The notes under the pieces are model-generated. The model saw only the letters and a program-made list of their open reading frames with translations, made no database searches and had not been told where the DNA came from. This document shows, piece by piece, positions 1-40,465 of a stretch of 40,465 nucleotides of DNA. The stretch's first letter is position 1. The number at the start of each line of letters is the position of its first letter. The position numbers and the translations under genes are program-made. The DNA is taken from positions 64,361 to 104,825 of the forward strand of contig DXHY01000045.1 in assembly GCA_019113175.1 (NCBI GenBank), written 5' to 3'. Source of the DNA: Candidatus Eisenbergiella stercoravium. Lineage in GTDB: Bacteria; Bacillota; Clostridia; Lachnospirales; Lachnospiraceae.

Positions 1-2
1 AT

Positions 3-80
3 AAATACCACTCCAGAGCCTTTGATGCTTTCGTGAGGATCTGCGGCGGGAAGGTTGAAATGGGAGAAGAAATGGATTAG
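3..80 (+). CDS. C-terminal end of an unidentified protein (partial)
   Basis: An open frame enters from the left edge and reads 25 codons (ending KVEMGEEMD) to a TAG at 78-80. The codon choice and charge pattern look like a real C-terminus. Too little is present to name a family. It converges on the eutH gene, whose stop lies about 20 bp further on. Confidence 0.4.
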   Translation, partial: KYHSRAFDAFVRICGGKVEMGEEMD

Positions 81-100
81 AATACAGACAATTGAGGAGG

Positions 101-1168
101 TCAGCTGCAGCTTTTTTGCTCCATCCACAGCGCAGCGGCCAGCGCGGCAAAGGCGCCGGTGAGCTTGGCGGCAATCAGCGGCCCGGTCAGATCCGGAGAG
201 ACGCCCATGGTGAAGGCGATGTGCGCACCCATCAGAGAGGCGGCGCTCACCAGATAGGCGGAGACGGCCACACGTCCGCGGGGCGTCATGTCCTTTAACA
301 TGGTCAGGGCGGGCAGGACGCTGACGGTCCCGATTAGGATGGCGGTGACGGCGGTTTCATCCAGCTTTAAAAGATTTCCCGCCTTCTGAAGGGGAACCCG
401 GAGAAGCCGCTGCAGAAACAGGGCGGCGGGCAGGCTTCCCAGCATGACCACGCAGATGGAGGAAACGGTCTGCATGGCCTCCATGACCGGCGTGATCCAC
501 CGGCTCTGCAGATCCAGAAGATACAGGACTGCGCCGATGGTAAGGCCGAGGGTGATTAGAACCTTCAGCGCCCGAACGAACAGCCGGAAGCCTTTCAGCA
601 TCCGGGCCGGGCATTTCCAGAGCCCCAGAACCAGAAGCAGGGCGCATACCAGCAGAACGGCGAGCCGTCCAAGAAGCTGAAGGGGACTGAAGCCGAAGAG
701 CAGGCCCCCGATGAAAAAGCCTGCCGGCATGGTGATCAGCCCGATGATGACGCCCTTCAGAAAATAGCCGCTGTCGCCTTTTTCAATTACACCGATGCCC
801 ACGGGCAGGGTGAAGGTGAGGGTACAGCCGAATACCGCGGCCACGATGATGCCGAAGAAGCCGCCCCAGTCCGGAGCATCCGCCAGCTGCACGGCGAGCT
901 GGTAGCCGCCCATGTCAATGGCGAAAAAGCCGCCCGCCAGTGCGGGATCGGTTCCGAGTATACGCAGAGTAGGGGCGAGCAGCCGCTCCAGCAGAAAGGA
1001 AAGGGCGGGGGAGATACAGATCATGCCCGCCATGGAAAGGGCAGTGGGCCCAAGAAGCCGGAAGGCCTCTTCAAACCGCTCCCCATATCCTTTTCGGTTT
1101 CCGGCAATACAGTCAAGGCCGCCCAGCACGGCTGCGGCGGCAAAAAATATCATGATGACCCGGTTCAT
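101..1168 (-). CDS. eutH: Ethanolamine permease EutH
   Basis: A 355-residue, very hydrophobic protein with about ten predicted membrane segments. The opening (MNRVIMIFFAAAAVLGGLDC), followed by a short loop reading GNRKGYGERFEEAF, is characteristic of EutH, the inner-membrane protein that brings ethanolamine into the cell. Length matches the family (about 350-410). The start has a strong AAGGGGG ribosome site six bases upstream, and a sigma-A-like promoter lies at 1211-1239. No other eut gene (ammonia lyase, microcompartment shell) is in view, so it is either an isolated transporter or the edge of a locus to the left. Family assignment is from recognised sequence; substrate is inferred from family. 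Confidence 0.85.
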   Translation of the reverse strand: MNRVIMIFFAAAAVLGGLDCIAGNRKGYGERFEEAFRLLGPTALSMAGMICISPALSFLLERLLAPTLRILGTDPALAGGFFAIDMGGYQLAVQLADAPDWGGFFGIIVAAVFGCTLTFTLPVGIGVIEKGDSGYFLKGVIIGLITMPAGFFIGGLLFGFSPLQLLGRLAVLLVCALLLVLGLWKCPARMLKGFRLFVRALKVLITLGLTIGAVLYLLDLQSRWITPVMEAMQTVSSICVVMLGSLPAALFLQRLLRVPLQKAGNLLKLDETAVTAILIGTVSVLPALTMLKDMTPRGRVAVSAYLVSAASLMGAHIAFTMGVSPDLTGPLIAAKLTGAFAALAAALWMEQKSCS

Positions 1169-1210
1169 GGCATCCCCCTTATAGTCCGCAAAAAATGAAA
1201 GCTTCCTCCT

Positions 1211-1239
1211 ATTATAGCGTGCGGAAAGGAGTGAGGCAA
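1211..1239 (-). promoter_or_regulatory. Sigma-A-like promoter for eutH
   Basis: On the minus strand, TTGCCT (1239-1234), a 17-base spacer, then a perfect TATAAT (1216-1211). It points into eutH with a short leader of about 35 nt. It overlaps the upstream region of the divergent AEC permease gene. Confidence 0.6.
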
Positions 1240-1260
1240 GACAAAAGAGACGAGGTAAAA

Positions 1261-2193
1261 ATGGAAATCAGTATTCTTCTTTTCTGGCAGATTTTATCCA
1301 TGTTCCTGATGCTCCTGATGGGATTTGCCCTGGTGAAAGCAGGTCTTTTGAAGGCGCAGGACAGCAGAATCCTTTCCGTTCTGCTCCTGTATCTCGCCCT
1401 GCCCTGTGCGATCCTGGATTCCTTTCAGGTGGAATATGACGGCAAAGTCCTGAAAGGGCTCATGCTCGCCTTCGCAGCAGCGATAATCTGTCACGTAATC
1501 CTGCTTCTTGCGGCGGGCTTTCTGGGAAAGACGCTGCATCTGACCGCCGTGGAAAAAGCGTCGGTCATCTATTCCAATTCCAGCAATCTGATCATCCCGA
1601 TCATTACGGCGGTCCTGGGGCCGGAATGGGTGGTCTATTCCACCGCCTATGTGAGCGTGCAGCTTCTGCTTCTGTGGACCCACGGCAAGGTGCTTCTTTC
1701 CGGACAGAAGGGTGCCGATATCCGCAAGATACTCACGAATATCAACCTTCTGGCCGTTTTCGCCGGGATTTTCCTGTTCCTGACAGGCTTCCGCCTGCCG
1801 GATGTGCTGTCTGATACGCTGCATTCGGTGGGAAGCATGGTGGCCCCTGCAAGCATGTTCATTGCCGGCATGCTGATCGCCGGCATGCGTCCGAAGCAGA
1901 TTTTTGGAAACAGGCGGGCATATGGAATCGTCTGCCTGCGCATGCTCGTCTTTCCTGCTGTGAGCCTGCTGGTGCTTCGCCTTCTGAAAACGGCGGCGGC
2001 CGGCGTATCCGCCGATGCGCAGACCATCCTGCTGATCACGCTCCTTGCAGCCATCACGCCGCCTGCCTCCGCAGTGATCCAGATGTCCCAGGTATATGGA
2101 CAGGACTCGGAATATGCGGGTGTGCTCAACGTGCTTTCCACCCTCGTCTGCATCCTTACCATGCCGGCTGCGGTTCTGCTCTATCTGATGTAA
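1261..2193 (+). CDS. AEC-family (auxin efflux carrier type) permease
   Basis: A 310-residue integral membrane protein with about ten hydrophobic segments arranged as two halves, as in the AEC family (MleP/MdcF-like transporters of malate, malonate or other organic acids). Typical pieces are FALVKAGLLK near the N-terminus, NSSNLIIPI in the middle and ITPPASAVIQMSQVYG late in the protein. I chose the ATG at 1261 because GAGGT sits just upstream and the hydrophobic first helix begins there; an in-frame extension to 1195 gives a charged, unlikely N-terminus. It diverges from eutH. The substrate cannot be read from the sequence. Confidence 0.82.
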   Translation: MEISILLFWQILSMFLMLLMGFALVKAGLLKAQDSRILSVLLLYLALPCAILDSFQVEYDGKVLKGLMLAFAAAIICHVILLLAAGFLGKTLHLTAVEKASVIYSNSSNLIIPIITAVLGPEWVVYSTAYVSVQLLLLWTHGKVLLSGQKGADIRKILTNINLLAVFAGIFLFLTGFRLPDVLSDTLHSVGSMVAPASMFIAGMLIAGMRPKQIFGNRRAYGIVCLRMLVFPAVSLLVLRLLKTAAAGVSADAQTILLITLLAAITPPASAVIQMSQVYGQDSEYAGVLNVLSTLVCILTMPAAVLLYLM

Positions 2194-2264
2194 CTGCCCC
2201 GCTGTGCGGGAAATGAAAGGAGGCGGCGGCCGGTTCCCCGATTTTGCGGGCGAAGAATGTCCTG

Positions 2265-2295
2265 TGCATATTTCCAGCGTATGCTGCGCATACTA
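2265..2295 (+). promoter_or_regulatory. Sigma-G-like forespore promoter for spoVAC
   Basis: TGCATA (2265-2270), an 18-base spacer, then CATACTA (2289-2295). This matches the Bacillus subtilis sigma-G/sigma-F consensus (TGMATA and CATACTA, spacing 17-18). It lies about 80 bp upstream of spoVAC, a known forespore gene in other spore formers. Confidence 0.65.
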
Positions 2296-2310
2296 CCCCC
2301 ATAAACAGGC

Positions 2311-2334
2311 GTGCAGTCCCGAAAAGGACTGCAC
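2311..2334. repeat. 9-bp inverted repeat in the spoVAC leader
   Basis: GTGCAGTCC and GGACTGCAC are perfect arms around a six-base loop. It lies in the inferred 5' leader, between the forespore promoter and the spoVAC ribosome site. There is no U tract, so a leader stem is more likely than a terminator. Confidence 0.55.
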
Positions 2335-2375
2335 ATAAGCTGCGAAGCCTGCGGCGCTCATGTATGGAGGTAGAG

Positions 2376-2831
2376 ATGGACGAGAAGCAGAAAAAGGAAT
2401 ATGAACAGTATGTCAGCAGAATCACACCGACCCACAATCTGTTTTTGCAGATGATAAAGGCGTTCGTGACTGGCGGAGCGATCTGTGTGATCGGTCAGGC
2501 GATCCTGAACGTCTGTGCTGCAATGGGGCTGGACAGAGAGACCGCAGGGAGCTGGTCGGCGCTTCTTTTGATCCTCTTAAGCGTACTCCTGACCGGTTTT
2601 AACCTTTATCCTTCCATCGTGAAATGGGGAGGTGCAGGAGCGCTGGTGCCGATCACCGGCTTCGCCAATTCCGTGGCGGCCTGTGCGATTGAATTCAAGA
2701 AGGAGGGCCAGGTGTTCGGCGTGGGATGTAAGATCTTCACCATTGCCGGACCCGTGATCCTGTACGGGGTTTTCACCTCCTGGGTTCTCGGGGTAATTTA
2801 CTGGGTGCTGAAAATGATGGGAATTGTATAA
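2376..2831 (+). CDS. spoVAC: Stage V sporulation protein AC
   Basis: A 151-residue membrane protein matching SpoVAC, part of the SpoVA channel that moves Ca-dipicolinic acid into the spore and releases it on germination. After a charged N-terminus (MDEKQKKEYEQYVSRITPTH) there are about four hydrophobic segments, with family motifs FNLYPSIVKWGGAGALVPIT and GFANSVAACAIEFKKEGQV. The ATG at 2376 follows GGAGG at 2366-2370 and gives the usual family length; an upstream in-frame extension to 2244 runs through the promoter and leader stem. Unusually, spoVAD does not follow: the next gene is an acetyltransferase, and spoVAD is 3.1 kb downstream with its own promoter. Confidence 0.93.
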   Translation: MDEKQKKEYEQYVSRITPTHNLFLQMIKAFVTGGAICVIGQAILNVCAAMGLDRETAGSWSALLLILLSVLLTGFNLYPSIVKWGGAGALVPITGFANSVAACAIEFKKEGQVFGVGCKIFTIAGPVILYGVFTSWVLGVIYWVLKMMGIV

Positions 2832-3111
2832 AATTATAAATTGTATCCACAAAAATGGTAATAAAAGTCAGGAAAGCGGGCATTGCGGGGATGTCTGCTT
2901 TTTTCTTAACTGTAAATATTAAGATTTCTCTAAGAGCCCGGGAAACCATTGACATCTTCTCCTTCGTGAGCTATGCTGAACTTGTCTTTTGGAAGCCGGA
3001 AATTCTGTCCGGACTTCAAACGTGTAATCACACATTCTGGCAGTTTCTGCCGAAAAATCTCAGTACAAAGTACAGGCGGCGGGAACCCGGGAAAATGGAA
3101 GGTATTGCGCT

Positions 3112-3264
3112 TATAACAGTCTTCTGAATACGTTGTTATCTTTTTCACTGACGCCGGAAGAGAAGGAACATATTCTGGAAGAAGAGTACGGAATCAGCAT
3201 GGAAATGAAAATCAGGAAGGAGAAGTACATACCATGGATTCAAAAGAAGCGAAAAAAAGAATGA
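3112..3264 (+). pseudogene. Remnant of an Rpn/PD-(D/E)XK transposase-like protein (C-terminal part)
   Basis: In the 400-bp gap after spoVAC, one frame reads YNSLLNTLLSFSLTPEEKEH and continues ILEEEYGISMEM to a stop at 3262-3264, overlapping the next gene's start. The pattern (sxEEKxxxLEEEYGI) resembles the C-terminal region of Rpn-family recombination-promoting nucleases common in Lachnospiraceae. No start codon or catalytic part is present, so this would be a decayed fragment. I see nothing else coding between 2832 and 3110. Confidence 0.35.
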
Positions 3265-3893
3265 TGGAGGGCAGGATCTATCCGCCAGGAGATGAGGAAA
3301 TCATGGCAGAACAGGTAGTGTGTATGCAGAAGCTGTGGGAGTATAACCAGATCCAGCCAAAGGATATGGATAAGCGGTTCGAAAAGCTTCAGGACATGTT
3401 CGCCGAGATTGGGGAAGGCAGCTACATCGAGCCTCCGCTGCATGCCAACTTCGGCGGAAAGCATGTGCATTTCGGAAAAAATGTGTATGCAAACTACAAT
3501 CTGACCATGGTGGATGATACCCATATTTATGTGGGAGACAATACCATGATCGGCCCCAATGTGACCATCGCAACAGCAGGACATCCGATTGATCCCGCAC
3601 TGCGGGACGTTCAGGCGCAGTTTAATATGGAGGTCCATATCGGGAGAAATGTGTGGCTTGGCGGAGGCTGCGTTCTGCTTCCGGGCGTTTCCATCGGGGA
3701 TAATACCGTCATCGGCGCAGGGAGTATCGTGACGAAGGACATTCCGGCCAACGTGGTGGCATATGGCAATCCCTGCCGGGTGATCCGGGAAATCGGCGAG
3801 CACGACAGGAAGTATTATTACAGGGACAGGAAAGTGGATGTTGAGGTGAGAGACGGACAGCTTGAATCCCTCACCTCAGAGACGGAAACCTGA
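3234..3893 (+). CDS. Maltose/galactoside O-acetyltransferase family protein
   Basis: A 219-residue left-handed beta-helix acetyltransferase that would move an acetyl group from acetyl-CoA to a sugar hydroxyl. The N-terminal 60 residues form the helical cap of the Maa/LacA family. Hexapeptide repeats then run from about 70 to 190 (for example VHIGRNVWLGGGCVLLPGVS), with His117 in ATAGHPIDP at the position of the catalytic histidine of LacA. AAGGAG at 3217-3222 is 11 bases from the ATG. The acceptor sugar is unknown. It separates spoVAC from the rest of the spoVA genes and stands next to an alpha-amylase gene, consistent with, but not proof of, a role in sugar metabolism. Confidence 0.88.
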   Translation: MDSKEAKKRMMEGRIYPPGDEEIMAEQVVCMQKLWEYNQIQPKDMDKRFEKLQDMFAEIGEGSYIEPPLHANFGGKHVHFGKNVYANYNLTMVDDTHIYVGDNTMIGPNVTIATAGHPIDPALRDVQAQFNMEVHIGRNVWLGGGCVLLPGVSIGDNTVIGAGSIVTKDIPANVVAYGNPCRVIREIGEHDRKYYYRDRKVDVEVRDGQLESLTSETET

Positions 3894-3970
3894 CAGCGTC
3901 CGGTTTCCTGAAAGAATTCTTCCGGCCTTTCCCGTCAGCGGCCCTGCGCTGCCGGATTTACATCTCTTCT

Positions 3971-5422
3971 CTACCGGACGTCAGGAACCCAGACGGAGAC
4001 GGAGCCGCCGCCCACGCAGAAGGCGGCGCTTCCGCTCTCATCCAGCACAATGGTCTGCTTCTGGTTTCCCAGCGCGTCCCGGAAGGTACATCCGGCGAAG
4101 CGGGCGCCCATGCACATGGTTTTGCTGCCGCCGGGGCCGTCCGTCAGGATGACGGCACAGCCGGAGCCGGGGCGGTCTTCTTCTCCCAGCCGCGTCCAGC
4201 CGATGATATTATAATCGTCAAAATAGTCGATCTGTTCCCCGGATGCCGCTTCCCTGCGCAGCCGCAGAAGGGTGTCAAGCTGCGCGCCCACCGAACCGAT
4301 ATGATCATGGGGAATTCCGTAATAATCCCCGTAAAAGACACAGGGAATGCCCTCCCGACGCAGGAGAATCAGCGCGTAGGCAAGAGGTTTAAACCAGCCC
4401 TGCACCCAGGAGGAAAGCGCCTGTCCGGGCTGGGTGTCATGATTGTCCACGAAGGTCACGGCCCGGTCGGGGCGCTCGGCAGTCAGTGTGCCGTCGAAGA
4501 TTTTGCTCATATCAAAGCAGCCATTGCTGGATGAAGCCTGAACAAAGTGAAAATGCAGCGGTACGTCAAACAGCCGCATGACCAGGCCGGATTCGTCCAG
4601 ATAATGGATCAGGGATTTCACGTTCGGACTCCAGTATTCCCCGACGGCGGGAAGGCGTTTCCCTGTTTTTTTCCGAAGCTCCATGAGCCAGTGGTTGTAG
4701 AAAGGAAAACGGATGTGCTTGACCGCGTCCAGCCGGAAGCCGTCCACACCGGTCATATTCAGGTACCATTCCCCCCAGCGGTCCAGTTCCGCCACCACCT
4801 CAGGATTATTCATATCCAGATCAGCGCCCATCAGATAATCGTAGTTCCCGTTTTCCGGGTCCACCTCATCGTCCCATTCCTTGCCGGCAAATTGAAAGAT
4901 TTCGTGCTTCTTTCTGCGGTCATCCCAGTCAACGCCGCTGAAATGAGTATGGTTCCACTGAAAATCAGAGTATTTTCCGCCTCTGCCGGGAAAGCGGAAG
5001 CTGGTCCAGGCAGATATTTCCTGTGCCGGCTCTTCCTCCTCATTCCGGTTGGTCTCGTCGCATTCCTCTGCCATCACGGTTTCACAGCCGTCCGCTCCCA
5101 TTTTATGATTAAGTACGATGTCCGCAAGAACGGAAAGACCGGCATCGTGTAGTGCCTTAATGGCCGCAAGATACTCGTCCTTGGTGCCGTATTTGGTGGG
5201 GACGCTGCCCTTCTGGTCAAATTCTCCCAGATCATAAAGATCATAAACGCCATATCCCACATCCGCTTTCCCCTGCGCGCCCTTGTAGGCGGGAGGCAGC
5301 CATACATCAGTAAATCCGGCCTCCTTCAGATGAGCCGCATCCGCCGCAGCCCGTTTCCAGTGTCCGGCATCCTCGGGCAGATACCATTCAAAGTATTGAA
5401 TCATGGTTTTATTTTCACTCAT
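3971..5422 (-). CDS. Cytoplasmic alpha-amylase (GH13)
   Basis: A 483-residue GH13 enzyme that cuts alpha-1,4 glucan bonds. All four conserved regions are intact: DIVLNH (101-106), GFRLDAVKH (228-236, nucleophile Asp232), GEYW (acid/base Glu262) and FVDNHD (324-329, Asp329). A short B-domain carries metal-site-type residues and a C-terminal beta domain closes the protein. No signal peptide precedes MSENKTMIQYFEWYLP, so it should act inside the cell, like the AmyA (GH13_5) group on maltodextrins or glycogen. AAGGAA lies just upstream of the ATG, and an extended -10 (TGATAGAAT, minus strand, 5626-5618) is a possible promoter. The leader from 5423 to about 5716 holds no convincing gene. Confidence 0.92.
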   Translation of the reverse strand: MSENKTMIQYFEWYLPEDAGHWKRAAADAAHLKEAGFTDVWLPPAYKGAQGKADVGYGVYDLYDLGEFDQKGSVPTKYGTKDEYLAAIKALHDAGLSVLADIVLNHKMGADGCETVMAEECDETNRNEEEEPAQEISAWTSFRFPGRGGKYSDFQWNHTHFSGVDWDDRRKKHEIFQFAGKEWDDEVDPENGNYDYLMGADLDMNNPEVVAELDRWGEWYLNMTGVDGFRLDAVKHIRFPFYNHWLMELRKKTGKRLPAVGEYWSPNVKSLIHYLDESGLVMRLFDVPLHFHFVQASSSNGCFDMSKIFDGTLTAERPDRAVTFVDNHDTQPGQALSSWVQGWFKPLAYALILLRREGIPCVFYGDYYGIPHDHIGSVGAQLDTLLRLRREAASGEQIDYFDDYNIIGWTRLGEEDRPGSGCAVILTDGPGGSKTMCMGARFAGCTFRDALGNQKQTIVLDESGSAAFCVGGGSVSVWVPDVR

Positions 5423-5716
5423 AAATTTCCTTCTTTCTGACCGAAAGAGCAGTTCAGGCTCTCATGCAGTTCTTTATGCTTCTGTATTTGGACTGTCCTG
5501 CGCGTCCCTGAAACGGTCCATCCCCGCAATTCCGCACAGCTGTGCCCCAAGAGAGTAAGCCGGTTTTTCGCCTGTCGGCTGTTCATACCCGCATCCCTTC
5601 CGAAAAAGCTTTGTTTCATTCTATCACAGTTGAAAAAAATACGCATCTGAAATCGGGACGACCGCAAATCTCCGCCTGTCTTATCATGAGGCTTCACCTC
5701 CACAATCCGCAATTTC

Positions 5717-5747
5717 TGAATAGTTTCCGGTAAAAATCCGGATACTA
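5717..5747 (+). promoter_or_regulatory. Sigma-G-like forespore promoter for spoVAD
   Basis: TGAATA (5717-5722), an 18-base spacer and GATACTA (5741-5747) match the forespore consensus except for one base in the -10. The spacer length equals that of the spoVAC promoter. It points toward spoVAD through a leader of about 165 nt that contains short palindromes. Confidence 0.6.
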
Positions 5748-5773
5748 AGGAAAACGGATACGTTTGAATGAAA

Positions 5774-5789
5774 GCCGCCCTTCGGCGGC
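5774..5789. repeat. GCCGCC/GGCGGC hairpin in the spoVAD leader
   Basis: Perfect six-base arms around CTTC. It belongs to the group of short GC-rich palindromes found in several leaders of this window (see the findings). Confidence 0.5.
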
Positions 5790-5894
5790 AGAATCAGGGG
5801 CGGATAGCGCAGCAATTATGTGCCGGAGCGTCACAAATTGCTCTTAGGCATCGCCCCTGTTGCGGCAAAGCAGAGTTTTGGCAAAGCAGAGCCT

Positions 5895-5924
5895 TGCTAC
5901 GCTCCGGAATGGAGATTATGATGA
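5895..5924 (+). repeat. 30-nt translation-start cassette, copy 1 (spoVAD)
   Basis: 27 of 30 bases are identical to 12145-12174 in front of degV. The shared block includes CTACGCTCC, the ribosome site GGAG and the start codon itself. Confidence 0.6.
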
Positions 5925-6979
5925 AAGAAGAAAGAAATCCGATTCTGGGAAAACAGAGCATTGTGCTGAATGAGCCGGTCTATCTGATCGAGAGCGCATC
6001 TGTGGTGGGAAAGAAGGAAGGAGAAGGCCCTCTGGGAAATCTGTTTGATCTGGTGGGGGAGGACGATTTGTTCGGGTGCAAAAGCTGGGAGGATGCGGAA
6101 AGCTGCCTGCAGCGGGAGGCGCTTTCTCTTTCGCTGCAGAAGGCGGGCTGGAAGCAGGGGGATGTGAGATTTCTGTTTGCCGGGGATCTGCTGGGGCAGG
6201 AAATCGCCACCAGCTTTGGACTGGAAAAATTTGAGAGGCCCCTGTTCGGCCTGTATGGAGCCTGTTCTACCTGTGCTCTTTCACTGACGCTGGGATCTCT
6301 CATCATCGCCGGAGGATTTGCGGAACGGACAGCCTGCGTGACTTCCAGTCATTTTGCCAGCGCGGAAAAGGAATTCCGCTACCCGCTCGGCTATGGAAAC
6401 CAGCGTCCCCTGTCCGCTACCTGGACCGTAACCGGGAGCGGGGCCTTCCTGCTCGCAAAGGCTCCGGACGGAGGGAAAAGGCCCAGAGCAGCCATCACGG
6501 GAATGACACCTGGGAAAATCGTGGATTTCGGCCTGAAGGACAGCATGAACATGGGAGCGTGCATGGCGCCTGCCGCGGCATCCACCATTAAACAGCACCT
6601 GCAGGATTTCGGCAGACGGCCGGAGGATTATGATAAAATCATCACGGGTGACCTGGGAACGGTTGGGCAGACTGTGCTTCTGGATCTGCTTGAAAAGGAG
6701 GAGATCGATATCTCAGGAAATCATATGGACTGTGGCATTGAGATCTATGACGCGAAGGAGCAGGATACCCATGCGGGAGGCTCAGGCTGCGGCTGTTCCG
6801 CCGTGGTGCTTTCCGCCTATATCCTGAAAATGCTGGAGGAGGGCGTATGGAAACGGGTTCTTTTCGCACCCACAGGAGCTCTGCTTTCCAAAACCAGCTT
6901 CAATGAAGGTCAGGCTGTGCCGGGAATCAGCCACTGTCTGGTGCTGGAAAGCCTGTATCCTGACGACGGGAACAGATGA
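5921..6979 (+). CDS. spoVAD: Stage V sporulation protein AD
   Basis: A 352-residue soluble SpoVA subunit with a thiolase-like fold. In Bacillus it binds dipicolinic acid on the spore inner membrane side. Family marks include GKQSIVLNEPVYLIESASVV near the start, LYGACSTCALSLTLGS around the conserved cysteines, YGNQRPLSATWTVTGSGA and ITGDLGTVGQ. The ATG at 5921 has GGAG six bases upstream; in-frame ATGs at 5918 and 5909 are alternatives, and a frame open back to 5768 only runs through leader repeats. It normally sits directly between spoVAC and spoVAE, but here both are several kilobases away and the gene has its own forespore-type promoter. Confidence 0.93.
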   Translation: MKEERNPILGKQSIVLNEPVYLIESASVVGKKEGEGPLGNLFDLVGEDDLFGCKSWEDAESCLQREALSLSLQKAGWKQGDVRFLFAGDLLGQEIATSFGLEKFERPLFGLYGACSTCALSLTLGSLIIAGGFAERTACVTSSHFASAEKEFRYPLGYGNQRPLSATWTVTGSGAFLLAKAPDGGKRPRAAITGMTPGKIVDFGLKDSMNMGACMAPAAASTIKQHLQDFGRRPEDYDKIITGDLGTVGQTVLLDLLEKEEIDISGNHMDCGIEIYDAKEQDTHAGGSGCGCSAVVLSAYILKMLEEGVWKRVLFAPTGALLSKTSFNEGQAVPGISHCLVLESLYPDDGNR

Positions 6980-6996
6980 GGGAGCCTTTTCGGAAA

Positions 6997-7044
6997 TTTT
7001 CCAAGGAAGTTTTCCAAGGAAATTTTCCAAGGAAGTTTTCCTTG
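6997..7044 (+). repeat. 13-bp tandem repeat downstream of spoVAD
   Basis: Three copies of TTTTCCAAGGAAR at 6997, 7010 and 7023, plus a partial copy TTTTCCTTG at 7036. Within the array CAAGGAA and TTCCTTG can pair, so the RNA could fold at the spoVAD 3' end. There is no poly-U run. Confidence 0.7.
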
Positions 7045-7070
7045 CGCAGGCCGTCCGTGCGGACTAAAAT
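7042..7070 (+). promoter_or_regulatory. Possible sigma-A promoter for the 7125-8080 gene pair
   Basis: TTGCGC (7042-7047), a 17-base spacer and TAAAAT (7065-7070). The -35 is weak (3 of 6). Confidence 0.4.
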
Positions 7071-7124
7071 AGAAGACGGACAGAATGATGTGAATGCCGC
7101 CCTGCGGCGGAAAAGAGGTAAACC

Positions 7125-7355
7125 ATGCGGACCATGGAATTTAAAATGGAACGCCCGGGCCTTTTAAAGGAGGGCGATCACGTGACGGTGACGGAGGGAC
7201 TGCTTCCGAGCAATTATTATTATACCATTGACCCCTCTCTTGCGATGTCGGGCAACTACCCCTTCCGGGAGCGCCTGCTCGCCAGAGAAGGGGATGTGAC
7301 CGAAATCGTACAGAATGAAAGAGGATTTTATGTGACGGTGTCTTTCGATGAATAG
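7125..7355 (+). CDS. Small conserved-looking hypothetical protein
   Basis: A 76-residue acidic soluble protein with no signal or membrane segment. Its middle (KEGDHVTVTEGLLPSNYYYT, then DPSLAMSGNYP and REGDVTEIVQNERGFYVTVSFDE) looks like a small beta-barrel domain of alternating polar and hydrophobic strands. GAGG seven bases before the ATG supports the start, and a GC hairpin (7097-7110) sits just upstream of that site. It lies 20 bp before the SDR gene, so the two are probably cotranscribed. I do not recognise a function. Confidence 0.65.
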   Translation: MRTMEFKMERPGLLKEGDHVTVTEGLLPSNYYYTIDPSLAMSGNYPFRERLLAREGDVTEIVQNERGFYVTVSFDE

Positions 7356-7375
7356 AAAGAAAGGGGGAAGAAAAT

Positions 7376-8080
7376 ATGGAACAGAAAACAGTTTTGATCG
7401 CGGGAGCTTCCCGTGGTCTGGGATTCTGTTTTGTCAGAAAGTATCTTGAGGACGGATGGCGCGTTCTGGCAGGCGTCAGAGATGAAAGCTCTCTTAAAGC
7501 GCTGAAAAAAGAATATCCGGAAAGCCTGTATCCGCTTACCATGGATGTGGCGGATACTGCTTCTGTCCGGCAGGCTGCAAAAGAAGCATCATACATAACA
7601 GACAGGATTGAGCTCGTCATTAACAATGCGGGAATTCATGCGCCATCTTCCTTTGAGGTGCTGGAGAATGCTGATCTGGATGAATGCCTTCCTGTTTACG
7701 ATGTGAATGCGGTGGGGCCGCTTCGTGTGGTAAAGGCCTTCCTGCCTCTGATTAAAAAGAGCGGACAGGGGCTGATTGTGAATATTTCTTCCGAAAGCGG
7801 AAGCATCGGAGATGCGCGCCGGAATAAGGAATTTGATTACTGCATGTCAAAGGCTGCGCTGAACATGGCGACGAAGCTTCTGGACAATTACCTGTCAGGC
7901 GAAGGAATCCGCGTAATCGCGGTACACCCCGGATGGATGAGAACTGATATGGGGGGACAGAATGCTGACCTGGACCCTTATGAGACGTCAGTCCGTCTGA
8001 CAGAGCTGTTTGCCGGCTTTGACAGAACGGACAGGAATCTGATTTTCATGGACAACGAGGGAAGGACACTTTCCTGGTAG
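7376..8080 (+). CDS. Short-chain dehydrogenase/reductase (SDR) family protein
   Basis: A 234-residue classical SDR with a Rossmann fold. GASRGLG at 10-16 binds the dinucleotide, NNAG is at 83-86, Ser139 is the likely catalytic serine in NISSESG, and Tyr155-x3-Lys159 is the catalytic pair. The PGWMRT segment (185-190) after the active site is typical. An arginine at 35 after the second strand suggests NADP(H). Substrate unknown. AAGGGGG precedes the ATG. It follows the small hypothetical gene closely. Confidence 0.88.
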   Translation: MEQKTVLIAGASRGLGFCFVRKYLEDGWRVLAGVRDESSLKALKKEYPESLYPLTMDVADTASVRQAAKEASYITDRIELVINNAGIHAPSSFEVLENADLDECLPVYDVNAVGPLRVVKAFLPLIKKSGQGLIVNISSESGSIGDARRNKEFDYCMSKAALNMATKLLDNYLSGEGIRVIAVHPGWMRTDMGGQNADLDPYETSVRLTELFAGFDRTDRNLIFMDNEGRTLSW

Positions 8081-8093
8081 AAAGAGAAGAGCC

Positions 8094-8128
8094 GTTACCG
8101 TTCACTGACATTGGGCCTGAACAGTAAC
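8094..8128. repeat. GTTAC-N-GTTCA mini inverted-repeat element, copy 1
   Basis: Arms GTTACCGTTCA (8094-8104) and TGAACAGTAAC (8118-8128) pair over ten of eleven positions. The same end sequence flanks the larger element at 19468-19572 and is half-present at 38600-38619. Confidence 0.55.
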
Positions 8129-8286
8129 CAGAGAATTGTAGATTTTGAGGAAGAAGCTTGTTCTCAAAACAAAATGATGATAAGATGGTAGACAGTACGG
8201 ATAGAAAAGGACGCCGTATGGCGCCGCTGTGCTATATGCTGCAAATGAACGGAAAGCCGGTATGAACCGGCAGGTAGGAGGTAGAG

Positions 8287-8667
8287 ATGTTAAAGAAGAT
8301 TACGACAGAAAAAGCTCCCGCGGCGATAGGCCCTTATTCTCAGGCGATTGTGGCAGGAAATTTCCTTTTTGCTTCAGGACAGATCCCGATCAATCCGGAA
8401 AACGGCGAGGTGGAAGCTGAAGGGATCGAAGCGCAGGCTGAGCAGGTGATGAAGAACGTGGGAGCCATTCTGGAGGCGGCCGGCACCGATTATGCCAATG
8501 TGGTAAAGACCACCTGTTTCCTTGCGGATATGGCTGATTTTGCGGCTTTTAACGGCGTGTATGAAAAGTATTTTACCGAGAAGCCCGCAAGAAGCTGTGT
8601 GGCGGTTAAGGCCCTTCCCAAGAACGTGCTCTGCGAAGTGGAAGTCATCGCCGCGCTGGAAGATTGA
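8287..8667 (+). CDS. ridA: RidA family enamine/imine deaminase
   Basis: A 126-residue RidA/YjgF/TdcF protein that in the family hydrolyses reactive enamines and imines made by PLP enzymes, working as a trimer. The opening (TTEKAPAAIGPYSQAIVAGN), SGQIPINPENGE and the C-terminal block PARSCVAVKALPKN with Arg102, the residue that binds the substrate carboxylate, are all present. AGGAGG is six bases from the ATG, preceded by a GCCGGT/ACCGGC hairpin (8256-8271). The stop codon runs straight into the 18-bp repeat array that begins the next gene. Confidence 0.92.
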   Translation: MLKKITTEKAPAAIGPYSQAIVAGNFLFASGQIPINPENGEVEAEGIEAQAEQVMKNVGAILEAAGTDYANVVKTTCFLADMADFAAFNGVYEKYFTEKPARSCVAVKALPKNVLCEVEVIAALED

Positions 8668-8775
8668 GCATGCCGATGAAGCGAGGCATGCCGGAGAAGC
8701 GAGGCATGCCGGAGAAGCGAGGCATGCCGGAGAGACAAGGCATGCCGATAAAGCGAGGCATGCCGGAGAAGCAGA
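8668..8775 (+). repeat. Six tandem 18-bp repeats at the start of the shikimate-kinase-like gene
   Basis: Units begin at 8668, 8686, 8704, 8722, 8740 and 8758 with consensus GCATGCCGGAGAAGCGAG; a partial seventh starts at 8776. Each unit holds an in-frame ATG inside a GCATGC palindrome, and most hold GGAG nine bases before the next ATG. If translated, each unit adds six residues (MPEKRG-like). The array starts one base after the ridA stop codon. Confidence 0.9.
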
Positions 8776-8777
8776 AC

Positions 8778-9296
8778 ATGCGCAGAAATGAGAACATAGT
8801 CCTGATCGGAATGCCGGGCGCGGGAAAGAGCACGGTGGGCGTGGTTCTGGCCAAGCATATGGGCCGCCGCTTTCTGGATTCCGATCTGGTCATCCAGGAA
8901 AAAACGGGAAAACTGCTCCATGAGATCATCTCCGAGAAGGGGCTGGAGGGTTTTCTCGCCGTAGAAAATGAGATCAACAGCGGTCTTGAAAAGAACGGAA
9001 GCGTCATCGCCACAGGCGGGAGCGTGATATACGGCCAGCAGGCGATGGACCACCTGAGACAGACGGGAACCGTGGTTTATCTGAAGCTTTCTTTTGAAGA
9101 AATCAGAAGCAGGCTGGGCGATCTGAAAAAAAGAGGTGTGGCCCTGAAGGAGGGCCAGACTCTTCGGGATCTGTATGAGGAAAGAATCCCTCTTTATGAA
9201 AAGTATGCGGATTTTATCCTGGAATGCGACCGGAAGAGTATCCGGACCATCGTTGAAGAGCTTGCGGAAGCACTGGAACAGATTTCAGAGAAATGA
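8778..9296 (+). CDS. Shikimate-kinase-like P-loop kinase (substrate doubtful)
   Basis: A 172-residue SKI-family fold: Walker A GMPGAGKST (11-19), DSD (34-36) and a lid region near KKRGVALKEGQTLRDLYEER. In true shikimate kinases the shikimate-binding arginine lies in a GxxxFRxxE motif and a GGG motif follows; here these read GLEGFLAVENE (Leu for Arg) and TGGS (79-82). It may therefore phosphorylate something else. Several starts are possible. The ATG at 8778 has GGAG nine bases upstream and begins at the usual N-terminus, but in-frame ATGs in the 18-bp repeats back to 8670 could add MPEKRG repeats. ridA is immediately upstream. Confidence 0.8.
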   Translation: MRRNENIVLIGMPGAGKSTVGVVLAKHMGRRFLDSDLVIQEKTGKLLHEIISEKGLEGFLAVENEINSGLEKNGSVIATGGSVIYGQQAMDHLRQTGTVVYLKLSFEEIRSRLGDLKKRGVALKEGQTLRDLYEERIPLYEKYADFILECDRKSIRTIVEELAEALEQISEK

Positions 9297-9381
9297 ACGG
9301 CAGAGTGGAAAACGGATCTCCGGAAACTGTGTCGGAAATGTAAATGTGATGTGAACACTTTCTAGCTTTTTTGTGATTCGG

Positions 9382-9410
9382 TTGTTTTCCCCTTCCCCCG
9401 GGGGTATAGT
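9382..9410 (+). promoter_or_regulatory. Sigma-A-like promoter for the DUF3810 gene
   Basis: TTGTTT (9382-9387), a 17-base spacer and TATAGT (9405-9410), with a leader of about 45 nt. Confidence 0.5.
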
Positions 9411-9464
9411 TAGTAGAAAGAAACAGGAGGGTTTTGTCGGGTACAGGAAATCGGGGGATTATTA

Positions 9465-10628
9465 ATGAGAAAAAAAATATGGGCAGCTTTATTTCTTCTG
9501 ACGGCAGCGGTAAATGTGATCGCATGGAACAGCCAGGCGTTCTGTGACTGGCATGTGAAGCATCTGTTTCCGCTTTCCGTCAACCTTTACGGAAGGTTGA
9601 TGTCGATTTTTCCTTTTTCTGTTGGAGAGGGGATGATCGCTCTGGCCGTCTTTTTCACGGCCGTGGCTATTCTGCTTGGCATCATGTGCATTTTCGTGAG
9701 GAAGGGAAGGATAAAGCGGCTCATTTCTGTTTTTTCCCGGACATATGTCCGTGCTTATGCCTGGGTATTCCTGGCGGTTTTCATGATCATGACCTGGAAC
9801 TGCTTCATTCTGTATCATGCTTCTGAATTTGATGAGACTTACATGGCGCAGAAGGCGCAGAGGACTTATACGGACCGGGAACTGATTCAGGTGAGAAATC
9901 ATATCGTGGAGGAACTGAACGCACTGACGGAGGAGCTGGAACGGGATGAAAACGGCTTTCTGGTCTATCAGGGGGATATGAAGCAGGAGGCCGTCCGCGC
10001 GATGCAGGGGCTTGGAGAAGAATATGAGCTGCTTTCCGGCTATTATCCGCGGGCAAAAGGGATTGCCGCTTCAGATTTCCTGAGCCAGCAGTATATGATG
10101 GGCTACTATTTTCCGTTTTCCATGGAAGCGAATTACAATACCAGCATGTATGTCGCAAATGTGCCCGCCACGCTCTGCCATGAGCTGGCGCACCTGAAGG
10201 GCTTCATCTATGAGGACGACGCGAACTTCATCGGCTTTCTTGCCTGCATCAGCTCGGACGATCCCTTCTACCGGTACAGCGGCTATCTGAGCGTGTTGGG
10301 CTATGTGGAAAAGGAATACAAAAAAGCTTCCGGAAAAGAGGAATTTGACTGCCTTTCGATTGCGAAAAGCGTTCGCTCGGACGATATTTTCCTCACCTCC
10401 GAGGCATGGGAAAGGGTGGAAGAAAAGGCGGTGGTCGAAACCGCGGTGGTGAAGGCGGCTTCCAACCAGTTCACGGAAACCACCCTGGTCATCAACGGCG
10501 TTTCCGACGGCATGAAAAGCTACAGCCGCGTGGTGCAGCTCCTGCTGGAATACTATGATGGGATTCTGTATGACAGCGAATTTGACCTGAACGGCGGAGC
10601 AGTGCTGGTGGAAGCGTCCGCAGAGTGA
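9465..10628 (+). CDS. DUF3810 membrane protein with a HExxH zinc motif
   Basis: A 387-residue protein with three N-terminal hydrophobic segments (about 5-22, 52-78, 96-118) and a long soluble domain. HELAH at 239-243, followed by KGFIYEDDANFIGF, is a zinc-metalloprotease-type site in which Glu250 could be a third ligand. This arrangement matches the DUF3810 family, whose substrate is unknown. The C-terminal part (about 300-387) is acidic and helical. A purine-rich GGGGG stretch precedes the ATG. It converges on spoVAE, and one bidirectional terminator serves both. Confidence 0.82.
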   Translation: MRKKIWAALFLLTAAVNVIAWNSQAFCDWHVKHLFPLSVNLYGRLMSIFPFSVGEGMIALAVFFTAVAILLGIMCIFVRKGRIKRLISVFSRTYVRAYAWVFLAVFMIMTWNCFILYHASEFDETYMAQKAQRTYTDRELIQVRNHIVEELNALTEELERDENGFLVYQGDMKQEAVRAMQGLGEEYELLSGYYPRAKGIAASDFLSQQYMMGYYFPFSMEANYNTSMYVANVPATLCHELAHLKGFIYEDDANFIGFLACISSDDPFYRYSGYLSVLGYVEKEYKKASGKEEFDCLSIAKSVRSDDIFLTSEAWERVEEKAVVETAVVKAASNQFTETTLVINGVSDGMKSYSRVVQLLLEYYDGILYDSEFDLNGGAVLVEASAE

Positions 10629-10676
10629 TCCGGCAAAAAGCCGGCTGAGCTGACGGCCTGTCCGGGCCTGCTCAAA

Positions 10677-10708
10677 AGCGGGTACCTTACGGGGTACCCG
10701 CTATTTTT
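10677..10708. terminator. Bidirectional terminator between the DUF3810 gene and spoVAE
   Basis: AGCGGGTACC and GGTACCCGCT form a ten-base perfect stem. A T-rich run (TATTTTTT) follows on the plus strand, and TTTT follows on the minus strand. The right arm overlaps the spoVAE stop codon. Confidence 0.85.
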
Positions 10709-11057
10709 TCATCTTCGGATTGAAAATCAGTGAGGCGAGGTAGCCGAAAATGAGGGCCGCGGCGCAGCCAACGGCGCCTGCCTTAAAACCTCCGGCAAAC
10801 AGGCCGAGAAAGCCCATTTCATCAACCGCTTTCCTGACCCCCTGAAACAGCGTATTGCCGAAGCCGAGAAGCGGCACGCTGGCGCCGGCCCCTGCGAACT
10901 TCAGGAAGGGCTCGTAGATGCCGAGCGCTCCGAGGACGGCTCCGGTACAGACCAGAAGCACCATGATCCGGCCGGGCATCAGCTTTGTCTTTTCCATCAG
11001 AATCTGAACCAGGGCGCAGATCAGCCCGCCGATCCAGAACGCGTTCAGATAATCCAT
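10701..11057 (-). CDS. spoVAE: Stage V sporulation protein AE
   Basis: A 118-residue membrane subunit of the SpoVA dipicolinate channel. MDYLNAFWIGGLICALVQIL opens the first helix, and the family block KFAGAGASVPLLGFGNTLFQ sits in the middle, parallel to the GGAGALVPITGFAN block of SpoVAC, to which SpoVAE is distantly related. I chose the ATG at 11057 because it gives the usual family N-terminus and length; an upstream in-frame ATG at 11105 would add 16 residues. The gene is on the opposite strand from spoVAC and spoVAD and lies 3.7 kb beyond spoVAD, an unusual break of a normally contiguous trio. Confidence 0.92.
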   Translation of the reverse strand: MDYLNAFWIGGLICALVQILMEKTKLMPGRIMVLLVCTGAVLGALGIYEPFLKFAGAGASVPLLGFGNTLFQGVRKAVDEMGFLGLFAGGFKAGAVGCAAALIFGYLASLIFNPKMKK

Positions 11058-11185
11058 ACCTGACTCCATTTCCGCCGCGGACGCCGGCAGCGTATATCCT
11101 GTCATTCAGGAAAGTCCGCCATCAGATGAATTCTGAAGATTGCGCGGTCAGCCGGCAGTACAGCGGCATATTTGTATGATAAGAA

Positions 11186-11216
11186 CAGTATGCCCTGCCG
11201 GGGGTCGGATTATGCG
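11186..11216 (-). promoter_or_regulatory. Sigma-G-like forespore promoter for spoVAE
   Basis: On the minus strand, CGCATA (11216-11211), an 18-base spacer and CATACTG (11192-11186). One mismatch in each box to TGMATA/CATACTA. The spacing is the same as at spoVAC and spoVAD. Confidence 0.5.
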
Positions 11217-11252
11217 GGAGAAAATCCCTGTTTTCAGAAGAGACGCGGAGTC

Positions 11253-11756
11253 TCACAGCTCGTCATACGCCACTTCCCGTCTGTCCAGAAAGGTCCTTAC
11301 CGTCCGGTCCCAGAGCACATCAGCGCTTTTGTCAGGAAGAAAGGTATGCAGGGATGTCCCGGTCAGCAGGGTCAGCGTGCCGTTTTCATATCTGCAGGTA
11401 AGCACAAGGGCCTTGATCTGATCCGCCGTAATGGAGGTTTCGGAAGGCTTCAGAATGCCGGGAACATACTGTGGCATGAGATGCAGAACAAAACGGAAGC
11501 TGACAGGCGTTTTTTTCCCGCGGATCAGCTCAAACAGAATGGGACGCATGGTTTTCCAGGGAGAGAAGTCATAGGGGCGTATCTCCGGTTCATTCCACTC
11601 CTCACTGGAAAAAAAGGCCCGGTTCATCCGGCCGTCTATGGTAAATGTATTATAGGTAGAAATGACGGCTTCCTCCAGGAGGAAGGAATCCAGAAAATCC
11701 GTGCCGAGAAGCCGGCCCATAAAATGTTTTACATCCTTAATCTGAAGCGCGATCAT
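11253..11756 (-). CDS. DUF5721 family protein
   Basis: A 167-residue soluble protein. MIALQIKDVKHFMGRLLGTD, then DSFLLEEAVISTYNTFTIDG, is the recognisable start of the DUF5721 family of Lachnospiraceae, whose function is unknown. AAGGAG is about eight bases from the ATG. It lies upstream of spoVAE on the same strand but is separated by the inferred forespore promoter, so cotranscription with spoVAE is uncertain. No membrane segment or catalytic motif is visible. Confidence 0.8.
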   Translation of the reverse strand: MIALQIKDVKHFMGRLLGTDFLDSFLLEEAVISTYNTFTIDGRMNRAFFSSEEWNEPEIRPYDFSPWKTMRPILFELIRGKKTPVSFRFVLHLMPQYVPGILKPSETSITADQIKALVLTCRYENGTLTLLTGTSLHTFLPDKSADVLWDRTVRTFLDRREVAYDEL

Positions 11757-11802
11757 GGCGATCTCCTTTTCTTTGCACAGAGCCGTTTAATGCGGCTCTT
11801 TC

Positions 11803-11839
11803 TTTATACGATAGGAAATTTCATTTCCTATCGTATAAA
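11803..11839. repeat. Perfect 17-bp inverted repeat
   Basis: TTTATACGATAGGAAAT and its exact complement flank a three-base loop. A smaller stem, AGAGCCG (11779-11785) with CGGCTCT (11793-11799) followed by TTCTTT, lies just to the left. No gene on the plus strand ends here, so its role as a terminator is unclear. It stands upstream of the DUF5721 gene, between that gene and degV. Confidence 0.75.
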
Positions 11840-11876
11840 AACCTTCGGTGGATCGCACTGCGGCGGAAAGGAAGAT

Positions 11877-11929
11877 GTCGCTTACGCGACCCGCCGCAGG
11901 CGGAGAATCCCGCAAGCGGGATTCTTTTT
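11877..11929. repeat. Train of three consecutive hairpins upstream of degV
   Basis: Back-to-back stems: GTCGC-ttac-GCGAC (11877-11890), CCGCC-gca-GGCGG (11891-11903) and AGAATCCCGC-aa-GCGGGATTCT (11904-11925), the last followed by four more T. The third could terminate transcription on the plus strand. The 345-bp gap otherwise holds only the 17-bp repeat and the degV promoter. Confidence 0.65.
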
Positions 11930-12021
11930 AAAATTTCTTTGTATGCTTAAATTTTACACGATTCAGGAACGAATAGCCAGATAAAAAATCATCAGCTTTA
12001 CGATTTCTTTTGGAAATTATC

Positions 12022-12051
12022 TTTACAAGATGTAAATATCAGTGTTATTAT
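12022..12051 (+). promoter_or_regulatory. Promoter for degV
   Basis: TTTACA (12022-12027), an 18-base spacer and TATTAT (12046-12051). Confidence 0.5.
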
Positions 12052-12074
12052 ATGTGGTAATTAAAACCACATAT
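12050..12074. promoter_or_regulatory. Operator-like dyad at the degV transcription start
   Basis: ATATGTGGT and ACCACATAT are perfect nine-base arms around AATTAAA, starting at the last bases of the -10 box. It could be a repressor site or a 5' RNA stem. Confidence 0.45.
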
Positions 12075-12144
12075 TCAAGTGACGAAAATCGGAGGTAGTG
12101 TATGGCAGAAGAGAAATCGCATTCGCGATTTTTCTTCGCCCCGT

Positions 12145-12174
12145 CGCTACGCTCCAGAATGGAGATTATCATGA
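12145..12174 (+). repeat. 30-nt translation-start cassette, copy 2 (degV)
   Basis: Matches 5895-5924 at 27 of 30 positions, including GGAG and the ATG. An AAATCGC-attc-GCGATTT hairpin (12114-12131) lies just upstream, after an unused-looking ribosome site and ATG at 12102. Confidence 0.6.
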
Positions 12175-13016
12175 GCTATAAGATCGTTGTGGACAGCTGC
12201 TGCGAGCTGCCGGAGGAGTTTAAGAATGACAGCCGCTTTGAAAGAGTGCCCCTTGGCCTGGAAGTGGGAGACTGGCGGATACAGGATGATGAAAACTTTA
12301 ATCAGAAGGAATTCCTGAGAAAGGTAGCGGAATGTCCGATCTGCCCCAGATCCTCCTGCCCTTCACCGGAACGATATCTGGCGAGCTATGAAGGGGAAGC
12401 GGAGCATGTCTATGTGGTTACCCTTTCCGCAAACCTGAGCGGCAGCCACAACAGTGCGCTGCTCGGAAAGAATCTCTTTGAAGAAAAATATGGAAGGGAC
12501 GCGAAGAAAATCCATGTAGTGGATTCCAAATCCGCTTCCTGTGGGGAGACGCAGATCGCCCTGAAGGCCATGCAGCTTGAGGAGGAGGGACGTTCCTTTG
12601 AGGAAATCGTACAGACGCTGGAGTCCTTCCGGGATGAGATGAACACCTGGTTCGTTCTGAATAATCTGGAAACGCTGAGAAAGAACGGAAGGCTCACCGG
12701 AGTGAAGGCGCTGGTAGCTTCCACGCTGAACATCAAACCGGTCATGGGAGCCACGCCGGAGGGAACCATTATTCAGCGCGGACAGGCCGTGGGGCTGAAG
12801 AAGGCTCTGATCAGGATGGCGGGACTTGTGGCGGATGAGACAAAAAATCCGCAGGACAAGTGCCTGATGATTTCCCACTGCAACAATCCGGAAAAGGCGG
12901 AATGGGTCAGAGACATGATTATGGAAAAAGCGGTCTTTTCCGGTTCAAGAATTCTGAATACGGCGGGTATCAGCAGTATGTACGCAAATGACGGGGGCAT
13001 CATCATAGCGGTGTGA
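12171..13016 (+). CDS. DegV family fatty-acid-binding protein
   Basis: A 281-residue DegV (FakB-like) protein. Members bind a fatty acid and, with the kinase FakA, deliver acyl-phosphate for phospholipid synthesis. MSYKIVVDSCCELP opens the first domain, TLSANLSGSHNSA lies in the lipid-binding region, and TLRKNGRLTGVKALVASTLN with KPVMG marks the family core. The ATG at 12171 gives the normal N-terminus with GGAG six bases upstream. An in-frame ATG at 12102 also has a good ribosome site (CGGAGGT) but would add 23 residues encoded by a hairpin and the shared start cassette. No FakA gene is in view. Confidence 0.88.
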   Translation: MSYKIVVDSCCELPEEFKNDSRFERVPLGLEVGDWRIQDDENFNQKEFLRKVAECPICPRSSCPSPERYLASYEGEAEHVYVVTLSANLSGSHNSALLGKNLFEEKYGRDAKKIHVVDSKSASCGETQIALKAMQLEEEGRSFEEIVQTLESFRDEMNTWFVLNNLETLRKNGRLTGVKALVASTLNIKPVMGATPEGTIIQRGQAVGLKKALIRMAGLVADETKNPQDKCLMISHCNNPEKAEWVRDMIMEKAVFSGSRILNTAGISSMYANDGGIIIAV

Positions 13017-13127
13017 TTCATGCGGCGGGCTGGAGCATGGCTGAGCGCCTCAGGCGGCTTTGGAGGGCAGCGTCCTGCCGCGGAAGGCTGCGCGCCGCCT
13101 CTAGTCGGATGAGACCGTCGGAGAAGC

Positions 13128-15449
13128 TCAGCGGAAGGTTTCCACCGTCACCCTTCCGTTCTGTTCCCGGACGGTGATCGCGCCGCATTCCGCCGTTATG
13201 AAGACGGGAACGCCTGCGTTCCGGAAGCGGGAGAGCACCTCTTCATGGGGATGGCCATAGGAATTATCCTTCCCGCAGGAGATCAGGGCAGCCCCGGGAG
13301 AGGCGGCGCTCAGAAATTCCTGTGTGGTGGAGGTGTTTGAACCGTGATGAGCCGTTTTCAATATGGTGCATCCGGATATGAGCTCCGGAAAGGCATCCAG
13401 CATTTCTTTTTCGCCGGAGGCCTCCACATCTCCGGTCAGGAGCATGGAGAAAGCTTCTCCCCGCGTTTCTGAAAAGCGCAGGACCAGCGAGGAGGCGTTT
13501 CTGTCGGAGGAGGCCGATGCGGGGAAGACGTTTCCGGAAAGGGTGTTTTCAGAGGAAAAGGGATAGATCGCCTGAAAAAGAGCATTGCCACGGCGGATCT
13601 CGTCACCGGCACGCATCCGGTAGACGGGAACGCCGTTTCTTTCTGCAGCGGCAATGAGGGAAGCGCGCATCTCATCTTCCGGACCGGAGGCCCCAAGAAC
13701 CAGTCCGCCGATGGAAAGGTTTTCTTCCCCGGCCCATTCCAGAAGCTCCTGAATGGCGCTGATATGGTCCTGATCGCAGTGGCTGACAAAAATCAGCTCA
13801 AGCCGGTTTACGCCCTGATGCTTCAGAAAGGGAATGACCTGCCAGGTTCCGGTCTGGAGCCTGGAGGTGCTTCCGCCGTCGCACAGATAATGCTTTCCGT
13901 CCTGCGAGCGGATGTGGATGCAGTCTCCCTGCCCCACATCCAGCATGGTGATCTGTGTGCCGGAAGGCTTTCCCGCGAGGAAAATAAGACACAGAAGGCA
14001 ACAGACGGCATATCCGCCGATGCGGGGCAGGCGTTTCGCCAGAAGAAACAGGCTCAGCAGTCCCGCATAGAAAAGAAGAATCTGCCAGAGCTGCGGCGCG
14101 CCGGGCCGGAACAGTCCGACTCCACCCGTGGAACCGATTCTGCACAGGATTTCATATAATAACAGAATTCCCCTGACGGGAAGAGCTGCCGGAGCGAGAA
14201 GAAAGAGCCACTGCTCTCCGATCAGCAGAAGCAGTCCGCCCGAAACGGCCAGCAGAATACAGCCGCCGAGAAGAACCCCCATGAGAGGGATTACCACCAG
14301 GTTAACGGCAATGGAGAGCACGTTCCATTCATAAAAGGAGGAAAGCACCAGAGGGAGGGTGACCATGCTGACACAGAAGCTGGAACGAAAGCCTGAGCAC
14401 AGAGTGTCCCGGAGACGGTCTTTCAGACCGTGTGATGCGGGCTCGCGGTATCTTCTGACATTTCCGCCCTTACGGCTCAAAAGCCAGTCTTTCAGGCTGT
14501 CCATGCCTGAGAAGGCGGGAACGGCAATGGAAGCGGCGAGAGCCGCGGTGAAGGAAAGCTGAAAGCCCGTATCGTCAATCCAGGCCGGATTTTCCACCAG
14601 AAGCAGGGCAGCGGCTGTGGCCAGCGCTGTTGCGGTATCATAGGTACGTCCCAGCAGGCGGGCGGTCAGGGAAAGAGCGAACATGATCCCGGCCCGCATG
14701 GAAGAGGCGGAAAAGCCGGTCATGAAGAGAAAGGACAGAAGAAAAAAGGCGGATATGCAGCAGGAAAAGCGTTTCCCGAAAAAGCGGGAAAGAAGGTTGT
14801 ATACGCCTGTGCCAAGGATAGAGATATGCAGGCCGCTGATCGCCACCACATGAGAAATTCCGGCGGCCTGATACAGCGATTTGATTTCCTGATCCATCCC
14901 TTTCTTTTCCCCCAGAAGCATGGCCTTCATGATGGAGGCGTCTTTGGGAGAAAGCAGCGCTTCCAGAGCATTCCCCATATGATTTTTCAGCCGCCAGAGC
15001 GCCTGTCGGTAAAGGGAATAATCCCGGCCGGCGGCAGTGACAGCGGCGTCCCTTAGTTCAAAAGCATACCCCTGTCTGTTATAGTATTTTTTTGCATCGA
15101 ATTCTCCCGGATTTGTGGCTTTGCGGAAATGGCTGACTTCCCCTTCGCAGCGGATTTGGCTTCCGATTCTGGGAAGATAAGAGCTTTCGGTGAGACGGCA
15201 GATGATTTGAAACGAAGAATTGTATTCCGATGTGTTTTCAGATGATGCGGCGTTCTCAAGATAGACGAGGCTGACAGGATTGCCGGTTCCGGTATCCGTA
15301 TAGCAGATAACATCGGATACCGTTCCCGTATATGAGGCCCACCGCCCGTCCTCCCGGTCGGGTTCGGGGACGGGCAGCGGCCGCAGAAGGGTGACCAGCC
15401 TGACTGCTGCCACAAAGAGGAGAGATGCCGCGGCCAGCGGTCTTCTCAT
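13128..15449 (-). CDS. comEC: ComEC/Rec2 DNA-uptake channel protein
   Basis: A 773-residue competence protein that forms the inner-membrane channel for single-stranded DNA. A DUF4131 region (about 1-160) is followed by the Competence domain with many membrane helices (HVVAISGLHIS at 200-210, about 190-480). A metallo-beta-lactamase domain follows: LDVGQGDC (503-510), SHCDQDH (556-562, with Ser for the usual Thr) and AHHGSNTST. All zinc-type residues of this domain appear intact. Its ATG overlaps the GerMN gene stop by four bases, so it is the last gene of the comEA operon. holA, often next to comEC in Firmicutes, is 6 kb away on the other strand. The convergent gap to degV (13017-13127) is rich in paired GC arms. 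Confidence 0.93.
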   Translation of the reverse strand: MRRPLAAASLLFVAAVRLVTLLRPLPVPEPDREDGRWASYTGTVSDVICYTDTGTGNPVSLVYLENAASSENTSEYNSSFQIICRLTESSYLPRIGSQIRCEGEVSHFRKATNPGEFDAKKYYNRQGYAFELRDAAVTAAGRDYSLYRQALWRLKNHMGNALEALLSPKDASIMKAMLLGEKKGMDQEIKSLYQAAGISHVVAISGLHISILGTGVYNLLSRFFGKRFSCCISAFFLLSFLFMTGFSASSMRAGIMFALSLTARLLGRTYDTATALATAAALLLVENPAWIDDTGFQLSFTAALAASIAVPAFSGMDSLKDWLLSRKGGNVRRYREPASHGLKDRLRDTLCSGFRSSFCVSMVTLPLVLSSFYEWNVLSIAVNLVVIPLMGVLLGGCILLAVSGGLLLLIGEQWLFLLAPAALPVRGILLLYEILCRIGSTGGVGLFRPGAPQLWQILLFYAGLLSLFLLAKRLPRIGGYAVCCLLCLIFLAGKPSGTQITMLDVGQGDCIHIRSQDGKHYLCDGGSTSRLQTGTWQVIPFLKHQGVNRLELIFVSHCDQDHISAIQELLEWAGEENLSIGGLVLGASGPEDEMRASLIAAAERNGVPVYRMRAGDEIRRGNALFQAIYPFSSENTLSGNVFPASASSDRNASSLVLRFSETRGEAFSMLLTGDVEASGEKEMLDAFPELISGCTILKTAHHGSNTSTTQEFLSAASPGAALISCGKDNSYGHPHEEVLSRFRNAGVPVFITAECGAITVREQNGRVTVETFR

Positions 15450-16432
15450 TGCGTTCCCTCCTCTGTCGGTGTTTCAGTCTCTGTCTGCGTTTCTCTGGAA
15501 TCTCCCACGAGATCCAGGTTTCTTTCATAAAGATTTGTCAGGTTGAAGGTTTCCCGGAAAACCAGATCCGTCCGTCCGTTGATGGAAATCTGTACCTTGT
15601 TCACGCTTGTGAGCTCTACAAGGGAATTGGTGATGGAATAGATCACGACCTCCGGAGTCACGGAATAAATCTGTGTCAGGAAGGTTTCATCCAGATTGAC
15701 GTAACAGATTCCGTCGCGCGTGGATACGCCCAGCACCTTGGTGTTCGGATTGATGGTGGGAAAAGCCTGATCCGTATCGGGCCCGCTTACCAGACAGTCC
15801 ACGACCAGCCGCTCCACCGAAATATTGCTGTTATATTCCAGAGTACGGGTAGTTGCAACCAGCCTGTCTCCGGTTTCGTTGGCAAAATAAAGGGTGAGCG
15901 TCACCATCTCATAGGGATTGATCGCATCCCCCGCATTATCGATGAAGGTATCGGCCGTCATCGGCCCTACTGCCGCCCCTGAGCTGTCCGTCAGGCTCTG
16001 GCCTCCGACCGTCATCAGCACATGATTGATTCCCTCCGTCTGCACGAGGGTCCTTACAATGGAAGCTCTGACCAGCACTTCGGTTGTGGCGGGCAGCTTC
16101 CGATAGGACTCATCCACATCGATATTCAGCTGCCCCTCATCCACCTTATAGCCATTGATCTGAAAAGCGGTTCCGGCTGATGCTTTCAGGGATACATCCT
16201 CCGGGGCGCTCTGGAGAGCGGCGAGAAGTGCGCTGATCTGTTCGTCCTGCGTCATTTCCTCATCCAGATAAACGGTTTCAGAGGAGATCGCAGTTTCCTC
16301 CCGGTTTATATAATAGACCTCAAAGGCCTGTCCGCTTTCCGATTCTTCCTGTGCGTTACGGCCGCAGCCGCTGATGAGAAAAAAAAGTGCGGGAAGAAAA
16401 CAGAAAACGGCTTTTTTCCATAATTTTGACAT
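15446..16432 (-). CDS. GerMN-domain lipoprotein
   Basis: A 328-residue lipoprotein: basic N-terminus, hydrophobic stretch, lipobox LISGC with Cys23. Two GerMN domains follow, about 60-155 and 190-300 (LNIDVDESYRKLPATTEVLV and ICYVNLDETFLTQIYSV are equivalent strands). GerMN proteins are found in spore germination and in lipoproteins linked to two-component systems. It ends with a Thr/Glu-rich tail. It lies 13 bp after the histidine kinase gene and overlaps comEC by four bases. The position suggests it senses or modulates the kinase outside the membrane, like LpqB or the Yyc accessory proteins; this is inference. Confidence 0.87.
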   Translation of the reverse strand: MSKLWKKAVFCFLPALFFLISGCGRNAQEESESGQAFEVYYINREETAISSETVYLDEEMTQDEQISALLAALQSAPEDVSLKASAGTAFQINGYKVDEGQLNIDVDESYRKLPATTEVLVRASIVRTLVQTEGINHVLMTVGGQSLTDSSGAAVGPMTADTFIDNAGDAINPYEMVTLTLYFANETGDRLVATTRTLEYNSNISVERLVVDCLVSGPDTDQAFPTINPNTKVLGVSTRDGICYVNLDETFLTQIYSVTPEVVIYSITNSLVELTSVNKVQISINGRTDLVFRETFNLTNLYERNLDLVGDSRETQTETETPTEEGTQ

Positions 16433-16445
16433 AGCTTCTCCTGTT

Positions 16446-17930
16446 TTACTGTTTTACATAGGTGAGAGGTATTTTCACCGTGAAGCAGGTGCCTTCGCCT
16501 TCCACGCTGCTGACCCGGATGGAGCCGCGGTGCAGAAGAACGGCGTTTCTTGTGATCGCAAGGCCAAGCCCTGTTCCGCCGATCTCTCTGGAGTGGGATT
16601 TGTCCACACGGTAGAAGCGCTCAAAAATGTGATCGTAGTCTGCTTCGGGGATGCCGATACCGGAATCAGAGATTTCCACTGTGAAAAACTGGTGGTCCGC
16701 GTCCAGAAGCACCTTCACCCAGCCGTGTTCCTTATTATATTTGATTGCGTTCTCCACCAGATTGGTGAAAACCTGCGTGATTTTAACCTCATCCACCTCT
16801 GCGGTAACGGGACGGAGGCTTTCAAACACCACTTCCACATCCCTGGTTCTGGCAATGGGACGCAGCCGTTTGAGCACCAGCTCGATCAGCTCATTGATGT
16901 CCACCGTCCCGATGGAGAGCTGCGCTGCGGTTTTATCCATCTTTACCAGAGAAAGGAGGTCGTTGATAATTTTATTTTCCCTCTCGATCTCCGCGGCGAT
17001 ATCCTGCATGAATTCCTGATACAGTTCGATGGGAGCGCCCTCCATCTGCATCAGGGAATCTGCGAGCACCTTCATGGAGGTGAGCGGCGTTTTCAGCTCA
17101 TGGGAAACGTTTGCGACAAATTCCTGTCTGGAATCATCGATGATCTTCATCCGGTTGATCAGCTGGTTAAAAGCGTCCACGATCTGTTCCGTTTCCCGGT
17201 AGTCCTTCACGCTGATCGGCTCGTCCGTAAAACCGTCCTTGATTTCATTGATTGCCTGCGTGACCCGGTTGAAGGGGCGGATCAGGATATAGGAGATTCC
17301 CACCGATATGCCGAAAATGAAAATGATCATCACGATTTCAATAATCAGGGCGTTGCGGTTCATGATTTCCATCGTTGTCCGGATGCTTTCTGTGGAAACG
17401 CTTGCAAGAAGTACGCCCTGTACGGTAGCGGTGGACGCCTGCGCCGTATCAGAGGAAGAGGTGGCGCTGGAAACTGAATCCATGATCGGAATCGTCATTT
17501 CAATGTAACCGCCTCTGCGTTCATAATTAGTTGTATTTTCACCTTTGAAGCAGCGGATGACCTCCTCTGAAATGATGGTTTTCCCCTCGCTGATTCCATA
17601 GGTATCCTTTACCACGTGAAAGCTGTTGTTGATGATGAGCACGCGCCCGTCATAGAGAGTGGATATCTGCTCCAGCTCGGCGTTGATTGCCGCGTTGGAG
17701 GTATCCTGAAGATAATTGTTGGCAAGAAGATGATTCGCTATGATCGTAAACTGCGCCTGTGTGTCCGAAATGCGCAGGGACACCGCGCGCTCCTCATAGC
17801 TCTGAAGAATGCCAAGCCGCATCACGAAGCTGGGAATAATTCCCATCGCGAGCAGCAGCAGAAAAATATAGACCTTTACGCTTCTGAGAGCGGGTATTTT
17901 TGAAAGCAGCGCCTTCAGCCTGTCATGCAT
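16446..17930 (-). CDS. WalK-like membrane sensor histidine kinase
   Basis: About 494 residues. A first membrane helix (about 20-40) and a second (about 197-222) enclose an extracellular sensor of about 150 residues with a Ser/Thr-rich insert. A HAMP domain, HisKA with NVSHELKTPLT (His277), the N box NLVENAIKYN, G1 DSGIGIP and G2 GGTGLGLAI follow. It phosphorylates the regulator encoded just upstream. I prefer the ATG at 17930, with GGAAG upstream, over the one at 17942, which abuts its ribosome site. No PAS domain is visible between HAMP and HisKA, unlike Bacillus WalK. Its genes lie between comEA and the GerMN lipoprotein gene. Confidence 0.9.
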   Translation of the reverse strand: MHDRLKALLSKIPALRSVKVYIFLLLLAMGIIPSFVMRLGILQSYEERAVSLRISDTQAQFTIIANHLLANNYLQDTSNAAINAELEQISTLYDGRVLIINNSFHVVKDTYGISEGKTIISEEVIRCFKGENTTNYERRGGYIEMTIPIMDSVSSATSSSDTAQASTATVQGVLLASVSTESIRTTMEIMNRNALIIEIVMIIFIFGISVGISYILIRPFNRVTQAINEIKDGFTDEPISVKDYRETEQIVDAFNQLINRMKIIDDSRQEFVANVSHELKTPLTSMKVLADSLMQMEGAPIELYQEFMQDIAAEIERENKIINDLLSLVKMDKTAAQLSIGTVDINELIELVLKRLRPIARTRDVEVVFESLRPVTAEVDEVKITQVFTNLVENAIKYNKEHGWVKVLLDADHQFFTVEISDSGIGIPEADYDHIFERFYRVDKSHSREIGGTGLGLAITRNAVLLHRGSIRVSSVEGEGTCFTVKIPLTYVKQ

Positions 17931-17965
17931 GTTTACTTCCATTCCCTTCTGCGGATTTCAGGGAA

Positions 17966-18655
17966 TCAGTTCCTGAAAAAGTAGCCGACACCCCATTTGG
18001 TATGCACGTATTTGGGCTCGCTGGGATTGGCTTCAATTTTTTCACGAAGCCTGCGGATATGCACATCAACCGTGCGCACATCTCCCGGATAATCGTTTCC
18101 CCATACCAGCTTCAGAAGGTTTTCCCGGCTGTAGACCTTGTTGGGATTCAGGGCGAGAAGCTCAAGCAGATCGAATTCCCTGGCTGTCAGGTTCACCTCT
18201 CTGCCCGCAATGTAAACGCGCCTGCTGTCGCAGTCCAGCTTCAGATCTCCGTTTACCACGGTCTTCGGGCCGGCCGCTTCTTTATCCCGTCCGGACGTCC
18301 TTCGCATGATCGCCTTGATTCTGGCCTTTACCTCCAGAATGTTGAAGGGCTTTGTAATATAATCGTCGGCGCCGTATTCCAGCCCCATGATTTTATCCAT
18401 ATCATTATCCTTCGCCGTCAGCATGATGATCGGCACATTGGAAAACTCCCGGATCTGCTGACAGACCTCCAGCCCGGTCAGCTTCGGGAGCATGATATCC
18501 AGAAGAATGATGTCAAAATCCGTATTTTTAGCCATCTCCAGGGCCTCTTCACCGTCGTAGGCGCAGGATACCTCCATGCCTTCCTGCTCCAGGCTGAACC
18601 GGATGCCCTTTACGATCAGTTTTTCGTCGTCCACAACCAGGACCTTCTTAGCCAT
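17966..18655 (-). CDS. WalR-like OmpR-family response regulator
   Basis: A 229-residue regulator. The receiver domain (1-120) has Asp-Asp at 9-10, phospho-acceptor Asp53 in LLDIMLP, a TAKD motif and Lys in ITKPF. A winged-helix DNA-binding domain (about 130-229) contains RTVDVHIRRLREKIE and ends WGVGYFFRN. Overall it is close to WalR/VicR, the essential cell-wall regulator of Firmicutes, although true WalR neighbours (yycH, yycI, walJ) are absent. GAGGT precedes the ATG. The comEA stop is 20 bp upstream, so it should be expressed from the comEA promoter. Confidence 0.92.
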   Translation of the reverse strand: MAKKVLVVDDEKLIVKGIRFSLEQEGMEVSCAYDGEEALEMAKNTDFDIILLDIMLPKLTGLEVCQQIREFSNVPIIMLTAKDNDMDKIMGLEYGADDYITKPFNILEVKARIKAIMRRTSGRDKEAAGPKTVVNGDLKLDCDSRRVYIAGREVNLTAREFDLLELLALNPNKVYSRENLLKLVWGNDYPGDVRTVDVHIRRLREKIEANPSEPKYVHTKWGVGYFFRN

Positions 18656-18675
18656 ATCATACCTCGACTTTCAGG

Positions 18676-19356
18676 TCAGACGGTAATCTTTTCCTTCAGC
18701 TTTTCAAAGCTTCCTTCCTTGATCCCGTCCACCTTCATAATATCTTCAATTGTCTGAAAGCTTCCCCGTTCCTGCCGGTAAGCGACGATGGCCTCGGCTC
18801 TGGTCTGCCCGATTCCGGGCAGAGTCATCAGCTCCTCCAGGGAAGCCGTATTGATGTTCACAAGTCCGTCCCCGGATCCGGCCGCACTCTGTACGCCGTC
18901 CGCGGAATAAATGCCTGATGAAAAAACGCCGGAGGAAGCCGTCCGGGATGAAAGCCCTTCCAGCTCTTCTTCCGTAGGCACCACGATCTGCAGCCCGTCG
19001 GACAACAGGGCCGCCTGATTCAGGCTGTTCGCCGCAGCCTCCTCACTCAGTCCGCCCGCAGCTTCCACCGCATCGCAGACCCGGCTCCCTTCCGGGAACG
19101 TATAGACGCCGGGCCGGTTGACGGCTCCGCAGATGTGTACCACCCAGACAGAGAGCGTTTCCGGCTCAGATTCCTTCTCAGGCGCCGGAGTCTGGCCGCT
19201 TGATGGAGCCTCCTCTCCAGCCTGTGTTTCCACAGACGCCGTTACCGGTTCGAGCTCCACTGTATTTCCGCGGCTTAAACTGCCGCAGCCGCTGAATAAT
19301 AAAAGAAATGCCAGCACCATGACCGGTACCGGAATCCTTCTGCAACAATATGACAT
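18676..19356 (-). CDS. comEA: ComEA-type helix-hairpin-helix DNA receptor (lipoprotein)
   Basis: A 226-residue DNA-binding competence protein. The N-terminus carries a lipobox (LLFSGC, Cys24) rather than the usual single membrane anchor. A Ser/Thr/Glu-rich linker leads to an SLBB domain (about 65-130, VWVVHICGAVNRPGVYTFPE) and a C-terminal HhH pair (about 165-226, LVNINTASLEELMTLPGIGQ). In transformable bacteria it holds duplex DNA at the cell surface for ComEC. The ATG at 19356 has AAGGAG five bases upstream; the frame is open to 19509 but crosses the promoter. It heads the comEA-regulator-kinase-GerMN-comEC operon. Confidence 0.92.
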   Translation of the reverse strand: MSYCCRRIPVPVMVLAFLLLFSGCGSLSRGNTVELEPVTASVETQAGEEAPSSGQTPAPEKESEPETLSVWVVHICGAVNRPGVYTFPEGSRVCDAVEAAGGLSEEAAANSLNQAALLSDGLQIVVPTEEELEGLSSRTASSGVFSSGIYSADGVQSAAGSGDGLVNINTASLEELMTLPGIGQTRAEAIVAYRQERGSFQTIEDIMKVDGIKEGSFEKLKEKITV

Positions 19357-19411
19357 TTTTACTCCTTTCCGCATCCTGCGCGGAAAGGCCCCCGTATGCT
19401 GCTGCATTTTC

Positions 19412-19440
19412 ATTGTAATAGAAAAAATGGGGTTTGACAA
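19412..19440 (-). promoter_or_regulatory. Promoter of the comEA operon
   Basis: On the minus strand, TTGTCA (19440-19435), a 17-base spacer and TACAAT (19417-19412). Its -35 box overlaps the -35 of the opposite promoter by five bases. Confidence 0.65.
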
Positions 19441-19461
19441 GATTTTTCTTCCTGTAATAAT
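19434..19461 (+). promoter_or_regulatory. Extended -10 promoter for the ECF sigma gene
   Basis: Perfect TTGACA (19434-19439), a 16-base spacer and AATAAT (19456-19461) preceded by TGT. The transcript begins just at the GTTACAG element that follows. Confidence 0.65.
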
Positions 19462-19467
19462 GGAGGT

Positions 19468-19572
19468 GTTACAGTTCACTCGTCCGCTGGAGCGCCTGCT
19501 TATGAGCAAGAAATCGCCAAAGGCGATTTCTCGAAGCTGCGAAGCAGCAGAGAGCGCGGAGTGGACTGTAAC
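19468..19572. repeat. GTTAC-N-GTTCA structured element, copy 2 (105 bp)
   Basis: Outer arms GTTACAGTTCACTC (19468-19481) and GAGTGGACTGTAAC (19559-19572) pair with one wobble. Inside is a perfect hairpin, AGAAATCGCC-aaa-GGCGATTTCT (19509-19531), and a smaller GCTGC/GCAGC pair. It lies in the leader of the sigma-factor gene. The rest of the 19357-19724 gap holds the promoters and a TGCCGCAATTGCGGCA palindrome at 19696-19711. Confidence 0.65.
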
Positions 19573-19724
19573 ATAAAGCGTTCCGAAAAAATTTTTTGAG
19601 AAAAAAATGAACCGTTTCCATCCATTCGGTCTCTTAATAGCAGGTGCACCGAAAGGGACAGCAAAAAAGCTGATAATGAAACGCCGCGGATGCGGTGCCG
19701 CAATTGCGGCAAAAGGAGAAACCC

Positions 19725-20300
19725 TTGAATGAAATGGAACTGGTAAGACAACTGCAGACAGGAAGCCGCACGGCTTTTGATCAGATTTATGAAAGGTACC
19801 ATATACAGGCCTACCGTACGGCCGTGCTGCTTACGGGAAACCGGGCGGACGCGGAGGATGTGGTGCAGGAGGCTTTTGTACAGGTGTATCTGCATGCGAA
19901 GGAATTGAAGGAACCGGCGGGCTTTAAGAGCTGGTTTTACCGGATTCTGACCCGCCTTGCATGGAAATGCGGACGGAATGGGAAGCGCGAGATTCCGGAT
20001 GAGGACATCGCGGTGCGCGCAGACCGGGCAGACGGGGGCGACTGCCTGTCGCGGCTGATTGGAAAAGAGGAACGGGAAAGGGTCCGGAAGGCGGTGGAAA
20101 GCCTGGATGAAAAGCACAGGAGCATCGTGGTCCTGTACTATTTCAATAACTTTACCACCGCGGAGATCGCAAGAATCACAGGATGCTTTGAAGGAACTGT
20201 CAAATCGAGGCTGCATGCGGCAAGAAAAAAGCTGGAAAAAAGCCTCGGTGACGACGAAGCCGGCGGGAAGCTTCTCAGGGCGGTGTCACACGCGGAATAA
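19725..20300 (+). CDS. ECF-type RNA polymerase sigma factor
   Basis: About 191 residues, with sigma region 2 (DAEDVVQEAFVQVYLHAKEL) and sigma region 4 (LYYFNNFTTAEIARITGCFE, then GTVKSRLHAARKKLEK). It should redirect RNA polymerase to a small regulon. AAGGAG at 19713-19718 fits a TTG start at 19725 (six bases); the next in-frame ATG at 19734 is 15 bases away. A GC palindrome ends one base before the ribosome site. The next gene encodes a single-pass membrane protein that is the likely anti-sigma factor. It is transcribed divergently from the comEA operon, and the overlapping promoters may couple the two. Confidence 0.9.
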   Translation: MNEMELVRQLQTGSRTAFDQIYERYHIQAYRTAVLLTGNRADAEDVVQEAFVQVYLHAKELKEPAGFKSWFYRILTRLAWKCGRNGKREIPDEDIAVRADRADGGDCLSRLIGKEERERVRKAVESLDEKHRSIVVLYYFNNFTTAEIARITGCFEGTVKSRLHAARKKLEKSLGDDEAGGKLLRAVSHAE

Positions 20301-20339
20301 AGAAAAAGGAAAGACCCGGCGGTAAAAGTGGAGGTAGCT

Positions 20340-21134
20340 ATGAGAAAAGACAGAGCGGATGAAAGAATAACACGGTGGTTCCTCGAGGAAGCGGATCAGA
20401 TCCCCGTTCCCACAGACTTAAAAACAAAAATAGACAGGCAGCTTGACAATGCGGAAAGGAGTAAATATATGAAAAAATTCAGCGCAAAAAAGGTGGTTCT
20501 TGCAGTGGCAGCAGTGGCATTGATCGGTTCTGTGACTGCGGCGGCAGCGGGGCGGCTTGCGTCCTCGGCCAGCCATTCCTATCTGAATGAGCAGGTAAAG
20601 GATTATTCCGCTCTTGCCGAAGTGGAAGCGAAGGTTGGCTTTGAATTCCCTTCCGTGGAAGAATTCTCCAACGGCTTCCGGTTTGCTTCCGCCATTCCGG
20701 TGGACAGCAGTGATTACGATGAAGATGGAAACGTGCTTTCCAGCTATAAGGGAGTCGATCTGACCTATACGGACGGCACGCAGGATGTTACGGCTTATAT
20801 TTATCCAAGCCGTACCTACGAGGGAGAAACGGCTGGAGCGCCCGGTGTTACGCCTGTCTGGGAAGGCGAGAAAGGCGGCATCAGCCTGACCGTCACCAGA
20901 ACGGTACACAAGTTCGTTCCTGCCGATTATGAGATGACGGAAGAAGACATTCAGGCAGAGCAGGAGGGCAGTCTGGTATTCGCTTACGGAAGCAGTGAAG
21001 TGGAGGAAACGGTCAGCTATAACTGCAGATTTGATAAGGATGGACTGAGCTATGAGCTTCTGGGATTTGATCTGACCATGGAGCCGGAACAGCTGGCGGA
21101 GATGGCCGCTGAACTGGTGACGATGGGAGAATAA
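20340..21134 (+). CDS. Probable anti-sigma factor, single-pass membrane protein
   Basis: A 264-residue protein: an N-terminal cytoplasmic part of about 48 residues (RITRWFLEEADQIPVPTDLK, then KTKIDRQLD), one membrane helix (about 49-67, VVLAVAAVALIGSVTAAAAG) and a 195-residue extracellular domain rich in acidic residues and beta strands. This layout, directly after an ECF sigma gene, is that of an anti-sigma factor; no zinc-type (ZAS) motif is present, so the family is not certain. GGAGGT lies before the ATG at 20340, chosen over a GTG at 20328 that overlaps the ribosome site. Confidence 0.72.
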   Translation: MRKDRADERITRWFLEEADQIPVPTDLKTKIDRQLDNAERSKYMKKFSAKKVVLAVAAVALIGSVTAAAAGRLASSASHSYLNEQVKDYSALAEVEAKVGFEFPSVEEFSNGFRFASAIPVDSSDYDEDGNVLSSYKGVDLTYTDGTQDVTAYIYPSRTYEGETAGAPGVTPVWEGEKGGISLTVTRTVHKFVPADYEMTEEDIQAEQEGSLVFAYGSSEVEETVSYNCRFDKDGLSYELLGFDLTMEPEQLAEMAAELVTMGE

Positions 21135-21191
21135 TCGGAAAGCATAAAAGCAGGAAAAAACAAAAAACAGACCGCTGTACTCAGCGGGAGT

Positions 21192-21240
21192 CAAAGCCGC
21201 CGCGAAAACGGGAGTCCTTCCCGTTTACGCGGCGGCTTTG
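21192..21240. terminator. Long hairpin after the sigma/anti-sigma pair
   Basis: CAAAGCCGCCGCG and CGCGGCGGCTTTG are perfect outer arms, with AAACGGGA and TCCCGTTT nested inside. There is no U tract after it, so it may protect the 3' end or work with Rho rather than being a classic intrinsic terminator. Confidence 0.6.
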
Positions 21241-21337
21241 CGCGTGTGCGCCTGACGGCTGCCTCAGGCGGAGCTTCTGATCATCCCTTTTCATATTCCC
21301 ATTTCGGCAAATGCTTCTCGCCATTTTTTCAAATTGA

Positions 21338-21346
21338 TGGTATAAT
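21338..21346 (+). promoter_or_regulatory. Extended -10 promoter upstream of holA
   Basis: TGG followed directly by a perfect TATAAT (21341-21346). No clear -35 is visible. Confidence 0.45.
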
Positions 21347-21412
21347 GATTACGCGCGAAGTTCTTTTTATGGTTTTCATGCAGCCTGTCCGGGCCGCTCC
21401 TCAGAGGACCAT

Positions 21413-21634
21413 GTGAAGTACCGGGATATCTATCCGGAACGCTTTTTTCAGGAGATCCGGGGGCTGGGACTGTGTGAAAAGGGTCAGGACGTGCTGGATC
21501 CGGGAACCGGGACGGGAGTGCTCCCCCGGCACTTAAGCCGGTATGTCGCGCATTTTACGGGCATGGATATTTCGGAAAACCAGATCAAACAGATGCGCAG
21601 ACTGACGAAGAAAACGGAAGGGAACGGTTCATGA
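21413..21634 (+). pseudogene. Truncated class I SAM methyltransferase remnant
   Basis: A 73-residue frame matches only the cofactor-binding start of a class I methyltransferase: YRDIYPERFFQEIRGLGLCE, then motif I VLDPGTGTGVLP and FTGMDISENQIKQ. In-frame sequence upstream (EDHVKYRD) extends the match but has no good start, and everything after the first quarter of the fold is gone. The normal family members have about 250 residues. It ends in an ATGA overlap with holA, so leftover translation could couple to holA. Codon use resembles its neighbours. Confidence 0.6.
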
Positions 21635-22623
21635 AGCAGCTTCTGGAAGACATCAAAACAGGACAGTTCCGTCAGGCCTATCTCCTTTACGGACAGGAGG
21701 CCTATCTGAGAAACCAGTACCGCGACAGGCTGAAGGCGGCCATGGTGCAGGAGGGGGATACCATGAATTTTTCCTCCTTTCAGGGAAAGGACATCAACCC
21801 CGCGCAGATCATCGATCTGGCGGAAACGATGCCGTTTTTCGCAGACCGCCGGGTGATTCTCATTCAGGACAGCGGCTGGTTCAAAAAGGGCGGCGAAGCC
21901 CTGGCGGATTATCTGAAAAATCCTTCGCCAACCATTTTTTTCATTTTCGCGGAGGCGGAGGCCGATAAGAGAAGCCGCCTGTTTAAGGCGGTGAAGGAAG
22001 CGGGCTGCGCGGTGGAGTTTTCCACCCAGGATGAAACCACATTGAAACGCTGGATCCTGGGCAGAATAAAAAAGGAAAACAAGGCGATCTCCCGTTCCGG
22101 CCTGGACTTTTTTTTACAGAAAACAGGCTCGGACATGGAAAATATCGACAGAGAGCTGGAAAAGCTGTTCTGTTATACCCTGAAAAAGGACGCGATCACG
22201 GAAGAGGATATCGATGCGGTCTGCACCCAGCAGATGACGGGGAAGATCTTCGACATGATCGAGGCCGTTGCGGCAGGAAGACAGAAGGAGGCTCTGCAGC
22301 TCTATTACGATCTGCTGGCCTTAAAGGAGCCGCCCATGCGGATCCTTTTTCTGATCGGAAGGCAGTTCAGCCTGCTTGTACAGGTAAAGGAGCTGCGCGC
22401 CAAAGGCTATGATAACCGGCGGATCGGCGAGAAAACGGGACTGCACGGCTTCATCGCCGGAAAATATGTGAACCAGTCCGCCCGGTTTGAAATGGACGTG
22501 CTGAAGGAAGCGCTTGCGGACTGTGTGAAGACGGATGAGGCGGTGAAAAACGGCCGGATGAACGACCGGCTTGGTGTGGAAATGCTCATCGTCCGCTACA
22601 GCGGCATTTCCGGCAGAGGATAA
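21631..22623 (+). CDS. holA: DNA polymerase III delta subunit
   Basis: A 330-residue clamp-loader delta subunit that opens the beta clamp. The N-terminal AAA-like domain starts IKTGQFRQAYLLYGQEAYLR and contains AETMPFFADRRVILIQDSGW; the middle domain carries TGSDMENIDRELEKLFCYT, and the C-terminal collar domain contains FLIGRQFSLLVQVKELRAKG. Delta lacks a working Walker A in this family, as here. The start overlaps the methyltransferase remnant. comEC and rpsT, common neighbours in Firmicutes, are not adjacent. Confidence 0.93.
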   Translation: MKQLLEDIKTGQFRQAYLLYGQEAYLRNQYRDRLKAAMVQEGDTMNFSSFQGKDINPAQIIDLAETMPFFADRRVILIQDSGWFKKGGEALADYLKNPSPTIFFIFAEAEADKRSRLFKAVKEAGCAVEFSTQDETTLKRWILGRIKKENKAISRSGLDFFLQKTGSDMENIDRELEKLFCYTLKKDAITEEDIDAVCTQQMTGKIFDMIEAVAAGRQKEALQLYYDLLALKEPPMRILFLIGRQFSLLVQVKELRAKGYDNRRIGEKTGLHGFIAGKYVNQSARFEMDVLKEALADCVKTDEAVKNGRMNDRLGVEMLIVRYSGISGRG

Positions 22624-22756
22624 GAGAGGGCAGAGACGGACGGACCCCGCAGATGATGCGCGCTATCCGCGCTTCAGTCAGATGGATATGCAGGCGTGCC
22701 CGCCCGGCTCGCTGCCCGCAGGAATAAAAATTTGAGAAGAAAGGAAAGAAACAGCC

Positions 22757-23203
22757 ATGAGTAAAATTGAAGAAGTAAGAGCACAGATGGTCGCCGCAAT
22801 GAAAAATAAGGACAGAGAGCGCAAGGAAACGCTTTCTATGCTGCTTGCGGCCCTGAAAAACAAGGCCATTGACAAGCGCGCGGATCTGACCGAAGCGGAA
22901 GAAAACGAAGTGATTAAAAAGGAAATCAAGCAGACCCAGGAAACCATGGATCTGGCTCCCGCGGACAGAGAGGACATTAAGGAGGAGTGCAGCAAGCGCC
23001 TTGCCGTGCTGAAGGAATTTGCTCCCGAAGAGATGAGCGAAGAGCAGATCCGCGCGGAGATCAGCGAGGTCCTGAATGGCCTTGGAATCACGGAACCCAC
23101 GGGAAAGGACAAGGGAAAGATCATGAAGGAGCTCATGCCCAGGGTGAAGGGCCGTGCGGACGGCGCTCTGGTAAACCGCCTTGTGGGCGAACTGCTGAAG
23201 TAA
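22757..23203 (+). CDS. yqeY: GatB/YqeY domain protein
   Basis: A 148-residue helical protein of the YqeY family, related to the tRNA-binding C-terminal domain of the amidotransferase subunit GatB. Marks are MKNKDRERKETLSMLLAALK, AEENEVIKKEIKQTQETMD and the C-terminal GKIMKELMPRVKGRADGALV, then NRLVGELLK. AAAGGAAAG precedes the ATG. Its cellular role is not settled. Strong hairpins and a U tract follow the stop codon. Confidence 0.92.
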   Translation: MSKIEEVRAQMVAAMKNKDRERKETLSMLLAALKNKAIDKRADLTEAEENEVIKKEIKQTQETMDLAPADREDIKEECSKRLAVLKEFAPEEMSEEQIRAEISEVLNGLGITEPTGKDKGKIMKELMPRVKGRADGALVNRLVGELLK

Positions 23204-23212
23204 AAGAGGAGC

Positions 23213-23264
23213 GGGGAACCGCCCGTGGCGGTTCCCCTGGAAGAATTGCTTACGCAATTCTTTT
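23213..23264 (+). terminator. Double hairpin terminator after yqeY
   Basis: GGGGAACCGCC-cgt-GGCGGTTCCCC (23213-23237), then AAGAATTGC-ttac-GCAATTCTT (23241-23262) ending in a TTTT run. Confidence 0.75.
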
Positions 23265-23308
23265 CACTGATTAAATGCGGCCCTTCGGGCCTAAAATAAA
23301 GGAAGCTT

Positions 23309-24073
23309 ATGGATAGAACTCCGAGACCGAACGAAATTTATCAGCATTTTAAGGGAAATCTGTACCGGGTGATCACGCTGGCAAAGCATGCGGATACCGG
23401 GGAGATTCTGGTGATCTACCAGGCTCTGTACGGAAGCTTTGAGGTTTTTGCAAGACCACTTTCAGAATTCACCGGGAAGGTGGACCGGACAAAATATCCG
23501 GATACGGCCGCTGAATACCGTTTCACCCTTCTTCCTCAGATCGTAGGGCAGGCTTCCGGAACGGTCTGGCCTGAAATGCGGGGACAGGCTTTGGACAATG
23601 TACAGCAGCAGGGCTCCGGAACGGAAAATGCGGGAACGCAGAACCGCAGGCAGCCGGAACCGGGCGGAATCCCGGCGCGGCAACAGACAGCGCCTGCGCA
23701 GGGACAGACAGAGCCGGCGCAGAGACGGACAGCGCCTGCGCAGAGACGGACAGCGCCGGCGCAACAACAGGCAGCGCCGGCAGAGGATGCAGAGATAGAG
23801 CGGCATGACATACTGCCACAGGATGTGCAGCCGGATGAAGAGGAAGAGCCTGCTCTGGATCCCATGCTTCTCGCCTTTCTGGATGCGGATACCTACGAGG
23901 AAAAGCTGACCATCTTTACGGACATGCGCGGCAGGGTGACGGACGACATGCTCACCACCATGGCGGTTTCCATGGATATCGATCTGAAGGAGGGTGAACT
24001 GATGGACCGTTATGAGGAGCTGAAAAACTGCATCATCATGCTGGAGAAATATGAATGCAACCGCCTGAGATGA
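23309..24073 (+). CDS. DUF1653 domain protein with a Gln/Ala/Pro-rich linker
   Basis: A 254-residue protein. Residues 5-75 are a DUF1653 domain (RPNEIYQHFKGNLYRVITLA, VIYQALYGSFEVFARPLSEF). A linker at about 100-165 is built from RRTAPAQ-like repeats (a near-exact 21-bp unit at about 23718-23758), and a C-terminal helical region (ADTYEEKLTIFTDMRGRVTD) is also common in clostridial proteins next to DUF1653. Function is unknown. A GGCCC-ttc-GGGCC hairpin (23279-23291) lies six bases before the ribosome site. Confidence 0.82.
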   Translation: MDRTPRPNEIYQHFKGNLYRVITLAKHADTGEILVIYQALYGSFEVFARPLSEFTGKVDRTKYPDTAAEYRFTLLPQIVGQASGTVWPEMRGQALDNVQQQGSGTENAGTQNRRQPEPGGIPARQQTAPAQGQTEPAQRRTAPAQRRTAPAQQQAAPAEDAEIERHDILPQDVQPDEEEEPALDPMLLAFLDADTYEEKLTIFTDMRGRVTDDMLTTMAVSMDIDLKEGELMDRYEELKNCIIMLEKYECNRLR

Positions 24074-24148
24074 ACCGCTCCGCCGTCAGAGAAGACGGCC
24101 GGCGGCAGCAGGTGACCCGCGGGTGCAGAGGAAAGACAGGAAAAGAAC

Positions 24149-25999
24149 ATGAAGTATGACAACATCCGCGAAGGAAGCTTTCTGGAGCGGCCGAACCGGT
24201 TTGTCGCATACGTCCTTCTGGACGGAAAGCGGGAAAAGGTTCATGTGAAAAATACGGGAAGATGCAGAGAGCTTCTGCAGGAAGGCGTTCCCGTCTGGCT
24301 GGTAAAAAGTGCCAATCCCGCCCGCAGCACGGCCTATGATCTGGTCTCGGTGAAAAAGGGTAACCGGATCGTCAACATGGACAGCACGGCGCCCAACCGG
24401 GCAGCAGAGGAATGGCTGAGGGCCGGCGGCCTGTATCCGGATGTTATTGAGGTGCGTCCGGAGTGCTCCTTTGGAAGCTCCCGATTCGATTTCCGGGTGC
24501 GGGTGCGCGCCGGAGAGGCTGCGCCGGAGACGGTGGTGGAAGATGGTGTGCAGGCACCGGAGAAAGCTGCCGCACCGGAGAGTTCCGCCGCGCCGGAGAA
24601 AGTGATCTGGATCGAAGTGAAGGGCGTTAATCTGGAGCGGAACAATGCAGCCCTGTTTCCCGATGCGCCGTCCGCGCGGGCTGTGAAGCATGTGGAAGAG
24701 CTGATGGAAGCGAAGAAGGAGGGATATGGAGCCGTCCTTCTTTTTGTGGTACAGATGGAAGGAATCGAGCGGTTCATGCCCAACGTGGAAACCCAGCCGG
24801 AATTTGCCGAAGCGCTGCTTCGCGCCCGCGACGCGGGAGTGCGCATCCTTGCGGTGGGATGTGAAGTAGAGGCGGACGGAATGCGTATCGCCGGAGAGAT
24901 TCCGGTGGTCCTCCCGGAACCGCATTCTGAACCAGAATCCGGCAGGATGATCGATATTGCGTCCCGCCTGCTGCCGTGGTATGATGAGCACAAACGGCAG
25001 CTTCCCTGGCGCGCAGACCCCACGCCCTACCGGGTCTGGATCTCGGAAATCATGTTGCAGCAGACCAGGGTGGAGGCGGTAAAGCCCTATTTTGACCGGT
25101 TTCTGAAGGAACTGCCGGATATCGCCGCGCTGGCGGAGGTGCCGGAGGAACGCCTTCTGAAGCTCTGGGAGGGGCTGGGCTATTACAGCCGGGCGCGCAA
25201 CTTAAAGAAGGCGGCCCGTGAGATCATGGAGCGCTTTGACGGCGTGATGCCCGGTGAGGTAAGCGGGCTTCTCACCCTTCCCGGAATCGGGCCGTATACG
25301 GCCGGAGCCATCTCTTCCATCGCATACGGACGTCCCGCTCCGGCGGTGGACGGAAATGTCTTACGGGTCATGGCCCGGTTCCGGGCGGACGAACGGGACA
25401 TGACGAACCAGCCGGTGAAAAGAGGCGTGGAAGAGGAGCTTGCCGCCGTCATCCCGGCGGACCGGCCCGGGGATTTCAACCAGGCGATGATGGAGCTGGG
25501 CGCCACGGTCTGCCTGCCGAACGGTGCGCCCCGCTGCAGCGAATGTCCCCTGTCCGACGTGTGCGTGGCGCACGGGGAGGGGAGAGAGCTGGATTATCCG
25601 AAAAAAGCGCCCAAAAAGAAGCGGACCATTGAGGAAAAGACCGTGCTCATCATTCTGGATGAGAAAAAGGCCGCCTTCCGGAAAAGGCCGGATTCCGGCC
25701 TGCTGGCCGGCATGTATGAGCTTCCCGCCCTGGAGGGAAAGAAAAAGCAGGCCGAGGTACTCGCCCTGCTGAAGGAAAAGGGCCTGAAGCCGGTCCGGAT
25801 TAAAAAACTGCCTGCGGCCAGGCATATTTTCACCCATAAGGAATGGCATATGACAGGCTATGCCGTCCGGGTGGACGAGCTGGAGCCCTGTGAGGGCGGC
25901 TGGGAGGACCTGATCTTCGCGGACCGGAAGCGTCTGGATTCGATTCCCGTCCCTTCCGCCTTTTCGGCTTATATGGACTACGTGAAAAGCTACATGTAA
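24149..25999 (+). CDS. Fusion of SfsA nuclease and MutY adenine glycosylase
   Basis: A 616-residue uninterrupted two-enzyme frame. Residues 1-255 are SfsA, a PD-(D/E)XK DNA/RNA-binding nuclease family: RPNRFVAYVLLDG, Asp114 in SRFDFRV and Glu156-x-Lys158 in WIEVKGVNL, with an Ala/Pro/Glu-rich insert at 123-150. Residues 267-616 are MutY, which removes adenine mispaired with 8-oxoG: Glu300 in ISEIMLQQTRV, helix-hairpin-helix LLTLPGIGPYTAG, catalytic Asp401 in VDGNVLRV, four iron-sulfur cysteines (455, 463, 466, 472) and a NUDIX-like C-terminal domain from about 495. The join (VVLPEPHSEPESGRMIDIAS) has no stop or frameshift. The MutY half alone would be of normal length. Confidence 0.9.
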   Translation: MKYDNIREGSFLERPNRFVAYVLLDGKREKVHVKNTGRCRELLQEGVPVWLVKSANPARSTAYDLVSVKKGNRIVNMDSTAPNRAAEEWLRAGGLYPDVIEVRPECSFGSSRFDFRVRVRAGEAAPETVVEDGVQAPEKAAAPESSAAPEKVIWIEVKGVNLERNNAALFPDAPSARAVKHVEELMEAKKEGYGAVLLFVVQMEGIERFMPNVETQPEFAEALLRARDAGVRILAVGCEVEADGMRIAGEIPVVLPEPHSEPESGRMIDIASRLLPWYDEHKRQLPWRADPTPYRVWISEIMLQQTRVEAVKPYFDRFLKELPDIAALAEVPEERLLKLWEGLGYYSRARNLKKAAREIMERFDGVMPGEVSGLLTLPGIGPYTAGAISSIAYGRPAPAVDGNVLRVMARFRADERDMTNQPVKRGVEEELAAVIPADRPGDFNQAMMELGATVCLPNGAPRCSECPLSDVCVAHGEGRELDYPKKAPKKKRTIEEKTVLIILDEKKAAFRKRPDSGLLAGMYELPALEGKKKQAEVLALLKEKGLKPVRIKKLPAARHIFTHKEWHMTGYAVRVDELEPCEGGWEDLIFADRKRLDSIPVPSAFSAYMDYVKSYM

Positions 26000-26024
26000 A
26001 CCCTGCAACAGGAGATTCTTACCA

Positions 26025-27050
26025 ATGAAACTTTTGACAATTACGGTGCCCTGCTACAACTCTGAAGGGTATATGCGCAAATGCATCGATTCCCTGCTCC
26101 CCGGAGGGGAGGACGTGGAAATCCTCATCGTGGACGACGGTTCCACGGACCAAACGGCTGCAATCGCGGACGAATACGCTGAAAAATATCCGGATATCGT
26201 AAAAGTCATCCATAAGGAAAACGGCGGCCACGGCTCCGGCGTGAATACGGGCATCGAAAACGCAGCCGGCCTGTTTTTCAAGGTGGTGGACAGTGATGAC
26301 TGGGTGCTGGACACAGCGTATCAGACGGTTCTTAATACCCTTCGGATGTTTGCGGGCGGCGATGAGGTGCTGGATATGCTGATCGCCAACTATGTCTATG
26401 AAAAGGAAGGCGAGAAGCGCAAAAAGGTGATCCGCTATAAGCATGTGCTGCCGGAAAATGAGGTTTTCACCTGGAAGGACGTGCACAGGTTCCACAAGGG
26501 ACAGTATATCCTCATGCACTCCGTGATTTTCCGCACAAAGCTTCTGCGGGACTGTGGACTGAAGCTGCCGGAGCACACCTTCTATGTGGACAACCTGTTC
26601 GTATATGAGCCTCTTCCCTATGTGAAGAACATGTATTATCTGGATGTGAACTTTTACAGATATTATATCGGCAGGTCGGATCAGTCGGTGAATGAAAAGG
26701 TGATGATCGGCAGAATCGATCAGCAGCTGAAGGTGAACCGGCTCATGGTGGATTACCTGGTGTCAAAGAAGCAGTTTCTTTCCTCTCATAAGAAGCTGCG
26801 CAGCTACATGATCAATTATCTGGACATCATCACCACGGTTTCCTCCATCATGCTCATCTGCTCCGATACGGAGGAAAATCTGGAAAAGAAAAACGAGCTG
26901 TGGAAATACATTAAGCAGAAGGACGCGATGCTTTTCTTCAAGCTGCGCTACGGCCTTCTGGGAAGCTGCACCAACCTGCCGGGAAAGAGCGGCAGAAAGA
27001 TGACGGTGGAGGGCTATAAGCTCTGCCAGAGATTTTTTAAATTCAATTAA
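26025..27050 (+). CDS. Family 2 glycosyltransferase
   Basis: A 341-residue GT-A fold transferase. VPCYNSEGYMRKCIDSLLPG opens the domain, DDGS (37-40) binds the nucleotide and DSDD (89-92) binds metal and sugar-nucleotide. The C-terminal 130 residues are helical and basic without clear membrane spans. The product could be cell-wall or capsule glycan; sequence alone does not say. It starts 25 bp after the sfsA-mutY fusion, so the two are probably cotranscribed, and a strong terminator follows. Confidence 0.9.
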   Translation: MKLLTITVPCYNSEGYMRKCIDSLLPGGEDVEILIVDDGSTDQTAAIADEYAEKYPDIVKVIHKENGGHGSGVNTGIENAAGLFFKVVDSDDWVLDTAYQTVLNTLRMFAGGDEVLDMLIANYVYEKEGEKRKKVIRYKHVLPENEVFTWKDVHRFHKGQYILMHSVIFRTKLLRDCGLKLPEHTFYVDNLFVYEPLPYVKNMYYLDVNFYRYYIGRSDQSVNEKVMIGRIDQQLKVNRLMVDYLVSKKQFLSSHKKLRSYMINYLDIITTVSSIMLICSDTEENLEKKNELWKYIKQKDAMLFFKLRYGLLGSCTNLPGKSGRKMTVEGYKLCQRFFKFN

Positions 27051-27060
27051 ATCCATGATA

Positions 27061-27086
27061 AAAGGCGGGAACAGACCCGCCTTTTT
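27061..27086 (+). terminator. Intrinsic terminator after the glycosyltransferase gene
   Basis: AAAGGCGGG and CCCGCCTTT are nine-base arms around six bases, ending in TTTTT. Confidence 0.88.
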
Positions 27087-27145
27087 CCATTTCTATGAAG
27101 TTTCCCTGAAAGAGAGCCTCCGCAGGATGACGGAGGAGAACATTC

Positions 27146-27832
27146 TCACGCACGTACCCTGCGGCGGGAGGACCTGCGCTGACGCCGCAGACTGATTCTG
27201 CCATTGTGATAGAGGACGCTGTACATGGCGCCCGCCAGAATGAAGGCCGTGATCACATCAAACACCGAATGCTGCTTTAGGAACATGGTAGCCATTATGA
27301 TGGATACGCACAGGAGAAAGGACCCGGCGCGAAGCCATTTCCGGAAGGAAAAGCCATGACGCGCATCCTGTTTCGAAAGACACCGGCTGACTGCGATATG
27401 CGCTCCGATGGAGTTGTATACATGAATGCTGGGCCAGAGATTCGTCGGCGTGTCCACCCTCTGAAGAAACAGCACGAGATGTGTGAATATGTTGTCACGC
27501 GGCATTTTCGCGGGCCGCAGGTGCTGGATGTTCGGGAAAAAGGTGGAAATCAGCAGAAACACCGTCATACCCGTGCAGAGAAACAGGGCGCACCGGATAT
27601 ATTCGTCCCGGTCATGGGCGGCCGCGCACAGGACGGCGGCAGGCACATACAGAAACCAGAGAAAATACGGGATAACGAATACCTCGCAGAACGGAATGTA
27701 ATCATCTACGAAAAGATGGATGATCTGATAGCTTCTCACATGTCTTTCCTCAAGCCATTGAAACCAGAGCAGATAGATGACAAAATACAGTGCAAACGGC
27801 AAAAGCTCCTGGAATCGAATGCCTTTTTTCAT
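27146..27832 (-). CDS. PAP2-superfamily membrane phosphatase
   Basis: A 228-residue protein with about six membrane segments. LWPSIHVYNSI is the PSxH motif, and MATMFLKQHSVFDVITA supplies His-x3-Asp, as in PAP2 phosphatases and the related inositolphosphotransferases; the first PAP2 motif is not clear. It ends in a very basic tail (RISLRRQRRSSRRRVRA). It lies 90 bp downstream of a diacylglycerol-kinase-like gene on the same strand, so phospholipid head-group or undecaprenyl/phosphatidate metabolism is a reasonable guess. Confidence 0.82.
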   Translation of the reverse strand: MKKGIRFQELLPFALYFVIYLLWFQWLEERHVRSYQIIHLFVDDYIPFCEVFVIPYFLWFLYVPAAVLCAAAHDRDEYIRCALFLCTGMTVFLLISTFFPNIQHLRPAKMPRDNIFTHLVLFLQRVDTPTNLWPSIHVYNSIGAHIAVSRCLSKQDARHGFSFRKWLRAGSFLLCVSIIMATMFLKQHSVFDVITAFILAGAMYSVLYHNGRISLRRQRRSSRRRVRA

Positions 27833-27922
27833 GATGCGGATACCTCTTTTCCCAAAAAAGATAAGACGCTTTTCATGCGTCGGAACAACGATGCACCGCT
27901 GATTATTGCAGCGCAGAAAAAC

Positions 27923-28900
27923 TCAGAAATAGAATCGCAGCAGTCCCGGACGGCAGCTGATGGTGATGTCGCCGGAGAGCGCGTGAACCTCTCCGTCCGT
28001 ATGTACCCACTGAGGCCGGGAGGTACGGATGCGGACCCGGCGTCCCGCATAACGCTCCACGCCGTGAAAACGGTAATGTCCGCCCCAGAATGCCGTGGGA
28101 AGCACCATAAGAACCTTCCATTTCGGAACATTTCCTACCGCGCAGACATCCAGAATCCCATCCGAAGCATCCGCGCCCGGACAGAACCGGAAGCCGCCGC
28201 CTTCATACTGGTGGGACATGCAGGCGGCGAACATCAGCCTTTTGATGGAAACCGGTCCGGTCCGTTTCCCGTCCGGACTCTCCGTCTCCAGAACCGCCTG
28301 CGCCCGGCCGGAGGAGATCAGCATCTTCAGCGCGATTCCCAGGTAGGTGAGCTTGCCAAGGTCGATACGGTTGAGCACATCCTTGAATCGGGAGGACATG
28401 GCCTGCTGACAGACGCCCGCGTCGAACCCGATTCCGCAGCTTACCAGAAACAGCCTGTCCGACTGTTCGGTTTTCACCAGGCTGCCATTTTCCGGCACAT
28501 ATGCGGTGTGGTAATGCAGGACGCCCACATCCATCGGAAGCTCCCTGCCGCTTTCCAGAAGCCGGGAAAGCGCCTTTAAGGGATCCCGGCTGATTCCCGT
28601 ATCCCGCGCCAGATCGTTGCTGGAGCCTGTTGGAATATAGCTGAAGCGTGTCCGCCTGAAATCCCGGATGCCCTGAAGCGCCTCATTCACAGTGCCGTCT
28701 CCGCCCAGGATGACCAGATGCACCTCCTGCGTGCCGCCGTCTCCGGTCAGCCGGGCGGCCATCCGTTCCATGTCTCCCGCCTTCCGGGAAAAATGTACCT
28801 CATAGGGCACATCCTTTTCTTCCAGTGCCCTCTTTACGAGCTCCCAGTATTTCCCGCCCCGTCCGGAGCAGGAGGAAGGATTGACCAGAAAATGATACAT
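27923..28900 (-). CDS. Diacylglycerol/YegS-like lipid kinase
   Basis: A 325-residue DAGK-catalytic-domain protein that should phosphorylate a lipid alcohol. MYHFLVNPSSCSGRGGK opens the fold, GGDGTVNE (66-73) is the nucleotide-binding motif and PTGSSNDLAR (90-99) follows, all typical of DgkB/YegS. The C-terminal domain ends with WVHTDGEVHALSGDITISCR. The ATG at 28900 has GGGGAG upstream; an in-frame ATG at 28930 is less likely. A promoter lies at 28956-28984. The PAP2 phosphatase gene follows, so kinase and phosphatase may act on the same lipid pool. Confidence 0.92.
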   Translation of the reverse strand: MYHFLVNPSSCSGRGGKYWELVKRALEEKDVPYEVHFSRKAGDMERMAARLTGDGGTQEVHLVILGGDGTVNEALQGIRDFRRTRFSYIPTGSSNDLARDTGISRDPLKALSRLLESGRELPMDVGVLHYHTAYVPENGSLVKTEQSDRLFLVSCGIGFDAGVCQQAMSSRFKDVLNRIDLGKLTYLGIALKMLISSGRAQAVLETESPDGKRTGPVSIKRLMFAACMSHQYEGGGFRFCPGADASDGILDVCAVGNVPKWKVLMVLPTAFWGGHYRFHGVERYAGRRVRIRTSRPQWVHTDGEVHALSGDITISCRPGLLRFYF

Positions 28901-28955
28901 GTATGCTCCCCCTGTCTGTTGCCATCTCAAACCGTTTCTGCCTCTTTAAGGCTGT

Positions 28956-28984
28956 ATTGTAGCAAAAGAAAAAAGCCCGGTAAA
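28956..28984 (-). promoter_or_regulatory. Promoter for the lipid kinase gene
   Basis: On the minus strand, TTTACC (28984-28979), a 17-base spacer and TACAAT (28961-28956) with a TGC extension just before it. Confidence 0.55.
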
Positions 28985-29040
28985 GAGGGAAAGCGCAAGT
29001 TTAAGAAAAGTATAAGAATAATTTCGGGATTTAATGTGGT

Positions 29041-29068
29041 TTTCAAGGCCGGTAAACTGTGCTATAAT
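29041..29068 (+). promoter_or_regulatory. Extended -10 promoter for glyA
   Basis: A perfect TATAAT (29063-29068) preceded by TGC, with a weak -35 (TTTCAA at 29041-29046, 16-base spacer). The leader to glyA is about 140 nt. Confidence 0.6.
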
Positions 29069-29108
29069 CAACCTGCGCAGTTTCACACGGTAACGCGTCG
29101 AGTTAAAG

Positions 29109-29144
29109 ATGCATAAATGGGTGCCGCCTTTGGCGGCGGATTAA
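29109..29144 (+). CDS. Possible 11-residue leader ORF upstream of glyA
   Basis: ATG through TAA encodes MHKWVPPLAAD across the first GCCGCC-ttt-GGCGGC hairpin (29123-29137). It has no clear ribosome site, so it may not be translated; its stop lies in the ribosome site of the next tiny ORF. Confidence 0.25.
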   Translation: MHKWVPPLAAD

Positions 29145-29153
29145 GGAGGCGGC

Positions 29154-29180
29154 ATGAACCGTTGGTTCGTGCTGGAATGA
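29154..29180 (+). CDS. Possible 8-residue leader peptide upstream of glyA
   Basis: AAGGAGG at 29143-29149, five bases later ATG, then MNRWFVLE and TGA. The TGA abuts another ATG that reads MPPLAAE through the second hairpin (29183-29197) to TAG at the glyA ribosome site. The two hairpin-plus-ribosome-site blocks are a tandem duplication. The glyA leader therefore contains a well-initiated tiny ORF, but no run of regulatory codons. Confidence 0.4.
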   Translation: MNRWFVLE

Positions 29181-29213
29181 ATGCCGCCTTTGGCGGCGGA
29201 GTAGGAGGTAAGG

Positions 29214-30455
29214 ATGTATTCTCTGGATGAAGTGAGGAAAGTGGACCCGGAAATCGCACAGGCGATCGTGGACGAGCAGGAAAGACAGAACAGCCACATC
29301 GAACTGATCGCTTCCGAGAACTGGGTGAGCAGGGCGGTCATGGCCGCTATGGGAAGCGTGCTCACCAACAAATATGCGGAAGGCTATCCGGGCAAGCGCT
29401 ATTACGGCGGCTGTGATTACGTGGATGAGGTGGAGAATCTGGCTATCGAACGCGCAAAGCAGTTATTCGGCTGCGATTATGTCAATGTACAGCCCCATTC
29501 CGGCGCACAGGCCAACATGGCGGTGCAGTTTGCCGTTCTCACTCCGGGGGACACCATCATGGGAATGAACCTGGACCACGGCGGACACCTGACCCATGGA
29601 AGCCCGGTGAATATGTCCGGAAAATATTTCAATGTGGTTCCCTACGGCGTGAATGATGAGGGCTTTCTGGACTATGATAAGATGAAGGAAATCGCCAGGC
29701 AGTGCCGTCCCAAAATGATCATCGCCGGCGCCTCAGCCTATGCGAGAACCATCGATTTCAAACCCTTCCGCGAGATCGCGGACGAGGTGGGAGCCTGCCT
29801 GATGGTGGATATGGCCCATATCGCGGGACTGGTGGCGGCCGGGCTTCATCCCAGCCCGATTCCCTATGCGGATGTGGTGACCACCACCACTCATAAAACC
29901 CTGCGCGGGCCGAGAGGAGGAATGATCCTCTGCAACAAAGAGGCCGCGGAAAAATGGAATTTCAACAAAGCGATTTTCCCCGGAACCCAGGGAGGCCCGC
30001 TGATGCATGTGATCGCGGCGAAGGCGGTCTGCTTCAAGGAGGCGCTGAGCGACGATTTCCGCGTCTACCAGCAGCATATTCTGGATAACGCCCAGGCCCT
30101 CTGCCATGGCCTGATGAACCGGGGTATCCGCATCGTGTCCGGCGGAACCGACAATCATCTGATGCTGGTTGACCTGACCAACTTCGGCCAGACCGGAAAG
30201 GCGGTGGAGAAGCTTCTGGACGAGGCGAACATCACCTGCAACAAGAATACCATTCCCAACGATCCCAAGTCTCCGTTTGTGACCAGCGGAATTCGTCTGG
30301 GAACCCCTGCAGTTACGTCCAGAGGAATGAATACGCAGGATATGGACCGGATTGCGGATGCTATCGCCATGGTGATTAAGGGCGGCGAAGAAAAGGTAGC
30401 AGACGCCCGCGCCATCGTGAAGGAGCTGACGGACAAATATCCTCTGGAGGCATAG
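29214..30455 (+). CDS. glyA: Serine hydroxymethyltransferase
   Basis: A 413-residue PLP enzyme that interconverts serine and glycine and charges tetrahydrofolate with a one-carbon unit. Lys228 in [15 protein letters not shown] forms the internal aldimine. [22 protein letters not shown] and VDMAHIAGL are all conserved and length is standard. AGGAGG is five bases from the ATG. A promoter, two hairpins and tiny ORFs lie in the leader. The TraX-like gene begins eight bases after the stop, so the two are cotranscribed, which is probably incidental. Confidence 0.97.
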
Positions 30456-30462
30456 GCTGAAA

Positions 30463-31392
30463 ATGAAACAGGAAGGATACAACCGACTGAGATGTGCGCG
30501 GACGGGAGGCATCTCCGCGGATCTGCTGAAGCTGACAGCCATCATTACCATGCTGATCGACCACATCGGCGCGGGCATATTGGAGCGGCTTCTGATCGAC
30601 GGATACGTGACGGACTATGCGCTCTATCTGAAAATCTATCAGCTGGACAGCGTTCTGCGCATCATCGGCCGGATTTCCTTCCCGATTTTCTGTTTTCTGC
30701 TCGTGGAGGGCTATCTCCATACAAGAAGCCGGCGCGGATACGCGTTCCGGCTTCTTGCGTTTGCCCTCCTGTCGGAAATCCCCTTCGACCTGCTCTTCTC
30801 CGGCGGCCTGAACCTTCTCAGCCAGAACGTGTTCTGGACGCTCCTGATCGGTCTGCTGGTTCTCTGGGGCATGGACGGCGTACGGGAAGCCCTCCGCGCG
30901 CATGGCGGCAGGACTGAACCGAAAGATGGCCGGGCGGCAGGACGGGAGAAAGGAAAGCCGGCAGAAAAGGCGGCAGGCGGAAGGGAAAAACGGCTCCGGA
31001 TCCTCCGGAGCGCGGCGGAGGCTGCGGGCATTCTGCTCGTCACTGCTGCGGGCATGTGCGCGGCAGCCCTTCTGAAAACGGACTATTCCTGGAGGGGCGT
31101 GCTCCTGATCGCCGTCATCGGACTTCTGATGCGCGACCGCCTGCTTCTGGTCATCGATGCCCCCTGTGCGTTTCTTTTGACCGAATTTCTGGTGCTTCTC
31201 AATAACGGACAAAGTCTTCAGACCTGTCTGGAGACGGTGCTGTCCCATACGACCGTGTTCCTTTCCTTCGCCCTCATCTGGTTCTATAACGGGAAGAGAA
31301 GGAGGCGGGGACACCGTTATATTTTCTATCTTTTTTATCCGGTTCATCTGCTGATTCTCTTTTTTTGCAGGCAGATTCTGTACGCATTGTGA
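30463..31392 (+). CDS. TraX-family membrane protein
   Basis: A 309-residue protein with about eight membrane segments. LKLTAIITMLIDHIGAGI, RIIGRISFPIFCFLLVEGYL and FALLSEIPFDLLF are the TraX family signature. TraX of the F plasmid N-acetylates pilin; chromosomal Firmicute members have unknown acceptors. A basic, Ala/Gly/Lys-rich cytoplasmic loop (about 145-180) splits the two halves. It follows glyA closely. No conjugation genes are nearby, so it is not evidence of a plasmid. Confidence 0.85.
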   Translation: MKQEGYNRLRCARTGGISADLLKLTAIITMLIDHIGAGILERLLIDGYVTDYALYLKIYQLDSVLRIIGRISFPIFCFLLVEGYLHTRSRRGYAFRLLAFALLSEIPFDLLFSGGLNLLSQNVFWTLLIGLLVLWGMDGVREALRAHGGRTEPKDGRAAGREKGKPAEKAAGGREKRLRILRSAAEAAGILLVTAAGMCAAALLKTDYSWRGVLLIAVIGLLMRDRLLLVIDAPCAFLLTEFLVLLNNGQSLQTCLETVLSHTTVFLSFALIWFYNGKRRRRGHRYIFYLFYPVHLLILFFCRQILYAL

Positions 31393-31418
31393 TATTGTAC
31401 GGATAAAAAAACAATCGT

Positions 31419-31432
31419 CCGCAAATTTGCGG
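31419..31432. promoter_or_regulatory. 14-bp palindrome just upstream of the ACT gene promoter
   Basis: CCGCAAATTTGCGG is a perfect palindrome that ends at the base before the -35 box. It could be an operator or a short terminator for the TraX gene; there is no U tract. Confidence 0.4.
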
Positions 31433-31461
31433 TTGCTTTCACCGGGTCCCTATGCTAAAAT
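31433..31461 (+). promoter_or_regulatory. Promoter of the ACT-hom-apgM-aspartokinase cluster
   Basis: TTGCTT (31433-31438), a 17-base spacer and TAAAAT (31456-31461) with a TGC extension. Confidence 0.6.
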
Positions 31462-31471
31462 ATCTCTCGTT

Positions 31472-31489
31472 GGCACACAAATGTGTGCC
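31472..31489. promoter_or_regulatory. Operator-like dyad at the start of the ACT gene transcript
   Basis: GGCACACA-AA-TGTGTGCC has perfect eight-base arms and lies about ten bases after the -10 box. It is a candidate repressor site or 5' stem. Confidence 0.5.
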
Positions 31490-31520
31490 TGTCAAAGACA
31501 CGAATGCGGGATGGATAAAA

Positions 31521-31964
31521 ATGCATAAGAAAAGCGAATATTATGTGGTAAAAAAGAAGGCCGTTCCGGAGGTCCTTTTAAAGGTCGTGGAGGCGAAGAA
31601 GCTTCTGGAATCGGGAAAGGCGCCGACCATACAAGATGCCGTGGAGAAGGTGGATATCAGCCGGAGTTCCTTTTACAAGTACAAGGATGATATTTTTCCC
31701 TTTCATGACAACACTCAGGGAACGACGATTACGATTTCCCTGTCCATAGACGATGAGCCGGGACTTCTTTCCGATCTGCTGAAGGTCATAGCGGATTTCG
31801 GGGCAAATATTCTGACGATCCATCAGAGTATCCCGATCAACGGCGTGGCGTCCTTAAGCATCAGCGTTCAGGTGCTGAGCACCACCTCAGACGTGTCCAG
31901 AATGCTGGATGCGATGGAAGAGGAGAAGGGCGTACATAACGTGAAGATTCTCGCCAGAGAATAA
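31521..31964 (+). CDS. UPF0735-type ACT-domain regulatory protein
   Basis: A 147-residue protein. An N-terminal helical part with an HTH-like stretch (KAPTIQDAVEKVDISRSSFY) is followed by an ACT domain (about 70-147, DEPGLLSDLLKVIADFGANI, then LTIHQSIPING). This is the UPF0735/PheB layout; ACT domains bind amino acids. I chose the ATG at 31521 as the usual family start; an upstream in-frame ATG at 31452 overlaps the promoter. The ribosome site is weak. It heads the homoserine/aspartate cluster, so an amino-acid-responsive regulator of that pathway is a good inference. Confidence 0.88.
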   Translation: MHKKSEYYVVKKKAVPEVLLKVVEAKKLLESGKAPTIQDAVEKVDISRSSFYKYKDDIFPFHDNTQGTTITISLSIDDEPGLLSDLLKVIADFGANILTIHQSIPINGVASLSISVQVLSTTSDVSRMLDAMEEEKGVHNVKILARE

Positions 31965-32088
31965 CGGATGGGGATCGCCACAGACACATGGAAATCGCCG
32001 CCCGGGGCGGCAGAAAAGACAGGAGGCAGATTGAAAAGCGTGCCTGATGACACATTTTTTCGGTCGGCACTCCGACAGGAGGAAATAC

Positions 32089-33297
32089 ATGATCAGCATA
32101 GCGGTTTTGGGATACGGCACGGTAGGCAGCGGCGTCGTAGAGGTGATTGAAAAAAATAAGGATGTGATCGACAAACGGGCCGGAGAAGAAATCCGGGTGA
32201 AATATATTCTGGATCTCAGGGATTTCCCCGGAGACCCCTATGCGGACAGAGTGGTTCACGATGTGAACATCATCCTTCAGGATCCGGAGGTTTCGATCAT
32301 CTGTGAAACCATGGGCGGAAACGAGCCGGCCTTCACCTATTCCATGCAGGCTCTGAAGGCCGGAAAGAGCGTCTGCACGTCCAATAAGGAGCTGGTTGCA
32401 AACCACGGGGCCGAGCTGATCCGCACGGCGAAGGAAAACTCCTGCAACTACCTGTTCGAAGCGAGCGTGGGCGGCGGCATTCCCATCATCCGCCCGCTGA
32501 ATGTGGCTCTGACCGCCGAGCGGATCGAACTGATCAGCGGAATCCTGAACGGAACCACCAACTACATCCTCACGCGTATGGCGGAGGAGGGCAGTGATTT
32601 TGAGACCAGCCTGAAGGAAGCCCAGGAAAAGGGCTATGCGGAGCGCAATCCCGAGGCGGACGTGGAAGGCTATGATGCCTGCCGCAAGATCGCCATCCTC
32701 GCATCCCTCATGACGGGAAAGACCGTCCGCTATGAAGAGATCTATACGGAAGGAATCACGAAGATCACTCATGAGGACTTCCTTTACGCTCATAAAATGA
32801 ACCAGTTTATCAAGCTCCTCGCCAGTGCCAGAGAGGTGGACGGCAGATATTACGCCATGGTGGCTCCCTTCCTGATCGGAGAAAAAAATCCCCTTCACAG
32901 CGTGAATGACGTGTTCAATGCCATTTTCATCCGCGGAAATACCCTGGGAGACTCCATGTACTACGGACGGGGCGCGGGAAAGCTTCCCACGGCCAGCGCC
33001 GTTGTTTCCGACGTGATCGACTGCGCCAAGCACGGACGGACCCATATCCTCTGTCTGTGGGATGAGGAGAAGCTTTCCCTCTGCAGCATTGACGGAGCTT
33101 CGCGGAGATTTTTCGTCCGCGCGAAAAAGGGCTGTGAAAAAGAGGCGGAGAGCCTGTTTGGCGCGATCGAGAAAGTGGATGCCGGCCTGGAGGGAGAATT
33201 CGGTTTTGTGACCCCTGCCGTCACTGAGAAGGAATTTGCAGAAAAAAGCGCGGCGCTCTCCGGCTTCATCAGCCGTATCCGCGTGGAAGAGGACTGA
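32089..33297 (+). CDS. hom: Homoserine dehydrogenase
   Basis: A 402-residue enzyme that reduces aspartate semialdehyde to homoserine. The NAD(P) fold starts VLGYGTVGSGVV; the catalytic domain contains SNKELVANHG, EASVGGGIPIIRP and GILNGTTNYILTRM. The C-terminal 80 residues are ACT-like but divergent. AGGAGG is six bases from the ATG at 32089; the frame is open upstream to 32047 without a proper site. It is followed after two bases by the ApgM-family gene. It shares the cluster with aspartokinase and the ACT regulator. Confidence 0.95.
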   Translation: MISIAVLGYGTVGSGVVEVIEKNKDVIDKRAGEEIRVKYILDLRDFPGDPYADRVVHDVNIILQDPEVSIICETMGGNEPAFTYSMQALKAGKSVCTSNKELVANHGAELIRTAKENSCNYLFEASVGGGIPIIRPLNVALTAERIELISGILNGTTNYILTRMAEEGSDFETSLKEAQEKGYAERNPEADVEGYDACRKIAILASLMTGKTVRYEEIYTEGITKITHEDFLYAHKMNQFIKLLASAREVDGRYYAMVAPFLIGEKNPLHSVNDVFNAIFIRGNTLGDSMYYGRGAGKLPTASAVVSDVIDCAKHGRTHILCLWDEEKLSLCSIDGASRRFFVRAKKGCEKEAESLFGAIEKVDAGLEGEFGFVTPAVTEKEFAEKSAALSGFISRIRVEED

Positions 33298-33299
33298 AA

Positions 33300-34526
33300 A
33301 TGAAATATGTAGTTGTGCTGGGAGACGGGATGGCGGATGAGCCGATTGCCAGGCTGAACGGACGCACACCGCTGGCGTATGCGAACACGCCGGCGCTGGA
33401 TGCGCTGAGCCAAAAATCGGAAATCGGCATGGTCAGCACGATCCCGAAGGGAATGAAGCCCGGCTCCGATACGGCGAATCTGTCGGTGATGGGCTATGAC
33501 CCGAAAAAATATTATTCCGGACGTTCCCCGCTGGAGGCCCTGAGCATCGGGGTGCCGATGAAGGACACGGACATCGCCATGAGATGCAATATCGTGACCC
33601 TTTCTGAGGAGGAGGGAATCCCTTTTGAAAAGAGAAGGATTCTGGATCACAGCTCCGGAGAGATCGAAACAAAGGACTGTGCCGTCCTGCTTCATGCCGT
33701 GATGGAAGAACTGGACCGGCCGCCCTACCATTTTTATGTGGGGACCAGCTATCGACACTGCCTGATCTGGGAGAACGGAGAGGTGGAGGACCTCACCGCG
33801 CCCCACGATGTGCTCGGCCGGGAAATCGGCCCCTACCTTCCTTCGGACCGGAAGCTGTATGAGATGATGGTCCGAAGCTATGAGATTTTAAAGGACCATC
33901 CCCTGAATGTACAGCGCAGAAAGGAAGGCCTGAATCCGGCCAACTGCTGCTGGTTCTGGGGAGCGGGAACCCGTCCCTCTCTTCCTTCCTTTTATGAAAA
34001 AACAGGGAAAAAGGGCATCATGATTTCTGCCGTTGACCTTCTGAAGGGAATCGCGGTGGGAGCGGGCATGGATGTGGCAGAGGTGGAAGGTGCGAACGGC
34101 GGTCTTGACACCAATTATGAAGGAAAAACGCAGGCTGCACTTGACGCGCTGGTCCGGGACGGTTATGATTTTGCCTATATTCATATCGAAGCCCCGGATG
34201 AGATGGGACACCAGGGCAGCGTGGAAAAAAAGCTTAAGGCCATTGAATATCTGGACAGAAGGGTGGTTGCGCCGCTTACGGCAGGGCTTGACGCCAGCGG
34301 GCTGGACTACAGGCTGATGGTACTTCCGGATCACCCCACGCCGATCCGGCTGCGTACCCATACGGCGGAAAGCGTGCCCTATCTGATCTATGACAGCACG
34401 GCTCCGCAGAAGAACGACTGGAGCTACAATGAGGCGGAGGCTATCCTGAGCGGAAATTATTTTTCGGAAGGCCCTCAGCTGATGGACCATTTCCTCGGTC
34501 TGAAGCAGCCCAGCTACCGGCTCTGA
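33300..34526 (+). CDS. ApgM-family phosphotransferase (candidate homoserine kinase)
   Basis: A 408-residue alkaline-phosphatase-superfamily protein of the cofactor-independent phosphoglycerate mutase (ApgM) group. GDGMADEPI (about 8-16) and the serine of GSDTANLSVMGYDP are the nucleophile region; DEMGHQG and PDHPTPI supply metal ligands. Two facts pull its role apart: the family name is a glycolytic mutase, but the gene is translationally adjacent to hom and followed by aspartokinase, and no thrB is present in view. Members in this context have been proposed or shown to be an alternative homoserine kinase (for example in Bacteroides). I favour that role by context. Confidence 0.85.
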   Translation: MKYVVVLGDGMADEPIARLNGRTPLAYANTPALDALSQKSEIGMVSTIPKGMKPGSDTANLSVMGYDPKKYYSGRSPLEALSIGVPMKDTDIAMRCNIVTLSEEEGIPFEKRRILDHSSGEIETKDCAVLLHAVMEELDRPPYHFYVGTSYRHCLIWENGEVEDLTAPHDVLGREIGPYLPSDRKLYEMMVRSYEILKDHPLNVQRRKEGLNPANCCWFWGAGTRPSLPSFYEKTGKKGIMISAVDLLKGIAVGAGMDVAEVEGANGGLDTNYEGKTQAALDALVRDGYDFAYIHIEAPDEMGHQGSVEKKLKAIEYLDRRVVAPLTAGLDASGLDYRLMVLPDHPTPIRLRTHTAESVPYLIYDSTAPQKNDWSYNEAEAILSGNYFSEGPQLMDHFLGLKQPSYRL

Positions 34527-34611
34527 TCCGGCTTCGACGAAAAATACGAAAAGGAAAGGCCGCATCCAGGCCATACAGGCCCCACAGCAGCGGCAGGAGG
34601 ATGACACAGTT

Positions 34612-35931
34612 ATGAAAAAAGTGGTGAAATTCGGCGGAAGCTCCCTGGCGAGCGCAGAGCAGTTCAGAAAGGTAGGAAGCATCATCAAGGCGGATCCTGA
34701 GAGACGCTTTGTGGTTCCTTCCGCACCCGGCAAACGCAGCAGGGACGATGAAAAGGTAACCGACATGCTGTATGCCTGCTATGCGCTGGCGGAAGAAGGA
34801 AGCGATTTTTCGGAAAAGCTTTCCGCCATCCGTGCCAGATACGAGGAAATCATCAAGGGGCTGTCCCTGAAGCTGTCCCTGGATGAGGAATTTCAGAAAA
34901 TTGAAGAAAATTTCAGGAATAAGGCCGGAAAGGATTATGCGGCTTCCAGAGGAGAGTATCTGAACGGAATCGTCATGGCCGCCTATCTGAAGTTCCCCTT
35001 CATCGATGCGGCAGAGGTGATTTTCTTCGACGAGGAAGGGAAATTTGACGATTATAAGACGGACAAAGTGCTGTCAAAGCGGCTGGAGCAGATGGATGCG
35101 GCTGTTATTCCCGGCTTCTACGGTTCCATGCCTGACGGAAGCGTGAAAACCTTTTCCCGGGGCGGCTCCGACATCACGGGCTCCATCGTTTCCCGTGCGG
35201 TGCATGCGGAGGTGTATGAAAACTGGACAGACGTGTCCGGCTTTCTGATCGCCGATCCCCGCATCATCCCCAACCCGGTGGGCATCGATACCATCACCTA
35301 CAAGGAGCTGAGAGAGCTTTCCTACATGGGAGCCGGCGTTCTGCATGAGGACGCTATCTTCCCGGTCAGAAGAGAGGGCATTCCGATCAATATCCGCAAC
35401 ACCAATGCGCCGGAAGACAATGGAACCTGGATCGTGGAGAGCACCTGCCAGAAGTCCCGCTTCGTCATTACGGGAATCGCCGGAAAGAAGGGATTCTGCT
35501 CCGTCAATATTGAAAAGGACATGATGAACGCGGAGATCGGCTTCGGACGCAAGGTCCTCCAGGCATTTGAGGACAGCGGCATCTCCTTCGAGCACGTGCC
35601 CTCCGGGATCGACACCATGACCGTATTCGTCCACCAGGATGAGTTCATGGACAAGGAACAGAAGGTGGTTTCCGCCATTCACCGCCTTGCCAGACCGGAT
35701 ACCATCGACATTGAATCCGACCTGGCGCTGATCGCGGTCGTGGGACGCGGCATGAAGTCCACACGCGGAACAGCAGGACGCATTTTCTCTGCCCTCGCCC
35801 ATGCCAATGTCAACGTCAAAATGATCGATCAGGGTTCCTCCGAGCTGAACATCATCATCGGCGTCCGCAACGAAGATTTCGAGGCGGCGATCCGGGCAAT
35901 TTACAATATTTTTGTTCTGGTGCAGCTCTAA
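34612..35931 (+). CDS. Aspartate kinase
   Basis: A 439-residue aspartokinase, the first step to lysine, threonine and methionine. The kinase domain starts VVKFGGSSLASAEQFRKVG and contains FSRGGSDITGSIVSRAVHA. Two C-terminal ACT domains (about 310-439, GFCSVNIEKDMMNAEIGFGR and GRGMKSTRGTAGRIFSALAH) indicate feedback control. The length without a fused homoserine dehydrogenase is that of the monofunctional class. It is the last gene of the cluster and is closed by a good terminator. Confidence 0.94.
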   Translation: MKKVVKFGGSSLASAEQFRKVGSIIKADPERRFVVPSAPGKRSRDDEKVTDMLYACYALAEEGSDFSEKLSAIRARYEEIIKGLSLKLSLDEEFQKIEENFRNKAGKDYAASRGEYLNGIVMAAYLKFPFIDAAEVIFFDEEGKFDDYKTDKVLSKRLEQMDAAVIPGFYGSMPDGSVKTFSRGGSDITGSIVSRAVHAEVYENWTDVSGFLIADPRIIPNPVGIDTITYKELRELSYMGAGVLHEDAIFPVRREGIPINIRNTNAPEDNGTWIVESTCQKSRFVITGIAGKKGFCSVNIEKDMMNAEIGFGRKVLQAFEDSGISFEHVPSGIDTMTVFVHQDEFMDKEQKVVSAIHRLARPDTIDIESDLALIAVVGRGMKSTRGTAGRIFSALAHANVNVKMIDQGSSELNIIIGVRNEDFEAAIRAIYNIFVLVQL

Positions 35932-35957
35932 AAAACAGGAATGAAGCAGCAGATTCA

Positions 35958-36002
35958 GGCAGCCGGAAAAGCGGTTTTTCTCCGCTTCTCCGGCTGCCTT
36001 TT
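35958..36002 (+). terminator. Terminator of the aspartate-pathway cluster
   Basis: GGCAGCCGGA (35958-35967) and TCCGGCTGCC (35989-35998) with an inner AAGCGG/CCGCTT stem, then TTTT. Confidence 0.88.
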
Positions 36003-36219
36003 CCGTGACGGAGGATGTTTGCCGCAGGAAGCGCGTTGATCTGCCGCAGAAAAAACGTCGGAATATAAAATCTGTCTGATCAGTCTTTTCTGTCTGCCGT
36101 CAGTATGAGAAATGTCCTTAAATTGTCAGATAATTCAATAAATTTAAAACAAAATACACATAATATTATGTAATATACTAATAAAAATAGAAAACAATGT
36201 AAAAATAGAAAAAAAGTCA

Positions 36220-36257
36220 AAAAACTTGTTGACAATAAGAAGACGTAAGACTATAAT
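36220..36257 (+). promoter_or_regulatory. Perfect consensus stable-RNA-type promoter
   Basis: TTGACA (36229-36234), a 17-base spacer and TATAAT (36252-36257), both perfect. The 17 bases at 36220-36236 are identical to those of the tRNA-Gly promoter (38651-38667). About 110 bp of A/T-rich sequence upstream (from 36116) could be an UP element. Confidence 0.85.
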
Positions 36258-36263
36258 GAAGTC

Positions 36264-37019
36264 ACAAACAAAGAAGAGAACAAAAATAAAAAGAAGGAGG
36301 TACGGACCGCCGAAAACGTAAACCTTATTTCTTAAAAGAAGAAAGCTTTTAAGAAAAGAAAAAAGACAATTTCATAGGAAAAGCCTTAAAGACGGATCAG
36401 AAAGAGGAAAAGAATCTCCGGGAGGAACGCCTTTGGATTGAAGGAAGACAACCTGAAGAAACCGGCAACTATAAATTGAGATTCTTTTAGAAAACGGACA
36501 TTTCCTGAAACTATCGAGAATGATCTTTATCATCAGAAGAAGAAAACAAAAAGGTTGACATCTTTAATGGAAAAGACAGAAATCGAAAGGAAGACGGAAG
36601 AAATTGAGAAGAAGGATGATCCAGACAGGATCGGATTTCAGGAAAATTGATTCCATAAGGAAAGAAGTTTTTGAAGGAAGTAATTCCTTAAAACAAAAGA
36701 CCCAGATTTAGGATAGATGGACTTCAGAAGATCAGGCCGTCAGTTTAGAGGAATCCGAAAAGAGAGGACAGAAATCTTTCAGAGACGTAAAAATAAAATC
36801 TTTAAGGAACAATGCTAATCTAACACCGAAGCGAAACGAGTACACTTACCTGAGTGGCGAAGAATCATCGAAGGATGAAAACCGTTGCAGTACATGAGTA
36901 CAAAAGGAAGAAGGAGTGGAAAGAAGAGCAGAGGAGAAAAAATGGAGGTATAGGCCATTGGATAGCATAGTTTGAGAGCGGGTATCATACATGAAAATGA
37001 TTGATACCCGCTTCTCTTT
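36264..37019 (+). ncRNA. Large purine-rich structured non-coding RNA, unidentified class
   Basis: About 750 nt between a perfect promoter and a strong terminator, with no open frame of any size in any direction. Counting 180 bases (36361-36420 and 36541-36660) gives 71% purine; 36541-36600 has 35% G+C, unlike the GC-rich genes around it. Visible perfect helices: TTCTTAAAAG/CTTTTAAGAA (36329-36338 with 36346-36355); AAAAGAATCTC/GAGATTCTTTT (36408-36418 with 36478-36488); a 9-bp long-range pair, CCTTAAAGA (36384-36392) with TCTTTAAGG (36799-36807), enclosing the former; GATCC/GGATC at 36618-36632; AAGGAA/TTCCTT at 36674-36689. It is not RNase P, tmRNA, SRP or 6S RNA by their known motifs. OLE, ROOL, GOLLD and raiA are comparison classes I cannot test here. 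Confidence 0.75.
36974..37019 (+). terminator. Terminator of the large RNA
   Basis: GCGGGTATCA (36978-36987) and TGATACCCGC (37002-37011) pair perfectly, extended by GAGA/TCTC with one bulge, then CTTT. Confidence 0.85.
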
Positions 37020-37150
37020 GTGGTAGTCTGTCAGTAGGAATATGTCAGTCGTTCAAAGGACAGCCGGCTGTCAGGCATGCACGGATTCCGATGTGCATGT
37101 GCCCGGTCTGAAGCGGGAAGAAAGCCGGCTGCGGAAAGGTACGGTAAACC

Positions 37151-38542
37151 ATGAACCGCAGGGAACTGAGAAGAAAAAGAAGGCGCAGGAATCAGACGAT
37201 CGCCTATATTGTGGCCGGGCTGATCCTGGCGGCCATTGTTTTTGGATGCGTTTTTATTGTCCGCAATATTTCCGGCGCGGCTCAGGGGGACAGCACGCGG
37301 GAGGAAGGCAGCAACGTCCGGACAGAAGGCGGCATAATGGCGGATGAAGAAAATGCGGATTCGGACAGTCCGCTTCAGGAGCAGACGGAAGCCTCCGGGC
37401 AGACCGGGATTTCAGGACAGCCGGAGGAGCCTTCAGAAACGGAGCCGGAGGCTCAGACAGAAGGAACAGCCGGGCAGGCGGAAAGCTCGGGAGAGAAAAC
37501 GCCGGAGGAACAGATCAGCAGCTATGTGGAGGCCATGAGTCTGGAGGATAAGGTGGCCGGTCTGTTCATCATCACTCCGGAGCAGCTGACCGGAGTGGAA
37601 ACGGCCGTACAGGCCGGGGAAAGCACGAAGGAGGCTCTGGAACACTATCCAGTAGGAGGGCTGGTTTATTTTGCCCGGAATATCCAGTCAGACAATCAGC
37701 TGAGGGAAATGCTGGCGAATACGGCTTCCTACAGCAGATATCCGCTGTTCCTCGGCGTAGATGAGGAAGGAGGACAGGTTGCCCGCGTGGCGAAGGCGCT
37801 GGGTCTTGAAAATGTGGGACCAATGGCGGAAATCGGCGCTTCGGGAAATGTGGACGCGGCATATGAGGCGGGAGCGGCAATTGCCTCCTATCTGAAGGAG
37901 TACGGATTTAACCTGGATTTCGCTCCGGTGGCGGATGTGCTGACCAATCCGGACAATACGGTGATCGGAGACCGTTCCTTCGGAAGCGATCCTGTGCTGG
38001 TCTCTCAGATGGTTGCAGCTGCGGTACAGGGACTCCAGGAGAACGGCGTGAGCGCATGTATCAAGCATTTTCCGGGACATGGCAATACGGCGGGAGATTC
38101 CCATGACGGACAGGTGGAAACGGACAGAACGCCGGAGGAAATGCAGGCAGCGGAATTCCTTCCCTTTACGGCGGGAATCGAAGCAGGTGTGGACATGGTG
38201 ATGGTCGGGCACATTTCAGCACCGGGCCTGACGGACGGGGATAAGGTTCCGGCATCCATGAATGAGAAGATTATTACAGGTGTTCTGAGGGAACAGCTTG
38301 GATATAACGGAGTCGTCATCACGGATGCCATGAATATGTCTGCCATCACCCAGTATTATGCGGCTGATGAGGCGGCAGTGAAGGCTCTGAAGGCGGGAGC
38401 GGATATGATTCTTATGCCGGAGGATTTCACCACCGCTTACAACGGGGTGATCGCTGCGGTGCAGGATGGAACGATTGCTGAGGAGAGGGTTAACGATTCT
38501 CTGAAGCGGATTTTCCGCGTGAAATACGGGGCCGGGACGTAG
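37151..38542 (+). CDS. nagZ: Membrane-anchored GH3 beta-N-acetylhexosaminidase
   Basis: A 463-residue protein. A basic N-terminus and one hydrophobic segment (about 17-38) anchor it or act as a signal, followed by an acidic Gln/Glu/Ser/Thr-rich linker to residue 115. The GH3 barrel has VDEEGGQVARV, KHFPGHGNTAGDSHDG (catalytic His318) and ITDAMNM (nucleophile Asp392), the Asp-His pair special to NagZ-type enzymes. It should remove GlcNAc from peptidoglycan fragments outside the membrane, unlike the cytoplasmic NagZ of Gram-negatives. Its ATG is 130 bp after the terminator of the large RNA, and no separate strong promoter is obvious. Confidence 0.9.
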   Translation: MNRRELRRKRRRRNQTIAYIVAGLILAAIVFGCVFIVRNISGAAQGDSTREEGSNVRTEGGIMADEENADSDSPLQEQTEASGQTGISGQPEEPSETEPEAQTEGTAGQAESSGEKTPEEQISSYVEAMSLEDKVAGLFIITPEQLTGVETAVQAGESTKEALEHYPVGGLVYFARNIQSDNQLREMLANTASYSRYPLFLGVDEEGGQVARVAKALGLENVGPMAEIGASGNVDAAYEAGAAIASYLKEYGFNLDFAPVADVLTNPDNTVIGDRSFGSDPVLVSQMVAAAVQGLQENGVSACIKHFPGHGNTAGDSHDGQVETDRTPEEMQAAEFLPFTAGIEAGVDMVMVGHISAPGLTDGDKVPASMNEKIITGVLREQLGYNGVVITDAMNMSAITQYYAADEAAVKALKAGADMILMPEDFTTAYNGVIAAVQDGTIAEERVNDSLKRIFRVKYGAGT

Positions 38543-38599
38543 AAGTGAAAGCGGACGGCCTGTTGGAATGGGGAGAGCGCGGAGCGTGGCTTTTCGAAT

Positions 38600-38619
38600 G
38601 GCGCGGAATGAACTGTAAC
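38600..38619 (+). repeat. Right half of the GTTAC-N-GTTCA element (copy 3, partial)
   Basis: GGCGCGGAATGAACTGTAAC resembles the right end of the element at 19468-19572 (17 of 20 positions by eye). A related GAGCGCGGAGCG lies at 38574-38585. No left arm is seen. Confidence 0.45.
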
Positions 38620-38659
38620 GATATTCCAGGAAATTGATAAAAGAAATTTGAAAAACTTG

Positions 38660-38688
38660 TTGACAATTCTGTAAAGTTCATGTATAGT
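38660..38688 (+). promoter_or_regulatory. Promoter of tRNA-Gly
   Basis: Perfect TTGACA (38660-38665), a 17-base spacer and TATAGT (38683-38688), 40 nt before the tRNA. Confidence 0.8.
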
Positions 38689-38728
38689 GATACTTGCCCG
38701 TCGGGAAAACGGCGGGCAGAATGAAAAT

Positions 38729-38801
38729 GCGATAGTGGCGTAGTTGGTAACGCGCGACCTTGCCAAGGTCGAGACCGCGGGTTCGAGCCCCGTCTATCGC
38801 T
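38729..38801 (+). tRNA. tRNA-Gly (anticodon GCC)
   Basis: A complete cloverleaf. Acceptor arms GCGATAG and CTATCGC; anticodon stem CGACC/GGTCG with loop TTGCCAA, anticodon GCC at 38762-38764; T arm GCGGG-TTCGAGC-CCCGT with one wobble. Discriminator base is T and CCA is not encoded. It is a likely attachment site for the integrase element to its right. Confidence 0.95.
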
Positions 38802-38818
38802 CTCAAAGAATCCAGTAA

Positions 38819-38857
38819 AACAGCGGCTTTCGGAGAATTCCGGGGCCGTTGTTTTTT
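38819..38857 (+). terminator. Terminator after tRNA-Gly
   Basis: AACAGCGGC pairs with GGCCGTTGTT with a wobble, followed by TTTTTT. A 13-bp tandem direct repeat (AAAATTAGACAGA, 38866-38891) lies between it and the integrase stop and could be integrase binding sites. Confidence 0.6.
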
Positions 38858-38895
38858 ACCCTCAGAAAATTAGACAGAAAAATTAGACAGAAATT

Positions 38896-40125
38896 TCACT
38901 CCGCTTTCGTGCGGAAAATTTTTGCAGAATAATCATCAGTCACATCATCACGATCTCTCTGCAGAACATGAGCATACCGCGTCATAAGGGTTTTTGGACT
39001 GTTCCCCATGACGCTCGCCACCGCATTGATGGGCTTTTTAAGGCCGAGCAGGTTGATCGTGGCGAATGAGTGCCTCAGATCATATACGGCTATGGATGGG
39101 AGCGGTTCGTCAGCCGTCTTATTGTATTTGTTCAGGAGCTTTTTGAATGCTTTGCCGTACACGTCCGGATTGATCGGCCGCCCGTTGACGGAAACAAACA
39201 GGAAATCGTTGTCTGCGAAATCAGGATCGAGCCGCCGGAAGGCTTCCTTCCACTCCAGGTGCCGGATAATCGCCGCAGTGATCGGAGGGTACAGACTGAT
39301 CGGGCGGTGCGACTGCGGATTTTTCATCTCTGTGAGGACATTATACTTATCGTACCCACGATGCATCGTGAGCAGGCCGTCCGCCGGGCGGAAGTCGGCC
39401 TCCGCAAGGCCACATACCTCTCCCGGCCGGATGCCGAGAGCAGATACGCACAACATCGGGTATATGTGAGATTTTCGCACAACATCAGAGCTGAGAAAGG
39501 CTGCCTGCTGCTCGTCGGTCCACGTCTGCTTGTCCGGCGGGATAACCTTCAGACGCTTGATCCCGTCCATCGGGCTCTCCTTGATGATTTTGAGGGTGTC
39601 TTTGCAGAAGTTGAAGATATTACATAGGACATTGATAATCTTGTTCACGGTCTCCTGAGAATACCCTTTCCCTTCCGGCTTCGGAGCGCGGAGAAGGTTG
39701 ATATATTTTTGCACATGCTCCGTCTTGATTTCCCTCACCGGAATCGTCCCGAACACGTCCCGGATGTAATGAGAATAGTTATATTTATATACTTTGTAGG
39801 TGGCGTGTGCATACCGGTCCTTTGCCGGAACGATCCACAGCCGGTATGCATCCTCACAGGTCATGTCCTTTCCGGCCGCCGGTGCGGAGAATATTCCCTC
39901 TTTTCTTCCAGTATCGCTCTTCTTTTCCCGCCTCTTCTCTTCGAATGTTTCTCCCTTCTCAATCAGCTTCAGTATCTTCGCCTCGTCTTTGACTGCCTCA
40001 GCGCGTTTGAGGCGCAATGGGCCGTTTTCAACGCGCCCGGTGTTAGGATTATATACATGCGCGTAATACTTCGTTATTTCGCGGTTCTGGCGCTTGTAGA
40101 AGCGGGTGTGTTCTTGAATAGACAT
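38896..40125 (-). CDS. Tyrosine-type site-specific integrase
   Basis: A 409-residue phage-type integrase. An N-terminal arm-binding-like region (1-60), a SAM-like core-binding domain (about 90-195, YRLWIVPAKDRYAHATYKVY), and a catalytic domain with Arg233 in ALGIRPGEVCGL, Lys268, DLRHSFAT (Arg351) and nucleophile Tyr384 in MTRYAHVL. At two positions usually occupied by histidine it has Tyr348 (YDLRH) and Asn375 (MGNSPKT). AAGGAGG lies ten bases before the ATG. The gene reads toward tRNA-Gly, whose 3' end is 95 bp from its stop, the standard layout of an element integrated in a tRNA gene. Confidence 0.9.
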   Translation of the reverse strand: MSIQEHTRFYKRQNREITKYYAHVYNPNTGRVENGPLRLKRAEAVKDEAKILKLIEKGETFEEKRREKKSDTGRKEGIFSAPAAGKDMTCEDAYRLWIVPAKDRYAHATYKVYKYNYSHYIRDVFGTIPVREIKTEHVQKYINLLRAPKPEGKGYSQETVNKIINVLCNIFNFCKDTLKIIKESPMDGIKRLKVIPPDKQTWTDEQQAAFLSSDVVRKSHIYPMLCVSALGIRPGEVCGLAEADFRPADGLLTMHRGYDKYNVLTEMKNPQSHRPISLYPPITAAIIRHLEWKEAFRRLDPDFADNDFLFVSVNGRPINPDVYGKAFKKLLNKYNKTADEPLPSIAVYDLRHSFATINLLGLKKPINAVASVMGNSPKTLMTRYAHVLQRDRDDVTDDYSAKIFRTKAE

Positions 40126-40170
40126 ATATCACATTCCTCCTTTTGAGTTTGAAAAATGGGTACAAAAATA

Positions 40171-40186
40171 ACACCTGTACAGGTGT
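40171..40186. promoter_or_regulatory. 16-bp perfect palindrome, operator between the integrase and rightward promoter
   Basis: ACACCTGTACAGGTGT lies 45 bp upstream of the integrase start on one side, and on the other covers the expected -35 of a TGG-TATAAT promoter (40197-40205). This is the kind of site bound by a phage-type repressor dimer. Confidence 0.55.
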
Positions 40187-40217
40187 GGGGGAAATGTGGT
40201 ATAATATCTTTGCTCAA

Positions 40218-40465
40218 GTGCGAGCTGTGAAATCAGCATAGCTGATTTCCCCTGGCGAGCGGAGGAAACTCTGCAAGCCCTGGTAAGCTGATAACAATAC
40301 AGTAGGAAAATCCTATCAGGTAAGGTCCAGCCAGCCGCCTGTACCGAGTCCTTGGAGCCGAAGCGGTAACGTCAGGCTTAAGCGTAGGACAGGGAGCAGC
40401 AGAGCCGAAACGAAAGTGAAGTGATAGAGCTGGGAAATTATTATGAGGTTGGATATGGTCGATGT
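40218..40465 (+). mobile_element. Probable 5' end of a group II intron (runs off the window)
   Basis: GTGCG at 40218-40222 is the conserved 5' end of group II introns. What follows fits domain I: a GAAATCAGC-ata-GCTGATTTC hairpin (40229-40249), GGAGGAAACTCTGCAAGCC and dense short stems, and no open frame. It lies just after the rightward promoter of the integrated element. The expected reverse transcriptase ORF and domains V/VI would be beyond the edge, so this rests on the 5' end and general pattern only. Confidence 0.5.

Follow-up and report, generated by a model that had tools for sequence, protein, structure and literature searches.

The window analysed here, a 40,465-nt stretch of Candidatus Eisenbergiella stercoravium DNA, carries the gene for a long RNA of an apparently undescribed family that, judging by its sequence relatives, is largely confined to the Lachnospiraceae. 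From what is conserved in it, this RNA seems to be less a purely noncoding, ornate RNA than one that carries translation signals. Our preferred reading is that its product may engage ribosomes through Shine-Dalgarno (SD) modules and minigenes, acting most likely in trans on translation; it appears to be the simplest one to make use of all conserved parts, and we put it forward as tentative rather than as probable.

The gene lies on the forward strand between an aspartokinase gene upstream and a GH3 gene downstream, the product of which we take to be NagZ-like. As the sequence-only reading of the window had stated, it starts with a sigma-70-type promoter, TTGACA-N17-TATAAT (36229 to 36257), with 12 of 12 hexamer positions matched; an A/T-rich tract precedes it (36116 to 36228; GC 0.225 over 36100-36299) and may play an UP-element-like role. 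The transcript predicted from the positions of promoter and terminator and from base composition runs from 36264 to 37019 (756 nt, forward strand), its synthesis and level being likewise predictions from the DNA. It counts 324 A and 177 G, and is therefore 66% purine, not 71% as first estimated, while the impression that its composition differs from that of its neighbours was right, GC being 0.30-0.42 in 200-nt windows from 36200 to 36999 versus about 0.5-0.6 in the adjacent genes. The 756-nt span is indeed free of long open reading frames (ORFs; the longest stop-to-stop stretches are 61 codons on the plus strand and 67 on the minus strand, the latter open at the edge), but a 5-codon ORF beside the terminator (36958-36975) had been overlooked. 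The terminator itself (36977 to 37019, forward strand), described in that reading as strong, combines a hairpin that is a strong inverted repeat (36977-37012) with a T tract, CTTCTCTTTG, that is weak, and it was missed by a simple terminator scan; 11 counted pairs of its hairpin are kept in 12 of 12 sequences from the genus, with one pair varying on one side. Elsewhere in the window, the aspartokinase gene is followed by a strong GC-rich hairpin and then a T-rich stretch (35956-36000), likely its terminator, which attracts weak microRNA-model matches. Beyond a tRNA-Gly (gcc) gene at 38729-38802 comes a tyrosine integrase gene on the opposite strand (Phage_integrase, 38896-40125), and the region 38729-40125 looks like the boundary of an integrated element, and the start of a group II intron (RF02005, 58.9 bits) occupies 40307-40465, where the window end cuts it.

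A scan with all 4227 Rfam families (cmscan) placed no family on the span of the RNA at gathering score and gave chance matches only at E up to 10, so the novelty suggested for it stands; at E up to 1, none of OLE, ROOL, GOLLD, HEARO and raiA matched any of 15 loci that carry homologous RNAs. Matches to known classes at locus L014 were rejected, since they consisted of a Clostridiales-1 RNA outside the homologous RNA and of microRNA models on the terminator hairpin; the former (RF01699, 124.7 bits, L014:2195-2361) is on the opposite strand, immediately upstream of the homologous RNA. ARAGORN found no tmRNA in the window, the tRNA-Gly being its one match, and 6S RNA had no match on this span. 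A separate tmRNA scored above the cut-off in seven of the eight genomes tested, the window's own among these, and a separate 6S gene in all eight; a substitute for tmRNA or 6S was therefore discarded, because the window's own genome has each as a separate gene. In open PMC full text we found no description of such an RNA by title and abstract start (for the broadest queries, among the matches listed only), and the words Lachnospir and Roseburia are absent from the main texts of PMC11109978 and PMC6429828.

When the window's genome and 60 relatives were searched, with a repeat in the genus using the 3' part, the RNA was present in 12 of the 13 genomes of the window's genus, the sole genome without a match being 81% complete, and each of the 12 has it in one place at E 1e-5 or better. 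All 12 genus loci have a same-strand GH3 gene downstream, and ten have an aspartokinase gene upstream, the other two showing none in the flanking DNA covered. The promoter hexamers are intact (12/12) in all 14 loci first aligned (L001-L014, comprising the 12 genus loci, the window's own included, and, from other genera, L013 and L014), whereas the 17-nt spacer is free to vary. Across the 165 distinct loci with enough upstream sequence, a 12/12 promoter lies within the 250 nt that precede the first module in 107; among the controls, none of 165 reversed sequences has one, and 5 of 165 stretches drawn at random from these loci do, some of which may land on a true promoter.

Carriers among the matches listed in a module-pattern search, which matched at least 119 stretches, include Roseburia inulinivorans, Anaerobutyricum hallii, Blautia, Mediterraneibacter, Sellimonas, Acetitomaculum, Parablautia and Candidatus Eisenbergiella. 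With a sequence-only module model, 175 of 396 high-completeness Lachnospiraceae genomes, in 121 of 245 genera, matched at E 0.001; the other 221 had no match at that threshold, and the RNA is therefore not general in the family. A phylum sample gave matches at E 0.001 in four of 398 genomes, two in Lachnospiraceae and two weak ones outside (2.6e-4 and 8.8e-4), and an order sample gave matches at E 0.01 in 37 of 295, of which 32 were Lachnospiraceae and five weak ones fell in other families (1.6e-4 to 0.009). Since a promoter-plus-module pattern added four carriers that the module pattern alone had missed (G122, G141, G182 and G303), prevalence is underestimated. A phage origin was also considered and rejected, only one stretch among viral contigs having the exact form A pattern described below.

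The most conserved element of the family is a 44-nt stretch with the core RRAGGUAYRGWCCA, continued either by CCRAAAACDUAA (form A, startless) or by a start codon (form B). The window RNA has only one module of each form: form A, AAAGAAGGAGGUACGGACCGCCGAAAACGUAA, at 36290 to 36321 with its SD AGGAGG at 36295-36300, and form B at 36944 to 36975, with an SD GGAGGU, a spacer, a UUG start and the 5-codon ORF, both on the forward strand. A score matrix detected 180 modules in 89 loci versus one in reversed sequences. In some RNAs modules recur in tandem at about 50-57 nt, with seven copies each in L035 and L057, and in folding of 13 RNAs they were marginally more open than random windows (0.55 vs 0.48).

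Left of GWCC the module resembles an SD sequence, and its complementarity to the 3' tail of 16S rRNA is maintained. Only one of 257 distinct modules has less than a 5-nt contiguous match to the complement of this tail versus about 30 per column-shuffled set, a comparison inflated by relatedness between sequences. The query patterns contained AGGUA, and A/G-rich RNA tends to gain SD-like matches on its own; among the modules imposed by no query pattern, 61 of 61 match over at least 5 nt. Three SD registers (AAGGAGGU, AGAGAGGU and AGGAAGGU) recur, at times within one RNA, and some first modules lack AGGU yet have (A)AGGAGG displaced by a base or two. The 3' tail is the best 16S target window for 182 of the 257 modules. 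The GWCC-R-CC segment can also be fitted to the tail with single-base bulges (in the 61 free modules, W is A in 39, T in 20 and G in 2, and R is A in 56 and G in 5), and an extended SD helix is documented in a Firmicute, Staphylococcus aureus, according to PMC13009471. Pairing energy beyond the SD barely beats that of shuffles (mean -20.9 vs -20.3 kcal/mol, 59% better), and given this small gain extended 16S pairing, with which the sequence pattern agrees, is put forward as a possibility. A GGU/ACC hairpin predicted within the module was rejected, because the A of ACC changes to T in 28 cases and to G in two (20 and two among the 61 unimposed modules).

The main rival reading is one in which the module is the site of a dedicated form A-binding protein and the RNA sequesters that protein as CsrB does CsrA; we regard this as a genuine possibility, though a rather doubtful one. 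The tandem copies and the strong promoter would suit such a sponge, and SD pairing does not explain the AYR of the form A core or the CCRAAAACDUAA tail. Form A is not simply a reading frame either, since its UAA, where changed, turns to UUA (9/234) more than to UGA or UAG (3/234); the 61 unimposed modules have UAA at codon 3 in 44 and UUA in nine, the form A counts at large leaning towards query patterns that require AGGUA, GACC, R and, in one pattern, UAA. Against a sponge, form B modules come with in-frame minigenes, and the SD register shifts while complementarity is kept, which is unexpected for a protein site. The protein would also have to be other than CsrA (PF02599), which had no match in the window's own genome (G000, 95% complete) with positive controls in E. 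coli, B. subtilis and T. maritima. A CsrA sponge as such was rejected on this ground and because the second GGA is often AGA: codon -2 of the module is GGA in 148 and AGA in 73 of 258. As the GGU/ACC loop hairpin is not kept by pairing either, the modules do not show the loop-borne GGA repeats typical of CsrB and RsmZ.

The start-bearing modules look like minigenes, in line with the preferred reading, engagement of ribosomes. Where form A has CCR they carry AUG, UUG or GUG, and an in-frame stop follows within nine codons in 98 of 99 distinct cases (the exception, L058, stops at codon 13), as compared with 69/99 and 56/99 in the other two frames; an SD, a start, few codons and an in-frame stop are thus all present, as in translation minigenes. 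Internal minigenes, those with a module further downstream, all stop at codon 2-3 (26/26; TAA in 18 and TAG in eight), examples being AUG AAA UAG, AUG AGA UAA and AUG GGA CAU UAG. The score model behind this set favours UAA at codon 3, yet eight of the 26 stop at codon 2 and eight use UAG. When internal modules without UAA at codon 3 are compared, another stop occurs at codon 2-5 in 10 of 10 start-bearing versus 6 of 15 CC-bearing modules (Fisher p 0.003, relatedness ignored).

Terminal minigenes are longer. A recognised form B module with its hairpin ends the RNA in 67 of 213 loci, 66 of them distinct, and all 66 stop in frame at codon 5-9, with all three stops in use, whereas the other frames do so at codon 3-9 in 32 and six. 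In 58 of 66 no more than 6 nt separate the stop from the terminator stem (27 and 12 in the other frames); of the 66, three have their chosen hairpin 37-42 nt away, and in five the stop lies 7-8 nt inside the stem. The window's terminal minigene reads UUG GAU AGC AUA GUU UGA (MDSIV), and elsewhere the peptides vary (MDNEM, MDTEF, MEIAEHH, MGTEEQV and others). The ORFs nonetheless retain their length class, frame and stop position, so that translation rather than the peptide seems to be conserved. In the MDSIV and MDEIV minigenes tabulated (L008-L012 and the wider family) the Ile codon is always AUA, never AUU or AUC, which may reflect either codon choice or an RNA-level constraint (AUAGUUUA).

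This proximity of stop and stem, together with the GH3 gene downstream, also suits a cis-acting leader or attenuator, in which translation of the terminal minigene would cover an arm of the terminator and let RNA polymerase read into the next gene. Every one of the 12 genus loci, as well as L014, has a same-strand GH3 (NagZ-like) gene downstream, and the overall count is 67 of 213 loci; a constant same-direction downstream gene is therefore found in the genus and not across the family, as the remaining 146 loci show no such gene in the DNA covered, flank lengths differing between loci. Moreover, in a nearest-ORF comparison that took in some spurious ORFs, the gene that follows is a different one in at least seven loci, which have it in common on the opposite strand (radical-SAM-like by our reading), and many other neighbours are unshared; a cis target is thus not general, and as an account of the whole family we consider the leader very improbable, while a cis role on GH3 may exist for part of it. 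A type III toxin-antitoxin system was not indicated in the window, where the next gene encodes a GH3 enzyme and not a toxin of the ToxN, CptN or TenpN type.

Folding gave a mixed picture. The window RNA, terminator included, had a z of -7.2 against 20 shuffles. When the terminator was left out of the fold, z was -4.8 to -6.9 for four of the five further genus members tested and -1.4 for the fifth (L011), and 13 RNAs treated in this way divided into five at -4.8 to -8.0, four at -2.4 to -3.9 and four at about -1.3 to -1.4. The two helices that the sequence-only reading had picked out are present on the forward strand as inverted repeats: a 9-bp long-range helix (36384-36392/36799-36807, spanning 36384 to 36807) and, nested within it, an 11-bp helix (36408-36418/36478-36488, spanning 36408 to 36488). 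So is an 11-bp hairpin (36328-36338/36346-36356, spanning 36328 to 36356). The check proposed there, alignment of relatives and a search for covariation, had a divided outcome: a helix of the 3' domain covaries, but several other helices of the window RNA lack such support. In the genus alignment (12 sequences) two-sided changes are absent from all counted helices, and the covariation score is no better than that of shuffles, 264 of 500 reaching it. The long-range helix is paired in 82% of cells with no two-sided changes, a result possibly blurred by alignment shifts. The nested helix is paired in 94%, with one-sided changes in four of 11 pairs, two-sided changes in none and two pairs departing through unpaired cells only. 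All ten genus members in which the region is retained, the window's own among them, form the 36328-36356 hairpin from differing sequences; L011 and L012 lack the region.

Covariation was found instead in a small folded 3' domain that several genera have in common. It lies ahead of the terminal minigene, where 46 distinct sequences share a helix with the consensus GUAACG/CGUUAC followed by a GUAC-nnnn-GUAC hairpin; in the window these are GUGGCG/CGUUGC (36854-36859/36883-36888, spanning 36854 to 36888) and GUAC-AUGA-GUAC (36890 to 36901), both on the forward strand. The sequences were gathered with a regular expression requiring GTAC...GTACAA, after which ten duplicate loci, the chance matches L053 and L188, and all of L215 were dropped (one L215 site being a chance match and the other a duplicate of L075; a stricter expression also lost L106). 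The alignment holds 40 of the 46, leaving out L076, L119, L197, L219, L221 and L228 and retaining L126 and L192, in which the helix is broken as aligned. Within it the first helix is paired in 95% of cells, with two-sided change in four of six pairs (five such cells altogether), and both helices together in 97%. The covariation score was reached by one of 500 shuffles and the number of further pair types by 43 of 500, pairing was lost when the partner strand was slid, and RNAalifold unaided proposed the same two helices, with five of the six pairs of the first. The 4-bp GUAC stem, whose loop is variable, is invariant in 40 of 40 aligned sequences and is uninformative by itself, since the sequences were selected by it. 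Ahead of the GUAC domain, several loci (L129, L142, L150, L171 and L173) share a further motif, GUACAAAAGA, and what resembles a hairpin, GCGRAUU...AAUUCGU. In L046 the terminator finder picked out another, very strong hairpin, AACAGCCCCGGAAA...TTTCCGGGGCTGTT, at 1832-1868 of the oriented sequence, about 110 nt past the minigene of the RNA itself.

These data bear on the earlier proposal of a large structured RNA of a new class. It was right in so far as this is a long RNA gene without an Rfam family, with a conserved site in the genus and a folded 3' domain, but it missed that the most conserved elements are SD modules and a terminal minigene. A structured RNA in the manner of OLE, ROOL or GOLLD, serving in assembly or as a scaffold with the modules peripheral, is quite improbable in our view. 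A length of 510-763 nt in the 13 of 14 first-aligned loci with a recognised end, and the z reached by four of the five genus members (-4.8 to -6.9), would be in keeping with it; the chance-level Rfam matches, the z between -1.3 and -3.9 in eight of 13 RNAs, the window helices without covariation inside the genus, and lengths of 201 to 1020 nt over 57 loci (the limits being set by a rough script whose terminator finder misplaced several RNA ends) argue against it. The shortest of these, the 201-nt RNA of L050, is hardly more than modules. This RNA also weighs against an unlikely reading in which docking is only protective, the modules and minigenes shielding an A-rich RNA from RNases and the function residing in the 3' domain or in pairing with mRNAs. 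The folded domain common to several genera would fit such a role, as would the report, in the discussion of PMC8708949, that a ribosome docked at a mini-ORF SD can protect its transcript; but form A seems more conserved than simple docking would need.

Under the preferred reading, that the RNA engages ribosomes, the modules would present an SD in a conserved context. At start-bearing modules ribosomes would initiate, make a peptide of 2-9 residues and stop immediately, the last minigene adjoining the terminator downstream of the small folded domain, while form A, with CCR in place of the start as in the window's 5' module, would permit 30S docking without normal initiation. The RNA might in this way hold or cycle ribosomes and so form a sink or reserve, either to set the capacity for translation or to respond to stress. 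A more specific version, which we find doubtful, is that 30S subunits are locked onto startless modules by way of the 16S 3' tail (SD plus GWCC-R-CC with single-base bulges) and that minigenes cycle ribosomes in rounds of 2-9 codons, making the RNA a global brake or reserve for translation. Neighbours that differ by lineage, separate tmRNA and 6S genes, a csrA that was not found and a single viral contig together point to a chromosomal RNA that acts mostly in trans. With only one module of each form, a bulk sink is less obvious for the window RNA. According to PMC8708949, a strong SD at minigenes lets ribosomes reinitiate without dissociating and the shortest minigenes are the most toxic, while the two-codon mini-ORFs of toxin-antitoxin leaders act in cis, have no trans effect and are not toxic; a trans effect is thus not automatic.

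If the proposal is true, one of the major families of gut bacteria possesses an RNA devoted to engaging ribosomes via docking sites and tiny ORFs, its Met-X-stop ORFs would be among the shortest conserved reading frames in bacteria, an RNA would be added to the known controls of translation capacity, and there would be a natural test system for minigene action beyond laboratory constructs. Even if the mechanism is wrong, a family found in 121 of 245 Lachnospiraceae genera sampled and matched by no Rfam model merits annotation.

We know of no RNA that combines a long self-contained transcript, a sponge and minigenes in this way; the lack of an Rfam match, of a description in the literature and of a precedent for the combination leads us to regard it as a new category, each component of which is known singly. 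Translation minigenes of the lambda bar type occur in phage genes. They resemble the minigenes described here, as do those of PMC8708949, in a strong SD, a start, one to few sense codons and an immediate stop. Known minigenes sit in leaders or phage genes, whereas this RNA has its own near-consensus promoter and terminator and adds startless modules and a folded domain. CsrB and RsmZ are sponge RNAs that are likewise self-contained and strongly promoted, with repeated short purine-rich sites, but here the conserved site is an SD in another context, some copies carry in-frame minigenes and the host has no csrA match. The large bacterial RNAs OLE, ROOL, GOLLD, HEARO and raiA are comparable as long, self-contained classes whose role is unexplained; this RNA differs in matching none of their covariance models and in being modular, variable in length and equipped with a minigene. 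With tmRNA it shares the joining of structure and a very short ORF in one molecule, yet a separate tmRNA gene coexists with it. Finally, like SgrS and RNAIII, dual-function sRNAs that encode a peptide, it also encodes a short peptide, but in this family the peptide varies while the length class of the ORF, its frame and the position of its stop are kept.
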